Below, piece by piece: positions 1-64,000 of a stretch of 64,000 bases of DNA; positions within the stretch are counted from its first letter, which is position 1, and each line of letters opens with the position of its first letter. The position numbers and the translations under genes are program-made. The notes under the pieces were generated by a model. That model saw nothing but the letters and a program-made list of their open reading frames with translations, had not been told where the DNA came from and ran no database searches. Origin of the DNA: Magnetococcales bacterium (GTDB lineage Bacteria; Pseudomonadota; Magnetococcia; Magnetococcales; UBA8363); the NCBI GenBank assembly GCA_002753515.1, contig PEAK01000014.1, positions 1-64,000 on the forward strand, in the 5' to 3' direction.

Positions 1-2
1 AC

Positions 3-263
3 TCGGAAAAGATGATGGCCCGTGACCTTCATGAGTTGATGCGCGCTTGGGAAAATTTCCACCGCATCTACGCCGGCGAAGCCCATCTGCGGCACATGTT
101 GTTCCGCAAAGAGACCCGTTATCCCGGGTTCTACTACAACATGACCTACAACTTTGTTGACGAGAAGAATTGGAAGTGTTTCGTCAACAGCAAGATCAAT
201 CCCGCAACGGGCGAGTGGACCGCCTTCAAGCGGGCGCATAAGGATCTCGTACCCAAGCCGTAA
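3..263 (+). CDS. aprA: Adenylylsulfate reductase subunit alpha, C-terminal fragment
   Basis: This is the last 86 codons of a gene that begins left of the window. AprA is the FAD subunit of APS reductase, a cytoplasmic enzyme interconverting APS and sulfite plus AMP in dissimilatory sulfur oxidation or sulfate reduction. The fragment shows the family C-terminus: an ARDLHELMRAWENFHR helix, the FRKETRYPGFYY segment, then NWKCFVNSK and PATGEW before a short basic tail and a TAA-TAG double stop. AprB would be expected upstream. Whether the enzyme runs in the oxidative or reductive direction cannot be decided from this piece. The family call rests on recalled similarity of these conserved segments. 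Confidence 0.85.
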   Translation, partial: SEKMMARDLHELMRAWENFHRIYAGEAHLRHMLFRKETRYPGFYYNMTYNFVDEKNWKCFVNSKINPATGEWTAFKRAHKDLVPKP

Positions 264-307
264 TAGTGTGTGATTTCAAGATTGGGTCTGGGAACTGGTA
301 ATTGATC

Positions 308-344
308 AGGAGGGGCGCGTTGTACCTTTACAAGCGCTTCTCCT
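308..344 (+). other. Strong imperfect hairpin after aprA
   Basis: Left arm 308-324 and right arm 329-344 pair around a CCTT loop. AGGAG, GCGC and TTGTA blocks match their complements, with a mismatched or bulged stretch between AGGAG and GCGC. No T-tract follows directly, so it is not a textbook intrinsic terminator. It lies 45 bases past the aprA stop and could stabilise the 3' end of the apr transcript or act in Rho-assisted termination. Confidence 0.4.
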
Positions 345-464
345 GGTCTTACCCTTTAAGGATGAACCCTGAGGGGCGTTTTGGCTGTAGCGGGGTTGTA
401 CGTCCGCATTGGTTTTAAATGGCGGGCCAAGGTCTTGTTCAAACTGCAACAAAAGGAGGGTGCT

Positions 465-695
465 ATGGGTATTGCTGTGGGTTTGTTCGCCGGCCAGGGA
501 CCAAGTTTTCCTGAACGTCCGTTTGAATCGGCTTCTAAAGCGACTCCCCAGCCGGAAATTGTTCTGGAAACCAAAGGATTGCGGCAGGCAGAGGCTGTTT
601 TTAACCATAAAAAATCGGCTATGATGAATGGTTATATGGTCACGCTCCAGAGCAGGATGGCAGCGGAAAATCCCTTGCGCGCCAAATCGAGTTGA
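465..695 (+). CDS. Small hypothetical protein (76 aa)
   Basis: This is an unrecognised small ORF downstream of aprA. The start was chosen because an excellent ribosome binding site, AAGGAGGG, lies 4 bases upstream of ATG 465. An in-frame upstream ATG at 381 lacks such a site. The product starts MGIAVGLFAGQGPSFPE, is rich in Ala, Ser and Pro, and has no predicted membrane segment or recognised domain. The gene sits alone between the aprA 3' hairpin and alaC. Coding status is supported mainly by the ribosome binding site, and the function is unknown. Confidence 0.5.
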   Translation: MGIAVGLFAGQGPSFPERPFESASKATPQPEIVLETKGLRQAEAVFNHKKSAMMNGYMVTLQSRMAAENPLRAKSS

Positions 696-757
696 CTTTT
701 TTGTTGTGCAGGGGTTGTGAACCGTAATACTTGGTGTACTCGGGATCTGGTGTATTC

Positions 758-1948
758 ATGGAAGAATTTTATCGTCTTCGCCGCTTGCCGCCCTATGTCT
801 TTGCGGTCGTTAATGAGTTGAAATATGCCGCCCGGCAGCTAGGGGAGGATATCATCGACTTTGGCATGGGTAACCCGGACCAGCCGACACCCCAACATAT
901 CGTCGATAAGCTGGTGTCGGCGGTGCATGACGGGCGTAACCATCGTTATTCGTTGTCGGTGGGTATCGGCGGTCTGCGGCGGGCGATTTGCAATTATTAC
1001 AAACGCCGCTTTGATGTCGATCTGGATCCGGTGAACGAAGCCATCGTGACCATCGGTTCCAAAGAGGGGTTTTCCCATCTGGCGTTCGCCATGACCCAGC
1101 CGGGGGATACCATCCTGGTCCCCAATCCGACCTATCCCATTCATGTGTATGCGTTTGTGTTGGCAGGGGCGGACATTTTGCACGTGCCGCTCAATCAGCC
1201 CATGGATTTTTTTGAAGGTTTGAAAAAAGCCATGGAACGTTCCTGGCCCAGACCAAAGGCGGTAGTGGTCAATTTTCCTTCCAATCCAACCGCTATGGTG
1301 GTGGATTTGGCGTTTTATGAACGCATGGTACAGTTTGCCGAAGAATACAATATTTACGTTATTTCCGATATCGCCTATTCAGAAATTTGTTTTGACGGGT
1401 ATCGATCCCCCAGTATGCTCCAGGTCAAGGGGGCCAAGGAGCGGGTGATTGAATTTTATACCTTGTCGAAGACTTACAACATGCCGGGATGGCGGGTGGG
1501 CTTCGCGGTGGGTAATCGCACGCTGGTCAAGGCGCTGGCGCGTATTAAGTCCTATCTGGACTATGGCATGTTTCAGCCGATACAAATTGCCTCAACAATG
1601 GCATTGAACGGTCCCCAGGAGTGCGTGGATGAAATTCGCGCATTGTACCAATCCCGGCGCGATGTGTTGGTGGAAGGATTGAATCGGGCGGGTTGGGAGG
1701 TGGCGTTGCCGCTGGCCTCCATGTTCGTGTGGGCCAAAATTCCGGAACCGTTTGTGCAGCAGGGATCCCTGGAGTTTGCCAAACTGTTGTTGAAGGAAGC
1801 CAAGGTGGCGGTGAGTCCGGGAATTGGTTTCGGCCAATATGGGGATTCCTACGTCCGTATCGCCTTGATCGAAAACGAACACCGTACCCGCCAAGCGGTA
1901 CGCAGCATCCGGCGATTCCTCAATGCTGGGGCGGATGTGGCGGCTTGA
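758..1948 (+). CDS. alaC: Alanine transaminase, class I/II PLP aminotransferase (AlaC-like)
   Basis: This 396-residue PLP enzyme of fold type I probably transfers an amino group between glutamate and pyruvate to make alanine in the cytoplasm. It follows the E. coli AlaC pattern closely: an N-terminal RLPPYVFAVVNELK segment, EDIIDFGMGNPDQPTP, the IVTIGSKEG cofactor region, VPNPTYPIH, the FPSNPTA motif and the Schiff-base lysine in TLSKTYNMPGWR. Start 758 was chosen over an ATG-like codon at 731 because family members begin just before the RLPPY segment. The 3' end overlaps the convergent histidine kinase gene by 29 bases. Related LL-diaminopimelate aminotransferases are a weaker alternative. 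Confidence 0.88.
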   Translation: MEEFYRLRRLPPYVFAVVNELKYAARQLGEDIIDFGMGNPDQPTPQHIVDKLVSAVHDGRNHRYSLSVGIGGLRRAICNYYKRRFDVDLDPVNEAIVTIGSKEGFSHLAFAMTQPGDTILVPNPTYPIHVYAFVLAGADILHVPLNQPMDFFEGLKKAMERSWPRPKAVVVNFPSNPTAMVVDLAFYERMVQFAEEYNIYVISDIAYSEICFDGYRSPSMLQVKGAKERVIEFYTLSKTYNMPGWRVGFAVGNRTLVKALARIKSYLDYGMFQPIQIASTMALNGPQECVDEIRALYQSRRDVLVEGLNRAGWEVALPLASMFVWAKIPEPFVQQGSLEFAKLLLKEAKVAVSPGIGFGQYGDSYVRIALIENEHRTRQAVRSIRRFLNAGADVAA

Positions 1949-3461
1949 CCGCGATTTGTTCTCCAATCTCCCGGAGGACGTCCAATAATTTCTTTCTGCG
2001 CAATGGTTTGGTGAGGTGCAGGTTGCAGCCGGCCTCCAGGCTTTCCTGGCTATCATCGCTAAGGGCATGGGCGGTCAGGGCAGCGATAAATACGGGGCGA
2101 CATTGGTTGGCATGTTCCCACTGGCGGATCAGGCGGGTGGCCGTATAGCCATCCATGATCGGCATTTGCATATCCATGAGGATCACATCAAAGGGGTGTT
2201 GTTTAACCTGATGCACCGCTTCTTCGCCGTTGTAGGCGGTGGTGAGGTGATGGGGTGTGTTTGCCAGAAAGGCTTGTATCACCATGTGATTGTCTTCGGT
2301 ATCATCGACCATGAGTAGCCGCAAAGGGTGTTGATCGGGGGGAGTGGGATCCAGGACCGGGCTGCTTGCTGGTGCCGCGCAGGGGGTGAGGGGCAGGGTG
2401 ATGTGAAAGGTGCTGCCCACCCCGGTTTGGCTTTCGACCCACAAACTGCCACCCATCATGGTCACAAGTTTGCGGGAGATGGTCAGACCCAGACCAGTGC
2501 CGCCATAACTGCGGGTGATACTGGCATCGACCTGGGTGAAAGCGTCGAAAATTCGTTCCAGTTGTGAGGATTCCATCCCGATGCCACTATCGGTTACCGA
2601 AAAATGCAATGTGGATGGCATGCCGCAGGTGGCTTTCAGGGAAATGCTTCCTTTCTGCGTGAATTTCAGGGCATTGCCCAGCAGGTTCATGAGGATCTGG
2701 TTGAGTCGGTCACCATCCATCAGCAACCATGCGGGCAGGTCATCGGCAACCTGACACTCCAGGCGAAGGTTTTTATCCTGCGCCAGTGGTCGCAGCATGT
2801 CGGTCATTTTTTGCAGCATGGTGGCGATATGGAGTGGTTTTGCGACCAGTTGTATCTGTCCCGCCTCAATTTTGGCCAAGTCAAGAATTTGATTAATCAA
2901 GGTCAACAGGATATTGCCGGCAGTCTGCAAACGGTTGACCATAATTTTCTGGTTTGGGGTGAGGTTTGATTCGTACAACATTTCACCCATGGCGATCACC
3001 ACATTCATGGGGGTGCGAATCTCGTGGCTCATGGTGGAGAGGAAATCACTCTTGGCTTTGCTTGCGGCTTCGGCGCGATCCTTGGCTTCGAGTAGTGCCG
3101 CTTCCAATTTTTTGCGTTCGTTCAGGTCGCGCAGCGTTGACTCAAAGAGGGTGCGATAGCGCTCTTCACTCTCGCGCAGGGCTGCGGCATTGTTGAACAG
3201 CCGGTCGCGTTCCTGCTGAAGAGCCTGTCTGGTGCTGCGGAGCATGTGAAACAGGCGCATCAAAATGGACACCACGACCAGTGAAGTGAGCAGGGCGGTA
3301 ATGGAACCGGTTATCAGGAAATCGCTACGCAGTTGCCCATGAAACAGAAGACTCAAGCTGGAAACCACCAGGGTGGAAACCAGTTCCGAGACCAGGACTG
3401 AAACCAGGAGGATGCGTAAGGGACGCCATCCTTGAACTGTTTCCAGGATTTGCGTAAGCAT
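1920..3461 (-). CDS. Membrane hybrid histidine kinase with C-terminal receiver
   Basis: This 513-residue sensor kinase has two transmembrane segments (about 17-40 and 48-70) with almost no periplasmic loop. A coiled-coil linker (75-140) follows, then a HisKA domain with phospho-accepting His146 in MSHEIRTPM. The HATPase_c domain has the N box near 253-268 and G boxes DSGIGM and GGTGLGL, and the receiver has an acidic pair at 386-387 and phospho-acceptor Asp430 (VILMDMQMP). It has no separate sensor domain, so input may be membrane-linked or come from a partner. No output regulator is adjacent. Its last codons overlap the end of alaC on the other strand. Confidence 0.85.
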   Translation of the reverse strand: MLTQILETVQGWRPLRILLVSVLVSELVSTLVVSSLSLLFHGQLRSDFLITGSITALLTSLVVVSILMRLFHMLRSTRQALQQERDRLFNNAAALRESEERYRTLFESTLRDLNERKKLEAALLEAKDRAEAASKAKSDFLSTMSHEIRTPMNVVIAMGEMLYESNLTPNQKIMVNRLQTAGNILLTLINQILDLAKIEAGQIQLVAKPLHIATMLQKMTDMLRPLAQDKNLRLECQVADDLPAWLLMDGDRLNQILMNLLGNALKFTQKGSISLKATCGMPSTLHFSVTDSGIGMESSQLERIFDAFTQVDASITRSYGGTGLGLTISRKLVTMMGGSLWVESQTGVGSTFHITLPLTPCAAPASSPVLDPTPPDQHPLRLLMVDDTEDNHMVIQAFLANTPHHLTTAYNGEEAVHQVKQHPFDVILMDMQMPIMDGYTATRLIRQWEHANQCRPVFIAALTAHALSDDSQESLEAGCNLHLTKPLRRKKLLDVLREIGEQIAVKPPHPPQH

Positions 3462-3679
3462 CGGGTGTTTCCTGTTGCTTGGGACCGGCTTGACATTGAT
3501 TGGTGGGGAATCTTTGTCCTGATTGAGAGAAACGCCAAAACCCGACCATCACTAGTATGCCTGAAATTTCCACAATTTTCCATCAGTTGTGTTTCTCAAT
3601 AATAGATGAAAGAATGTTCCCATGCAGTTGTGACAGCTATAAGTCAACACCGATTCATCAGCTTTGATTGGGTCGTGTC

Positions 3680-3976
3680 ATGTATGCCGCGCACAACACA
3701 CATCAATTGTCCATCGACGAATTTCTGGCCGACCCGACCACCCCCATCGACCTGCGCGGTGGGGCCATCGGCGATCCGTCCATCCCCGGTTCCCACCGCT
3801 TTTACCTGCCGGATGTCAGGGCTCGAATTGATGCCTTTGAAAAACGCTTCGCACAACAACGCAACGCGAAAAAGCTTCGTGTCAAAGGGGGCGGGAAAAC
3901 CAATACCCTGGGGGCAATCCCCCAGCCCCCTTTTTTCTTTCAATATTCTTTCAGCCGCCTCAACTGGTCGGGGTAG
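3680..3976 (+). CDS. Small hypothetical protein, possibly a truncated gene (98 aa)
   Basis: The first 65 residues look protein-like: MYAAHNTHQLSIDEFLADP, then an RGGAIGDPSIPGSHRFYLP segment and a charged helix. After residue 68 the reading frame runs through the terminator hairpin, and the translated sequence there (Gly-rich, then poly-Phe) looks like read-through of non-coding DNA. The ORF ends 17 bases inside the 3' end of ftsW on the other strand. No good ribosome binding site precedes the ATG. I do not recognise the family. It may be a 5' gene remnant that lost its natural stop codon. Confidence 0.35.
   Translation: MYAAHNTHQLSIDEFLADPTTPIDLRGGAIGDPSIPGSHRFYLPDVRARIDAFEKRFAQQRNAKKLRVKGGGKTNTLGAIPQPPFFFQYSFSRLNWSG
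3884..3936 (+). terminator. Nested intrinsic terminator, possibly bidirectional
   Basis: The inner stem CTGGGGG (3908-3914) pairs with CCCCCAG (3919-3925) around a CAAT loop. The outer arms AAAGGGGGC (3884-3892) and GCCCCCTTT (3925-3933) can also pair. A run of six T follows on the plus strand. Because the outer stem starts with A and ends with T, it may also serve the ftsW side. Confidence 0.7.
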
Positions 3977-5183
3977 AAGAACTCTTGCGCCAACTGAACA
4001 ACGAAGTCTTTTCCGTAACCGGCAGCGTTCGGGAGAAAGCCAGCAACAAGCCGATCGCACTCAACGTAACGATGATGGAGGTCCCACCATAACTCACCAG
4101 GGGCAAGGTCAAGCCTTTCGGGGGCAGCAACCCCATGGTCACCCCCATATTGGCCACCGATTGCATCCCGAGCAGCACCGCCAAACCACTGGAGGCGAGA
4201 CGGACAAAACGATCATCCGCCAACCGGGCGATGGTCAGCGCCCGCCAAATCAACACCCCGAACAACAGGATAATCAACAAAATCCAGAACAAACCCAACT
4301 CTTCCCCAATAACGGAAAAGATGAAGTCGGTATGGGATTCGGGCAGGTAGAACTGTTTTTGCTGCCCCTGCCCCAGACCCGTGCCGGTAAAGCCTCCGTT
4401 ACCGAACGACAACAGCGATTGCACCAATTGAAAATCGGCGTTCAAAGGGTCATCCCAAGGATTGAGAAACGAGGTTACGCGGCGGAACCGATACGGAGCC
4501 ATGATGACCGCCGCCGCCGCCATGGGAACCGCCGCGATAAACAAGGCGGAAATCCAAAACAACGGGATGCCCGCGACAAAGACAATGCCAAACACCACCG
4601 CCGTACAAATCACCGTCGAACCGAAATCGGGTTCCGCCATCATCAGTGCGGCTCCGATACCGAATAGGAAGAACAAGGGGATGATGCCAAACATAAAACT
4701 TTGCACCCGTGCCGGATTCAGCGCCAGGATATGGGCCATGTAGACAACCAGGACCACCTTAAACGGCTCCGAAGGTTGGAGAGTGGCAAAGCCAATGTTG
4801 ATCCAACGCCGTGCCCCGCCCCCCTCCAGGCCCAATCCCGGGATCAAGGTGATCACCAGCAAGAACAGGACAAACCAATACCCCCATTGCCCCAGACGGC
4901 GGATTGTCGTCATGGACTGTCGACTGATCACTACCAGGCACACCAATCCCACCAGGGAAAAAATACCGTTGCGCAAGGCGTAGTAGGAGGCGTTGTTGAA
5001 ATGACGCAGGGCAATGGGTGCGGACGCGGAATAGACCATGACCAGGCCGATGATCAAAAGTGCAAAGGCAACTCCGGCCACCCACAAATCCATGCTGCCC
5101 ACCCGTTGTTTATCCGCACTGGGTTCCCAATTGGGTGGTGGTTTTTTCTTGACGGAAGTCCTGCTCAATGATTTAAAGCCCAT
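3960..5183 (-). CDS. ftsW: Septal peptidoglycan glycosyltransferase FtsW (SEDS family)
   Basis: FtsW polymerises lipid II into glycan strands at the septum together with its transpeptidase partner FtsI, which is encoded in the same cluster. The 407-residue product has a basic Pro-rich cytoplasmic leader, then about ten transmembrane segments. SEDS hallmarks include GGGARRWINIG with LQPSE, the large loop QSLLSFGNGGFTGTGLGQG with PESHTDFIF, and PKGLTLPLVSYGG. Start 5183 (MGFKSLSR) overlaps the murD stop by 11 bases, which suggests translational coupling. A longer upstream reading with a Cys-rich leader was not used. It is the last gene of the local cluster; murG and murC do not follow. Confidence 0.93.
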   Translation of the reverse strand: MGFKSLSRTSVKKKPPPNWEPSADKQRVGSMDLWVAGVAFALLIIGLVMVYSASAPIALRHFNNASYYALRNGIFSLVGLVCLVVISRQSMTTIRRLGQWGYWFVLFLLVITLIPGLGLEGGGARRWINIGFATLQPSEPFKVVLVVYMAHILALNPARVQSFMFGIIPLFFLFGIGAALMMAEPDFGSTVICTAVVFGIVFVAGIPLFWISALFIAAVPMAAAAVIMAPYRFRRVTSFLNPWDDPLNADFQLVQSLLSFGNGGFTGTGLGQGQQKQFYLPESHTDFIFSVIGEELGLFWILLIILLFGVLIWRALTIARLADDRFVRLASSGLAVLLGMQSVANMGVTMGLLPPKGLTLPLVSYGGTSIIVTLSAIGLLLAFSRTLPVTEKTSLFSWRKSSSTPTS

Positions 5184-6519
5184 GGACCGCCTCACTGAAT
5201 TGTTGGCCACGATCTTCAAAATTTTTGAACATGTCAAACGATGCGCACGCTGGCGACAGCAACACGACATCTCCGGATGCGGCTTGTTGCAAGGACAGGG
5301 TCACCGCCTCGACCATGGAACCGGCACGCACAACAGGTGCGACCCCCTGGAACACCTTTTCCAGATCATCAGCCGCCTCACCGATGAGGACCACGGCGCG
5401 CAACCGTTGGTCGGCCGCCTTACGCAGATCGGAAAAATCAGTTTTTTTCGCACGACCACCGGCGATCAGCACCAGAGGCCGGTCGAACGAGGCCAAGGAT
5501 TCCACCACCGCCCCAACATTGGTCCCCTTGGAATCGTTGTAAAAGGTGACGCCATTCACGGTACGCACCCATTGCATCCGGTGGTCAAGACCGGGAAAGG
5601 TTTCCAAGATATGGGCAACGGTTGCATGACTGGCACCGCGACTCAGGGCCAAGGCGCTCGCAGCCGCCGCATTGGCCAGATTATGCCGCCCCTTGATACG
5701 GATTCGTGCCGTTTCCAGAATGGGCATTTTTTCCGCGCCCCGATGATCCACCAGCCAGCCGTCCGCCACATAGACGCCGCCTAGCAACGGTTTTTGGATG
5801 GAAAAGCCGACGACATGGACACCCTGTTGCAATACCCGGTTCGAGATTGGCCATAAGCCGGGGTCGTCGCAATTGATGACCGCCACATCCCCCGGTCGCT
5901 GATTGTTAAAAATGGCCCATTTGGCATCCAGATAGTGTTGCAGGGTGGGATAGCGATCCATATGGTCCGGGGAAATATTGAGCAATGCCGCACTGTTCGC
6001 ACGGAACCGCGCCATGCTTTCCAACTGAAACGAGGAGAGTTCCAGGACATAGATGCGCGTGTCTTCACGCCAGAGCGACAACGCCGCCTGTCCCAGATTG
6101 CCGCCGGTCTGCGTCATAAAGCCCGCTGCCGCCAACATTTCCCCCACCAGGGTGGTCACTGTCGATTTACCGTTGGTGCCGGTGATGGCAACGCATTCCG
6201 GCGGCTCCGCCAGCGCCTGACCCTGACGATACAACCATTCACAATCGTTGATGACGGGAATACCGTGGGTGATCAACGAGGCCACTGCCGTGTGCGTCCG
6301 GGGGATACCGGGGGACAACAGCACCGTCTCACAATCCATGAATTGTTGCTCCGGGCAGGGGCCGTCCCATACCTCCACCCCATCCAGGGCAACCTTGGCC
6401 TGATCCCAGGCGACGACCCGATAGCCACTCCCCTGAAGAAAGCGGACCGCAGCCAACCCGGAGCGACCCAGCCCCAGGACACCCATTTTGCCTTTGACAG
6501 CAGGAGAAGTCGCGTTCAT
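5173..6519 (-). CDS. murD: UDP-N-acetylmuramoyl-L-alanine--D-glutamate ligase
   Basis: MurD adds D-glutamate to UDP-MurNAc-L-Ala in the cytoplasm, using ATP. The 448-residue protein has the normal family length. The N-terminal Rossmann-like domain begins with VLGLGRSGLAAVRFL, the ATP loop is AITGTNGKSTVTTLVGEML, ELSSFQLE and NISPDHMDRY are Mur-ligase signatures, and the C-terminal domain contains YNDSKGTN and VLLSPACASFDMF. The gene starts directly after the mraY stop (no spacer) and its stop overlaps ftsW by 11 bases. Confidence 0.96.
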   Translation of the reverse strand: MNATSPAVKGKMGVLGLGRSGLAAVRFLQGSGYRVVAWDQAKVALDGVEVWDGPCPEQQFMDCETVLLSPGIPRTHTAVASLITHGIPVINDCEWLYRQGQALAEPPECVAITGTNGKSTVTTLVGEMLAAAGFMTQTGGNLGQAALSLWREDTRIYVLELSSFQLESMARFRANSAALLNISPDHMDRYPTLQHYLDAKWAIFNNQRPGDVAVINCDDPGLWPISNRVLQQGVHVVGFSIQKPLLGGVYVADGWLVDHRGAEKMPILETARIRIKGRHNLANAAAASALALSRGASHATVAHILETFPGLDHRMQWVRTVNGVTFYNDSKGTNVGAVVESLASFDRPLVLIAGGRAKKTDFSDLRKAADQRLRAVVLIGEAADDLEKVFQGVAPVVRAGSMVEAVTLSLQQAASGDVVLLSPACASFDMFKNFEDRGQQFSEAVHGL

Positions 6520-7611
6520 TTAGCGTATTTTCAAAGTTAGGAGGCCGATCAAAGCCAAAACTATGGAGATGATCCAGAAACGGACGATAATTTTGGGTTC
6601 CGCCCACCCTTTCAATTCAAAGTGGTGATGGATTGGAGCCATGCGAAACACCCGTTTGCCAACCAGTTTGAATGAAGCCACCTGGATAATGACCGAAAAG
6701 GTTTCCAGCACGAAGATACCGCCGATGATGGACAGGACGATTTCGTGCCGTGTCACCATGGCAACGGCACCCATGGCCGCCCCCAATGACAGCGAGCCAA
6801 CGTCTCCCATGAACACCTGCGCCGGGTAGGTGTTGAACCATAAGAATCCCAAGGCGGCACCAACCATGGCCCCGCAAAACACGGTCAACTCCCCGGCCCC
6901 GGCCACGTGGGGTAACCCCAAATAGTTGGCAAAGTGGTGATGTCCCACCACATAGGCAATAATCATGAAGCTGGCGGCGGTCAGCATGGTTGGCCCGATG
7001 GCCAGGCCATCCAGACCATCGGTCAGATTGACGGCGTTTCCCGAACCCACAATGACCAGAATGGCAAACGGAAAAAACCACCAACCCAAATCAATGGCAT
7101 AATCTTTGACAAAAGGGAGACTGAGATGACCAAATGTGGAACCCCCGGCCCATTTCAGGCCAATCGCCATGAGGACGGCGATGCACGATTGCATCAAAAA
7201 GCGCGTCCGTCCCGAAACACCACGGCTGTGTTGTTTGGTGACCTTGACATAATCATCCCAAAATCCAATGGCGCCAAATCCCAGGGTGACCACCAGAACC
7301 ATGATGGTGTAAGGGTTGGCCAGGTTGGCCCAGAGAAATGTCGACATTGAGACCGCCAGTAAAATCAACGTTCCCCCCATGGTGGGCGTCCCTTTTTTCT
7401 CCAGCAGATGGCGTTCCGGACCATCCTCGCGGATGGGCTGCCCAGCCCCTTGCACCGCCTGCAATCCTCGTATCATGAACGGTCCCAGAAGCAAACAAAT
7501 CACCAATGCCGTCAACGACGCCCCAATGGAACGCAGGGTGATGTATTTTAATAGATTTAAAAAAGACCATTGATCACTGAGACTTAATGGGTAAAGCAGA
7601 TTATACAGCAT
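6520..7611 (-). CDS. mraY: Phospho-N-acetylmuramoyl-pentapeptide-transferase
   Basis: MraY transfers phospho-MurNAc-pentapeptide from its UDP carrier to undecaprenyl phosphate, making lipid I at the inner membrane. The 363-residue, roughly ten-span protein carries the family motifs: KKGTPTMGG near residue 70, the FWDDYVK aspartate pair, [13 protein letters not shown], the [11 protein letters not shown] segment, and the C-terminal [14 protein letters not shown] cytoplasmic loop. The start overlaps the end of murF by 11 bases. Its lipid carrier can be supplied by UppP, encoded at 25.7 kb. Confidence 0.97.
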
Positions 7612-8986
7612 GGCGACACAAATCCTCGACGATGCGTTCCATTTTCATTCCTCGCGACCCCTTGACCAAGATACGGTCTCCCGGTTGACACAACCCGGGC
7701 AACACCCCGACCCATTCGCCCGCATCCTGGCGATGAAATACCTCAATGGTCGGATGTCCTTGAAGACGATCCGCAAGGCGTGACATCAGACAACCTGTCG
7801 TAAACAACTGGCTGATCCCGGCATTCACGACTGCGGTTGCCAGTTCTTCATGCAAAGCCTCTGCCGACTCCCCGAGTTCCAGCATATCCCCCAAGACCGC
7901 CAGACGACGATGCGTTGTTTCCCGACCCAGGCGCGCCAGAGCCGCCTTCATGGAACCGGGATTGGCATTGTACGTATCGTCGATCACCAACCAACCGCCT
8001 GCCGAGGCAACCGTTCCCCCACGACCTTTTTGCAGGCGAAATTGATCCAGACCGCGAATGATCGCGGGTAACGGCGTTTTTGCAGCATGGGCAGCGGCGG
8101 CTGCGGCCAGGGCGTTGTCCAATACGTGACCGGCAATTGCGGCCAAGCGTGCAGCGCCCCCCACACCTCCGGGCAAACGCAGGTCAAAGTCCATGCCATC
8201 ATCCCGTAATACCACCTGATGCGCCGTGACGTCCGCCTTGTCGTCAGCACCAAAGGTCATGTAATGCCTGGCACGGCTTAGCGACTTGAGAAGGGGGGTC
8301 TCCCACCTTTGGGAAGGGTAGATCGCTATCCCATGATCGGGAGAAAGGGCTTGCAATAACTCCCCTTTGGCCCGGGCAATCGCCTCCACGTTGGCGAAGG
8401 CGGCCAAATGGGCGGGATGAACGTTGGTCACCACCCCGATATCGGGTTCCGCCACTCCGGCCAAGTGGGTGATTTCACCTGCCGCACTCATGCCCATTTC
8501 GGCCACCAACACCTGGCAATCCGACGGCATGTCCAACAGGGTCAATGGCAAGCCAATGTGATTGTTCAGGTTACCCCGCGTGGCATGAACCGACGCGAAC
8601 GATTCCTTAAGGCATGAGGTGATCATTTCCTTGACCGAAGTCTTGCCACTGGAGCCGGTCACGGCAATGACGATGGGATTCACCTGACGACGCCAGGCTT
8701 GTGCCAGACCGGTCAACGCATCGAGTACCCCCCGGACCCGCAGGATCGGAATTGGTGCCGTACCCTCCCAGTCGTGTTCCACCAACAGTGCCGCCGCCCC
8801 CCCGGCAACGGCCTTAGAGATGAAGCCATGCCCATCAAAATTGGGCCCCGAAAGGGCGGCGAACAATTGGCCGTGGGACAAAGTGCGGGTATCAATGGAA
8901 AACCCGGACAACTCCGGATTCACCCCCGGAAAGGTCGGGTACGGAAGGTTCAAGGTCCGCACGATGAAATCAAGATCGGGTTGCAT
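7601..8986 (-). CDS. murF: UDP-N-acetylmuramoyl-tripeptide--D-alanyl-D-alanine ligase
   Basis: MurF adds the D-Ala-D-Ala dipeptide to complete the UDP-MurNAc-pentapeptide. The 461-residue product has an N-terminal substrate domain ([20 protein letters not shown] and GHGFISKAV), the ATP loop [24 protein letters not shown], and the C-terminal [16 protein letters not shown] and LGDMLELGE motifs. ATG 8986 was selected over an extended upstream reading because it has AGAGG at a good distance and matches the family N-terminus. It lies 13 bases after the murE stop and overlaps mraY. Confidence 0.96.
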
Positions 8987-8999
8987 GGAAATACCTCTC

Positions 9000-10502
9000 T
9001 TATCGCCTGCCGTCAAACCCAAGTGCCAGTAGATGGTGTCGCGCCCAGTGCCGATCATCGAAGGGTGTCGTCCCCCGCTCCGTGATTTGCACCGTCTCAT
9101 GGCCTTTGCCAACGAGTAAAACACAATCCCCCTCCCGGGCCAGGGACAGGGCATGACCAATGGCCTCAGCCCGGTCGGGAATCTCTTCCGCGCGATTGCC
9201 ACTCCGCGCCACTCCGTGCAGTATGGCGGAACGTATCCCTTCAGGGGATTCCATACGCGGATTGTCGTCGGTCACAATGACCCGGTGCGCCAACCGCCCG
9301 GCCAACTCGCCCATGATGGGACGTTTGCCGGTATCGCGATTGCCCCCGCACCCGAATACCACACAGATACGGCCCTCACCCATCATGCCGGCAACCGTTT
9401 CCAACAGAGTTTCCAAAGCATCGGGGGTATGGGCGAAATCGACGAAAACACGGAACGGCTGTCCCATATCAACCGGTTCCATGCGCCCCGGCTGCGGAAC
9501 AAACGATGCCAATCCCAGGCGAATCGCCTCCAGACCGGCCCCCATGCACCTGGCCATCGCCGCCGCCGCCACCGCATTGGCCACATTGAACATGCCGCAC
9601 ACCGGCAGATGAATTGGCTGCGATCCCTGCGGCGTCTGTAGCACAAAATCGCTGGCCGCCCAACCCGGGTTGCTGTTGACAACCCCATACCGTCCCGGCT
9701 CCGGCGGCGACTTCAGGGTGAATCCCAGCACTTCCGAGTGCGAATCGGCCAACTTGGCGAGTTCGAGACCATGGGGATCGTCCAGATTGATGATGGCATA
9801 ACGGGGGGGACGATCCAGGAACAAGCGTGCCTTGGCGGCGAAATAGTGGGCCACATCGCCATGATAATCCAGATGGTCCTGACTTAAATTGGTGAACACG
9901 GCGCTGTGCCAGGGTATGGCTTCGGTACGTTGTTGTTGCAAGGCGTGCGACGAAACCTCCATGACCACCGCATGGCAGCCATGATCCCGCATGCGAGCCA
10001 GAATGCCATGCAACGTCTCGGCATTGGGGGTGGTCATGCCAGTGTCCCCGGTCATGCCCGGGGCACGAATCCCCGTGGTACCAATAACCCCGGTTGCCAC
10101 CCCGGCCTGGCTCAATATCGCTTCAACCATGGCGGCAACCGTTGTCTTGCCATTGGTCCCGGTAATCCCCGCCATGGTCAGCGCCTGCGATGGGTGACCA
10201 TGGAATGCCGAAGCCAACCGAGACAAAGCTTTGGGCGAATCGGTGTGTACCAGATGGGCCAGCGATGCCGGTATTTCGGCCTCCCCCTGATCCAAGACCG
10301 CAACCGCGCCGCGCCGCAGGGCATCGTCAACGAACAACGTCCCACGGGTACGCCATCCCGGCAATGCCGCAAACAAATACCCCGGGCGAACCAATCGCGA
10401 ATCGCTGGTGATGCCAGAAATCTCCCGGTCACTCCCCACAAGTCGCAACTCGGGAAGAGCCGACAAATCGATCAATCGGGAAACGGAAGGCATACGGTTC
10501 AT
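9000..10502 (-). CDS. murE: UDP-N-acetylmuramoyl-L-alanyl-D-glutamate--2,6-diaminopimelate ligase
   Basis: MurE adds the third residue of the stem peptide. The C-terminal motif DNPRMESPEGI contains the DNPR signature associated with meso-diaminopimelate specificity, rather than the L-lysine form, consistent with a Gram-negative wall. Other hallmarks are GITSDSRLVRPGYLFAALPG near residues 29-48, the ATP loop GITGTNGKTTVAAMV, EVSSHALQQQR, NLSQDHLDYH and VDFAHTPDALE. The 500-residue length is normal. Start 10502 overlaps the ftsI stop by four bases (ATGA), indicating coupled translation. Confidence 0.97.
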   Translation of the reverse strand: MNRMPSVSRLIDLSALPELRLVGSDREISGITSDSRLVRPGYLFAALPGWRTRGTLFVDDALRRGAVAVLDQGEAEIPASLAHLVHTDSPKALSRLASAFHGHPSQALTMAGITGTNGKTTVAAMVEAILSQAGVATGVIGTTGIRAPGMTGDTGMTTPNAETLHGILARMRDHGCHAVVMEVSSHALQQQRTEAIPWHSAVFTNLSQDHLDYHGDVAHYFAAKARLFLDRPPRYAIINLDDPHGLELAKLADSHSEVLGFTLKSPPEPGRYGVVNSNPGWAASDFVLQTPQGSQPIHLPVCGMFNVANAVAAAAMARCMGAGLEAIRLGLASFVPQPGRMEPVDMGQPFRVFVDFAHTPDALETLLETVAGMMGEGRICVVFGCGGNRDTGKRPIMGELAGRLAHRVIVTDDNPRMESPEGIRSAILHGVARSGNRAEEIPDRAEAIGHALSLAREGDCVLLVGKGHETVQITERGTTPFDDRHWARHHLLALGFDGRR

Positions 10503-13500
10503 TGCATGATCAACCTGGGCGGCCCTTCCGTAGGTGTTTCCAGGGATTTCACCACGCCGGAACCGCTAACCTGGGGAATAATCCCTTTCTTTCCCAAAAT
10601 TTCCAACGCTTGTCCCAAGCTGACATTTTCCACCGCTTCGGAATCTGCGGGCACGGGATCCATCATGTCGGGGAGCGGCGGATCGGTATGCGTATCGGGA
10701 AAAATGGAGAGACGGGGAAGGATCTCCTGAGCAATCTCCTTGAAAACCGGGGCCGCCACCTTACCGCCGTAAATCACCCCGACCGGTTCGTCAATAGAGA
10801 CAAAAATAACAACCTTTGGCTTTTCAACCGGGATGAACCCGACAAAGGAGGCGTAATATTTCCCACGGACATACCCCTGCCCGGGAATGGCCTTACGCGC
10901 CGTACCGGTTTTACCACCCACCTGGTATCCATCCACCGCCGCCTCAATGGCGGTCCCTTCGTCAGTGACCACCGATTGCAAAATCTTCCTTAATTTTTTC
11001 GATGTGTCTTCGCTGATCACGCGATGTGGTGGTGGTTTTTGTTTCATGGGAACCACAATGCCATCGACAATTTTCCCTTTGATCAGCGTCGGCGGATAAT
11101 AGATCCCCCCATTGATCGATGCGGCAAAGGCCGTGGTAATGTGCAACGGCGTGGTCGTGATACCATAGCCATACGAACGGTTGGCCAAACCGACTTTACG
11201 ATAGTGGGTCACATCGGGTATGACGCCGCTGGGATCGGAAGGCAACTCAATACCACTCCGTGATCCAAAACCAAACTGACGAATATAGTGATCTTGCTGC
11301 TCCAAACCCAAACCCAGGCCAATCTTGGCAGCACCCACGTTGGAACTGCGCTGCAAAACCTGACTGACACTCAAATAACGCGTCCCACGGTGAAAGTCGG
11401 TGATCACCCGGTCGGCAACCCGGGTTTTACCATATTCAATGTCGATGATGGTTTCAGGGGTGACCGTTCCCTTGTCCAAAGCGGCGGCAACGGTGAACAC
11501 CTTGAACGTCGATCCCGGCTCAAAAAGGTCGGTGACCACACGATTGCGCCGATCATTGGATTTGGAATGGGCCAGATTGTTGGGGTTGAAGCTGGGTTGA
11601 TTGACCATGGCCAGGATTTCGCCATTGTTGGAATCCATGACCACAGCCATGCCCGCCTTTGCCTGGCTGTTTTGCACCCCTTTCAGCAGGGCGCGATAAG
11701 CGATGTATTGAATGGTGGTATCAATGGTGGTGGACAAATCCACCCCGGGATGCGGCTCCGTAACCGTCCTGACCATGGGCATGGGCCGCCCCAGGCGGTC
11801 GTGACTGATCACCTGCGCCCCATTCACCCCGTGTAGTTCATCCTCAAAGGAGCGCTCCAACCCTTCCCGGCCCCGCCCCTCGAAATTGACAAAACCCAAT
11901 ATGTGCCCGGTAACCTCCCCCATGGCGTAAAATCTTCGGCTTTCAGGAAAGAAAAACAGGGCATGATGATCCAGGTTACGCACCTTGCGGGTAATTTCCG
12001 GGGTCAGTTGGTGCTTGATCGTCGGATAGGTGCCCGCCTTGAAGGAACGCAACTTGCTACGTAATTCTTCCACGGGCATGCCGATGATATCGGCCAGATT
12101 GTTGGCCAGATGATCCCGATCCTCGACCTGATCCATCTCCACGGACAGGGCATTCATCGGCAGGCTGATGGCCATTGTCCGACCATGCCGATCCAAAATA
12201 CGCCCACGGGATGCCGTCAATGTAATTTTTTTCTTGTGCTGGCTACGCGCTTTCTGCTGCAGATAGTCGGCCTGAATCACAGTCAAATCAAAGGCACGCA
12301 ATGCCAGAACACTGAAAGCCAACACAAAAAAACCAAGCATGAAAGTCAGGCGGGCCTGGGGATTGGTTTTATCCACATAGGGGGTACCGGCCGGTCCGAA
12401 TACCGGCCCACGGACGAACGAGCTGCGCAATACCGCCTTATCCCGGCTTTTACGTGTCATCAGTCGTTGGAATAACGACGGCCCCTCCCGCGGAGCCGGT
12501 CCGCGGAACATGGGTACCTTGGGCAAGGAGGGCCGGGGAGCCGGGGCCCTGGATGCGGGAGGCGGCGTTACAGGTGCCGAGGAACGGGGGGTCGGCTCAA
12601 CCGAACGCCCTCGTTCCCGTTGCGACTCCCGGCTGAGAAGACGCTCCATGAGCGGCGATGTCGCGGAACTCCGGGATGAGGGGGCGTATTCCCGTTGAGA
12701 AGCCGCAGGGAATTGGGGGGCAGTGGATACGGTACGACGGGCTTCCCTGGGCGACGTCGACCTGGCCGGCCTGATCACCTTGCTTAACAAGCCTTGCAAC
12801 AAGCCCGCCCCGGTTCGCAAACCGGAACTCCCTTTTTCCCGGGCCGAGGACGTTGCCGCAGTGCCCGCAGAACCCCTGGACGAGGAGGGTACCGTAGCGC
12901 CCCTTGGCGAGGGTCGCGATGATGCGGAAAACTCCCCGCCATATGTCCTGGGCATCCTTTCAGCGACACTCGGCGGCGTGGGGGGGGCTGGCGGCTCCTC
13001 GTCGTACGCCGGGTGATCGTGCCCGCTATCGTGATCAAAATGGGAGCTGGAAAAAGTCTCTTCCGGTTCGGCACGCTCTCCCCGTGCCACCATCGGCTCC
13101 GAACGCTCAACCGATTCCCCGGTGCCATGCTCGACCTCGCGCCGACCGGGCCGCAAGCGGGACAGCATCCCTCCCAGCAATCGCGAACTCGCAGGTGGTA
13201 CTTCCTCCGCAGGCGGAACACGCTTGCCAAATACGGGGGGTTGCACCCCTGCCTCATGATCGGGGACATCCTCGGCAGGAGCAGGTGCCCTGCCCCTGCC
13301 AAAAATTGAACCACCCAATCTGCCAGACGACTTGCTGACGGCCGCATCCCCTTCCACAGGTCCCCGTCTCTCAGAAACGGCTGGAGACGTGCCACCCAAA
13401 TCCCGCAACCGTCCAAAAAGAGAGGATGAACGCTCTGGTGTACCCTTCCCGGAAGGGGCGGGCGCCTGCCGCTCACCGTGGGTGAACGGCGGCGTCATCT

Positions 13501-13864
13501 CTTCGGAGGGTGACTTGGATGCAACGGGTCTGGCTGTTGCGGAGTTGTCCAACAGCCGGTTCAACAAAGACTTTTGTTCCTGCTGCGGATAGGGTGGAAT
13601 GGTCTCCCTGCTTGTGGCGGGGGGAATCGGCACCGCTGCCGGACGTCGGGTATTTGCACCGGGCAACACCGCACTCAACAGGCGTTGCAACAAGGATCCC
13701 TCCTGCCGCCGGCGGTTCACCGCCCCCGACATGCGCACCGCAGTCGCCCGTTGTTGCACCGGCTTCCGACGCACCACGGCACCACTCTGACGTTTCGCCA
13801 ACGATTTGCGATCAGGGGGATCCGGCCGGTGACGGTTTTGCCTTAAGGGAGGGGCCATCGTCAA
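10499..13864 (-). CDS. ftsI: Septal transpeptidase FtsI (PBP3) with a giant N-terminal extension
   Basis: FtsI cross-links septal peptidoglycan in partnership with FtsW. The catalytic part is typical: a transmembrane anchor at about 504-524, a PBP dimer domain with RGRILDRHGRTMA, the transpeptidase motifs SxxK (GSTFKVFT), SxN (RSSNVG) and KTG (GGKTGTARK), and a C-terminal PASTA-like segment. At 1121 residues it is nearly twice the usual 550-650. The excess is about 500 residues of Pro/Ser/Arg-rich, probably disordered cytoplasmic sequence before the anchor. Within it a short amphipathic motif recurs eight times (for example SLLQRLLSAV at 57, SLLNRLLD at 99, SLFGRLRDLG at 148, PLMERLLSRE at 404, SLFQRLMTRK at 463). 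The frame is continuous, and the start overlaps the ftsL stop by four bases, so the extension is not a mis-called start. Confidence 0.95.
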   Translation of the reverse strand: MTMAPPLRQNRHRPDPPDRKSLAKRQSGAVVRRKPVQQRATAVRMSGAVNRRRQEGSLLQRLLSAVLPGANTRRPAAVPIPPATSRETIPPYPQQEQKSLLNRLLDNSATARPVASKSPSEEMTPPFTHGERQAPAPSGKGTPERSSSLFGRLRDLGGTSPAVSERRGPVEGDAAVSKSSGRLGGSIFGRGRAPAPAEDVPDHEAGVQPPVFGKRVPPAEEVPPASSRLLGGMLSRLRPGRREVEHGTGESVERSEPMVARGERAEPEETFSSSHFDHDSGHDHPAYDEEPPAPPTPPSVAERMPRTYGGEFSASSRPSPRGATVPSSSRGSAGTAATSSAREKGSSGLRTGAGLLQGLLSKVIRPARSTSPREARRTVSTAPQFPAASQREYAPSSRSSATSPLMERLLSRESQRERGRSVEPTPRSSAPVTPPPASRAPAPRPSLPKVPMFRGPAPREGPSLFQRLMTRKSRDKAVLRSSFVRGPVFGPAGTPYVDKTNPQARLTFMLGFFVLAFSVLALRAFDLTVIQADYLQQKARSQHKKKITLTASRGRILDRHGRTMAISLPMNALSVEMDQVEDRDHLANNLADIIGMPVEELRSKLRSFKAGTYPTIKHQLTPEITRKVRNLDHHALFFFPESRRFYAMGEVTGHILGFVNFEGRGREGLERSFEDELHGVNGAQVISHDRLGRPMPMVRTVTEPHPGVDLSTTIDTTIQYIAYRALLKGVQNSQAKAGMAVVMDSNNGEILAMVNQPSFNPNNLAHSKSNDRRNRVVTDLFEPGSTFKVFTVAAALDKGTVTPETIIDIEYGKTRVADRVITDFHRGTRYLSVSQVLQRSSNVGAAKIGLGLGLEQQDHYIRQFGFGSRSGIELPSDPSGVIPDVTHYRKVGLANRSYGYGITTTPLHITTAFAASINGGIYYPPTLIKGKIVDGIVVPMKQKPPPHRVISEDTSKKLRKILQSVVTDEGTAIEAAVDGYQVGGKTGTARKAIPGQGYVRGKYYASFVGFIPVEKPKVVIFVSIDEPVGVIYGGKVAAPVFKEIAQEILPRLSIFPDTHTDPPLPDMMDPVPADSEAVENVSLGQALEILGKKGIIPQVSGSGVVKSLETPTEGPPRLIMQ

Positions 13865-14130
13865 TCACCCATGGGTAGCCACTGATCGTGGCGCAACGGT
13901 TGCATCCCCAATTCTTCCCGGGCACGCCGTTCGATGGCGTTCAGATCGGTACGCGTCACCAATTCCAGCTTGAGCGCCTGTTCCCGATCCAGGTGCTGTA
14001 AATACAACTCCTCCTCGTTTCGCAACTCTCTATGGCTCGCCAACATCCAGGTCCTGGAGGTGACAATGATGGCCGCAGTCAGCACCAGGAGCAAAATTAA
14101 AAAGGCGGGGATAAACGTGTTTGGTTTCAT
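13861..14130 (-). CDS. ftsL: Cell division protein FtsL
   Basis: This 89-residue bitopic protein of the FtsQLB complex has a short cytoplasmic tail, one transmembrane segment (about 8-27), and a periplasmic coiled coil rich in Glu, Leu and Arg. Identification rests on size, topology and position between rsmH and ftsI, since the FtsL sequence is poorly conserved. Four-base ATGA-type overlaps occur at both ends, with rsmH upstream and ftsI downstream. Partner FtsB and FtsQ genes are not in the window. Confidence 0.85.
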   Translation of the reverse strand: MKPNTFIPAFLILLLVLTAAIIVTSRTWMLASHRELRNEEELYLQHLDREQALKLELVTRTDLNAIERRAREELGMQPLRHDQWLPMGD

Positions 14131-15107
14131 GCCATCCTCGAAGGCACTCGGCCACCACGTTGGATAATTCGTAATTTGGCACTCCGGGAACGCGGGTTGC
14201 GCCGTATTTCATCCGGGCTGGGGGTGAGCGGCTTACGGGTTACCAGGGTATACATCGGCACCGTTTCCGGTAGCTGCCGCATCAGACGCATGGGACCGGC
14301 CACCTTGGGTGCCACGGCCCGCGCCGTGAACGCCCGCTTCACGGCCCGGTCTTCCAAAGAATGAAAGGAGATCACCGCGATACGCCCACCTTCCACCAAA
14401 CGCTCCAGGGCACCTCGCAAACCTTCTTCCAATTGCTGCAATTCCTGGTTCACCATCATGCGCAAAGCCTGAAATACTCGCGTTGCCGGATGGAGCCCTG
14501 GACGGGGCGGGGGAAGTGTTCCTTCCAATAGTTCCGCCAACTGTCGGGTCGATGTCAACCGTTCCTTGGAACGGGCGGCAATAATGGCGCGTGCCGCCTT
14601 TTTGGCTCGGGGTTCCTCCCCCAGCTCAAAAAACAGACGCGCCAATTCCCATTCACCCAGTTGATTGACGAGATCGGCAGCCGTGGCAACCGTCTCTTTG
14701 CCCTGATCCATGCGCATATCCAAAGGTCCATCGAAGCGGAAGGAAAAACCACGATGGGCGGAATCCAATTGTTGCGAAGAGACGCCCAGGTCAAAAACCG
14801 CTCCGTTTATCTCTTTCCAGCCAAGCCGATCCAAAGCCAAGGTCAGGCGGGCAAAGGGATGCTCGTACAGATGCAACCTGCCGCCATACCGATCTGACAG
14901 GAAGCCACCCCGAACAAGGGCATCGGGATCGCGATCCAATCCCAATACCTGACCGTCAGGGTTCGTCGCTTCCAGCAACGCTCGGGTATGCCCACCACTC
15001 CCAAAAGTGGCATCCAGGTAGCGCCCTCCTGTAACGGGTGCCAATCCCGCCACCACCTCGGCAATCATGACCCCGTAATGACCAACCTCGTCCGTAACCG
15101 CCGTCAT
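14127..15107 (-). CDS. rsmH: 16S rRNA (cytosine-1402-N4)-methyltransferase
   Basis: RsmH (MraW) uses S-adenosylmethionine to methylate C1402 in the ribosomal P site. The 326-residue product has the SAM-binding motif YLDATFGSGGHTRALLE near residue 30, LGLDRDPDAL, FDLGVSSQQLD, GFSFRFDGPLDMRMD and the C-terminal ISFHSLEDRAVKR and RNPRSRSAKLR motifs. ATG 15107 was chosen over an upstream reading because it is preceded by GGGAGG and aligns with the family start. It heads the local dcw cluster. MraZ, often found just upstream, is absent here. Confidence 0.95.
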   Translation of the reverse strand: MTAVTDEVGHYGVMIAEVVAGLAPVTGGRYLDATFGSGGHTRALLEATNPDGQVLGLDRDPDALVRGGFLSDRYGGRLHLYEHPFARLTLALDRLGWKEINGAVFDLGVSSQQLDSAHRGFSFRFDGPLDMRMDQGKETVATAADLVNQLGEWELARLFFELGEEPRAKKAARAIIAARSKERLTSTRQLAELLEGTLPPPRPGLHPATRVFQALRMMVNQELQQLEEGLRGALERLVEGGRIAVISFHSLEDRAVKRAFTARAVAPKVAGPMRLMRQLPETVPMYTLVTRKPLTPSPDEIRRNPRSRSAKLRIIQRGGRVPSRMA

Positions 15108-15332
15108 CGTCCTCCCAAGGAACCATCCGTGAGCCCATCCCCAAAGATGCCCAAGTCTATACCAAACCTGAACAACAGTCCATATTATCGTGAGCATGAA
15201 GCCACGCCAAGGCTTGCTAACATGTTTTTTGGAAATTCAACCGGGCTTGGTGCGGGATAAACCTTAACCAACGTACAACCACAACCCAGGAGTGCGGGAT
15301 ATGAAGGCAAAACTCTGGATTGTAACAGGTGC

Positions 15333-15701
15333 TTGGCTGAAAAATCAGGGGATGGTCATGAAAGGAAGATGGTCAAACATTTTTACATTTATTTTCATGA
15401 TGAACTTTTGGGAGGCCTTTGCTTACTCAAGATCTGTTCTCACCTGCCATTCACGTGTGAGTTTTATTTCAATGGCCACAATACCATCAAAGTGCAATTG
15501 GACGAGGATGGTATCGACTACCTCATGAAGGACAATGCCTTTTGCAGGCATATTTACCAATGCCCGTTAAGACGGTTCCACATCAAACAACATCCCTGGC
15601 GCATGATTGTGCCCGGGTCGGTACATGATCACAGGGGAAGTGGCGGAGGAGACCCCGCAACCATGGGCGGATCAAACAAACGACCCGCCCTTCATACCTA
15701 A
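15333..15701 (+). pseudogene. Decayed remnant of an uncharacterised protein family
   Basis: The central stretch, starting MVKHFYIYFHDELLGG at 15369, then FTCEFYFNGHN and DGIDYLMKDNAFC, resembles a widespread uncharacterised family. I recall that family as having aromatic-rich HYYFYFxDxxLG, a P/F-rich QFYFNGHNWLA segment and a GIDFxxxDNAF segment. Here only about 60 residues of that central region survive. The N-terminal portion is missing or out of frame, the conserved aromatic residues are partly lost, and the C-terminal 40 codons look non-coding. It lies between the divergent rsmH gene and the convergent secA gene. Function is unknown, and the family match is from memory and unverified. Confidence 0.4.
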
Positions 15702-15706
15702 ATCTC

Positions 15707-18412
15707 TTAACCCGTCAAACTGCCGTGGCAATGCTTGTATTTTTTGCCACTACCACACGGACAAATCTGGTTACGACCCACTTTTTCGCCCTCTCGGCGG
15801 TATGGAGCCTGCGCTTCCTGTACACCCCCACCCCCGGACTCCTGACCCATGGCATCGGAATCGGGATGGTTCAAGGTCATCACCCGTTCCCGGGCTTCCG
15901 AACGTTCCGCTTCCAAACGTTGCAACTCCTCGGCTCCTTGCACCTCCACCCGCGACAGCACCTCGACCGCTTCCGACTTGATCCGGGATAACAAAGCATC
16001 AAACAAACCAAAAGCTTCCCGTTTGTACTCGTTCAAAGGATCTTTTTGTGCATACCCACGCAAATGGATCCCCTCCTTCAGGTGATCCATGTTCAGCAAG
16101 TGTTCCTTCCACAAGAAATCAAGTATTTGCAAGAGGATGGTTTTTTCCAGGTAACGCATGAGTGGTGTTCCCATCCGTTCCTCCCGTTTTTTGCTGTAGT
16201 CCTGCACCAACTGGAGGGTCCGCTCCAAAACCACCTCCGCTGTCACCCCTTCCTCCTCTTTCCACCCTTCCGCATCCACGGTAACACCAAATTGCCTGAG
16301 TACATTTTCAGCAAACAATTTGGTCTGCCAGTCGGTCGCGTACGCCTCTTCAGGGATATAGGTAGCCACCATATCTTCCAACAAATCACGACGCACGTCA
16401 TCGACGTAACCTGAAATATCTTCAATCTCCATCAGTTCGCGTCGTTGATCGTAGATCACCTTGCGCTGTTCGTTCATGACATCGTCAAATTTGAGCAAAT
16501 TTTTGCGAATGTCAAAATTGCGCCCTTCCACCTTTTTCTGCGCCGATTCGATGGCTTTGTTGATCCAGGGGTGAATGATGGCCTCGCCCTCCTCCAGACC
16601 CAACTTGACCAACATGTTGTCCATGCGTTCCGAACCAAAAATACGCATGAGGTCATCCTGCAACGACAGATAAAACCGACTCGAACCCGGATCACCCTGG
16701 CGACCGGAACGTCCCCGCAATTGGTTATCGATCCGTCGCGCCTCATGGCGTTCCGTGGCCAAAATATGCAAGCCACCCAATTTGAGGACCTCTTCTTTTT
16801 CCACTTGACATTCCCGGCGTATGGCCTCTTCCCGGGATTGAATCTGATCTTCCGGCACTGTACGGTTGATTTCATTACGGATACGCATATCCGGGTTGCC
16901 GCCCAATTGGATATCTGTACCCCGCCCCGCCATGTTGGTGGCGATGGTGACCGCATTTTTCCGACCCGCCTGGGCCACGATCGATGCCTCTTGCTCATGG
17001 TATTTGGCATTGAGGACGTTATGGGGAACCTTTTCCTTTTTCAGACGTTTGGATAAATCTTCCGACTTCTCGATAGAAATGGTCCCCACCAGTACCGGTT
17101 GCCCCCGTGCGTGACAGTCGGTGATTTCTTCAATGATCGCTTTGATTTTTTCTTCGTAGGTGCGAAAAACGACGTCATCATGATCAATACGCACCATCGC
17201 CTGATTGGTCGGAATGATCACCACCTCCAGTTTGTAGATGGATTCGAACTCGGCCGCTTCGGTATCGGCAGTCCCGGTCATTCCCGCCAACTTGTCGTAC
17301 ATGCGAAACAAATTTTGGAACGTGATGGAGGCGAGCGTTTGCGATTCATTTTGAATCACCACCTGCTCCTTGGCTTCCAGGGCTTGATGCAAGCCGTCCG
17401 AATAGCGCCGTCCCGGCATCATGCGTCCGGTGAATTCATCGATGATCACCACCTCGCCGTCCTTGACGATATAATCCTTGTCGCGTTCAAAAAGGGCATG
17501 CGCCCGCAAAGCCTGATTGACATGGTGTACGATTTCCACGTTGCCCATATCGTACAAACCGCCTTCCTTGAGCAGGTTGTTGTCACGCAACAGGCTTTCG
17601 ATCAACTCGTTCCCCTCCTCGGAAAACACCACGGTGCGGGCTTTTTCATCCAGGTTGTAATGTTTTTCCCGGGTGAGTTTGGGGATCAGCCGGTCCACCT
17701 TGTAATATTTGTCGGTATTGTCCTCGGTGGGTCCCGAAATAATCAACGGGGTACGCGCTTCATCCACCAGGATGGAGTCCACTTCATCGACGATGGCAAA
17801 ATTCAGGTCGCGCTGGCACATCTCCTCCAAGGTGAATTTCATGTTGTCGCGCAAAAAATCAAAACCGAATTCGTTGTTGGTGCCATAGGTGATATCAGCA
17901 CCATAAGCCTGGCGCCGCGCCTCGTCATCCAGACCATGAACGATCACCCCGACCGTCATCCCCAGGAAGCGATAAATCTGCCCCATCCAGTCGGAATCGC
18001 GTCGCGCCAGATAATCGTTGACCGTCACCAGGTGGACCCCGCGCCCCGTCAAGGCATTGAGGTACATAGGAAGGGTTGCCACCAAGGTTTTTCCTTCGCC
18101 GGTTTTCATTTCGGCTATCTTGCCCTGGTGCAACACAATGCCACCAATCAACTGCACATCGAAATGGCGCATCCCGGTGGTACGTTTGCTGGCTTCACGG
18201 ACCACTGCAAAAGCCTCGGGCAATAGATCGTCCAGGGACTCACCGGCTTGCAGGCGTTCCTTGAAATGGCCGGTTTTGGCCTGTAGTTCGCTGTGAGTCA
18301 GTTTTTCCAGTTCCGGCTCCAGGGCATTGATGCGGTTGATCACCGGACGCAAGGAACGCAGATAGCGGTCGTTGCGGGATCCAAAAATTTTTCGGGCAAA
18401 CTTGCCAAACAT
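15707..18412 (-). CDS. secA: Preprotein translocase ATPase SecA
   Basis: SecA drives export of unfolded proteins through SecYEG and is needed for the lipoprotein, DsbA and envelope proteins encoded nearby. The 901-residue product has the full domain set: the DEAD motor with Walker A KTGEGKT (about 103-109) and [16 protein letters not shown], the preprotein cross-linking domain, the second motor with [13 protein letters not shown] and [22 protein letters not shown], and a helical scaffold. The C-terminal zinc tail [14 protein letters not shown] binds SecB and lipid. It appears monocistronic, with an AAGGA ribosome binding site before ATG 18412. Confidence 0.98.
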
Positions 18413-18576
18413 GGCGCGACATCCTTGTAGGTTTTCGATAAAATGTCAGAATATATCACCAAAGCCCCCTTGTGGCCAAGTGGCTTCATTGCGGCAGCCA
18501 GCGCATGCCAAACGCTGACAAGATGATGTTATTGTTTGATATAACTTAATTTTTTCCTATCATTTCCGGGATTTCC

Positions 18577-19680
18577 ATGACAAGCGACGACACGCAAAAA
18601 AAATGGTTATCGGGGTTGACCGACACCATTGGCGAATTCATGGCCACCCTGACGATCCCCGGCCCTGCCGGGCGTTTCAAACCCTGTATCAAGGGGGTTT
18701 GCGGTGCCGGAACCAAGGCAGCCCTGGGTTTTTCCTGTTTTGCCCACAAAATATATTATTCCCTGGGCCTGTGGCCGCGACTGCCCCCCCGGGATCAACA
18801 AGAATGGCTGACCTTCATCCAATCGTTCCAAGATGCCCACGGCAATCCACCCAATGCCTTTATCGACACGGCCCTGATTGAAGATATCCCTCCCCCACCC
18901 CCGTTGGGCGTGCAATTGACTCTGGCGCGCATGCTATCCGGGGTCAAGGCACCCCGTCCCCGTGAGGATGCCATCCGTGCTGAAACCAAACAAGCCATCG
19001 CCACCCTGGCCCAGGTGGGGGCCAAGCCCGGGCGACCTTTCCTGAACTTTCCCCGTACCCCCTGGACGTTACGACGTACCCTGAAGGGGCTCAACTGGCA
19101 ATCCCCCTGGTCAGCCGGGGCACAAACAGCCGGGCTGGCGGTTTTGCTGCAAACCCAGGCACCCGACAGCACCCTGGTGAAAACCATTGGTTCTTTCTTG
19201 GACAACGTGGTCGATCCGGTCAGCGGCACCTACTATCGCGGCAACAAAGCCCCCGAACGTGGTCAGATGATCAATGGCGCCATGAAAGTTCTCAATGCCC
19301 TGGATTGGCTCGAATGGCCGATCCACTACCCCCAACGCCTGATCGACACCGCCCTCAGCCAAGGACCACCTCCTGCCGGGTGTCATGTCGTTGACTGGAT
19401 ATACGTGGTCCACCGTTGTGGCATGGCGACCAACCATCGCCGTCGTGAAATCCAGGAACAATGTTTGCATATCATCGACCTGATCCAAACCCATCAAAAC
19501 CGGGATCGGGGATTTTCCTACCAGCCCCATCAAGCACAGACAAGCTACTATGGGGCAACCATCTCGCAAGGTTTGCACGAAGGGGATATCCATGGGACCT
19601 GCCTCCTGGTCTGGGCATTGACCATGATTGCCGACATCAAGGAATGGGAGTTACCGGGATGGCGGGTATTACGGCCATGA
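18577..19680 (+). CDS. Uncharacterised protein, possible alpha/alpha-toroid (terpene-cyclase-like) fold
   Basis: This 367-residue soluble protein has no signal peptide. Conserved-looking blocks include CIKGVCGAGTKAALGFSCFAHK near residue 37, YRGNKAPERGQMINGAMK near 225, GCHVVDWIYVVHRCG near 274 and GFSYQPHQAQTSYYGA near 317. The evenly spaced helices and Gly-Asp-like loops suggest a helical-barrel architecture like terpene cyclases or prenyltransferase beta subunits, which is inference only. The stop overlaps the next gene (a GT4 glycosyltransferase) by three bases, and a GT2 gene follows the same way, so its role is probably in glycan or glycolipid assembly. GGGA precedes the start. Confidence 0.7.
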   Translation: MTSDDTQKKWLSGLTDTIGEFMATLTIPGPAGRFKPCIKGVCGAGTKAALGFSCFAHKIYYSLGLWPRLPPRDQQEWLTFIQSFQDAHGNPPNAFIDTALIEDIPPPPPLGVQLTLARMLSGVKAPRPREDAIRAETKQAIATLAQVGAKPGRPFLNFPRTPWTLRRTLKGLNWQSPWSAGAQTAGLAVLLQTQAPDSTLVKTIGSFLDNVVDPVSGTYYRGNKAPERGQMINGAMKVLNALDWLEWPIHYPQRLIDTALSQGPPPAGCHVVDWIYVVHRCGMATNHRRREIQEQCLHIIDLIQTHQNRDRGFSYQPHQAQTSYYGATISQGLHEGDIHGTCLLVWALTMIADIKEWELPGWRVLRP

Positions 19681-20804
19681 GCGACCTTAGACAACTGGAG
19701 TTGGTGCTGTTCTTTACCGATGGGGTCTCCCTGGAAACCTGGGAACGGCAAGGCATGTTGCAACGGGAAATCGCCTTGTACCGGGCCTTGCGTCCCCATT
19801 TGAAGGGGATCACCTTCGTCACCTATGGCACACGTAACGACCTTGACTATGGCGAACACCTGGATGGCATTCGTATCCTATGCAACCGTTGGCACTTGAG
19901 TCGCCGCTGGTATCTGCGCACATTTCCCCTGATGCTCCGTTCCTTGCGCACAGGTCCGGTGCTGTTCAAAAGCAACCAGATCAACGGTGCCGAAAGCCCG
20001 CTGTATCTGGCCCAACGCTTCGCGAAGCCGTGTATCGTTCGTTGCGGCTACCTGCCCAGCGATCATTTACAATGGCGTCATGGTCGCCAGCACCCGGTAA
20101 CCCAACAAGCCCTGTCCCGAGAAAAGCACTTGTTCACTCAAGCCCACACCTGCGTGGTAGCGGCACCCCATATGAAAATTTTTTTACAGCAGGAGTATGG
20201 CGTTCCAGGGGACAACATACGCATCCACCCCAACTATGTCGATACCACCCGTTTCGCTCCAAACCCCGAAATTCCCAAAGCCAAACGCCGCCTCCTCTTC
20301 ATCGGACGCCTGGAACAGGAAAAAAACCCTTTTGCCCTGGTGGAAGCCTGCCAAGGTTTGGATTGTGAGTTGTGGATCGTTGGCGATGGTCATGAACGGC
20401 AAAGTTTGGAAACACTGGCACGCGAACGTCAAGTCCGGACCCGCTTCTTGGGAATACGCCCGCACAACGAACTGCCGGATCTTTTCAACAGCGCCACAGC
20501 CTTTGTTTTGCCCTCACACTGGGAGGGACATCCGAAAACATTGCTGGAAGCCCTCTCCTGCGGCCTTCCTTGTATCGGCAGCGCCATTCCATCGATCATG
20601 GGGGTGATAACCCATGGTCACAATGGTCTTCTTTGCGATTTGACCCCCCCGGCCATCCAGCAGGCGATCCTTCAGGTATTGGATCAACCCGCCCTGCAAG
20701 AACATCTGGGGCATAACGCCCGACAGTATGCCCTGGAACATTTGCGTCTGGAGCGTATTGTTGAACAAGAACTCGATCTGTACCGGAAATGGGTGCATGC
20801 CTGA
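19677..20804 (+). CDS. Family 4 glycosyltransferase
   Basis: This 375-residue retaining GT-B enzyme probably transfers a nucleotide-activated sugar onto a cell-surface glycan. The C-terminal Rossmann domain shows RLLFIGRLEQEKNPFALVEAC, LWIVGDGHER, FLGIRPHNELPDLFNSA and the donor-binding HWEGHPKTLLEALSCGLPCI motif. The start ATG is embedded in the stop of the preceding gene (ATGA overlap). An upstream extension of 72 codons would run inside that gene and is rejected. Donor and acceptor cannot be told from sequence. Confidence 0.88.
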   Translation: MSDLRQLELVLFFTDGVSLETWERQGMLQREIALYRALRPHLKGITFVTYGTRNDLDYGEHLDGIRILCNRWHLSRRWYLRTFPLMLRSLRTGPVLFKSNQINGAESPLYLAQRFAKPCIVRCGYLPSDHLQWRHGRQHPVTQQALSREKHLFTQAHTCVVAAPHMKIFLQQEYGVPGDNIRIHPNYVDTTRFAPNPEIPKAKRRLLFIGRLEQEKNPFALVEACQGLDCELWIVGDGHERQSLETLARERQVRTRFLGIRPHNELPDLFNSATAFVLPSHWEGHPKTLLEALSCGLPCIGSAIPSIMGVITHGHNGLLCDLTPPAIQQAILQVLDQPALQEHLGHNARQYALEHLRLERIVEQELDLYRKWVHA

Positions 20805-21888
20805 GACAGTGACATTCTCATCCCCTGTGGCCGGCTCTTCGGTGCATCAACCGACGGTTTCCGTGCTTTTGAGTGTTTATAACGGTGCCTCCTCGCTGCC
20901 CCGTGCCATCGACAGCATTTTGCGGCAATCCTGGAAGGATTTTGAATGCATCCTGATCGATGATGGTTCCAGCGATGCATCCCGCGCCATCATTGAGTCC
21001 TATGCCCAGCGGGACAAACGCATCGTACCCATCCTCGACACGGCCAACCTGGGGTTGACGCGCCGCCTCAATCAAGGAGTCGGCTTGGCACGTGGGCGCT
21101 ATATCGCCCGCCAGGATGCCGATGATTTCTCCCACCCGGATCGACTGGCCAAACAAGTCGCTTTCATGGAGACCCATCCCCTGGTGGGTCTCCTGGGAAC
21201 CGCAGCCCAAGTCATGGATGCCCGGGGACACCCGGTGGGAAAGCACCTCATCAATCCCTGCACGCATACCGAACAGCGCTGGCGTCTGATATTGACCAAC
21301 CCATTTTTTCATACCTCGGTCATGTTCCGCCGACAGCTCGTTATCGACAATCCGTACGATGAATCATTGCGTTATGGTCAGGATTATGAATTGTGGGGGC
21401 GATTGCTCCAATTCACCCGGGGGGCCAATCTGCCGGATACCCTGGTATTGTTGGGACGGGACGATCAGCGCATCAGCGTCCGTCATGGCGAGCAACAGTT
21501 CGCCCAGGGATTGGGTGTCATGAAACAACGTTTATGCGCCCTGTTGCCCAATACCCAATGGGATGCCGATCTGGTACGAATGATGCGGCAGATTACCCAA
21601 TCCCACTGGCCCACACCCAATGAAACAGCCCTGGCCTGGCAATGGATCCTGAGATTATTCATTGCCTTCTCCAGGCAGGAACATTTAAACCCCAACATGG
21701 TGCTAACCATCCGTAGACAATTGATACAGCATTTATTGTTAAGCCTGTCCTCACCAACCGGCCCCAGGTTGACGGCACCTCTATTGGCGCTCTTTCTGAC
21801 CCGCTTCGCCCATGATTCCTTTCCAATACTGTTCAGAGATCTGAAAAAGAGGTTATTATCCAAGCCAAAACGCGAGTTTACCAGTTAA
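20797..21888 (+). CDS. Family 2 glycosyltransferase
   Basis: This 363-residue inverting GT-A enzyme has the N-terminal signature VSVLLSVYNGASSLPRAIDS, CILIDDGSSD, and the DXD-type metal motif in ARQDADDFSHPDR. YGQDYELWGRL follows in the acceptor region, and the C-terminal third is helical. The start ATG overlaps the end of the GT4 gene by eight bases. With the preceding two genes it forms a three-gene surface-glycan unit. No flippase, polymerase or sugar-nucleotide gene lies in the window. Confidence 0.88.
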   Translation: MPETVTFSSPVAGSSVHQPTVSVLLSVYNGASSLPRAIDSILRQSWKDFECILIDDGSSDASRAIIESYAQRDKRIVPILDTANLGLTRRLNQGVGLARGRYIARQDADDFSHPDRLAKQVAFMETHPLVGLLGTAAQVMDARGHPVGKHLINPCTHTEQRWRLILTNPFFHTSVMFRRQLVIDNPYDESLRYGQDYELWGRLLQFTRGANLPDTLVLLGRDDQRISVRHGEQQFAQGLGVMKQRLCALLPNTQWDADLVRMMRQITQSHWPTPNETALAWQWILRLFIAFSRQEHLNPNMVLTIRRQLIQHLLLSLSSPTGPRLTAPLLALFLTRFAHDSFPILFRDLKKRLLSKPKREFTS

Positions 21889-21928
21889 TACACTACCAAC
21901 CGGCCTCCCAAATGACGAGTCCCTTGCC

Positions 21929-24514
21929 ATGTCGCTGAAATTACGCTTGTCGATCCTCCTGTCACTGGTCATCACCATACAGGTTATCCTGACCATGGTC
22001 GTCCAGGAGACCGTCATCACCCCCCGGTTCACCACTATGGAAAAGAAGGAGGCCGAAAAAAATTTGCACCGCGTCCAGGATGCACTCCGGCGGGAACACG
22101 ACCATGTCTCAGTGCTGGCCTCCGACTGGGCGGCCTGGGAGGATGCGTATCAGTTCGTGCAACACCCCACCCCCGAATTCGTTTCCGCCAACTTGAGTCC
22201 AGAAACCATGGCGGGAATGCATTTAAATGTCATTGCCTTTTATGATCTTCAAGGTCACCTGGTCTGGGGAAAATATTATGACGTGGAAAAAAAACAGTAT
22301 GCCCCCTGGCCCGATCTACCCGAACAAATCACGACAACGTTGAAACCCTTGTTGACACACACCGATGAAAAAGCGGTTCATGTGGAATGGCTCACCAGTT
22401 CCACGGGACCGATGATGATTGCCAGTCGGCCCATCGTCCACATCGGTTACAAGGGTCCCATAGCCGGCACCCTGATCATGGGACGGTTGTTCGACCAGGA
22501 GTTGATTCACAACTTGGTAGCCCAGACAGGCGTCACTTTCCAAACGTTTGCCGCGCACACCCCGGAAAAACTGAACGCTGGCATGCGTTCAATCCTGGAA
22601 CGACTGGTACGGGGGGAGACGGCCTATTGGCCCGAAGCAGAACGGGAACGTCGCGTTGGCTATGCCATGGTCAGCGACCTGCTCCGCCAACCAGTCCTTT
22701 TAATACAGGCCGAAACACCCAGGGATATCAGTCGCGAGGGGCGTGCGGTCTATTGGATGGCGCTGGTTTCCAGTCTTCTGCAAGGCATTGTATTATTGGT
22801 TGTATTGCTGGCCATTCTGCATCGTCTGGTCAACCGCCCCCTGACAACACTGCACACCCGTATGGCCAAAGTGGCCACAGACGGCGATCTGACCTGCCGG
22901 ACCGGCTTGCAGAGCAACGATGAAATCGGTCAGTTGGCCAGTCAGTTTGACGCCATGATCGATAACCTAGCCGATATTATCGGCAAGATGCACCTGCATG
23001 CCCACTCCCTGGACGCCTCTGTCCACGCCTTGGGGGAAGCCAAGTTGGCTCTGGAGGCCGATGCCTCCCAAACGCAAAATCTGGCTCAGGAAGCCATGAA
23101 TGCCTTCATCGACCTGGAAGGAAACGTGGAAACGACCCGCCTTGCCGCCAAGGTCACCGGGGAAGAGGTTACCGGGATGTCCACTGCGACCACCCAACTG
23201 GGAAGCAACCTGGAAAACATCGCCAAAGCCACCTCCCAGGCCAGTCAACAGATCGACAGCGTTGAAACCGCCGCCCAGGATATCACCAGCCTCATCGACG
23301 GCGTACGCACCAATCTGGATCAAGTGGAACAGTCGATTGTATCCATCACTCAGGCGGTCACCGACCTGTCGCAAAGCCTTACCGAAGTCAGTAGCCAATC
23401 GGTGGCCACCGCACGGGAATCAGAACAAGCGCGCCAACATGCCCAGGTTGCCGATGCGGTGACGCAAAAATTGTCCACCTCGGCGGACTCGATTGGCCAC
23501 GTGGTGGAAATCATCAACAACATTGCCGAACAAACCAACATGTTGTCGCTGAACGCCTCCATTGAAGCCGCCGGGGCCGGTGTGGCGGGAGCCGGCTTCG
23601 CCGTGGTTGCCGATGAAGTCAAGGTGCTGGCGCAACAAACCTCCAAAGCCATCGATATGATTTCCGAGCGCATTCATGATATCCAGGACATTTCCCGGGA
23701 AAACGGTCGCGCTTTCAATGCCGTTACCCAATCCATCAGCCGGATTCACAGCGGCAACCAAATGATCGAACAGGCCGTGCGGCTACAGAGCAACCGCCTG
23801 GGGGATATCTCCCAGGCCATGCGCGATGTCCGCGAAGCCTCGGGGGAAGTCCATCATCGGGTTGACGAATTGGGCCAGTCCGCTGCCAACGTCAGCCAAT
23901 CGGTACAAAGCGCCGCCCAGGAAACCCGGGAAATCGCCCGCTTGGCTGATGATGCCGCCGCAGGGGCCAACAAACTGGTGGCGCAAGTTCATGTGTTGGA
24001 CGAAACCGCGCAAAAAATGGATACCGCGACCATTCGTGGTGGCAGCGCAACCACCATAGCACGCATGCGATTGGATGCTATTTTTCATCAGATTCAACTG
24101 CTCTCTGGTACGATTCAACGCATTGCCTCTTTGGTAGTTACTACCGCCGCTCCCGGACATCGTCTGCTGGAAACGGCCAATACCCTGAATATTGGCCCCA
24201 GCCCCTTTGATATACGCCAGAGTAAAAGCCTCTCCTTGGATTTGTTCGGTGCCTTGGATCAATCGTTTCGCGACAGGGAATCGGGAAAAACTCCTGATGT
24301 TGGTGATATCCTGCAACAGTTCACCACCCGGGTTTACCAGCCTTTGATGGAAGCCTGTCGCGCCCGAGGTTACAACCCGGATGGATTTCAAGCCATTGCG
24401 ACCCAATTGCATTCCTGTACCGAAGGGGATCCGGCCACCTTCAGCGCCACGTTGTCCGACCTGCAAAAACAGTTTTTTCAGCAACTCGATACCTTCTACC
24501 TGGACCGCCATTAA
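21929..24514 (+). CDS. Methyl-accepting chemotaxis protein with CHASE4 sensor
   Basis: This 861-residue membrane chemoreceptor has a first transmembrane segment at 8-28. A periplasmic domain of the CHASE4 type carries the characteristic SDWAAWEDAYQFV near residues 65-77. The second transmembrane segment is at about 276-299, followed by HAMP (300-350) and a signalling hairpin whose tip reads EQTNMLSLNASIEAAGAG near 535-551. Beyond the coiled coil, residues 705-861 form an extra helical C-terminal domain without recognised motifs and without a CheR-binding pentapeptide. It probably controls flagellar rotation through CheA/CheW, which are not encoded here. Its stop overlaps a possible ATG of the Rpn gene (TAATG). 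Confidence 0.92.
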   Translation: MSLKLRLSILLSLVITIQVILTMVVQETVITPRFTTMEKKEAEKNLHRVQDALRREHDHVSVLASDWAAWEDAYQFVQHPTPEFVSANLSPETMAGMHLNVIAFYDLQGHLVWGKYYDVEKKQYAPWPDLPEQITTTLKPLLTHTDEKAVHVEWLTSSTGPMMIASRPIVHIGYKGPIAGTLIMGRLFDQELIHNLVAQTGVTFQTFAAHTPEKLNAGMRSILERLVRGETAYWPEAERERRVGYAMVSDLLRQPVLLIQAETPRDISREGRAVYWMALVSSLLQGIVLLVVLLAILHRLVNRPLTTLHTRMAKVATDGDLTCRTGLQSNDEIGQLASQFDAMIDNLADIIGKMHLHAHSLDASVHALGEAKLALEADASQTQNLAQEAMNAFIDLEGNVETTRLAAKVTGEEVTGMSTATTQLGSNLENIAKATSQASQQIDSVETAAQDITSLIDGVRTNLDQVEQSIVSITQAVTDLSQSLTEVSSQSVATARESEQARQHAQVADAVTQKLSTSADSIGHVVEIINNIAEQTNMLSLNASIEAAGAGVAGAGFAVVADEVKVLAQQTSKAIDMISERIHDIQDISRENGRAFNAVTQSISRIHSGNQMIEQAVRLQSNRLGDISQAMRDVREASGEVHHRVDELGQSAANVSQSVQSAAQETREIARLADDAAAGANKLVAQVHVLDETAQKMDTATIRGGSATTIARMRLDAIFHQIQLLSGTIQRIASLVVTTAAPGHRLLETANTLNIGPSPFDIRQSKSLSLDLFGALDQSFRDRESGKTPDVGDILQQFTTRVYQPLMEACRARGYNPDGFQAIATQLHSCTEGDPATFSATLSDLQKQFFQQLDTFYLDRH

Positions 24515-24537
24515 TGGTTCGATTGGACAACTCCCCT

Positions 24538-25458
24538 ATGAAATTCATGGATCCAAGAATTGATTTCGCCTTCAAGAAAATCTTTGGTAGCGAAGATGCC
24601 CAAGATATTTTGATCAGTTTTCTGGAAAGCCTGATGAATCTGGAAGGTGACAAACGGATCAAAGAAATCACCTTGCTCAACCCCACCTTGGCCCCGCGTA
24701 TTGACGGCATGAAGGAGTCGGTATTGGATGTACGCTGTATCGACCATCGCGGAGTGACCTACATTGTGGAAATGCAAATCCGCAAGGTTCGGGCATTTCT
24801 CAAACGCATCCAATACAATGCCGCCAAGGCTTACGTCAACCAGATCGCCAGTGCGGAAGATTATCCCAAATTGAATCAGGTGATTGCTGTAACCATTACC
24901 GACTTTACATTGTTTGATGATATTTCAGGATATGTGTCACACCACCAGACGGTGGAAACATCCAGCGGCCAACCTTTGCTCCGGGAAATCGTCTATTATT
25001 TTATCGAACTCTCCAAATTCAACAAATCTTCGGACTCGTTGTCAACCATGCTTGATAAGTGGATTCATTTTATAAAAAGCGCTGGCATCATGGAGGAAAT
25101 CCCTTCCTGTTTGAATGAATCACCTATCCGGCACGCCTTTGAAAAAGCCCTTGTAGCCAATATGAGCCGCAAGGAACTGGAGTATTATGATAAAGCTGGA
25201 ATGGCCATTGCCGATGCCCGTGGTGCCATTGAGTTGGCCTTGGAAGAAGGTGAACAGAAAGGACTCCGGAAAGGACTCCAGAAAGGGCGACGGGAAGGGG
25301 AAGTCCGCGTTCTCCGCCAACTCCTGCTACAAAAATTCGGCCCCAACTTATCAGTTGTTATTGAAGAAAAATTGAACAATGCTTCTCGGGAAGAAATCGG
25401 AACCTGGACGAATACGATACTCAACGCCCGCTCACTGGATGATATTTTTCATGAATAG
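24538..25458 (+). CDS. Rpn-family PD-(D/E)XK nuclease / transposase-like protein
   Basis: This 306-residue protein of the recombination-promoting nuclease family has the typical N-terminus MKFMDPRIDFAFKKIFGSE. The nuclease core SVLDVRCIDHRGVTYIVEMQ (about 63-82) contains the Asp and the ExQ motif. The C-terminal tail is repetitive, Glu/Lys/Gly-rich (EEGEQKGLRKGLQKGRREG) and ends in a small helical domain. Such genes spread between genomes and may act on DNA, including in phage defence. Start 24538 fits the family. An alternative ATG at 24514 would overlap the chemoreceptor stop. Confidence 0.88.
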   Translation: MKFMDPRIDFAFKKIFGSEDAQDILISFLESLMNLEGDKRIKEITLLNPTLAPRIDGMKESVLDVRCIDHRGVTYIVEMQIRKVRAFLKRIQYNAAKAYVNQIASAEDYPKLNQVIAVTITDFTLFDDISGYVSHHQTVETSSGQPLLREIVYYFIELSKFNKSSDSLSTMLDKWIHFIKSAGIMEEIPSCLNESPIRHAFEKALVANMSRKELEYYDKAGMAIADARGAIELALEEGEQKGLRKGLQKGRREGEVRVLRQLLLQKFGPNLSVVIEEKLNNASREEIGTWTNTILNARSLDDIFHE

Positions 25459-25563
25459 TTTACCCATTTTCCCGCTAAACGAGCCAACGATGGCCAACAG
25501 TGCCAATCATCATTCATTGTCAAGAATGGCATTTATATTGCACATGCAATACCACACTCTGTT

Positions 25564-25592
25564 TTGACAGCGCGATTGCGCGTCTTTAGAAT
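25564..25592 (+). promoter_or_regulatory. Sigma-70-type promoter for uppP
   Basis: A consensus -35 box TTGACA (25564-25569) is separated by exactly 17 bases from a -10-like TAGAAT (25587-25592). It faces uppP, giving a leader of about 120 bases. That leader contains the 13-base palindrome AGGAGTGACTCCT at 25679-25691, which could pair upstream of the AGGAAGG ribosome binding site. The region between the Rpn gene and uppP holds no other feature I can support. Confidence 0.65.
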
Positions 25593-25718
25593 ACGGATGC
25601 GAAGCGGTACCTCAAACGTCAGCGATTGACCCGACAAATAAGTACCACACGCGAAAGCATCCCAAAATACTTACAAACAGGAGTGACTCCTCTTCGGCGT
25701 TATTCTTAAGGAAGGACT

Positions 25719-26522
25719 ATGGATTGGGTTCATGCACTGATTTTGGGCATCGTCCAGGGTGTAACCGAGTATCTGCCCATCAGCTCCTCGGGCCATCTCA
25801 TCTTATTGCCCTACCTGCTACACTGGCCTGATCAAGGATTGGATTTCGATGTAGCGGTCAACACCGGGTCCCTCTGCGCCCTGGTGTTCTATTTCCGCAA
25901 AGATTTGACCCGACTTTTCCTCGCTTTTCTGGCAACGTTTCGCGCCAATGGCTGGGAAAACAATTTTGACGGCCGCATGGCCTGGTGGATCGGCATCGGC
26001 ACCATCCCCGTTGGTCTGGCAGGTCTCACCTTCAAACATTACGTAGAAACCGTCGCACGCAGCCCACTGGTTGTCGGTTCAACCGCTATCATCTTCGGTT
26101 TGCTCTTGCTGTACGCCGACAGAACAGGACGACGCGAACGTCCCCTGAAAGAATTACGCGGTCGGGATGCCATCATCATTGGTTGCGCCCAGGCCCTGGC
26201 CTTGATCCCGGGCACCTCCCGCTCCGGCATCACCATCACCGCCGGGCTGTTGCGCCATTTGGACGGGGAATCCGCCGCCCGTTTCTCTTTCCTTCTGTCG
26301 GTACCAGCCAGCTTTCTGGCAGCACTGCTGGAAATCTTCAAATGGTCCCACGAGACGCATCCTGCGGGCACATGGCTACCCATGGGCGTCGGCTTTGTTG
26401 CCGCCGCCATCACATCCATCGCCGTCATCCATGGTTTGCTGCTGTGGATCCGCAACCGCTCCCTGGCCGGCTTCGGAATCTATCGCATCTTGCTCGGTAT
26501 TTTCCTGTTTTCTTTTTTATAG
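25719..26522 (+). CDS. uppP: Undecaprenyl-diphosphatase
   Basis: UppP (BacA) dephosphorylates undecaprenyl diphosphate at the periplasmic face so that the lipid carrier can return to MraY and to surface-glycan initiation. The 267-residue polytopic protein has both signature motifs: EYLPISSSGH (17-26) and PGTSRSGITI (about 163-172). It is preceded by AGGAAGG and an apparent own promoter. Loss or overexpression of this family is known to change bacitracin sensitivity. Confidence 0.96.
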   Translation: MDWVHALILGIVQGVTEYLPISSSGHLILLPYLLHWPDQGLDFDVAVNTGSLCALVFYFRKDLTRLFLAFLATFRANGWENNFDGRMAWWIGIGTIPVGLAGLTFKHYVETVARSPLVVGSTAIIFGLLLLYADRTGRRERPLKELRGRDAIIIGCAQALALIPGTSRSGITITAGLLRHLDGESAARFSFLLSVPASFLAALLEIFKWSHETHPAGTWLPMGVGFVAAAITSIAVIHGLLLWIRNRSLAGFGIYRILLGIFLFSFL

Positions 26523-26629
26523 CGCCTCTCGGATTCGGATAGCGCAAATCAGTCTCGGAATAGGCGTTCGATCATCAAAAAAAACAGGCATAAGCATTTT
26601 ATTACCGGTACTTTACCCGACGCGACCAA

Positions 26630-27688
26630 TCAATTCCAGACTTCTATTTCATCATTGGTATTATGGACGATGTCGGCCATCAAACCTTCCCGGACCAAAT
26701 CGTCAAAGCCATGCACCTGGTTACGACCATTTTCTTTGGAGAAATAAAGGGCTTTGTCAGCCTTTTCGATCAGGTCCGATGGAAAATCCTTGTTATTGAC
26801 CATGACGAAGCCAATGCTGACAGTCACCCGGTCGACCTGAGGGAAATGGTGGATGGCAATGCTTTCCCGGAAACGCTCCAGTGCCGCCCTGGCCTTGGTC
26901 GCATCAACATCCAACAAAATAACCAGGAATTCTTCACCACCAAAACGATACAAGATATCGGCGACCCGAAACATGCGTTCCATTTGTCGGGCAAACAGAA
27001 TCAACACCTCATCGCCAATGGCGTGACCAAAGGTGTCGTTAACCCGCTTGAAATGATCGATGTCGAACACGGCCAGACACGCCCCAGCACCGCTCAAGCG
27101 GTTGACTTCACTGGTTTGGTTGACCGCATCCAGAATGGTGGCAATGGTTTCGTCAAAGGAACGGCGATTGAGCAGTCCCGTCAAAGGATCCTGGTCCTTA
27201 GCGCGAATGGTTCGCTCCAGATTCAAGTACATGCTCCAAAACATGCAGGCGGTCATTTCATCTGTCGCATTCAGTTTCGGAGTCTCCATATGCAGGAGGC
27301 TTTTAACCCGAGATCCCTCGATGCGGGTGAAAATGATATGTTCTCGTTGATTGGCCTCCACGGTTACAAACGGAATGGAATGACTGGAAGCTTGGCGGAT
27401 AACCCGATCCAGTTCCGGAAAGTCATCCAACGGAATCCCAAGACTTTTCGGGCACAAGGGCTCATAGAGTACATAATCAAGCTGCAACTGGCCTGGCTGG
27501 GCCTCTTTGAGGGCTTTTTGATGCAAATCGAAGAAACGGACGGAACTTGCTGCGGTAAATTTATGCAAGGTTCGCACGAGCTGGGCGATCAGCCCCACCC
27601 TGTCCGATTGCCCAGTCATTTCGACCAGATATGGAATTAATTCCAAGGGAATCATCATCCGGATCCAGGTGATGAAGTGGATACCCAT
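26630..27688 (-). CDS. GGDEF diguanylate cyclase
   Basis: This 352-residue soluble protein has a GGDEF domain in the C-terminal half: DPLTGLLNRRSFDETI, FDIDHFKRVNDTFGH, and an active-site loop FRFGGEEFLV-like (YRFGGEEFLVILL). It is therefore likely to make cyclic-di-GMP from GTP. No RxxD inhibitory site is obvious in front of the loop. The N-terminal 170 residues are an unrecognised sensory or helical domain. The gene starts one base after the stop of the upstream permease gene, so the two are probably cotranscribed. An ATG ten codons in is a possible alternative start. Confidence 0.88.
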   Translation of the reverse strand: MGIHFITWIRMMIPLELIPYLVEMTGQSDRVGLIAQLVRTLHKFTAASSVRFFDLHQKALKEAQPGQLQLDYVLYEPLCPKSLGIPLDDFPELDRVIRQASSHSIPFVTVEANQREHIIFTRIEGSRVKSLLHMETPKLNATDEMTACMFWSMYLNLERTIRAKDQDPLTGLLNRRSFDETIATILDAVNQTSEVNRLSGAGACLAVFDIDHFKRVNDTFGHAIGDEVLILFARQMERMFRVADILYRFGGEEFLVILLDVDATKARAALERFRESIAIHHFPQVDRVTVSIGFVMVNNKDFPSDLIEKADKALYFSKENGRNQVHGFDDLVREGLMADIVHNTNDEIEVWN

Positions 27689-27689
27689 C

Positions 27690-29555
27690 TCAGCATGAGA
27701 CCATCACCTTTCGACGCGTTTTTCTGGGTGCCCTGCCATCGCCATGCAACAGGTCCGAAGGGGCGGTTCTCGGGCGCAACGGCAAGCGCACCAAAACAAA
27801 CAGGGTCACCACGATCAACACGGCAAAAACCTCACCCATCGTAACGGCAATCGCCTTCCAAGGGAGGGGGAGAACCTCAAATTCGTATCCCGGGGGCAAC
27901 AATCCCCGGAAGCGAATGACCACCTGACGAAACCCATCTTCCAACAAGTAACGCAGGCCCGGAATCATGGCAAAAACAGCCAGGGAGCCGGCCACGGCAG
28001 TCGTCAGAGCCATTTGCCAGATCAGCTTGGCATAGATTCCGGTCCAACGAATGCCACGACTCAATAGAATACCGAAATGATGCTGCCGGTGACCAATCAA
28101 GGTGCCAACATTAGCCAACAACATGGCGCCCAAAAAGATACCAAAGGTCAGGGCATAGGCGGGAACCATCGTCGTCAGCAGATCGCTCAACAGGTTGAAA
28201 CGATTCAAAGCATCCTGATACATGGGATGGATATTGAACGCCTGCTGCCCATCCTTGGTGCGGACGGACAAAATGCTTTGGATCCCCCGGGTCAATTTGT
28301 TCGGATCGGGAACGTAAACGTGCAAAGCTTCAAAGGAAGTCCCGGAGCTGGTGACATTCCAGGGGACATAAATGGGACTTCCGATGCTGTCGTTGGCCCA
28401 ATCGGGGCACAACTCCTGACGCAACGGGCTGCCACGGGGCAGGCGGTGACACGGCAGCCAAAGATTGTTGTCGGTATCATGCAGCAACGTGTCCGCTTTG
28501 GAGGTATTGGGCGGGTTCCGACCGGTAATCTCCCCCAATCCTGGAAGCAATTTGGGTTTGGGACAACGATCCTTGGGGATTTCCGCCAATTCCACCAAGC
28601 CGCTGGCCTCGATCTCCCGGGCAACACACAAGGAAAATCCCAACACTTCCTGCAACGGGTAATTCGTTGACTTCAAGCGGGCATGATCTTGCGGGTCACC
28701 CACACCCTGGTTGACGGGATCATACACCAGGTCGGGGAAGTGATGGGCCGCCAAAAGGGCGTTGTAGGTGGTCAGGGGAAAGAGAAAAGCCACTTTCTCC
28801 ATGGCTGGGATGTGGTCGATCCAACGTACATGGAACGGCAATAGCTTGTCCACATCACCCACCATGACCCGCAGGTACAGTGTTGTCAGCACATCCTTGT
28901 ACTGATGGCTTTCCAACTTGTCGGGCAGGCGCCGTAATTTACGCTCCTCCAACAGGGGTTGAACCACATCTTTATAGGCCGCATAGTCAAATTGGGTGGC
29001 GAACAGCGATTCGTTCAGGACCAGACTCAAAGGCAAGTCGTACCATTCTTTCGTGGAGGGACCGGATTTCTGCTCGCGTTGCGGGGGGGGGGCATCCAGA
29101 TTCCAGAGGGGATCATTGGGATAAACCGCCCAGCCCACCAATGGAACACTGGTATCCCAAACGGCGTTGCCGGGCAGGGATATTTGCGGGCTGGTGTTGG
29201 CGATACGACGATAGGGATGCACCGAAATACCGAAGGATTCCCCGGGGATCCGCTCCTTCATTTCCTCCAGGCGATCCAGGATGCCAGAGTGGATACCGCC
29301 TTGATTTTGCCAGTGGGGCGTGGCCCAGATGGGCACCCCGTAGGGGCGTAACGTACCGAGCAGGGCATCGGTAAAGCGTTCCAGCAGCCCGGCGCGACTG
29401 CCGACCAACAGGAGTGCCATGGCTATGACCAAAGACAACAGCAATGTCAGCCAGGCGAAATCACGTCCCCCGCCAACACAGCCGAAACGACCACAGTTGA
29501 AGGAGCGCCAATAGGCCTTCCATCCCAGAGGTATCCAAACGGGAAGCCATGTCAT
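27690..29555 (-). CDS. FtsX/MacB-like permease with large periplasmic domain, no ATPase partner nearby
   Basis: This 621-residue membrane protein has the four-segment layout of type VII ABC permeases. One N-terminal span is at about 33-55, a periplasmic region of about 400 residues follows, and three spans are grouped at the C-terminus (about 460-485, 508-530 and 570-592). The N-terminal cytoplasmic tail has two close cysteines (FNCGRFGCVGG). The loop before the C-terminal segments (LIGHRQHHFGILLSRGIRW) resembles the coupling region of such permeases. ATG 29555 was chosen because GGAG lies 7 bases upstream; a TTG at 29591 is a weaker alternative. No ABC ATPase gene is adjacent, so its substrate and energising partner are unknown. 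Confidence 0.7.
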   Translation of the reverse strand: MTWLPVWIPLGWKAYWRSFNCGRFGCVGGGRDFAWLTLLLSLVIAMALLLVGSRAGLLERFTDALLGTLRPYGVPIWATPHWQNQGGIHSGILDRLEEMKERIPGESFGISVHPYRRIANTSPQISLPGNAVWDTSVPLVGWAVYPNDPLWNLDAPPPQREQKSGPSTKEWYDLPLSLVLNESLFATQFDYAAYKDVVQPLLEERKLRRLPDKLESHQYKDVLTTLYLRVMVGDVDKLLPFHVRWIDHIPAMEKVAFLFPLTTYNALLAAHHFPDLVYDPVNQGVGDPQDHARLKSTNYPLQEVLGFSLCVAREIEASGLVELAEIPKDRCPKPKLLPGLGEITGRNPPNTSKADTLLHDTDNNLWLPCHRLPRGSPLRQELCPDWANDSIGSPIYVPWNVTSSGTSFEALHVYVPDPNKLTRGIQSILSVRTKDGQQAFNIHPMYQDALNRFNLLSDLLTTMVPAYALTFGIFLGAMLLANVGTLIGHRQHHFGILLSRGIRWTGIYAKLIWQMALTTAVAGSLAVFAMIPGLRYLLEDGFRQVVIRFRGLLPPGYEFEVLPLPWKAIAVTMGEVFAVLIVVTLFVLVRLPLRPRTAPSDLLHGDGRAPRKTRRKVMVSC

Positions 29556-30003
29556 AAGCCAACTCCGCAATTGCCCAGCGGGCAGTCGCAATCAGGTCTT
29601 AAAAATTGTTGAACAATACCACAACTATCATCCATTCTCGACCTTTTGCCCGCCCCATGCGCAATATTTTTTCCAGGGTTCGCCTGACACACCAAACACG
29701 ACCGCAAGCCACACAGTCCAACACTGACAGGTTGCTTCATCACAATCTTTATGCCACAGTTAAACCGCAATCAGTACGGGATATGTAGTTTTTCAGCGTC
29801 ATTCCCGCGAAAGCGGGAATCCAAAAAGCTAGGGAATGGTGTGTAGGTTTCCTGGATCCCCGCTTTCGCGGGGATGACAATAACTACACATTCCAAGTTG
29901 GCTGCAGTTTAGACGGTGTTCGATCCAAAGTGTCCGCAACGATTCCAATTACCACAGAAAAACCGGGAAACTGGCGATTCCTAGCCTTTTCAAAAGACAA
30001 AAC
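29556..30003. other. Intergenic region between divergent genes containing a fold-back element
   Basis: This 448-base gap separates the permease gene (leftward) from the TauD-like gene (rightward). A fold-back element occupies 29761-29911. The left part holds a 13-base palindrome ATTGTTGAACAAT near 29607, which could be an operator. I see no other gene or RNA here. Confidence 0.5.
29761..29911. mobile_element. MITE-like fold-back element, copy 1 (151 bp)
   Basis: The ends are TAAACCGCAATCA and, inverted, TAAACTGCAGCCA. Inside are two palindromic arms, ATTCCCGCGAAAGCGGGAAT and CCCCGCTTTCGCGGGG, so the whole element can fold into one long hairpin. A TA dinucleotide bounds both ends, as expected for a TA target-site duplication of IS630/Tc1-mariner-type elements. 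It is the most diverged of three copies and lies between divergent genes. It encodes no protein. Confidence 0.8.
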
Positions 30004-30909
30004 ATGAACGATACCATCAAAAATTCACCCTTTTTTCCTGGCAACAATGATCTCTACCAAGCCTGGAAAGAAAAAAAGCTCACCAATTATCCCAAAGATC
30101 TTGGTGACCTCGTGGTGGAAATCAGCAATCCTTTCTCCCTGAGCAAAGGGGAACGGGTGCAAATTCTCAGCCTCTGTGCCAAGGCCAATATGGCCATCTT
30201 TCATATACCAGCCTCCCAAAGAACGGATGACCCCCATCCCCTGCTGGCCATCATGGCACAGTTTGGGATTCAAGAACTGGACAAAAACCTGGGAGCCGGT
30301 TCCGATGGACTTTCGGCCCTCTCCCCAGGAGGTTCGGCCCATGCCCCGTTTTCCGAATATATCCCCTACAGGAAAGCGGCCATTGGCTGGCATACGGACG
30401 GCTATTATCACCCAGCGGATCATCAAATACGCACCCTGTGCCTGTACTGCAAGCGACCTTCCGATATCGGCGGGGAAAACAGCCTGTGGGACCACGAAAT
30501 GGCTTATATCCGTTTGCGGGATGACAATCCAGATTTCATCCCCACGCTCATGGATACCACGATCATGACCATCCCGGCCCGAATGGAAAATGGCCAAGTG
30601 GCTCGCCCGGAACGCACCGGTCCGGTTTTCTCCATTCATCCCCGGGACGGTCACCTCCACATGCGTTATACCCATCGTACCATCAGTATTCGCTGGCGTG
30701 ATGATGACATTGCCCGGCCAGCGGTCAAGGCATTACGGACCCTGTTCGAGTCTCCCTCTCCCCAACACTTCCGGGGTCGGTTGGAGGCCGGATGGGGCCT
30801 GATCTGTCATAACGTACTCCACACCCGGGAGGCATTTCACGACACATCCGAACATGAAAAAAGGATCCTTTTCCGCGCACGATATTTTGACCGCCTCCCG
30901 GACGCATGA
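30004..30909 (+). CDS. TauD/TfdA-like Fe(II)/2-oxoglutarate-dependent oxygenase
   Basis: This 301-residue soluble enzyme has the non-haem iron triad HxD...H: His130 and Asp132 in IGWHTDGYYH, and a distal His near 269-273 in CHNVLHTREAF. A 2-oxoglutarate-binding arginine follows in RILFRARY. The substrate is unknown. Taurine-dioxygenase relatives hydroxylate small sulfonates, amino acids or clavaminate-like compounds, and this protein is too divergent for a specific call. It stands alone, with the phosphatase gene convergent 53 bases away. Confidence 0.82.
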   Translation: MNDTIKNSPFFPGNNDLYQAWKEKKLTNYPKDLGDLVVEISNPFSLSKGERVQILSLCAKANMAIFHIPASQRTDDPHPLLAIMAQFGIQELDKNLGAGSDGLSALSPGGSAHAPFSEYIPYRKAAIGWHTDGYYHPADHQIRTLCLYCKRPSDIGGENSLWDHEMAYIRLRDDNPDFIPTLMDTTIMTIPARMENGQVARPERTGPVFSIHPRDGHLHMRYTHRTISIRWRDDDIARPAVKALRTLFESPSPQHFRGRLEAGWGLICHNVLHTREAFHDTSEHEKRILFRARYFDRLPDA

Positions 30910-30962
30910 CCAAGTAACACTATCCCATTGGTTCTCTCATTTCTCATTCCGGGGATCATCGA

Positions 30963-32756
30963 TCAAACCTTGAGGAGTGGTCGAAACATCAACTCCATCA
31001 AAGTCAGGTCGTCGCTCTGCGTCCCGGATTGATACGCCTTGATCTTGTCCATGATGACACCAAGGGGGTGCCCTTCCCGAAGGTGCCAAGCCAATAGGTG
31101 TTTCAAATTATCCATACCAAACATGGTCCCATTCAAGTCTTGAACTTCAATAAAACCATCGGAAAACGCGTAAACCCGATCCGTTTCTTCGATACGAACG
31201 GACTGCATGATCGCGTCCAGCTCAAGATTGGGCAATATGCCCAAGGGACATTGGTTGGATAGTAAGGAATGAATCAGATGCTCGCCACGAAAATGTAATA
31301 CTTCCGGGATTCCACAGTTCCAGATTGCAAGCCGCCTCTCACCAGGGTCAAAAGCGAGCATTACGGCCGCCAGGTAAAGTTGCCGGGGAAGCTTGAGATA
31401 CAATTTCCTATTGATTTCGGCGAGAATACTCTGCGGGTCACAATCCTTTTGCGTCATGGTGTAGAAAATATCCGCGACCATGGGGCTTCCCAAAGCCGAT
31501 GGAAGCCCGTGTCCCGTAAAATCACCCAGCATATAATGGCGGTGACCATTGGGACGGATCGCCGAAAATAAAAAATCGCCAGCTATCCTTTCCATGGGCA
31601 ATGATAAAGTTTGTACTCCTTCACTCACAAACAATCCCGTGGCATTGATCCTCTCCAGGGTACTCTCAACGATATCTTTCTCGTAGGCAAGATTATCTCT
31701 ATGTTTTTCAACAATTTCCAAGGTACTCATTATTTTTTTCCGACTCTTTATGAGTTCGGACATCACAAGTCGGTTCTTGCGAAAAAAATCTGTAATGAAG
31801 CCAAACGTCACCAACATGGCCAACGAGGAAATACCAAAGATGAAATGCCGTCGGAAACGTATTTCGGACACCCTTTCCTCCAAGGAGGCATGCAATTCAC
31901 CATATAAATTCACATGACATAGTGCAATCTCATCCATGATGCCTGTGGCAATATTGAAGAAACGATATGCTTTATTCTCTTTATTATCATCCAACAGAAA
32001 AGACTTGCTCAGATTAATAATTGATACCAATTTAGGTTGCACCTTGTCGTTGAAACAGGAAAATACAGATTGCAAAACGGGCGCGTCCACACGTGAATAA
32101 CTCTGTATTTCTTTAATCCTCTCCATGCCACTCCCGATATTGCCCAACACAGCACCGAATTGAAGCAAATCTTCGGACGTTTTCTCTTTGGAAAACAGAA
32201 TACGACTGACAAGGGCACGCATGCGCCCGGTACTTTCCCCGATCTCTGGATAACGTTCAATATACATTTGCTTCAAATTGTACATGACAGCATCCGATTC
32301 AACAAATACACGTGAACTCAACGCTGTCATGAGAACAACTTCCCTGACACTGGCAATCAACATCGTGTGAAGGGTAAAAAGTGAATCCGGTGCATTATTA
32401 TAGCTGTCAGGATTAAAACCATCCCTGATAACAAATCCCAACTCATGAAATTCTTCTGGGAATGGCGTTTTATCCTTCTGTAAAGCATCCTGCAATAATT
32501 GCCATTGATCATGTATCTTCTTGTTAGATAACTTATTTTCCTCAGAAATACTCAACTGTGCCAATCCACGAAGCTTTTGCATTTTCGTAATCAGATCGCT
32601 CAACTCAAAAATTTTATGGATACCATCAATTCCTTGGTTGGTTAACCTTTCACTGATATAATTTTCATCAATAATTCGATAAAGAGAAATTACCACTAGA
32701 ACGATGGGGACCATCGTAGCGGCGAAATAACGCACAAATGAGATTTTAGTTGGCAC
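30963..32756 (-). CDS. Membrane PP2C-type (SpoIIE-like) serine phosphatase
   Basis: This 597-residue protein has an N-terminal transmembrane segment (about 9-28), a roughly 260-residue helical extracytoplasmic sensor region and a second span near 298-320. A coiled-coil linker leads to a C-terminal SpoIIE phosphatase domain: ERIAGDFLFSAI, YMLGDFTGHGLPSALGSPMV, DRVYAFSDGFIEVQD and QSDDLTLMELMF supply the metal-binding aspartates. Such phosphatases usually act on anti-sigma antagonists (STAS proteins) in partner-switching pathways. No STAS or anti-sigma gene is adjacent. The small gene just upstream may be cotranscribed. Confidence 0.86.
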   Translation of the reverse strand: MPTKISFVRYFAATMVPIVLVVISLYRIIDENYISERLTNQGIDGIHKIFELSDLITKMQKLRGLAQLSISEENKLSNKKIHDQWQLLQDALQKDKTPFPEEFHELGFVIRDGFNPDSYNNAPDSLFTLHTMLIASVREVVLMTALSSRVFVESDAVMYNLKQMYIERYPEIGESTGRMRALVSRILFSKEKTSEDLLQFGAVLGNIGSGMERIKEIQSYSRVDAPVLQSVFSCFNDKVQPKLVSIINLSKSFLLDDNKENKAYRFFNIATGIMDEIALCHVNLYGELHASLEERVSEIRFRRHFIFGISSLAMLVTFGFITDFFRKNRLVMSELIKSRKKIMSTLEIVEKHRDNLAYEKDIVESTLERINATGLFVSEGVQTLSLPMERIAGDFLFSAIRPNGHRHYMLGDFTGHGLPSALGSPMVADIFYTMTQKDCDPQSILAEINRKLYLKLPRQLYLAAVMLAFDPGERRLAIWNCGIPEVLHFRGEHLIHSLLSNQCPLGILPNLELDAIMQSVRIEETDRVYAFSDGFIEVQDLNGTMFGMDNLKHLLAWHLREGHPLGVIMDKIKAYQSGTQSDDLTLMELMFRPLLKV

Positions 32757-32789
32757 AGGTGTGGGTCAATTTCCGAAAGCAGTAACCAT

Positions 32790-33047
32790 TCATGCAAGTT
32801 TCTTATAATAATGAAAATGGGCCATTCCGGCAAGTGCCCTGAGAATTTCCTGAAGTTGTCCAGGGTCGCACGATAACATGTCTGTCACGTATTCCTTTCC
32901 CTGAGAGTGCCCTTCCATACCACTCCAAAACACCTCGTAACCCCGTCTCGCAAAATCCGGGGGTGTCGATGCGGTAACCGATACCACACGCCAATCTGTT
33001 ACAAAAATAAATCGATTGTGTGTGCAATCCTCGTACACCTGCCCCAT
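32790..33047 (-). CDS. Small hypothetical protein (85 aa) upstream of the PP2C gene
   Basis: This unrecognised ORF ends 33 bases before the phosphatase gene on the same strand. The product is soluble, with a beta-rich first half (NRFIFVTDWRVVSVTAS), a central FARRGYEVFWSGMEG segment and a helical C-terminus (GQLQEILRALAGMAHFHYY). No ribosome binding site is evident before ATG 33047. Size and location would suit a partner or regulator of the phosphatase, but it lacks recognisable STAS motifs. Coding status is uncertain. Confidence 0.45.
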   Translation of the reverse strand: MGQVYEDCTHNRFIFVTDWRVVSVTASTPPDFARRGYEVFWSGMEGHSQGKEYVTDMLSCDPGQLQEILRALAGMAHFHYYKKLA

Positions 33048-33100
33048 AATATGAATGATTGTTCAATAATGTGCGACAAACACCAACAGGGGCATGCTCC

Positions 33101-36100
33101 ATGGCTGAGGACATTACGGGATTCGGAACTGATACGAATCTGGATCAAGCAGGTGATCGACAAAACCTCGACGATATGACGGTTTTGCAAAACGTGCAAA
33201 CCCAGAACATGGATGCCGAAGAGGGTAGCCACGGCCCCCATGCCAATACAAGTGAACAGACGAACACCGCCAACGTGCAAATGGGTAGTGACATTGGCCG
33301 CGTTGAGGATGGCGTTATCGATGGATTTAACGCCATGACAAGCGGCATCGTCGATTCCATGAGTACAACCAGAGAAAGTTCCGTGGCAGAACCCATGGAA
33401 ATCCCCTCTGGCCAGGGGATTGTTGTACCCGTTACGGGTGAAAACGAAAAAAATCAAGGTAATGGACTTGAGACAACACCTACTGTCAACGGGGGAGGCG
33501 TTGCCCTGGAGCCCCAGCCCATTGCGATCTCTGAACCCATGGCAAAAGCTGCAATCGAGTCGCACTCGGCTCCCAACGAACCAGAACCTGCATCCCTGCC
33601 AGACATGCGGATGTCACCCGGGGTTGAACCGGCTCCGCAACCCCACCCTGTATCCCCTCCTTCGCATCTTGTCGTTGAACCTCATGTTGTGTTGGCTGAA
33701 CCCATTGCCGGATCAGCGTCGGAAAAAACACATAAACCAGTTATTACACCCGCTCCCGAGCCTACACATGCCCCGGAAGCGGTTTCAGTGCCTGAGCCCG
33801 CTCATACCGTCGAGCCCGTTGTTACTCCAGAACCCACTCCCGAGCCGGTTCGCACCGCAGAGCCCACCCCTGAGCCGGTTCTCACCGCAGAACCAACTCC
33901 CGAGCCGGTTCTCACCGCAGAGCCCACCCCTGAGCCGGTTCTCACCGCAGAGCCCACCCCTGAGCCGGTTCTCACCGCAGAGCCCACCCCTGAGCCGGTT
34001 CTCACCGCAGAACCAACTCCCGAGCCGGTTCTCACCGCAGAACCAACTCCCGAGCCGGTTCTCACCACAGAACCAACTCCCGAGCCGGTTCTTACCGCTG
34101 AGCCTACTCCCGAGCCGGTTCGCACCGCAGAGCCAACTCCCGAGCCGGTTCTCACCGCAGAGCCAACTCCTGAGCCGGTTCTCACCGCAGAGCCAACTCC
34201 TGAGCCGGTTCTCACCGCAGAGCCAACTCCTGAGCCGGTTCTCACCGCAGAACCAACTCCTGAGCCGGTTCTCACCGCAGAGCCAACCCCCGAGCCCGAA
34301 CCTACTGTGAAACCGGAACCTGAAGCGAATATCGATACAACCGCCGAGGTTCCTGTCCTGCATGTCGCTGACGCCAGCGGTACCGAGGACAACGCCATCC
34401 CCCTTCATCTTTCAGCCATTCTGACCGATACCGATGGCTCGGAAACACTCAGCATCCATATTGCCGGGGTCCCTGAAGGTGCAGAGCTATCCGCTGGTAT
34501 TCACAACACGGATGGCACCTGGCTTTTGTCTGGCAACGAATTGTCCGGCCTGACGATCCATCCACCTGCCAATTCCGATGTCGACTTTAACCTTCAAGTG
34601 TCCGCCACAAGTACCGAAGCGGACGGTGGTGCCTCCTCTACCATTACCGGCACCCTCAATGTTTCCGTCACCCCCGAAGCCGACCAACCCGTGCTTGTCG
34701 TCCACAATGCCACGGGTACGGAAGATCACCCCATTGCCTTGGATCTATCGGCAGTTCTGACCGATACCGATGGTTCCGAGTCACTTTCCATCCACATTGC
34801 CGGCGTTCCCGAGGGTGCAGAGCTTTCTGCGGGTATCGATAATGGCAATGGCACGTGGACCCTTGGTCCGGCGGACCTCAACCATCTCAGCATTACACCC
34901 GCACACAATTCTGATGCGGATTTCACACTTTCGGTCACTGCAACATCCCGCGAAATGCACGGTGATTCCAGCGCCAGTGTTCACAGCACCATTGATGTCG
35001 TCATAAACCCTGATGCCGATTTGCCCGTCCTGACCTTGGCGGACACCCAGGGACGGGAAGATCATGCCATACCCTTGGATATTGCCATTGCCCTGGGGGA
35101 TGGGGATGGTTCGGAACGCCTGACCGATGGCATCGTCCTGACCAATATTCCCGATGGCGCCACCTTGAACAAAGGTGAAGCGGGAGCTGACCACACCTGG
35201 ATCATCCATCACGAAGATTTGGCCGTTACTGGACACAACGCCGATGGTCAACCCATTTCATGGGCGGTTCCAGGACTGACCATCACCCCACCCGCCGATA
35301 GCGGTGCCGATTTTAATGTTGGTGTTTTGGTAGCGGTTCATGACGGGGTCTCCGAACGAAGCGAAACCGGAACCATTGCTGTACATATTGCCGCAGTCGC
35401 TGATCCGGTTGACTTGGACGTTGGCAACGCTGCCGGCACGGAGGATACCGCCATTCCCCTGGATATTCATTTGGCCCTTCAGGATACGGACGGCTCCGAA
35501 CATCTCGCGGGGGATATCACCGTGACCGGCGTCCCGGACGGGGCCCATTTGTCCCTGGGTGAAGCGGGTCCAGATCATACGTGGGTCATTCATCCGGAAG
35601 AATTGCACGTCTCGGCCCATAACGACGATGGCGTTCCAATCGCCTGGGATATACCCGGTCTGACCATCACACCGGCAACCGACAGCGATGCCACTATCGC
35701 ATTGGGCATTCAGGTCACCACCAGCGATGGTACGGACAGCCATACGGTAACAGGTGTATTGGACGTTTTGGTCACCCCCGAAGCCGATGCGCCCACAGTA
35801 CACGTTGCCGATGCTTCGGGTCTCGAAGACCAACCCATTGCCTTGGATATTGCAGCCGCCTTGACAGATATCGATGGTTCCGAATCCTTGTCCGTTACCA
35901 TTTCGGGCGTCCCGGAGGGGGCAACACTCTCCGCAGGCATCGACAATCATGATGGCAGTTGGACCCTGACCTCGGGGCAATGGCAGGGTTTGACCATCAC
36001 CCCGGCCAGCAATTCCGATGACGATTTCAGTCTGAATGTCACGGCCCGCAGCACCGATGGCAGCAGCACGGCAATCACCACTGGCATCGTAGATGTCCAA

Positions 36101-38371
36101 GTCCAGGGTGTCGCCGACCAACCAACCGTCTCCCTGGATGTGGGGCTCAGTACGCTGGTTACTGTAGCGGGACACCAGGTCTATGAAGCCCCGGTCACCA
36201 TCCATGCCGCCTTGAGCGACACCGACGGCTCCGAAAGCTTGTCCATCGTGGTCAGTGGCTTGCCGGCGGGAGCAACCTTGTCATCGGGTACCGATACCGG
36301 TCAGGGAACCTGGACGTTGGATGCAAACCATCTGCAAGGACTTACCGTGCGCGTCCCCCAGGAATCGGGAAACGCACCCTTTGAGCTGACAGCCACGGCC
36401 ACCGCTATCGAACGGGATGGGGATACCCGGTCGATCCATGTGCAGACGAACGTCGATTTCACCGATGATTTTGACCCGCAGGCCCACAGCGATACCGCCG
36501 CGACCCAGTCGGGTATTGCCGTGAGCATCGATGCCCTGGCCAACGACACCAGCCCCACGGGGCAACACTTGACGCTGCACGATGTCACAGGGGCCGCGCA
36601 TGGGACCGCAGCACTTGTCAACGGCAAGGTGGTCTATACCCCGGACAGCCACTTCACCGGCGAGGAACACCTGACGTATCACGTGGTCGATACCAGCGGT
36701 CACAGCGACACAGGTTCCATCGACATCACTGTCGGTACCAAAATCGATGTCCAGGGAACACTCGAAAACCACCAAACCTGGCCCGGGGCAACCGACACGG
36801 TCGATCATTCGGTCATCAACGCCAGCGACAGCCTCAGTGATACCGTTAACGCCGATCTTTATCCCGAAGGTGGCAAGATCACCTTGACCGTAACCGCACA
36901 GGCCCCGGAAGGAAGCCTGCCCCATTCCCTGGATCTTTACATCATCCAGGATTTAACCGGCTCCTATAAGGATGACATCGCCACCATTCGCGGTACCCAA
37001 GGTTCCGACAACAGCGTCAGCGATCTCGGTATCCTTGATGATCTGGTGCATGGCGTCAACAGCTTGGTTCCCGATACCCACTACGGTCTGGGATCCTTCA
37101 AGGATCCCCTCGTCGGCGTCGACGCCACCCGTCTACACGACGATTATCTCCATGCCAGCAACAGGGATGGTTTGATTCACGACCTGGATCTTAAAGCCGA
37201 TCTGAGCGGTTCCTACCTGGACGGTACCAAGACCACGCATGGTTATGACAGCATGTCGGCAGACGGTGGCCAGGGGGGCAATCCCAATGAAGATCAGATC
37301 ACCGCCCTGAACGACTGCGCCAAAGCGGCGATTGCCAATCAATTGGGCTTTCGCAGCGGCATTCCCAAAGTTGTCATTGTCGCCACCGATGCCCCTTCCG
37401 ACACCTCACCCGCCGAAATCGCCGAATGTGCCGCCAATCTGCAAGCAGCCAACATGATACCCATCTTTTTGGTGGCGGATGGATGGGCCGATCTGGATGA
37501 AATGGGATTCTACGACGATATGGTTGCGCAGTTGGGTCGAGGCGCCACAGTTGAACTCAGTGGCAATTCCGACAACCTGGTGGAAGCCATTCGCAGCGGC
37601 ATCCAGGAGGCTGTCGGCAATATTCATCTGAATATCGAGGGTGATGAGTTTGGTTACGCCAAGATCGTCGACCATAGTGCCACCGGGGATGGACTCCATA
37701 CCTGGAAGGTGGAACTGGATGCCCCGCTAGGCAGCAGCCACAGCGTCGATTCTCTCGAAATGGTGGTTACCGATGCCCATGGCGATGCCATAGGTGCCAC
37801 CACGACGATCCATGTCACCCCGGAAATCGACGTGGCAGGGACCTCCTATAACGATCTCTTGACGGGTCATCAGGGTGACAACGTTATGGATGGGGGGGCC
37901 GGAGATGACGTAATCAGTGGATTGGGGGGCAATGATACCATCGACGGCGGTACTGGAAACGACACCATCGACGGCGGCGCTGGAAACGACACCATCGACG
38001 GAGGTGCTGGAGACGATACCATCCAGGGTGGACAAGGTGACGATACCATCACCGGCGGTTCAGGCAACGATACCCTGTATGGTGGCGAGGGCAACGATCT
38101 GTTCATCTTCGGCCATGGTAGCGGCATCGATACTGTCGATGGTGGCGCGGGCGCAGGCTGGCTGGACACCATCCATCTCGATGATGTCACCGGTGGCCCG
38201 GTGGCCCAAGCCACCCACTCAGGTGACTGGGTTCTGACCGCTGACACATCCTATACAGTGTCAGCGGATCATCACACTATCCAGTTTGATCATCACGATG
38301 CTTCGGGTGCTATCACCCTGGAAGACGGCAGCAAAATCGAGTTCCACAACATTGAGCAAATCACATGGTAA
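33101..38371 (+). CDS. Giant RTX adhesin-like protein with integrin-beta-like VWA domain
   Basis: This 1756-residue acidic protein is probably exported by a type I system to the cell surface. An unstructured N-terminal region (1-243) is followed by 15 tandem copies of EPTPEPVLTA (244-393). About six Ig-like repeats of 105-125 residues come next (about 415-1130; recurring TEDxxIPLDLS and TDTDGSESLSIHI), then a cadherin-like domain (1130-1215). A VWA domain (about 1270-1507) carries MIDAS-like DLTGSYKDD, and eight to nine GGxGxDxxx calcium-binding RTX repeats (about 1581-1672) precede the secretion tail. ATG 33101 was chosen because AGGGG precedes it. No type I transporter genes are adjacent. 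The TAA stop is the end of a fold-back element. Confidence 0.9.
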   Translation: MAEDITGFGTDTNLDQAGDRQNLDDMTVLQNVQTQNMDAEEGSHGPHANTSEQTNTANVQMGSDIGRVEDGVIDGFNAMTSGIVDSMSTTRESSVAEPMEIPSGQGIVVPVTGENEKNQGNGLETTPTVNGGGVALEPQPIAISEPMAKAAIESHSAPNEPEPASLPDMRMSPGVEPAPQPHPVSPPSHLVVEPHVVLAEPIAGSASEKTHKPVITPAPEPTHAPEAVSVPEPAHTVEPVVTPEPTPEPVRTAEPTPEPVLTAEPTPEPVLTAEPTPEPVLTAEPTPEPVLTAEPTPEPVLTAEPTPEPVLTAEPTPEPVLTTEPTPEPVLTAEPTPEPVRTAEPTPEPVLTAEPTPEPVLTAEPTPEPVLTAEPTPEPVLTAEPTPEPVLTAEPTPEPEPTVKPEPEANIDTTAEVPVLHVADASGTEDNAIPLHLSAILTDTDGSETLSIHIAGVPEGAELSAGIHNTDGTWLLSGNELSGLTIHPPANSDVDFNLQVSATSTEADGGASSTITGTLNVSVTPEADQPVLVVHNATGTEDHPIALDLSAVLTDTDGSESLSIHIAGVPEGAELSAGIDNGNGTWTLGPADLNHLSITPAHNSDADFTLSVTATSREMHGDSSASVHSTIDVVINPDADLPVLTLADTQGREDHAIPLDIAIALGDGDGSERLTDGIVLTNIPDGATLNKGEAGADHTWIIHHEDLAVTGHNADGQPISWAVPGLTITPPADSGADFNVGVLVAVHDGVSERSETGTIAVHIAAVADPVDLDVGNAAGTEDTAIPLDIHLALQDTDGSEHLAGDITVTGVPDGAHLSLGEAGPDHTWVIHPEELHVSAHNDDGVPIAWDIPGLTITPATDSDATIALGIQVTTSDGTDSHTVTGVLDVLVTPEADAPTVHVADASGLEDQPIALDIAAALTDIDGSESLSVTISGVPEGATLSAGIDNHDGSWTLTSGQWQGLTITPASNSDDDFSLNVTARSTDGSSTAITTGIVDVQVQGVADQPTVSLDVGLSTLVTVAGHQVYEAPVTIHAALSDTDGSESLSIVVSGLPAGATLSSGTDTGQGTWTLDANHLQGLTVRVPQESGNAPFELTATATAIERDGDTRSIHVQTNVDFTDDFDPQAHSDTAATQSGIAVSIDALANDTSPTGQHLTLHDVTGAAHGTAALVNGKVVYTPDSHFTGEEHLTYHVVDTSGHSDTGSIDITVGTKIDVQGTLENHQTWPGATDTVDHSVINASDSLSDTVNADLYPEGGKITLTVTAQAPEGSLPHSLDLYIIQDLTGSYKDDIATIRGTQGSDNSVSDLGILDDLVHGVNSLVPDTHYGLGSFKDPLVGVDATRLHDDYLHASNRDGLIHDLDLKADLSGSYLDGTKTTHGYDSMSADGGQGGNPNEDQITALNDCAKAAIANQLGFRSGIPKVVIVATDAPSDTSPAEIAECAANLQAANMIPIFLVADGWADLDEMGFYDDMVAQLGRGATVELSGNSDNLVEAIRSGIQEAVGNIHLNIEGDEFGYAKIVDHSATGDGLHTWKVELDAPLGSSHSVDSLEMVVTDAHGDAIGATTTIHVTPEIDVAGTSYNDLLTGHQGDNVMDGGAGDDVISGLGGNDTIDGGTGNDTIDGGAGNDTIDGGAGDDTIQGGQGDDTITGGSGNDTLYGGEGNDLFIFGHGSGIDTVDGGAGAGWLDTIHLDDVTGGPVAQATHSGDWVLTADTSYTVSADHHTIQFDHHDASGAITLEDGSKIEFHNIEQITW
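33830..34279 (+). repeat. 15 tandem copies of a 30-bp coding repeat
   Basis: Each unit encodes EPTPEPVLTA with minor variants (Arg for Leu in units 1 and 10, Thr for Ala in unit 8). A partial sixteenth unit follows. The period is a multiple of three, so all six frames stay largely open and produce long spurious ORFs. The repeat probably forms an extended Pro/Glu stalk and is prone to copy-number change by slippage or recombination. Confidence 0.93.
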
Positions 38372-38545
38372 ACCGCAACCAACACGGGAAACGTAGCTTT
38401 CCAGTGTCATTCCCGCGAAAGCGGGAATCCAGAAAGTCAGGGGAAGTAGAAATGCCCTCTGGATCCCCGCTGAAGCCTGCCCTCGAATGCTTTAATCGGG
38501 GGCGGGGATGACAATAACTACACATTCCAAGATGGCTGCGGTTTA
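38369..38545. mobile_element. MITE-like fold-back element, copy 2 (177 bp), in the RTX gene stop codon
   Basis: It starts with TAAACCGCAACC, whose TAA is the stop of the RTX gene, and ends GGCTGCGGTTTA. The left arm is almost identical to copy 3. The right palindromic arm has been replaced by a longer variant (about 38469-38509) built on CCTGCCCTCGAATGC. Removing the element and one TA restores TGG-TAA-TTC, so the original gene also ended with TAA here. Confidence 0.85.
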
Positions 38546-38570
38546 ATTCTGTTGCCCTGCATAAGGGCAA

Positions 38571-40670
38571 CTATTTGACCAACTTCATGATCATCTTATC
38601 CTTATCCGACAAGGCGGACTCAAATGTGAAACCTGCCGTGGATAACAATGCATTTCTAGTGAAAACGACCGAAATCATCCCGGGACCCGCTGTGGCGTCC
38701 GCTATCCCCCAAGTCTTGGAGCTGGTCTTACTCGCCGTTGTTGAGGAGGTCGTCGTCGTCGTTGAAGTCGTAGTGGTCGTCGAAACCGGCGGATCCTCGC
38801 TCAAATCCTTGGACAAAATGGTTGATAACTCTTTCGTGGAAGCCATGTTGGTATAGTACAGATTGGCATAGCGCTGAACACCATAGCCCATGGTATGAAC
38901 ATCGGTATTGGCTACATCAAAATAAACACCCGAATCGCTCCAAACCGCCAGCTTGTCTACCAGCACACTTGGATCATAAATCATGATCTGGAAACCAACG
39001 TATCCATTCAACGCGATTGGATTGTTGCTGTCCTTCCACAGGGTGGAATCGGTCAACAATTTCAGATTGGTCTGGTTGGTGGATAATTGCGTGTAGGCCC
39101 CCTTGATGCTGGCCAGTTCGGCAACCATCTCCTGCCCCGTATATCCAATACCAAACAACTCCCAGGTTTTTTGATTCTGCCGCGCGACAACACCACGATA
39201 CAGCTCGTTAAATATTAAATTGCCGCTGTCGCTGCCGCGACTCCAACCACCATAAATGTTTGCCACTTTCATGGTGTTTTGCCACGTCGTATCGGATAGC
39301 TTGACCGCATAGGTGCTATTGCTGATCTCTCCCGTATCCAGGTTGACCGTGGCTTTCATCACCAACGACGTAATTCCCGACGTGGGGAAGGATAGTGTGG
39401 TCGTCGTCGTGGCATCCGGGGTGAATGTCGCCGTATTCTTGCTGGAACTGCTCAGCAATTCAATATTCAACTGCCCCAAATTCGCACCTCCCGCCACACT
39501 CTTGTTCACCATGGTCACCGTCGCACCGGTAAAAGCAACGCTGACCGTCCCAGTCACCTCGACGGGCTGCGTCGATGCGGTGGTCGTGGAACTCGTGCTG
39601 CTCGATGTGGTAGACGTTGTCGTCGTGCTAGACGATGTGGACGACGTACTGGATGATGTCAACGCACTGGGTACAACCGTTAGTGTCACCCCGGGAAAAG
39701 TCAGCTTGCCATCCATCAAAGGATTGGTATTGGGGTCATAATAAGTGAACGTACTGGTATTCGTCGTCGAAGACGTTGCAGACGTCGTACTGCTGGTACT
39801 GGCCGTGGGATACATAATCGACAGGCTGGCCGTTCCCGACGTGGTCAAATCACTGCTTTGACTCACCGTCGTCGTATTCCCCAAAGCCACATCCGCACGA
39901 CCCGTGATCGGTACCGTTGACGGAGTAGATGTCGATTGGACCGGCGTCAACGCCATGCTCCAATTCTCCGTACTCTTTTGCACGGTGCCCCGTAAATGAT
40001 TCACCGCAAAACTCTTGGGTACCAAATATCCCACGATATCGCTCGATTCCAGCCAATTCGACTTCTTATAACGAAAAATACCCGCATCTTTGAAAAAACT
40101 TTCTAACCCCTTGGTCGCAATCGCTTCTCCGGTTGCCAGGTTCTGGGCGAACCCATCCCCGTGACCATTGGTTTTAAAAAAGTTGGCAAAATTGCCACCT
40201 GCGGAAAATCGAACCGCTGCCGCGGCCTTGGCCTGGGCCGAAATGGATATGCCATTGTCAGGGTTGCCATCTTCGTCAAGAGTTTGGAGAAAACGAGACA
40301 GATTCACAACTTCATCCTGGTTCATATGCCCATCGGAAAACAAATCCATGGGGGTTACCACACCCTTAGCTGTGGTGGAACCCAGGAGTAAACCACCGAG
40401 ATAAAAACTGATCGTCTCACCGTTCACGTAGGTGAATTGACCGCTGGTATCGGTCGTGCCCGCATTGTTGCTGCTGGTGCGATACGTCAAACCTGTGGTG
40501 GGACCGTCAGTAAACTGACCCACTAAAACCGGCGCCGGCGTCCCAGACGTTACCGTTGTTGTGCCACCGCCACTACTGCCACTGCCACCACCACAGCCAC
40601 TCGTAGTCACTGTAAACAGGCACGCCAAGCCTACCATGGGGAGAATTTTTTGACGATTTTGCAATTTCAT
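38571..40670 (-). CDS. Large Ser/Thr-rich putative lipoprotein
   Basis: This 699-residue protein has a signal peptide (MKLQNRQKILPMVGLACLF) running into TTSGCGGG. The Cys is a likely lipidation site, although the lipobox is not canonical. A Gly/Ser/Thr linker follows, then a region with EF-hand-like DEDGNPDNGIS near residue 135. Two very Ser/Thr-rich tracts (about 290-370 and 640-670) lie between beta-rich segments. Such tracts are typical of flexible surface linkers. GGAGG precedes ATG 40670. It is convergent with the RTX gene across a fold-back element. The function is unknown, and surface exposure is inferred. Confidence 0.75.
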   Translation of the reverse strand: MKLQNRQKILPMVGLACLFTVTTSGCGGGSGSSGGGTTTVTSGTPAPVLVGQFTDGPTTGLTYRTSSNNAGTTDTSGQFTYVNGETISFYLGGLLLGSTTAKGVVTPMDLFSDGHMNQDEVVNLSRFLQTLDEDGNPDNGISISAQAKAAAAVRFSAGGNFANFFKTNGHGDGFAQNLATGEAIATKGLESFFKDAGIFRYKKSNWLESSDIVGYLVPKSFAVNHLRGTVQKSTENWSMALTPVQSTSTPSTVPITGRADVALGNTTTVSQSSDLTTSGTASLSIMYPTASTSSTTSATSSTTNTSTFTYYDPNTNPLMDGKLTFPGVTLTVVPSALTSSSTSSTSSSTTTTSTTSSSTSSTTTASTQPVEVTGTVSVAFTGATVTMVNKSVAGGANLGQLNIELLSSSSKNTATFTPDATTTTTLSFPTSGITSLVMKATVNLDTGEISNSTYAVKLSDTTWQNTMKVANIYGGWSRGSDSGNLIFNELYRGVVARQNQKTWELFGIGYTGQEMVAELASIKGAYTQLSTNQTNLKLLTDSTLWKDSNNPIALNGYVGFQIMIYDPSVLVDKLAVWSDSGVYFDVANTDVHTMGYGVQRYANLYYTNMASTKELSTILSKDLSEDPPVSTTTTTSTTTTTSSTTASKTSSKTWGIADATAGPGMISVVFTRNALLSTAGFTFESALSDKDKMIMKLVK

Positions 40671-40948
40671 CACCGTTATTAACCTCCAAACCTCCAGGTT
40701 GACATTGCCTTCGATAACCACCTGATTCAATTCCAAACCACGTTAATAGTTGATTAATGCAAACATCATGCCGCAAAACCATTTCCCGCATTCCCCTGTG
40801 AATCCCATGCACACCCCACCTCACCATGCCCCCACAAACACGATCCCCCTGGCACATTGGGGTAAAAATCGCGACAATGTCCGGCATGAACGTGGGAGGA
40901 AAACCCTTCAAATCCCACCCGCCAAGCCATCGTGGATTGCCCCTTCTC

Positions 40949-41995
40949 ATGTTTGCTTTTTCACCCCCCTTAAGCGTTGAACAGTTTGCCTACGACCTGC
41001 CATCCCACAAAATCGCGCAAATCCCCGCCACACCCAGGGATGCCGCCCGATTGTTGGTCAGTCACAATGATAAAATTGTTGATCGTCACGTCCATGACCT
41101 GCCCGAAGAACTCCGGCCAGGGGATCTCCTGGTGTGCAACGATACCCGCGTCATCCCGGCCCGACTCCTCGGGCATCGCCCCAGCGGGGGTGCCATGGAA
41201 ATCTTTCTCCTGCACCCCTTGAACCATGATGGAACTTGGGAAGCCCTCGTCAAAAGCAACAAACGAATCGTGCCCGGTACTCAGGTTACCATTGCGCACA
41301 ATTTCTCTGTGACCATCCAGGATCGAACCGAAAAAGCCTTCCAGGTTTCCCTGCACCACCCCGGGGAAACTTTGGAAAAAACGTTGGAGACCTACGGCAG
41401 GATCCCCCTCCCCCCCTACATCACCGAACGGCAAGGACGCGATGATCGCGAACACTACCAGACCGTTTTTGCCCGCCATCGGGGGGCCGTCGCAGCCCCG
41501 ACCGCCGGTTTGCACTTCACCCGGGAACTTTTCCAAAAATTGGCGGAAAAAAAAATTGCCGTGGCGTGGGTCACGTTGCATGTCGGCTTGGGAACGTTCC
41601 AACCATTGCGCGCTGGCCCCTTGTCCGGTCAACGCCTGCATGCCGAATGGTGTCAGCTACCCGCAGAAACCGTACAAGCCATCCACACGGCTCGGACACA
41701 AGGAGGGCGTGTCGTTGCAGTTGGTACAACGGTGGTTCGTACCCTGGAAAGCGCCGCACACCACGCCAATCCCCTCCGCCCCTGGCAGGGAGAAACCGAT
41801 CTTTTTATCCAACCGGGTCATGAATTTAAAATTTGCTCGGGTATGATCACCAACTTTCACCTGCCAAAATCCAGTTTATTGATGTTGGTGGGGGCACTGA
41901 TCGGGCTGGACCGGCTCAAGCGCGATTATGTTCATGCTTTAGAGGGAGACTACCGTTTTTTTTCTTACGGCGATGCCTCCTTGCTGTGGCCGTAA
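40949..41995 (+). CDS. queA: S-adenosylmethionine:tRNA ribosyltransferase-isomerase
   Basis: QueA makes epoxyqueuosine by transferring the ribosyl moiety of SAM onto preQ1-modified tRNA. The 348-residue product has SHNDKIVDRHVHDLPEELRPGD-type N-terminal motifs (LLVCNDTRVIPARLLG), VAAPTAGLHFT, VTLHVGLGTFQPL, VGTTVVRTLES and the C-terminal MITNFHLPKSSLLML and DASLLWP. ATG 40949 gives the family N-terminus (FAYDLP). An upstream extension is Pro/His-rich and non-conserved. Tgt follows after 28 bases, forming a queuosine operon. Confidence 0.96.
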   Translation: MFAFSPPLSVEQFAYDLPSHKIAQIPATPRDAARLLVSHNDKIVDRHVHDLPEELRPGDLLVCNDTRVIPARLLGHRPSGGAMEIFLLHPLNHDGTWEALVKSNKRIVPGTQVTIAHNFSVTIQDRTEKAFQVSLHHPGETLEKTLETYGRIPLPPYITERQGRDDREHYQTVFARHRGAVAAPTAGLHFTRELFQKLAEKKIAVAWVTLHVGLGTFQPLRAGPLSGQRLHAEWCQLPAETVQAIHTARTQGGRVVAVGTTVVRTLESAAHHANPLRPWQGETDLFIQPGHEFKICSGMITNFHLPKSSLLMLVGALIGLDRLKRDYVHALEGDYRFFSYGDASLLWP

Positions 41996-42011
41996 CGTTA
42001 GCCCTTCTTAA

Positions 42012-43136
<1,125 letters not shown>

Positions 43137-43167
43137 CGAGCAAACCAAGCCCAGGTCACCCTCCACC

Positions 43168-43191
43168 ATTCTTGTGTCAAGAATTTTTTTT
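43168..43191 (+). terminator. Intrinsic terminator after tgt
   Basis: ATTCTTG (43168-43174) pairs with CAAGAAT (43178-43184) around a TGT loop, followed by seven T. It ends the queA-tgt operon and separates it from the next gene. Confidence 0.65.
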
Positions 43192-43259
43192 GGTTCACCG
43201 ATATGTGCAAACATAAGAGGATCAGCACAATCATCACCATCCCGTGACGGTGGCATCCC

Positions 43260-45458
43260 ATGTCCGCTATTCGGAAGATCAACATAATACAAGGTGTCTT
43301 TTGGGTAGAAATTCCCAGTATTGGCCTGTATATTTTGTGCGGCTGCCCCGCCGATGTCGTCAAACACTTGATGAAACGGGGATTGATCGTCACAACGGAA
43401 AAAAACGGTGTTCCCTTTGAAACCGGTCCCAATGCCATCCTGTTGTCAGACATTCCCATCCAAAACGGCACCATTGCCAACCTGGCTGAATTTCCAGTGT
43501 TGCAAATGCTCTATCGACAAGGGAGCATCCTCCCCAATCATCCCAACAACAACGGCATTAAACCGCTCTTGATCGGAACCGAAACCCAGGTCAATCGGCA
43601 GATGCAGTATATTTTTCGCGGTAATTACGGCTTGATTTCCGAAGAAGAAATGTTGGCAGCCGGGGCCAGTATCGAGGAAGCCCAATGGAATATGGCTCTC
43701 AAGCTACGCTTTGCCTTCGGTACCATTCACCCAACTGAAAAACTGCTTGATGGATTGGTTGTGGGTGACAGCGCGGTGGAAATCCGCCAGGGGGCCACCA
43801 TCAACCGCATCAATCCCAATGAGTTCCAAATCAATTACCAGGGAGAAACTGTTACCGTTGATCTCAACCTGCCGTCCAATGGTTGTTACGATTCCCCCTA
43901 CCCTTTGGGCTACCACAATTTGCATCGCGAATATTTTGCCGTAGTCCATTCCGGACAGGGGGATGGTTGGGACATCGACAACCCCAGCATGTCCTCGATT
44001 CTTGTTTTTCAGGGAGCCATTTACCTGGTCGATGCCGGACCCAACCTGGTCGCCATTTTGACCGCCCTGGGCATCAGCATCAACGAAGTCCGGGGGTTAT
44101 TTCACACCCATGCGCACGATGACCATTTCGCCGGCATTACCACATTGATTCGCGCCGGACACAGGATCAACTATTACGCCACCCCCTTGGTATTGGCCTC
44201 GGTGAGCAAAAAGTTGTCGGCGCTCCTGGGATTGGACGAACCATTCCTGCACCATTTTTTTGAAATTTGTCCCCTCGCCCATGACGTCTGGAATGAAATC
44301 GATGGCCTGCATGTCAAACCGGTATATTCACCCCATCCCGTCGAAACCAGTCTGTTTTTCTTTCGTGTACGCGGCCCGGACCGCATCAAAACCTACGCCC
44401 ATTGGGCCGATCTGACCTCCCTGGATGTGTTGCGGAGCATGATCCGCGACGACCCCAAAAAACCGGGTATCAGTCAAGCATTGTTCGATCGGGTCAAAGA
44501 AGAATACTTGGCCCCCGCCGACTTGAAAAAAATTGATATTGGCGGTGGGATGATCCATGGGCAGGCTGAAGATTTTGTCTCCGACCAGTCCGCAAAGATG
44601 GTCTTTGCCCACACATCCGCCAAACTGAACGCCCAACAAAGAAAGATTGGATCCTCAGCCACATTCGGTGCCATGGATGTCCTGATTCCCAGCATGCAGG
44701 ATTATTCCCGCCGCTTCGCCTACCACTATCTGGCCAACTATTACGCCGAAGTGCCGGAAAACCGCTTGCGGGTATTACTCAACACCCCCCTGATCGTCTT
44801 CAACCCCGGCACCATCGTCATCCGTGAGGGTGAGATTCACAAGGATCTGTATTTAATCTGCACCGGTATCGTGGAACAAATCCAGGAAGGGGTCGATCTT
44901 ATCGTCACCTTATCGGCAGGCAGTATCGTAGGCGATATTTCCGCCATGCACGCCATGCCAGCCATTGCCACCTTCCGCACCACCTGTTTTGTGCAATGTT
45001 TGTCCATTCCTGGCGATCTGTATATGGAGTTCATCACCCAGAATAATTTGTACGCCAATTTTGAACGATTTCAGGATTCCTGGGGCTTCCTGCGCACCAC
45101 TTGGCTGTTTGGCGATCTGGTCAACCTGATCAACCTGACCCGCATCGCCTTGTCCATGAATCGCGTTCAGATCAAAAGTGGTGATCCCCTTTCCCTGGTA
45201 CATCCTCAACACTTGTACCTGGTGCAGGAAGGGGAAATGATGCGTCTGTCCAATCAGGGAATGGAAGAACTGTTGACCCCTGGTGATTTTTTTGGCGAGG
45301 AATATGTTTTACAAATTCCGTTTACCCCATACACTCTGGAGGTCCAGCAATCGGTGATTATTTGCCAAATCCCGGTCGCCCTGCTCTTTGACATTCCCAT
45401 CGTACGTTGGAAATTGCTGGAAGTGGCCGAACGGCGCCGCGAACAATCCCTCCCTTAG
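43260..45458 (+). CDS. MBL-fold (ODP-like) protein with two cyclic-nucleotide-binding domains
   Basis: This 732-residue soluble protein has an uncharacterised N-terminal region (1-220) starting KINIIQGVFWVEIP and ILCGCPADVVKHLM. A metallo-beta-lactamase domain (about 225-490) has the complete HxHxDH motif within HTHAHDDH (282-289). Further candidate ligands are in VYSPHPVET, YAHWADLTSLD and GGMIHGQAED. Two cNMP-binding folds follow (about 505-600, with IVIREGEIHKDLYLICTG, and 640-725). The layout recalls di-iron oxygen-sensing MBL proteins used in signalling, and the cNMP folds may bind cAMP, cGMP or c-di-GMP or be structural. The next gene is a sigma-54 response regulator 29 bases on, which suggests a shared pathway. 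Confidence 0.82.
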   Translation: MSAIRKINIIQGVFWVEIPSIGLYILCGCPADVVKHLMKRGLIVTTEKNGVPFETGPNAILLSDIPIQNGTIANLAEFPVLQMLYRQGSILPNHPNNNGIKPLLIGTETQVNRQMQYIFRGNYGLISEEEMLAAGASIEEAQWNMALKLRFAFGTIHPTEKLLDGLVVGDSAVEIRQGATINRINPNEFQINYQGETVTVDLNLPSNGCYDSPYPLGYHNLHREYFAVVHSGQGDGWDIDNPSMSSILVFQGAIYLVDAGPNLVAILTALGISINEVRGLFHTHAHDDHFAGITTLIRAGHRINYYATPLVLASVSKKLSALLGLDEPFLHHFFEICPLAHDVWNEIDGLHVKPVYSPHPVETSLFFFRVRGPDRIKTYAHWADLTSLDVLRSMIRDDPKKPGISQALFDRVKEEYLAPADLKKIDIGGGMIHGQAEDFVSDQSAKMVFAHTSAKLNAQQRKIGSSATFGAMDVLIPSMQDYSRRFAYHYLANYYAEVPENRLRVLLNTPLIVFNPGTIVIREGEIHKDLYLICTGIVEQIQEGVDLIVTLSAGSIVGDISAMHAMPAIATFRTTCFVQCLSIPGDLYMEFITQNNLYANFERFQDSWGFLRTTWLFGDLVNLINLTRIALSMNRVQIKSGDPLSLVHPQHLYLVQEGEMMRLSNQGMEELLTPGDFFGEEYVLQIPFTPYTLEVQQSVIICQIPVALLFDIPIVRWKLLEVAERRREQSLP

Positions 45459-45487
45459 ATGATTACAGGCATTTCGGAAGAATAATC

Positions 45488-46912
45488 ATGCCGCATAGTC
45501 GAAGCTTTCGTGCCCCGGTAGTCTTGGTGGATGATGAGGAGGAATTGCTGTTCACCTCCATGGTACTCTTGCGCAACCATGATATCTCCCCGGTCATGAC
45601 CATTCCCGATAGTCGGGAATTGTTGCAACATTTGGCCATTCATGGAGCCTCGGTCGTCGTCCTGGACCTGATCATGCCCAATCTGACCGGTCGGGAACTG
45701 CTGCCACAAATTTTGCACTCTTTTCCCGCTGTCCCGGTCATCATCATGACGGCAGTCCACGAAATCGATACCGCTGTCGCCTGCATGAAGGAGGGGGCTT
45801 TTGACTATCTGGTCAAACCCGTGGATGAAAATCGTTTCATATCCAGCATTCAACGGGCAATGGAGCGTCATAATCTGCAATTGGAAATTGGTCGTTTAAA
45901 GCACCATTTGCTGTCTGAAGGACTGGAACACCATCAAGCCTTTGGTGAAATCATTACCCAAAGTCGTAAAATGACAGCTATTTTTAAATATTTACAGGCG
46001 GTAGCCGACTCGGAGGAACCGGTGCTGATCACCGGCGAGACCGGAGTGGGCAAAGAACTCATGGTTGCGGCCGTACACCGTTTGAGCGGTCGCGAAGGCG
46101 AATTGGTTGCGGTCAATGTGGCCGGCATTGATGACAACATGTTTGCCGATACCCTATTTGGTCATCGTCGAGGTGCCTTTTCCGGGGCGGAACAGCAGCG
46201 CGATGGCATGATTGCCCAGGCGCGGGATGGAACCTTGTTCCTGGACGAAATCGGTGACCTCGGGGCGGCTTCGCAAGTCAAATTGCTCCGCTTGTTGCAG
46301 GAAAAGAAATACTACCCCCTGGGCAGCGATCTGCCCATTAAAACCAATGCCCGGGTAATCTGCGCCACCAACCGCAATCTTTCTTCCAGCAGCGAACATC
46401 CCGGTTTTCGCGATGACCTTTATTTCCGTCTGGCGGCCCACCATGTGCGCATACCGCCACTCAGGGAACGCAAGGAAGATATCCAATTGTTGGTCAACCA
46501 TTTTTTGGCCGAAGGCAGCAAAGCCCGTCGGATTTCGGTTCCGACGCCTCCCAAAGAACTCTACAAATGGTTGGAATCTTACCACTTTCCTGGAAATGTG
46601 CGTGAGCTTAAGGCCATGACCATGGATGCCCTGGCGCACCACGAATCGGGAATGTTGTCATTGGAATTGTTCAAGCGGCAGATTGTCGGTCCGTCCGGGT
46701 TGAACCAACCCGAACCGGGGCACCACGAGGGTGAGGAATCACTGTTTCGCGATCATCCCGATCCGTTGCCTTCCATTCAGGCGGCAACCGATCTGTTGAT
46801 CCAGGAGGCTATGCGTCGCACCAGTAACAATCAGGGAATTGCAGCGGCCATTCTGGGCATCACCCGCCAAACCTTGAATCGCAGATTACAAGCTCGTAAA
46901 AAAGGAGAGTAA
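45488..46912 (+). CDS. Sigma-54-dependent response regulator (NtrC family)
   Basis: This 474-residue activator has a receiver domain (acidic pair VLVDDEEE; phospho-acceptor in VVLDLIMPNLTG near residue 59). The AAA+ sigma-54 interaction domain has Walker A GETGVGKE, the GAFTGA loop changed to GAFSGA, Walker B TLFLDEIGDL, and FRDDLYFRLAAH with PPLRERKEDI. A Fis-type helix-turn-helix lies at the C-terminus (NNQGIAAAILGITRQTLNRRL). ATG 45488 has GGAAG 8 bases upstream. It follows the MBL/cNMP gene and converges with a REC-histidine kinase 12 bases away that is a possible cognate kinase. Targets are unknown. Confidence 0.92.
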   Translation: MPHSRSFRAPVVLVDDEEELLFTSMVLLRNHDISPVMTIPDSRELLQHLAIHGASVVVLDLIMPNLTGRELLPQILHSFPAVPVIIMTAVHEIDTAVACMKEGAFDYLVKPVDENRFISSIQRAMERHNLQLEIGRLKHHLLSEGLEHHQAFGEIITQSRKMTAIFKYLQAVADSEEPVLITGETGVGKELMVAAVHRLSGREGELVAVNVAGIDDNMFADTLFGHRRGAFSGAEQQRDGMIAQARDGTLFLDEIGDLGAASQVKLLRLLQEKKYYPLGSDLPIKTNARVICATNRNLSSSSEHPGFRDDLYFRLAAHHVRIPPLRERKEDIQLLVNHFLAEGSKARRISVPTPPKELYKWLESYHFPGNVRELKAMTMDALAHHESGMLSLELFKRQIVGPSGLNQPEPGHHEGEESLFRDHPDPLPSIQAATDLLIQEAMRRTSNNQGIAAAILGITRQTLNRRLQARKKGE

Positions 46913-46924
46913 CAAACTTTTCCC

Positions 46925-48001
46925 TCAAACAGGAAGACGCACGGTAAACGTTGACCCCTGGCCCACCTCACTGGTCACGCACACCTCCCCTTGGTGGGCA
47001 TCCATAATTTTTTTGACAATGCAAAGACCCAAACCCGTACTTTTTTCCTTTCCGGTTGGCCGGGTACTTAATCTTTGGAAAGCGCCGAACAGTCGTTTCT
47101 GATCGTCCGCAGAAAGCCCTGGTCCCTGGTCCGTCACCGCCATCCATACCTTGCCATCCGCTTGTCCGGTACGCACCCATACGTGTGATCCTGGAAGGGA
47201 AAATTTAATGGCATTGGCCAACAGGTTATCCACCACCTGAACCAGTCGTGCCCCATCAAAACGGGTTTCCGGGGTAACTTGCGGTTCAACCAGGATGGTG
47301 ATCTGTTTTTTTTCAGCGGCAAAACGAAACAAATCAACTCGGGATTGCACCAGTTGCTCCAGATTCCCAGGTGCCAAATTCATGGTAAATTGCCCACTTT
47401 CAATGACCGACACATCCAACAGGTCATCGATCAAAGAACGCATTTGCAGACCAACTTCATGAATTGTTGTCAGGAAACGAAGCTGTTCCTCCTCTTTAAG
47501 CTTCATATGGAGCATCATTTCCGACAAACCACAGATGGAAGTCAGGGGATTGCGCAAATCATGGGCCGCCATGCCGAGAAATTTATTTTTCAAGGCATTC
47601 AGCTCCATCAAATGTTTCTTTTGGCGGTTAAACTCCAGATGTGTGCGTACCCGGGTCAACACCACATGGGCGTTGAATGGTTTGCGGATGAAGTCCATCG
47701 CCCCTAATTCCAAACCGCGGATTTCTTCTGCAGGGGTTGTGATGCCGGTGATGAAGATGATGGGGATCCCCGCTGTTGCCTTGTCCTCCTTCAATCTGTG
47801 GCAGACTTCAAAACCATCCATCCCCGGCATGAGAATGTCCAGCAAAATCAGATCGGGCAAGGTGTCTGGTCGCAGGGCGCGAAACGCTTGTTCGCCCCCC
47901 TTGGCAACCATGATGGAAAATTCCGACTTGAGTAACCCAACCAAAGATTCAATGTTGAATAGTTCGTCGTCTATGATCAAAATTTTATATTTTTGATCCA
48001 T
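46925..48001 (-). CDS. Soluble receiver-histidine kinase
   Basis: This 358-residue protein has an N-terminal receiver (IDDELFN; phospho-acceptor Asp in LILLDILMPGMDG) and a short coiled coil. HisKA follows with the phospho-accepting His in MAAHDLRNPL, then HATPase_c with VVDNLLANAIKF, DQGPGLS and STGLGLCIVKK. It has no membrane segment, so input comes through phosphorylation of the receiver or a partner. It converges with the sigma-54 regulator gene. The start MDQKYKIL at 48001 has GGATGGA upstream. It could be part of the same pathway as the MBL/cNMP protein and the regulator. Confidence 0.9.
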   Translation of the reverse strand: MDQKYKILIIDDELFNIESLVGLLKSEFSIMVAKGGEQAFRALRPDTLPDLILLDILMPGMDGFEVCHRLKEDKATAGIPIIFITGITTPAEEIRGLELGAMDFIRKPFNAHVVLTRVRTHLEFNRQKKHLMELNALKNKFLGMAAHDLRNPLTSICGLSEMMLHMKLKEEEQLRFLTTIHEVGLQMRSLIDDLLDVSVIESGQFTMNLAPGNLEQLVQSRVDLFRFAAEKKQITILVEPQVTPETRFDGARLVQVVDNLLANAIKFSLPGSHVWVRTGQADGKVWMAVTDQGPGLSADDQKRLFGAFQRLSTRPTGKEKSTGLGLCIVKKIMDAHQGEVCVTSEVGQGSTFTVRLPV

Positions 48002-48120
48002 CGATCCATTCCAACACCAAAAACAGACCTTGGGACGTTGTCCCAACACCCGATGGGAAGGGGCAGCCCCCTTCCCAGACTCATCATTTCACAGGAAACA
48101 CTTTGAAAATCAACACATGC

Positions 48121-48270
48121 TAAACCGCAACCAACACGGGAAATGTAGCTTTCCAGTGTCATTCCCGCGAAAGCGGGAATCTAGAAAGTCAGGGGAAGTA
48201 GAAATGCCCTCTGGATCCCCGCTTTCGCGGGGATGACAATAACTACACATTCCAAGATGGCTGCGGTTTA
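48121..48270. mobile_element. MITE-like fold-back element, copy 3 (150 bp), in the chemoreceptor stop codon
   Basis: It begins TAAACCGCAACC and ends GGCTGCGGTTTA. On the minus strand the terminal TAA is the stop of the adjacent chemoreceptor gene. Both palindromic arms are intact (ATTCCCGCGAAAGCGGGAAT and CCCCGCTTTCGCGGGG). Removing the element and one TA gives TTC-TAG on the chemoreceptor strand, so insertion converted TAG to TAA without altering the protein. The rest of the gap between the kinase and the chemoreceptor shows nothing else. Confidence 0.87.
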
Positions 48271-50316
48271 GAAGGACTCGAATTCATCATCCCCACCTTT
48301 GGAATGCCCCATATCAAGATCAGCGCCTCCCGACTTGGGCGGAAGCGCCTTTCCAGCCCTCGCACCTCCATGCGCCACCGCTTTGGTCATCGGCTTCTTG
48401 ATGTGGGCAACAGGAGTCTTATGAGCCTTTGGCCTGACCACAGCACTGCCACCACTGGAAGACCCAAGATTGAAGAAGGAAACCGACTGCGTCATCATAT
48501 CGGCCTGCGAGCTGAGTTCCTCTGCCGTAGCCGCCATCTCTTCGGAAGCCCCGGCGTTTTGTTGAATCACCTGGTCCAATTGTTGAATGGCTTGGTTGAT
48601 TTGTGTGGCCCCTTGATTTTGTTCCTGACTGGAAGCTGCGATCTCCTGAATCAGTTCTGCGGTTTTTTGAATGTCTGGCACCAGCTTGTTGATAATCCCA
48701 CCCGCTTTTTCCGCCACACTGACGCTTGAAGCGGAGAGCTGGCTGATTTCGCCCGCAGCCGATTGACTGCGTTCCGCCAATTTTCTCACCTCGGCCGCCA
48801 CCACCGCAAATCCTTTACCATGCTCACCAGCCCGGGCGGCTTCAATGGCGGCATTCAACGCCAACAGATTGGTCTGCCTGGCAATTTCTTCAATGATGCC
48901 AATTTTGGAGGCGATCTCCTTCATGGCCTGTACCGCCTCACCCACCGCCATGCCACCCTCTTCCGCATCCCTGGCCGCTTTTTGCGAAATGGTTTGCGTT
49001 GTTATGGCATTGTCACTGTTTTGCGAAATATTGGAAGTCATTTCCTCCATGGCCGATGAGGTCTCTTCAATGGAGGCCGCCTGCTGGGTAGATCCTTGGG
49101 ACAAACCCTGGGCCGCGTCGGAAATTTGATTGCTGCCCGCCGCCACCTGGCCAGCAGCCGCAGCGACATCGCCAATGACCTGGCGCAACTTTTCCACCAT
49201 ATCCTGCATGGCCTTGGCCAACAGACCCACCTCATCCTTCTGGTTGAGTTGAATGTTGGCGGTCAGGTCGCCCCCAGCGATGCTTTGGGCAAACACGACC
49301 CCCTTGGTCAGGGCACTGGCGATCATTTGACTGAGCAAATAGGCGATCAGCAAGCCGACTGCCACCGCAGCCGTGCTGCCTCCGATGATCAGGCTGTTGG
49401 CCGAGGACATCTCGTCATGCATTTTTTTCTTTTGGTCCTCCACTGCCGCATCGACGACCCCATCCACCTTTTTGCGAGAATGGATCATCTCTTCCTCCAG
49501 CTTGATTTGCCGGGTCAGAGAGTCCACAACTGTGTCCAAATCCTTTTGATAGGATCCCAGGGCCGCGATGATTTTTTTGCACTGATCAACATTAAGAGGG
49601 TCGGTAAACTTGGGCAGCAATTCATCCATCACCTTTTTGGCTTTGGCGATCCCGTTGCGGGCACGCTGCACTTGCTTCTCCTCCTTGCCACGGGTCATCA
49701 ATACTTCTTTTTCGCCCAGACGGGTATCGGCAAAGGCGGCAATGACATCCTGAACGCCGTTTATTTTTTCCAGCCTCCCGGCCAACTTGTCGTGGGTTTC
49801 CGCTGCTTTGGCCGCATCAACACCGTGCGCCACCCCTTCGATCTGTGCTTTGAACTTGGTATCCATGTCCTGATCAAATTCACCGATCACCTTATTCACA
49901 TCAGCAGCCGTGGCGCGAATACGGGCAACAGCTTCCTTGATATGCTTTTCGGTATCGATGTACCCGGAAAACGCTTTACTGTAACTTTCCGCTTCGGCAA
50001 TCACATCATCCATTTGCTTCTTGTTGGCGGGATCCTTGAACTTGTTGTCCCGGGAGTCGATCGCCTGTTTTTTGATCTCCTCGACCGCTTTCAGCCCTTT
50101 TTCCTGATAGCTGAAGTCCCTGGTCCCCAAAAAGTTGCGCTCCGCCCGCAACGCTTCATTGGCCTGCTCAATCAAAAATTGCATATCCACGTTGAAACCA
50201 AGCCGTTTCTCCACCCCTCCCATGCTTTTCCATCCGGTAAAGGCCACCAAAACCGTCAAGAGCAATACCAAACCAAAGCCGAGACCCAACTTCACAGCTA
50301 TTTTTAAATCTTTCAT
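48268..50316 (-). CDS. Methyl-accepting chemotaxis protein with long helical periplasmic sensor
   Basis: This 682-residue chemoreceptor has a first transmembrane segment at 8-29 and a periplasmic region of about 280 residues that is almost entirely helical, like HBM-type bimodular sensors. The second span is at about 310-334, then HAMP, and a signalling hairpin with tip [19 protein letters not shown]. The last 65 residues form a flexible Gly/Lys-rich tail ending DDEFESF, which may be a degenerate CheR/CheB tether (canonical NWETF). The stop codon lies inside the fold-back element. The ligand is unknown. Confidence 0.92.
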
Positions 50317-50595
50317 CCCACGCCCTCCCTCATATAATCAGTAATTGAAACACAAAAATAAACTTTAATCCTATCGCCTTCGCCATCTTGCCAAAACCGC
50401 CCGGCACATCATGCCGTCAAACCACGGCAAAATCAATCAAAACATACCGGTGAAGCGATCATGTGAAAAAAAAAGCCTGCTATTCACAACCAGTCTTGCC
50501 AAAACGTCAATCCTTGCCCACCATGTCGCTTGCACTGGTTATAAGGATCACCCACCCTGGTATACACCACATTGGCAACCAACGCGAGGACGACC

Positions 50596-51021
50596 ATGGC
50601 AGATGTGGCAGTACGAGTCAAACTGATCGAAGGGATGCAACTCTTAGGGGAATCGGCTTCCGGCCACACCGTGGTCATGGACGCCCACGAATCGTACGGC
50701 GGACGCAACATGGGGCATAGACCCATGGAACTCCTCCTCCTGGGACTGGGGGGATGCGCCAGTATCGATGTGATTTCCATTTTGCGCAAAGGGCGCCATG
50801 ATGTGCGCGATTGCGTAGCCACCCTGGAGGCAACCCGCGCCCCCACCGATCCCAAGGTGTTCACCGCCATTTCCATGCATTTTACCGTAACCGGTCATGA
50901 CCTGCCTGAAAAAGCAGTTGCTCGAGCCATTCAACTCTCCGAGGAAACCTATTGCTCCGCATCGGCCATGTTAGGTAAAACGGCAACCATTCACACATCA
51001 TTCGAGATCAAGGAGGCATAA
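50596..51021 (+). CDS. OsmC/Ohr-family thiol peroxidase-like protein
   Basis: This 141-residue protein of the OsmC fold probably reduces organic hydroperoxides through two conserved cysteines, seen in LGLGGCASIDV and EETYCSASAML. RPMELLLLGLGGC is the family signature. It belongs to the YhfA-like subgroup of OsmC by its short length (inference). ATG 50596 has GAGG at a good distance. An upstream reading of eight codons lacks support. DsbA follows after two bases, so a redox operon is likely. Confidence 0.88.
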   Translation: MADVAVRVKLIEGMQLLGESASGHTVVMDAHESYGGRNMGHRPMELLLLGLGGCASIDVISILRKGRHDVRDCVATLEATRAPTDPKVFTAISMHFTVTGHDLPEKAVARAIQLSEETYCSASAMLGKTATIHTSFEIKEA

Positions 51022-51023
51022 CC

Positions 51024-51656
51024 ATGGCCTTGTTGCTACGGACTTTTGCTCTGGTGTTGTTTGTGCTGACATTCGGTAGCGCTCAAGCAGCGGAACCGGA
51101 AGCCTTTGTTCCCAAAGAGGGCACCGATTATGCCACCATCGCCAACCCGGTGCCGGCCCCGGCGGGTAAACCTGAAATCGTCGAGGTGTTCAACTTTAAA
51201 TGCCCCCACTGCTACGACCTCCATCCCCACCTGGAAGCCTGGCAAAAAGCGAGTGGCGACCGCTATCAATACCGTTCCCTGCCCGTCTATTGGGGACGTC
51301 AGACCGACTTGCCCCTGCGTGCTTTTTTCGCCGCCGAATTCCTTGGCCGGGGACCACAAATGAAGCATGCCATTTTCAAAGCCCAGTTTGATAACAATTT
51401 GAACATTGAAAATGTCCACGAATTGGAATTTGTCGCCGAAGAGGCCGGTGTGGATCTGGAAAAATTTAAAAATCAACTGCAATCCTTCGGTGTTTCCACT
51501 CGGGTATCCCAGGCACTGAGCTTGCAGAAAGCCTACGGCGTTAACGGGACCCCGACCATGGTGGTCAACGGCAAATATCAGGTTTCCTTCGGCCAACACG
51601 CCAAAGGCGATCCCAAACGTCTGATCGCCATTGTCGAAGCCTTGGCAGCCCGCTGA
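51024..51656 (+). CDS. dsbA: Periplasmic thiol:disulfide oxidoreductase DsbA
   Basis: DsbA introduces disulfide bonds into exported proteins. The 210-residue precursor has a cleavable signal peptide (1-22, ending GSAQA), a thioredoxin fold with active site CPHC (Cys60 and Cys63), the helical insertion, and the cis-proline segment GTPTMVVNG. It starts two bases after the osmC-like gene and is followed 15 bases later by etfB. DsbB is not encoded in the window. Confidence 0.93.
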   Translation: MALLLRTFALVLFVLTFGSAQAAEPEAFVPKEGTDYATIANPVPAPAGKPEIVEVFNFKCPHCYDLHPHLEAWQKASGDRYQYRSLPVYWGRQTDLPLRAFFAAEFLGRGPQMKHAIFKAQFDNNLNIENVHELEFVAEEAGVDLEKFKNQLQSFGVSTRVSQALSLQKAYGVNGTPTMVVNGKYQVSFGQHAKGDPKRLIAIVEALAAR

Positions 51657-51671
51657 CACCACCTCAAATCC

Positions 51672-52412
51672 ATGAAGATTTTGGTTGGTGTCAAGGAAGT
51701 CGGTGATCCCGCCATCCCGGTACACGTTGGTTCTGCGGGGGAAACACTTGAATATGCCACGGAGGCGGGCGTCATCAACCCGTTCGACGAAATCGCTCTG
51801 GAAGAGGCTATCCTGCTCAAAGAAAGAAAACTAGCCTCCGAGGTCGTGGCAATAGCCGTGGGACCGGAGGCGTGGCAGGGGACGTTGCGCACCGCTTTGG
51901 CCCTGGGGGCCGATCGGGCGGTACTCGTCCCGGTCGAGAAGCCAGCGAATCCCGTGACGGTGGCCAGGGCACTCGCCAATTATGCCCGATCATCCAACTG
52001 CAACCTGATCCTCCTGGGACGACAGGGAGTCGACATGGATCATGGGGTCACCGCCGCCATGACCGCAGGAATACTCGGTTGGCCCCAGGCAACCTGTGTT
52101 TCCCAAATAGCTTGGCAGGACGGTTGCGCCCTGGTTACCCGGGAGGTCGAGGGGGGACAGGAAAGGCTCAAACTCCCCTTGCCCGCTGTAATAAGCTGCG
52201 ATCTCGGATTGAATACCCCGCGTCACGTCAGTTTGCCCAACATCATGAAAACCCGCAGCAAAGCTATTGAACATTGCCCCCTGGAAGCCGACCCCTCCCC
52301 CCCTGCATGGCAAATCATTGGTTATCTCGCCCCGCCACAACGCCCCCTGGGGCAACGGGTCTCTTCCGTGGACGCCTTGTTCGACCATCTGGTACGTGCC
52401 GGAGTTCTATAA
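51672..52412 (+). CDS. etfB: Electron transfer flavoprotein subunit beta
   Basis: EtfB with EtfA forms a cytoplasmic FAD/AMP heterodimer that carries electrons from dehydrogenases to ETF-quinone oxidoreductase. The 246-residue product starts MKILVGVKEV, has the INPFDEIALEEAILLKE segment, the nucleotide-binding LILLGRQGVDMDHG, and the ETF-beta signature region around VEGGQERLKLPLPAVISCDLGLN-type sequence, ending with PNIMKTRSK. EtfA begins five bases downstream. Confidence 0.94.
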   Translation: MKILVGVKEVGDPAIPVHVGSAGETLEYATEAGVINPFDEIALEEAILLKERKLASEVVAIAVGPEAWQGTLRTALALGADRAVLVPVEKPANPVTVARALANYARSSNCNLILLGRQGVDMDHGVTAAMTAGILGWPQATCVSQIAWQDGCALVTREVEGGQERLKLPLPAVISCDLGLNTPRHVSLPNIMKTRSKAIEHCPLEADPSPPAWQIIGYLAPPQRPLGQRVSSVDALFDHLVRAGVL

Positions 52413-52416
52413 AAAG

Positions 52417-53370
52417 ATGAAAACTTTGGTGCTGGCCAGTGATCAACTGGGGTTGCCATCCGAGCGGACGGCACGCGCCATTACCGCTGCCCAGCAACTG
52501 GGGCGTACGGACTTATTGGCCGCAGGCCATAACAGCCGGGAAAAGGCCCTGGCAGCTCACTATTTTGCGGGAGTCGAAACGATTTGGAGGCTTGTCCCCA
52601 AGCCCACCCTCCCCGCATCCATCGAATCAATCGCCTTGCATATCGCCCGTCTCGCGCCCCAGTATCGTTGGATTATCGCGGCACAAGATCGTTTTACCCT
52701 CGATGTCATGGCTCGGGTGGGTGGTCTCCTCGGTCTGGCACCGCTCACCCAGGTCCATGCCATCCTGCCCAACGATCAGGTCTCACGTATGATCCATGCC
52801 GGCCAAGCCCTGGCCAAAGTACAACTCAAGCAATTCCCTGCCCTTCTCAGCATCCGACCCACCGCTTTCCCCCCGGCAGCGATCACAGCGAATCCCACCC
52901 CAATCGTGGACATGGAATACAACGAAACTACGCAACCCACATCAGACCACCTGGGCTATCACTCCCTGACACATCAACGTCCCGATCTGGCCGATGCCAA
53001 GATTGTGGTGGCCGGTGGTCTGGGATTGGAAACGGCAGGCAGTTTTCAAGCGGTTGAAGAATTGGCCGATCACCTGGGTGCCGCAGTAGGAGCCACCCGA
53101 GGGGCAGTGGATGCCGGACTTGCCGCCAGCGAACTGCAAATCGGCCAGACTGGTCGCATCATCGCCCCCAAATTGTATGTAGGAATGGGCCTCTCCGGGG
53201 CCATTCAACATGTGGCCGGCATCAAGGATTCCGAAATGATCGCCGCCATCAACCACGACCCCGCCGCCCCCATCCATGCCATCGCCGATGTTTCCCTCGT
53301 CGCCGATCTGTTCGATGCCGCACCCCGCTTGGGCCACCTCATCGCCACCAGAAGCAAGGGGATCTGTTGA
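52417..53370 (+). CDS. etfA: Electron transfer flavoprotein subunit alpha
   Basis: This 317-residue subunit provides most of the FAD site. The C-terminal domain shows KIVVAGGLGLETAGSF, GAAVGATRGAVDAG, QIGQTGRIIAPKLYVG, GLSGAIQHVAGIKDSE and INHDPAAPIHAIADV, all ETF-alpha hallmarks. The N-terminal domain is the usual divergent alpha/beta fold. Start 52417 (MKTLVLASD) follows etfB by four bases. An upstream extension within etfB is rejected. Confidence 0.95.
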   Translation: MKTLVLASDQLGLPSERTARAITAAQQLGRTDLLAAGHNSREKALAAHYFAGVETIWRLVPKPTLPASIESIALHIARLAPQYRWIIAAQDRFTLDVMARVGGLLGLAPLTQVHAILPNDQVSRMIHAGQALAKVQLKQFPALLSIRPTAFPPAAITANPTPIVDMEYNETTQPTSDHLGYHSLTHQRPDLADAKIVVAGGLGLETAGSFQAVEELADHLGAAVGATRGAVDAGLAASELQIGQTGRIIAPKLYVGMGLSGAIQHVAGIKDSEMIAAINHDPAAPIHAIADVSLVADLFDAAPRLGHLIATRSKGIC

Positions 53371-53475
53371 CCGTCCCTGTCCTTGCGCAGATTCAAATGC
53401 TAGAATCTGTTGAACTTAAATATGATTTTTGTGGCATGATAGCTTGGGGCGAACACGTCTAGAGGAGAATGCAAG

Positions 53476-54513
53476 GTGAGTATGGAATTACCAAAGCGCA
53501 AGGTAGCCTTAAGCGCCGCCCAACCCACAGGGCAACTGACCATTGGCAATCTGTTCGGTGCCATCCAAAATTGGGTACCCTTGCAAGAACGCTACAATAC
53601 CATTTTTTGCGTCGTTGACCTGCATGCCCTGACGGTACGCCAGGATCCCCAACAATTGCGCAAGCATATCCTGGAATTAGCCGCCATCTATCTGGCAGCC
53701 GGTGTGGACCCGGAACAAAGCGTTGTCTTCATTCAAAGCCAGGTGCATCAACACGCTGAACTGGCCTGGATCCTCTCCACCTTCGCCCAACTGGGAGAAT
53801 TGGAACGGATGACCCAGTTTAAGGACAAGGCTCAACGCCACCGCCACAATGTCAACGCCGGACTCTTCACCTATCCGGTGTTGATGGCTGCCGACATTCT
53901 TCTATACGGCGCTCACGTCGTGCCAGTCGGGGAGGATCAAAAACAACATCTGGAACTCACCCGGGATATCGCCATCCGTTTCAACAATGCCTTTGGACCG
54001 GTGTTTCAGGTTCCCGATCCCTTGATCCAATCCCAAGGGGCGGAACGGGTACGCGATCTGCAAAATCCAGCCAAGAAAATGTCCAAATCGGCAGAATCGG
54101 AACTCTCCAAAGTGATGCTGCTGGATGATGCCAGTACCGTTCTTAAAAAATTTAAAAAAGCGGTCACCGACAGCCTGGGGGAAATCCGCTTTGATGAAAT
54201 CAACCAGGCGGGGGTCACCAATCTGCTGACCATCTGGTGTGCCGCCACCGGCAAAACCCGTGAAGAAGCGCTGCATCATTTCAGCCACAACCTATACGGC
54301 AAGTTGAAAGTGGAAACCGCCGAAGCGGTCAACGTCGTCCTCGATCCCATTCGCAACCGCTATCGTGAGTTGATGAACGATCCGGGCGAGCTTGAACGCA
54401 TTCTGCACAAAGGTGCCGAACAAGCCAGGGAACGAGCCGAACACACCCTGGTTTCCGTCATGGAGGTGCTGGGTCTACCGGTCGCCCATCGCAAGGTGTC
54501 ATCCCGTGGCTGA
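53476..54513 (+). CDS. trpS: Tryptophanyl-tRNA synthetase
   Basis: This class I aminoacyl-tRNA synthetase charges tRNA-Trp. The 345-residue product carries the HIGH-equivalent PTGQLTIGNLFGA and KMSKS in AKKMSKSAES, plus VGEDQKQHLELTRDIA in the tryptophan site region. The GTG at 53476 was chosen because AGAGGAG lies eight bases upstream; an ATG two codons further is too far from it. RluB overlaps the stop. ScpA and ScpB, often found between trpS and rluB in other genomes, are missing. Confidence 0.96.
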   Translation: MSMELPKRKVALSAAQPTGQLTIGNLFGAIQNWVPLQERYNTIFCVVDLHALTVRQDPQQLRKHILELAAIYLAAGVDPEQSVVFIQSQVHQHAELAWILSTFAQLGELERMTQFKDKAQRHRHNVNAGLFTYPVLMAADILLYGAHVVPVGEDQKQHLELTRDIAIRFNNAFGPVFQVPDPLIQSQGAERVRDLQNPAKKMSKSAESELSKVMLLDDASTVLKKFKKAVTDSLGEIRFDEINQAGVTNLLTIWCAATGKTREEALHHFSHNLYGKLKVETAEAVNVVLDPIRNRYRELMNDPGELERILHKGAEQARERAEHTLVSVMEVLGLPVAHRKVSSRG

Positions 54514-55291
54514 ACCCATGCGCTTACAAAAATGGTTGGCCCAGGCGGGTCTTTGTTCCCGGCGCGAAGGGGAACGCTGGATCGCCATGGGCCGGGTAGC
54601 CATCAACAATCAGATTGTCACCCAACCGGGTTGCCTGGTCGGTGATCTGGATCGCGTGAAGGTCGATGGCAAGCCCATCGAAGGCAAAGGGAAACGATCC
54701 CACGTCGTTTTGGCGTTTCACAAGCCACCTGACGTTGTCTGTACCCGGCATGACCCCGAGAAACGCAAGACAATCTACGACTATTTGGAAAATGTTCCCG
54801 AACGCTTGCTGTATGTTGGTCGCTTGGACATCAGCTCCGAAGGTCTTATCGTATTAACCGATAATGGTGACCTGGTGCATCGCCTGACGCACCCTTCGGC
54901 CCGGGTTCCCCGGTGTTATCGCGTCCGGGTTCATGGACGCATCAATGACGCCACATTGCAAAGTTTGCAACAAGGAGTTCAACTGGAAGATGGTCCCACG
55001 GGACCGTTGGAAGTTACGGTGGACCGAAACACAAGCGCCAACAATTGGTTAACCATGACCTTGCGCGAGGGACGCAACCGCATCATCCGGCGTATCTTTG
55101 AAACCCTGGATATGAAAGTTTCCCGGTTGATCCGCATCTCTTATGGCCCGATTGCCCTGGGGGAACTGCCGCGTGGCCACTGGCGCTTTCTGTCCACGTC
55201 CGAGCAAAAACAATTACACCAAAGCGCCGAAGGCATCTCCCCCCCCTCGGGAGCCAGCCAGAAAAAAGGCACATCGCACCAGCGACCATGA
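54506..55291 (+). CDS. rluB: 23S rRNA pseudouridine synthase (RluB-like)
   Basis: This RsuA/RluB-family enzyme isomerises a uridine near the peptidyl-transferase centre of 23S rRNA. It has an N-terminal S4 RNA-binding domain (MRLQKWLAQAGLCSRREGE), then the catalytic domain with the Asp in VGRLDISSEGLIVLTDNG, a RCYRVRVHG segment and the C-terminal REGRNRIIRRIFE motif. Translation may begin at GTG 54506 (AAGGTG upstream, overlapping the trpS stop) or at ATG 54518. The stop overlaps the next gene's ATG by four bases. Confidence 0.9.
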   Translation: MAEPMRLQKWLAQAGLCSRREGERWIAMGRVAINNQIVTQPGCLVGDLDRVKVDGKPIEGKGKRSHVVLAFHKPPDVVCTRHDPEKRKTIYDYLENVPERLLYVGRLDISSEGLIVLTDNGDLVHRLTHPSARVPRCYRVRVHGRINDATLQSLQQGVQLEDGPTGPLEVTVDRNTSANNWLTMTLREGRNRIIRRIFETLDMKVSRLIRISYGPIALGELPRGHWRFLSTSEQKQLHQSAEGISPPSGASQKKGTSHQRP

Positions 55292-55935
55292 ATCCCGATC
55301 CCTTCCAACTCTATCAACACTTGTATGATCGTTATGGTCCGCAACATTGGTGGCCAGCACGCACCCAAGTGGAGATGATGATCGGGGCGGTTTTGGTGCA
55401 AAACACCGCCTGGACACAAACGACCAAGGCGTTACGCCAATTGGAGGATCAGGGGCTCCTGGATTTTCGCGCCATCCTCGATACCCCGGACGAACGTTTA
55501 TGGGACATCATCCGTCCCGCCGGCTATTTTCGGGTCAAGACCAAACGCCTGAAAGCTTTGGCCGCGTTCATGGCATCCTTTGATACCCTCGAATCCTGCA
55601 TCCACCCCGACAACCAACACTTACGTCAAGAATTACTCACCATATACGGTATCGGCAAAGAGACCGCCGATTCCATCGTCTGCTACGCCGCCCAGCAACC
55701 CATTTTTGTGGTGGATGCCTATACCAAACGATTGTTTTTGCGATTGGACTGGATCCATGCCAAAACCGACTATGACGCCATGCAGGCACTGGTCCACGCA
55801 TCCCTTCCGAAAAATACCGATACCCTGGGGGAATTTCACGCCTTGATCGTCCGGCACGCCAAAGAACACTGCCTGAAGCGCCCCCGATGTCAGGGGTGCC
55901 CCGTCACCTATTGCTCGTGGGTGGCATCCCCTTAA
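55288..55935 (+). CDS. HhH-GPD DNA glycosylase with iron-sulfur cluster (endonuclease III-like)
   Basis: This 215-residue base-excision-repair protein has the helix-hairpin-helix IYGIGKETADSIVCYA, the catalytic aspartate in FVVDAYTKRLF and a four-cysteine cluster (CLKRPRCQGCPVTYC) near the C-terminus. The residue equivalent to the catalytic lysine of endonuclease III (GVGRKTA) is Glu here (GIGKETA). A monofunctional glycosylase, for example acting on alkylated purines like MagIII, is therefore more likely than a lyase-active Nth. It is translationally coupled to rluB through an ATGA overlap. Confidence 0.85.
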   Translation: MNPDPFQLYQHLYDRYGPQHWWPARTQVEMMIGAVLVQNTAWTQTTKALRQLEDQGLLDFRAILDTPDERLWDIIRPAGYFRVKTKRLKALAAFMASFDTLESCIHPDNQHLRQELLTIYGIGKETADSIVCYAAQQPIFVVDAYTKRLFLRLDWIHAKTDYDAMQALVHASLPKNTDTLGEFHALIVRHAKEHCLKRPRCQGCPVTYCSWVASP

Positions 55936-55936
55936 T

Positions 55937-55959
55937 AAAAATAACTAAAAGGTTATTTT
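55937..55959 (+). terminator. AT-rich hairpin after the glycosylase gene
   Basis: AAAATAAC (55937-55944) pairs with GTTATTTT (55952-55959), with T-rich sequence following. It lies between convergent genes and could terminate the trpS-rluB-glycosylase operon. The stem is weak. Confidence 0.4.
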
Positions 55960-56009
55960 TCATTATTTTTTATATTATCACGAAACCTCAATACGTTCCT
56001 GCAACAACG

Positions 56010-56354
56010 TCATGCCATGGATTCCAGGTCGGTAGGGTAGATGATCTGGCCCTCGCGACGAGCGATTTCGATGATGCCTGCCGTTTCGTCTTCCTGCCAC
56101 TGCCGAGATCCGATCGCAACCGGTTCAATACGAATATCGGCATCCAGGGTGGCAATCCAGATACGATCAACATCCTCACTCTGTTTGGGGAGATCGAACA
56201 AGGGAGAGACGATCATCACATCGATATCGCTCCATTCGGTCTCCTGGCCCCTGGCATAAGAACCATAGAGTACGGCAAAATCTACAGGAATGCCCTTTTG
56301 GCGCACGACATCAAGATAGTGTTGGACAGTTTCTACAATTAATCGCGCAGCCAC
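56010..56354 (-). CDS. Minimal nucleotidyltransferase (MNT-like) domain protein
   Basis: This 114-residue protein of the polymerase-beta nucleotidyltransferase superfamily has the signature GSYARGQETEWSDIDVMIV with Gly31-Ser32 and metal ligands Asp43 and Asp45. Small MNT proteins often act as the antitoxin in HEPN/MNT pairs, AMPylating the toxin. No HEPN gene is adjacent. Instead the gene begins with GTG 56354 inside the last codons of an AAA+ ATPase gene (16-base overlap), so the two are likely cotranscribed. The combination may form an unrecognised module, or the MNT may be a leftover. Confidence 0.8.
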   Translation of the reverse strand: MAARLIVETVQHYLDVVRQKGIPVDFAVLYGSYARGQETEWSDIDVMIVSPLFDLPKQSEDVDRIWIATLDADIRIEPVAIGSRQWQEDETAGIIEIARREGQIIYPTDLESMA

Positions 56355-57300
56355 TTCTGGGCTAACCTTTCCGTGACAATCCGTTTTAAATTACCAACGG
56401 GCGAAGATAATATGTAACGCCTTTGGATATCAAGCGCAAACTGTTCCAACTCAGCATAACTCAATCCTGCCAGTTTTTTTGCAAGCGTTCCAGAGGAATA
56501 ACCAAATGTTTGGTCAAACCGCTTCTCGAAACGCTGCAACCATTCTTCAGCCTGAATCCGAGTCGGTCGATCCAGTAGCAAACGAATCTGGAAGCGACGC
56601 CAAACAGCACGATCCAAAAGTTCGGGATGATTGGTAGCCGTCACGACAACCACATAACTGGGCAGGGAATCAACCTGGAGCAAGAGGGAACTGACAACCC
56701 GCTTGATTTCACCTGTCTCGTGTACATCACCACGTTCCTTGCCGAGAACGTCAAATTCGTCCAAAAACAGCACGCAACGCTGGGTTCTGACGTATTCAAA
56801 GAGCTTGGATAAACGGGACGATGTCTCTCCAAGAAAGCTGGTGATCACCGCATCATACCGGACAACCAACAAGGGGACCGACAATTCGTAAGCCAAGGCC
56901 TCTGCCAGCGATGTTTTGCCATTGCTGGGCGGCCCCACCAACAGCACACGATGCCTTGGCTCCAGATTGACCGCAACAGGTCTGCACGGTGATGCTCTTC
57001 GATCAACTCCCGGCAGGCGGTCATGGCGGTTTCGGAAAGGATCAGGTCACCAAGGGAACGGTTTGGTATTGTTTCGATCAAAAAGTCACTTGCCATGCCA
57101 CTCCGACGCAAAGAGTGATTCACACCCTCTGGATTGCCGCCCTGGCCATTCACCAAATGTGCGGCAAGACGATCCGCCAGGACATGGTGTTGTTTGGCGC
57201 GCTCCTCACTGACCATCGCCTCCAACGCCTTGCGAAACAAAGCGTGGTCACCACGGGCACCAGAACGTACCAATTCCAGCAACAAATCTGCACGCGACAT
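56339..57300 (-). pseudogene. AAA+ ATPase gene broken by a one-base frameshift (IetA-like)
   Basis: An N-terminal helical domain (MSRADLLLELVRSGARGDHALF to IEEHHRADLLRS) is read in one frame from ATG 57300, with GGAG eight bases upstream. The AAA+ core (LEPRHRVLLVGPPSNGKTS, VLFLDEFDVLGKERG, VTATNHPELLDRAVWRRF) is in another frame. The junction is near 56966-56969, where a single missing base in CGGTCA-AT-CTGGAG would restore a 320-residue protein. Intact relatives, as I recall them, pair with S8 serine proteases in defence-associated operons (IetAS type). Here no protease follows; an MNT gene does. Sequencing error or programmed frameshifting cannot be excluded. Confidence 0.75.
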
Positions 57301-57596
57301 GTTACAAACTCCGGATCCAGGAAATCTCTCCCGTGCTACTTCCTTGATCGCACTCTTCAATCAGATCCCGTCAGATTGACAAATTCAATTTTTGCCTTTG
57401 GATGGCATAGCGACAAAGGGTTGCAACGTTTATCCCCCCATGCATCACATGGGTACCAGACATCTGTTGGCTATTTTAGTTCCAATAATTCTTCCTGTGA
57501 AATATAGAAGTTTTATCGTTGCCACCAAGCATCTTTCTGCCAGGGGACGAAAGGCATGGTTCATTTCGGAAAGCAAACAACCCATTTGAAAAATTG

Positions 57597-58271
57597 CTAA
57601 TGAACCCCAGCTACCCAAAAGAAAAAGGTGAGGACCCATTGCATTGGGGACAGCAACAAGGTACCCAAATTTCCGGTGAAGGCCAAAACCAGGATGATCG
57701 GCAGGCCCAACTTTTCCAGGCTGGCCACTTTTTTATTCAGGGGGTAAGGGAGAATGGCCGTGAGTACCCGCCCACCATCCAGGGGGGGAAGCGGAATCAT
57801 GTTGAATACCGCCAGAACAACATTCATTTGGATAGCGGCCATCAACATGGAAGCCACGGCATCCACCATGAACATAGGTAGGTAGAATACCAAGCGAAAC
57901 ACGGCGGCACACAGTAACGCCAATAACAGGTTCATGATGGGACCCGCAATGGCGACCGACAACAGGGCCAGACGGAAAGAATTGGCGGGAAAATTTCGCG
58001 GATCAATGGGCACCGGTTTGGCACCACCAAAGGCGATGGGATGCCCCATGGTCGCCATGGCGGTCACCAGCATGCCGATGGGAATGGCAATGCTCCAGAT
58101 GGGATCGATGTGGGGCAAAGGATTCAGGGTCAAACGACCGAACAACGCCGGGGTGGGATCACCAAAACGGGTCGCAGCAAAACCATGAGCCCATTCATGG
58201 AGCGTGACCGCAAAGACGATCCCTGGTGCCCAGGTAATGATCCCGGTGATGATCTCATGGGTGGCCATCAT
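57597..58271 (-). CDS. Site-2-protease-family (M50) membrane metalloprotease
   Basis: This 224-residue integral membrane protease has HExxH zinc ligands in VTLHEWAHGFAATRFGD and the third ligand in NMIPLPPLDGGRVL. About five to six transmembrane segments match the short bacterial YwhC/Rip3-like group. It probably cleaves a membrane-anchored regulator or remnant peptide, but the substrate is unknown. The start ATG overlaps the lolD stop, placing it at the end of the prfB-lysS-lolC-lolD operon. In many genomes this gene precedes trpS; here the two are separated and inverted. The 296 bases upstream of the AAA+ gene show nothing I can support. Confidence 0.88.
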   Translation of the reverse strand: MMATHEIITGIITWAPGIVFAVTLHEWAHGFAATRFGDPTPALFGRLTLNPLPHIDPIWSIAIPIGMLVTAMATMGHPIAFGGAKPVPIDPRNFPANSFRLALLSVAIAGPIMNLLLALLCAAVFRLVFYLPMFMVDAVASMLMAAIQMNVVLAVFNMIPLPPLDGGRVLTAILPYPLNKKVASLEKLGLPIILVLAFTGNLGTLLLSPMQWVLTFFFWVAGVH

Positions 58272-59014
58272 GGGCGCGGCTCCGCAACCTTGAAATCGTT
58301 GGCAACGTGACTGTTTGCCGCAATAGGCTGATGCATTCCCATGAGTGTACCATTTTCCAGGAAAAAACAACGGTCTGATTGTTCGGCCAACTCGCTATTG
58401 TGGGTCACCATGAGGCAGGTGAGTTGCAGAGTCTTGTTCAAATTTTTAAGAAGACTGAATATTTGCCCTGCGGTTTCCCGATCCAGATTGCCGGTGGGTT
58501 CGTCGGCCAAGAGCAAGGCGGGTTCGGTAACAATGGCACGAGCAATGGCTACCCGTTGTTGTTCCCCCCCCGACAACTGACCCGGGCGATGATGCAACCG
58601 GTGTCCCAATCCCACCTGGGTCAAAGCCGCTTCCCCCCTGGCGATGGCTTCCTTGCGTGACATGCGGCCAATCAGCAGGGGCATGGCAACGTTTTCACTG
58701 GCGGAGAATTCGGGCAACAAACGATGAAATTGATAAATAAAACCTACTCTTTTGTTGCGATGCCTGGCCAAATCCCTGGCATTCAAGGAAAACACCTCCA
58801 CTCCACCCAGAAGCACCTTGCCCGTTGTCGGTCGATCCAGTGAACCCAGGATTTGGATCAGGGTACTCTTGCCCGAACCCGATACCCCCAACAAAGAAGC
58901 CATTTCTCCAGGGAAAAGGGACAAATCCACGCCTTTAAGAACTTCGGTTTTTTGCGATCCGCTGCCAAAGCTCTTGGTGATACCCACGGCTTGCAGGAGT
59001 GGTGTTTCATTCAT
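58268..59014 (-). CDS. lolD: Lipoprotein-releasing ABC transporter ATPase
   Basis: LolD powers extraction of outer-membrane lipoproteins from the inner membrane for hand-over to LolA. The 248-residue ATPase has Walker A GVSGSGKST, the Q loop IYQFHRLLPEFSA typical of the LolD/MacB group, signature LSGGEQQRVAIARA, Walker B ALLLADEPTGNLD and the H loop VTHN. The start (59014) overlaps the lolC stop by eight bases, and the upstream in-frame extension lies within lolC and is rejected. Confidence 0.94.
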   Translation of the reverse strand: MNETPLLQAVGITKSFGSGSQKTEVLKGVDLSLFPGEMASLLGVSGSGKSTLIQILGSLDRPTTGKVLLGGVEVFSLNARDLARHRNKRVGFIYQFHRLLPEFSASENVAMPLLIGRMSRKEAIARGEAALTQVGLGHRLHHRPGQLSGGEQQRVAIARAIVTEPALLLADEPTGNLDRETAGQIFSLLKNLNKTLQLTCLMVTHNSELAEQSDRCFFLENGTLMGMHQPIAANSHVANDFKVAEPRP

Positions 59015-60254
59015 AACGTAACGACTCCACCGGATCAACACCCGCAGCCCGCCAAGCGGGATAGATTGCGGCACACAGGCTGATGACCAAACTGATCCCG
59101 ACAATCCAGCCAACATCACTCCAGAGTACCACCGAAGGGAGATGATCGATATAATAGACATCTCCATGGAGAATTTTAACGGAAAACCAGTCCTCGATCT
59201 GGCTCAGGGCGGCTTCCAGATTAAATGCCAGAAGCAGGCCCAATCCCAAGCCCGACAAGGTACCGGTGATGCCGATGACGCCACCGTTGATCAAAAAGAT
59301 GGCGATGATACCGGATGAGGTGGCCCCCATGGTTTTCAGGATGGCTATTTCCTTGCCCTTTTCCATGACTACCATGATCAGCGACGAGATGATGTTGAAA
59401 GCGGCCACCACCACTACCAAAAACAGGATGGTGAACATGGTCGCCTTTTCAATCTGCAAGGCTTTGAAGAAGTGGCGATTCATCTGCATCCAATCCTGGA
59501 CGCTGTACGTGGGACCCAGTGTTTGGGCAAGATCTTGTCCCACGGCAAATGCAAAATCAGGTGCCGGAGTGATCATGTCGATGCCACTGACCTCATCTTC
59601 ATGCAAGCGCAACAACGTCTGGGCATCGGCAAAATGGATGTAGGACAGGGCGGAATCGTATTCATACATGCCGGAGTCGAAAATCCCCACCACCTTGAAA
59701 CGTTTCATTCTCGGCAAGGTACCCATGGCGGTCACATTACCGGCCGAGGTCAGGACAGCCACATGGTCACCCAATTCAACGCCCAGGTTCAAGGCCAGAT
59801 TTTTACCGAGAATGATGCCGAAGGAAGAGAGATCCCCCAAGGTTCCCTGGGTCAAATTTCTTTGCAGGGCAGAAACATCTTTCTCCAGATTGGGATCGAT
59901 ACCTCGCAAAGCGGAGCCCACCGAATTTCTCGCCCCTTGGAGCATCGCCTGGCTGGAAATGAACGGAGCGGCATGGATGACCTGGGGATGCTTGCGAATT
60001 TTATCCAACAAACGGGCGTAGTTGGTGATGACGCCGGTATGGGAACGAACATTGATATGCCCCGTCACTCCGAGGATTTGTTTTTGCAATTCGGCACGAA
60101 AACCGGTCATGACGGCCAGAACGACGATCAAAGCGGCCACCCCCAGGGCAATGCCCCCCATGGAAAGAAAGGTGATCACCGAAATGAAGTGTTGCGACCT
60201 CTTGGCCCGCAGATAGCGGAGTCCGATGAACCATTCGTAGCGCTGTACCAGCAT
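59007..60254 (-). CDS. lolC: Lipoprotein-releasing ABC transporter permease LolC/LolE
   Basis: This 415-residue inner-membrane permease begins YEWFIGLRYLRAKR, the family N-terminal amphipathic helix. The first transmembrane segment follows (SMGGIALGVAALIVVLAVMTGF), then a periplasmic domain, and three C-terminal spans with KGKEIAILKTMGATSSGI. It ends AIYPAWRAAGVDPVESLRYE, a strongly conserved tail. Only one permease gene is present, so a homodimeric LolCE-like or LolF-type arrangement is possible. It starts 13 bases after lysS. Confidence 0.93.
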   Translation of the reverse strand: MLVQRYEWFIGLRYLRAKRSQHFISVITFLSMGGIALGVAALIVVLAVMTGFRAELQKQILGVTGHINVRSHTGVITNYARLLDKIRKHPQVIHAAPFISSQAMLQGARNSVGSALRGIDPNLEKDVSALQRNLTQGTLGDLSSFGIILGKNLALNLGVELGDHVAVLTSAGNVTAMGTLPRMKRFKVVGIFDSGMYEYDSALSYIHFADAQTLLRLHEDEVSGIDMITPAPDFAFAVGQDLAQTLGPTYSVQDWMQMNRHFFKALQIEKATMFTILFLVVVVAAFNIISSLIMVVMEKGKEIAILKTMGATSSGIIAIFLINGGVIGITGTLSGLGLGLLLAFNLEAALSQIEDWFSVKILHGDVYYIDHLPSVVLWSDVGWIVGISLVISLCAAIYPAWRAAGVDPVESLRYE

Positions 60255-60267
60255 GGTCAATGATCCT

Positions 60268-61755
60268 TCAATCCCTGGAGCGCATCTGCGGAAACAGGAT
60301 GACATCGCGAATGGCCGAGGAGTTGGTCAACAACATCACCAAACGATCAATGCCAATTCCCGCGCCACCCGTGGGGGGCATGCCGTACTCCAACGCCCGG
60401 ATATAATCGTCGTCAAAATGCATGGCCTCCAGATTACCCGCATTTTTCGCCTGCATCTGCGCGTGAAAACGCTCCGCCTGATCCTGGGGATCATTCAATT
60501 CCGAAAACGCATTGGCGATTTCCCAGCCGCCAATGAACAGTTCAAACCGATCGGCAATCTCAGGATTGGTCGTCGAGCGCCGCGACAAGGGGGATACCGA
60601 AATGGGATAGTCCTTGATAAACGTGGGTTGAATCAATTTTTCTTCCACCAGTGTTTCAAACAATTCCAGGAGCAATGCCCCATCATCCCACTCCGGCTTG
60701 ACTTCCATGCCATGTTTGGCCGCCAAGGCTGCGAGACCCTGACGATCCAACGTTTCCGCCAGGGTCGCACCCGCATGACGCACCAGGGCCTCCTGCAACG
60801 TTAATCGCGACCAGGGCGGGGTGAAATCGATTCTTACCCCCTGATGTTCCACAACCAACCGCCCTTCGTTGACATGTTGAACCACCTGAACAACCAGGTG
60901 TTCAACAAAGGCCATCAATTCGTGATAATCCGTGAACGCCTGATAAAATTCCATCATGGTGAATTCAGGATTATGCCGCGTGGACAAGCCTTCGTTTCTA
61001 AAGTTGCGATTAATTTCAAATACTTTTTCAAAACCACCGACGATCAATCGTTTCAGATACAGTTCGGGGGCGATGCGCAAATAGAGTTCCCGATCCAGGG
61101 CATTGTGATGGGTTACGAACGGTCGTGCCACCGCACCACCCGGTATGGGATGCATCATGGGTGTTTCCACTTCCAGGAAGCCATTTTCTTCCATGGTGGC
61201 GCGGATGCGGCCGACGATTTTCGAGCGGGTTTGAAACAGGGTGCGTACCTCGGGATTGACAATCAGATCCAGATAACGCTGGCGATAGCGGGTTTCGATG
61301 TCTTCCAGGCCGTGCCATTTTTCCGGGAGGGGTCGCAAGGCTTTGGCCAGGAGGCAAAACCGTTGCACCCGCACGGTCAGTTCCCCGGTTTTGGTGCGGA
61401 ACAAAAATCCTTCCACGCCGATCCAGTCGCCCACATCCAGTTTTTTAAACACGGTATTGTAAATGTCTGCCCCGACTTCATCGCGTTGTACAGCCACCTG
61501 CATGGAAGATGTGGCATCGCGCAACGTGGCAAAAGTGAGTTTGCCAAAGCTGCGCAACAACATGATCCGCCCGGCAACGCGCACGGAAACGGTTGCCAGA
61601 ATGGCTTCATCCTGTTGATTCCCATGGGTATCAAGCAATTGGGCCAACGATTGTTGTGGGCGGAAATCGTTGGGATAGGCGGAAACGCCCGCCTGGACGA
61701 TAGCGGCCAGTTTTTCCTTCCTGACGACCACCTGGGAATTTTCTTCTTTGGACAT
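60268..61755 (-). CDS. lysS: Lysyl-tRNA synthetase, class II
   Basis: This 495-residue class II synthetase charges tRNA-Lys. The N-terminal OB fold contains VRVAGRIMLLRSFGKLTFATLRD. The catalytic domain has motif 1, motif 2 (FRNEGLSTRHNPEFTMMEFYQ) and motif 3 (GAGIGIDRLVMLLTN). ATG 61755 has AAGGG upstream and is preferred to a start five codons earlier. It lies between prfB and lolC in one operon, the common prfB-lysS pairing. Confidence 0.97.
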   Translation of the reverse strand: MSKEENSQVVVRKEKLAAIVQAGVSAYPNDFRPQQSLAQLLDTHGNQQDEAILATVSVRVAGRIMLLRSFGKLTFATLRDATSSMQVAVQRDEVGADIYNTVFKKLDVGDWIGVEGFLFRTKTGELTVRVQRFCLLAKALRPLPEKWHGLEDIETRYRQRYLDLIVNPEVRTLFQTRSKIVGRIRATMEENGFLEVETPMMHPIPGGAVARPFVTHHNALDRELYLRIAPELYLKRLIVGGFEKVFEINRNFRNEGLSTRHNPEFTMMEFYQAFTDYHELMAFVEHLVVQVVQHVNEGRLVVEHQGVRIDFTPPWSRLTLQEALVRHAGATLAETLDRQGLAALAAKHGMEVKPEWDDGALLLELFETLVEEKLIQPTFIKDYPISVSPLSRRSTTNPEIADRFELFIGGWEIANAFSELNDPQDQAERFHAQMQAKNAGNLEAMHFDDDYIRALEYGMPPTGGAGIGIDRLVMLLTNSSAIRDVILFPQMRSRD

Positions 61756-61804
61756 GGAACCCTTTCTCAAACCTTAAAAATAGGGACAAAACAACAATCT
61801 GGCA

Positions 61805-62906
61805 TCAACCGGAAATTCTTTGGGCCAGGGCGGCGCGGATAAAATCATCCAGGCTGCCATCCAGGACGGCATCGGCATTACTTTTTTCCAGGTTGGTACG
61901 CAAATCTTTGACCATGCGGTAAGGATGCAGGACATAGGAACGAATCTGGTGACCCCAGCCGATATCGCTTTTGGCATCGTTGATGGCCTGGGCCTGGGCC
62001 TGACGTTTGTCCAACTCCAGTTGATAGAGCCTGGCCCGCAACATTTTCATGGCCTCATCCTTGTTACGGTGTTGCGAGCGTCCATTTTGGCATTGCACGA
62101 CGATGCCCGTGGGATAGTGGGTGATGCGAATGGCGGAGCTGGTTTTGTTGACATGCTGTCCTCCCGCACCCGAGGCGCGAAAGGTGTCGATGCGCATATC
62201 CTTATCCTGGAGATCGACGACAATGGAATCATCGACTTCGGGATATACGTAAACCGAGCTGAACGATGTATGACGCCGGGCTGCGGAATCAAAAGGGCTG
62301 ATGCGCACCAGGCGATGCACCCCCCCTTCGGTTTTAAGATAGCCGTAGGCGAACTCGCCCTCAATGCGGACGCTCACCGATTTGCAACCTGCCTCGTCAC
62401 CCGCTTGATAATCTTGAATTTCGGTCTTATAGCCATGGGTTTCGCACCAACGCAGATACATGCGCAGCAACATTTCCGCCCAATCCTGGGATTCCGTTCC
62501 GCCAGCCCCCGGGTGAATCTCCAAAAAGGCGTTGTTGATATCCGCCTCCTCGGAAAGCATGCGTTTGAGTTCCAGATCATCCACCCGTGCCAGCAACTCC
62601 CGGGCAGCCTGGTGAATTTCCTGTTGTACCGTGGTATCCGATTCGGCATAGGCCAGGGAAAACAATTCCCGATTGTCCGCCAATTCCCTTCCCAGACTTT
62701 CCCATTCGCCAATGGTTTTTTCCAGACGGCTTTTCTCCTGCATGAGTATTTTTGCCTGATCCGGCTTGTTCCAAAGTGCCGGATCTTCACTCAATGCCTG
62801 GAGTTCTTCCAACCGTTTCTTACCATTTTCGTAGTCAAAGATGCCCCCTTAGGAGAACCAGTTTCTCCTGGATGGCGTCAAACACCCTGTCTATGTTTTC
62901 TTCCAT
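61805..62906 (-). CDS. prfB: Peptide chain release factor 2, made by programmed +1 frameshift
   Basis: RF2 terminates translation at UAA and UGA. The first 23 codons from ATG 62906 (MEENIDRVFDAIQEKLVLLR...) run to an in-frame UGA. A +1 shift there gives the 366-residue product. The main frame has the codon-recognition motif in VRISPFDSAARRHTSF and the catalytic GGQ in ASGAGGQHVNKTSSA. The frameshift is the classic autoregulatory device: low RF2 favours the shift. Calling the gene from the downstream frame alone would lose the N-terminus. Confidence 0.96.
62835..62849 (-). promoter_or_regulatory. prfB programmed frameshift site
   Basis: On the minus strand an internal Shine-Dalgarno-like AGGGGG (62849-62844) precedes CAT-CTT-TGA-C, with the UGA at 62837-62835. 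Spacing and CTT-TGA-C match the E. coli site, differing only in CAT for TAT. Confidence 0.95.
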
Positions 62907-63109
62907 GGCAATCGTCGTCGGTTGTCTTGAGCCGCGAGGCAGTTTTTAAGGTAAAAACCCATTCACTACCCTACTCTATCATCTTTCCCGGTGCCACGTC
63001 ATCCCACTCTCATTATTTTAATTGCCTTAAGGGGGTATTTAATGCTAACCAACAAAAAAACGGTAACTTGAAGCCGGCCCTTTATAGACCATTTTTGCGG
63101 AGCCCAGCC

Positions 63110-63394
63110 ATGTTGTTCGCCATCATTGGAACGGATGTCCCAAACAGTTACTCCAAGCGACTTTCGGTTCGACCCGCCCATGTGGCGCGTCTGGAAACAT
63201 TGCATCAATCGGGTCGGTTGGTTTTGGCGGGACCGTTTCCCCTGGAGGCGGGTGAAGGATTCAGCGGCAGCCTGATCGTCGCCGACTTTCCCTCTCTGGA
63301 CGAAGCCAAAATATGGGCCAATGCCGACCCTTACGTCCAGACCGGGGTCTACGCCTCGGTCAGCGTCAAACCGTTCAAACAGGTGTTTCCCTGA
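63110..63394 (+). CDS. YciI-like protein
   Basis: This 94-residue protein of the YciI family (dimeric ferredoxin-like fold) begins MLFAIIGTDVPNS, followed by RPAHVARLETLHQSGRLVLAGPF with the conserved His and Arg. It ends with IVADFPSLDEAKIWANADPYVQTGVYASV. Its biochemical role is not established; some relatives are dehydrochlorinase-like. ATG 63110 has GGAG upstream. A much longer open frame extending left into prfB is spurious. It is divergent from prfB and convergent with the GGDEF gene. Confidence 0.88.
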   Translation: MLFAIIGTDVPNSYSKRLSVRPAHVARLETLHQSGRLVLAGPFPLEAGEGFSGSLIVADFPSLDEAKIWANADPYVQTGVYASVSVKPFKQVFP

Positions 63395-63422
63395 TCCTTA
63401 GAAAAAAATCCGGCGTTCGCGT

Positions 63423-64000
63423 TCAGCTTGACACCGGTATTTCGTAAAACCTGTAGCCGTTCCGGCCCCGCTCTTTGACTGTGTACATCGCCTTGTCGGC
63501 ACATACCATGAGTTCATTTTCCTCCGTGCCATGGTCTGGAAACAGGGCAATGCCAATTGAGGCACCAACGGCTGCACGGTTGCCTTGCCATGTTATGGGT
63601 TGGCAAACACTTTGGACAATTTTATCCGCCACCAGGGCTACGCCCTCCCGGTCAATAAGATCCGACAGGATAACGGCAAATTCATCCCCACCCAAACGTG
63701 CCACCAGATCGGACGCCCGCAGACAGGCTTTAATACGTCTTGTGGTTACGATCAACACATGATCCCCGGCGGCATGCCCCAGGGTATCGTTGACATTTTT
63801 AAAATGATCCAAATCGATAAGCATCAAGGCCAGAATTTTTTGGTTGCGGGTTTCTTTAGCCAAGGCGAGAGAGAGATGTTCGTTAAATAACACCCGGTTG
63901 GGTAGTGACGTCAGCATATCGTGATGGGCCATGTGCCGCATCCGCTCTTCCAATCGTTTACGCTCCAGGATGCCCGCCAAGGTAAAGGCGACGTTGGCCA
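63423..64000 (-). CDS. GGDEF diguanylate cyclase, C-terminal part (runs off the right edge)
   Basis: The visible 190 residues form a GGDEF domain: HHDMLTSLPNRVLFNEHL, IDLDHFKNVNDTLGH, the active-site loop ARLGGDEFAVIL and ALFPDHGTEENELMVCADKAMY. It is therefore likely to synthesise cyclic-di-GMP. The frame stays open to the window edge, with a helical linker (AGILERKRLEERM) in front, suggesting that a GAF, PAS or other sensory domain lies beyond. No EAL domain follows, since the stop comes right after the GGDEF domain. Confidence 0.88.
   Translation of the reverse strand, partial: ANVAFTLAGILERKRLEERMRHMAHHDMLTSLPNRVLFNEHLSLALAKETRNQKILALMLIDLDHFKNVNDTLGHAAGDHVLIVTTRRIKACLRASDLVARLGGDEFAVILSDLIDREGVALVADKIVQSVCQPITWQGNRAAVGASIGIALFPDHGTEENELMVCADKAMYTVKERGRNGYRFYEIPVSS

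Follow-up and report, generated by a model that had tools for sequence, protein, structure and literature searches.

In Escherichia coli, the septal transpeptidase FtsI (PBP3) is encoded in the dcw cluster beside ftsL and murE and combines a single transmembrane (TM) helix with a pedestal and a transpeptidase domain. As a rule, the part of FtsI that lies in the cytoplasm is regarded as negligible; mycobacterial FtsI is thought to be held by the scaffold Wag31 (DivIVA) through its cytoplasmic part. The cytoplasmic segment of the E. coli protein is short, and its residues 1-18 were omitted from a model of the complex because of low confidence (PMC10390529). Membrane attachment through short helices is known from other E. 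coli proteins, namely the membrane-targeting sequences (MTS) of MinD, FtsA and FtsY, for which the primary papers are cited in PMC6158289.

The FtsI described here is encoded on a stretch of 64,000 nucleotides from a Magnetococcales bacterium (contig PEAK01000014.1, positions 1 to 64,000, hereafter the window), in which all features given below lie on the minus strand. Its ORF (10499..13858) encodes a class B penicillin-binding protein of 1119 amino acids with a long N-terminal tail, and shares with the E. coli protein the position in the dcw cluster, the single TM helix and both domains. The PBP_dimer pedestal (dimerisation) domain (PF03717, residues 548-693, 11780..12217) and the transpeptidase domain (PF00905, residues 736-1043, 10730..11653) both score above the Pfam cut-off, the TM anchor was placed by reading the sequence at about residues 504-521 (12296..12349), and the translation retains all three active-site motifs, SxxK, SxN and KTG, as STFK, SSN and KTG. 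In the minus-strand dcw cluster Pfam identifies murE, ftsI, mraW and secA, while ftsW, murD, mraY, murF and ftsL are calls from ORF sequence and position only; the gene order is that of a dcw cluster, with murE downstream of ftsI and, directly upstream, an ftsL-like ORF (13861..14130) of 89 amino acids with one TM segment. The protein is a genuine FtsI, ordinary and intact-looking in its catalytic part, with a predicted septal transpeptidase activity. The likelier start is the ATG at 13858, immediately after the ftsL-like ORF, with an alternative TTG two codons upstream. A contig scan retrieved one near-identical locus, on the Magnetococcales MAG contig JADGCN010000051.1, with a best segment 96% identical.

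The difference from the E. coli protein lies before the TM anchor, where the short cytoplasmic segment is replaced by 498 residues preceding NPQARLTF (residues 1-498, 12365..13858), rich in Pro, Arg, Ser and Ala, with a net charge of about +32 and an array of short motifs. A protein-level Pfam scan found the tail free of domains, no match was obtained against solved structures, phage records or plasmid records, and a search of the same genome at E values up to 10 found no second tail-like protein. The original prediction, made from the letters of the window, had described a disordered cytoplasmic tail of about 500 residues and eight motifs at residues 57, 99, 148, 186, 227, 354, 404 and 463. 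The tail has that character, and all eight motifs are present at these positions when counted from the TTG, or at 55, 97, 146, 184, 225, 352, 402 and 461 from the likelier ATG.

The tail opens with a basic, highly conserved N-terminus (RQNRHRPDPPxRKSxxKRQ, residues 1-30, 13769..13858). Numbered from the ATG, motif 1 is SLLQRLLSAVLP at residue 55 (13661..13696), motif 2 SLLNRLLDN at residue 97 (13544..13570), motif 3 SLFGRLRDLG at residue 146 (13394..13423), motif 4 SIFGRGR at residue 184 (13289..13309), motif 5 SRLLGGMLSRLRP at residue 225 (13148..13186), motif 6 AGLLQGLLSKVIRP at residue 351, given as 352 in the list above (12767..12808), motif 7 PLMERLLSRE at residue 402 (12626..12655) and motif 8 SLFQRLMTRK at residue 461 (12449..12478). 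Motif 4 is a weak copy, lacking the second hydrophobic pair. Spacing is mostly 38-59 residues, and 31 motif copies give the consensus [SP]-[LF]-[LFI]-x-R-L-[LF], in which the Arg is preceded most often by Gln and sometimes by Glu or Asp. Hydrophobic moments over 11-residue windows are mostly 0.4-0.65 and net charges range from 0 to +4, most motifs being net positive. At the DNA level motifs 1 and 6 still agree at 79% over a stretch of 28 nt, which hints at a duplication.

Such an array is not expected from composition. Motif patterns occur 5-8 times in the tail against 0.01-0.7 expected from 20,000 composition-preserving shuffles, and a position weight matrix (PWM) of the motif copies gives, at 12 bits or more, 6 matches in the tail against 1 in the window's 47 remaining ORFs, which total 19,558 residues; the 6 tail matches are not independent because the PWM was built including these copies. 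A PWM from the eight copies of the window's FtsI (G000) alone finds 4-6 matches per tail in four other species, against 0.4-0.5 in shuffles. Chance arising from a Leu/Arg/Ser-rich composition is ruled out by the shuffles together with these matches in other species.

Seven other genomes of the same genus have an FtsI sequence, six of them with a complete tail, G003 being left out since its contig ends inside the tail. Tail lengths in the seven complete members are 498 (G000), 500, 295, 261, 261, 302 and 290 residues; every complete member keeps the tail. All six orthologues with complete tails retain at least 5 positionally matching motifs while the linkers drift. Motifs 1, 2, 3, 7 and 8 align in all complete tails and motif 6 in all except those of G004 and G005, whereas motifs 4 and 5 lie within an insertion common to G000 and its nearest relative G001 only. 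Besides the motifs, the first 30 residues are the other strongly kept element across the genus. Within the motifs, the hydrophobic residues L, F, I, M and V interchange freely at orthologous copies.

The contrast between motifs and linkers is also seen in the codons. Between G000 and G001 the motif codons show 0 amino-acid and 6 silent changes, against 32 and 37 in the linkers, and between G005 and G004 they show 0 and 5, against 7 and 30 in the linkers, the latter pair alone not being significant (P = 0.35). Pooling both pairs, with motif boundaries drawn by hand from the sequence, amino-acid changes number 0/137 in motif codons and 39/562 in linker codons (P = 0.00025). The motifs are thus better conserved than the linkers, both in the ortholog alignment and in the codons. 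Of the two outcomes that the original prediction named as refuting it, close relatives without the tail and motifs conserved no better than the linkers, neither is seen within the genus. A wrong start codon or a non-coding tail is ruled out by the frame, which is kept genus-wide, by the linker dN/dS (0.31 and 0.08 in the two species pairs) and by the ATG adjoining the ftsL-like ORF. In one genome (L032, G007:C126) the FtsI match is broken into two pieces that differ in frame, which either a sequencing error or a true frameshift would explain.

An AlphaFold2 run on the alignment of the seven tails predicts a disordered tail (mean pLDDT 46) with only four local helices, at residues 56-64, 93-106, 403-415 and 462-467, coinciding with motifs 1, 2, 7 and 8. 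Local confidence at these helices is low (about 55-60), so that the prediction at 4 of the 8 motifs is support and not proof. Orthologues, codon changes and predicted structure support short helices repeated along a disordered tether, as the original prediction had it, and their conservation beside linkers that drift; the observation is confirmed, while its interpretation, discussed below, is partly supported.

Concerning the distribution beyond the genus, 27 FtsI tails from other Magnetococcales genera were compared, with start codons chosen automatically; this choice shortened two genus g1 tails (L006, L007), and the genus lengths were taken from a separate alignment. The 27 tails are mostly 45-101 residues long and all are basic. 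At least one PhiPhixxPhi stretch is found in 22 of them, against 12.2 in shuffles, a difference whose significance is optimistic because the sequences are related. Since most other Magnetococcales tails are short, basic and usually carry one amphipathic stretch, the array looks like a genus-level expansion, and the simplest reading of these sequences is that a short basic tail, in many cases with a single amphipathic stretch, is the old form and was expanded in one genus. Long tails of other composition occur in four members of genus g17 (L013-L016, 267-298 residues) and in G010 (L027, 311 residues); they contain other amphipathic or hydrophobic stretches and may be separate expansions.

At the phylum level, 120 Pseudomonadota genomes were sampled, 31 in the order and 89 outside it, of which 76 gave an FtsI match at E<=1e-60 and 13 did not. 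No tail of comparable length was found in these 76 genomes outside Magnetococcales, most being judged by frame length. The seven longest frames listed were read in sequence: in G119, G048 and G127 no more than 69 stop-free residues precede the TM segment, and in G063, G064, G083 and G095 the tails are of about 16, 50, 7 and 105 residues, the FtsI start there coinciding with the end of an upstream ORF, presumably ftsL, that contains a hydrophobic segment. For the other 69, a tail of at least 260 residues is excluded because the listed frames are only 572-703 residues long.

The motifs resemble known membrane-targeting helices. With the PWM of all motif copies, the top-ranked 7-mer is SWIKRLN in E. 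coli FtsA (of 414), GFLKRLF in MinD (of 264) and GFFARLK in FtsY (of 491), three stretches that are known membrane-targeting helices of these proteins. The ranking was not blind, the E. coli MTSs being in mind when the test was set; 11 of 600 column-permuted PWMs also place all three first, and because only these do equally well, the order of the residues counts in addition to their composition. Built from G000 alone, the PWM performs less well, with ranks of 4, 5 and 2 for FtsA, MinD and FtsY. The all-motif PWM also gives a high score to the C-terminal helix of a PopZ-like protein, so that to some degree it sees amphipathic helices generally. Within the order itself, a hydrophobic-hydrophobic-x-Arg-hydrophobic core, a pattern picked after looking at the sequences, is present in the FtsA C-termini of 24/24 distinct sequences listed (NVFQRLV, NVFQRMR). 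The MTSs of MinD, FtsA and FtsY and the FtsI motifs have in common the amphipathic core hydrophobic-hydrophobic-x-Arg-Leu. They differ in that the E. coli proteins have one such helix each, as ranked here, whereas the window's FtsI has many copies on one disordered tail in addition to its TM helix, and in that E. coli MinD and FtsA have a Lys before the conserved Arg, where the FtsI motifs mostly have Gln.

The reading we favour, to which we give about an even chance, is that numerous weak MTS-like helices keep the tail on the inner membrane, a binding we infer from sequence. The FtsI tail would have been lengthened in one Magnetococcales genus until it carried 5-8 short amphipathic helices along a linker that is basic and disordered. 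Each helix, disordered in solution, would fold on the anionic inner leaflet as do the MTSs of MinD, FtsA or FtsY, its Leu/Phe side dipping into the lipid while Arg/Lys residues sit at the headgroups; many such weak contacts would lay the tail flat along the membrane beside the TM helix of FtsI. A flat tail could add drag, or retain FtsI at the septal membrane, an effect on the dynamics or placement of FtsI that is speculative.

In favour of membrane binding are the array itself, beyond chance, the absence of amino-acid changes from the motif codons with silent changes in both classes, the tail predicted to be disordered with helices only at four motifs, and the first ranks of the E. coli FtsA, MinD and FtsY MTSs under the all-motif PWM, together with the core shared by the FtsA C-termini of the order; the net positive charge of most motifs, the basic character of every tail and the PhiPhixxPhi stretch in 22/27 tails outside the genus fit as well. 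The main objection is that FtsI, anchored by its own TM helix, has no obvious need of extra anchors. A serious rival, possible if rather doubtful, is a reading in which the motifs fold on a division protein (FtsA, FtsZ, FtsW or another scaffold) as a multivalent docking array that retains FtsI at the ring by avidity. A TM protein has a more obvious use for partner binding, and the conserved Arg-Leu core with its hydrophobic pairs, Ser/Pro at the N-cap and spacing mostly of 38-59 residues, suits a docking site, as does the conservation of motifs against linkers. A divergent second FtsA, present in 6/8 genomes of the genus and 0/33 other Magnetococcales, is a candidate partner, but this co-occurrence, confined to one clade and one phylogenetic event, is a single coincidence and not a correlation. 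Also against membrane binding are the Arg-Leu core, more fixed than a generic amphipathic helix requires, the Gln that mostly takes the place of the Lys of MinD and FtsA, the G000-only PWM, which does not place the E. coli MTSs first, and the AlphaFold2 confidence of only about 55-60 at the helices. Docking, in turn, is opposed by the free interchange of L, F, I, M and V at orthologous copies and, as its main objection, by the partner: none was found, and a search of eight genomes detected neither SepF nor DivIVA, unlike the mycobacterial case, where the scaffold is DivIVA. The MinD model TIGR01968 likewise gave nothing above its cut-off in these eight genomes. As between the two options named in the original prediction, docking array or membrane binding, sequence likeness leans towards the membrane, and the docking partner was not found.

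Two further readings are weighed. PopZ in Caulobacter is a client-binding condensate scaffold (PMC9512792), and the basic tail with its motifs might enter the condensate of an acidic, repeat-rich PopZ-like scaffold as a client, a hypothetical recruitment that we consider very improbable. PF10691 scores above its cut-off in three genomes (G000, G002 and G007), where the matching frames carry long Glu-rich repeats, and the C-terminal helix of the PopZ-like protein includes SMLQRLL (G002) or SMVQRLL (G006); against this, PF10691 is not reported for the G000 frame in the protein-level Pfam scan, and marginal matches are spread over the order (32/41 genomes at E<=0.05, 7 above cut-off) whereas the array is found in one genus. 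That the tail is under loose constraint, a basic disordered stretch serving as spacer or charge brush whose motif likeness is incidental, would suit linkers that evolve fast and vary in length and a tail that is short in most of the order, but is made very improbable by the 137 motif codons lacking amino-acid changes and by the at least 5 matching motifs in all genus members with a complete tail.

It should be noted, concerning the genes named above, that the second FtsA (G000:C126:13038-14141, L082; also in G001, G002, G005, G006 and G007) scores 232-257 bits, above the TIGR01174 cut-off. Its neighbours look different in G000 (L082) and G005 (L083), so that it is seemingly not in one fixed cluster; at a distance of about 3.5 kb from it, G005 and G007 encode an MreB-like actin of about 347-350 residues. 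The PopZ-like proteins with very long Glu-rich repeats (L090, 1465-3117, minus strand; L089; L101) have as their genomic neighbour a gene for a class I tRNA synthetase, read as valS.

The tail appears as a new variant on an ordinary FtsI, with a putative function suggested by sequence only. Should the favoured membrane-binding reading hold, an array of membrane hooks that can be expanded and that resemble the MTS helix of FtsA could position or regulate the septal transpeptidase, a proposal we make tentatively; control of FtsI by such an array was not found in the literature searched. Given that the cytoplasmic part of FtsI is so readily set aside, a lineage with an expanded and conserved array would offer a natural experiment on cytoplasmic or membrane contacts that control septal wall synthesis, for which the sister families with only a short basic tail provide the comparison. 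If true, this would be a case of sticker-and-spacer evolution in bacteria, in which the sticker is kept while the copy number changes.
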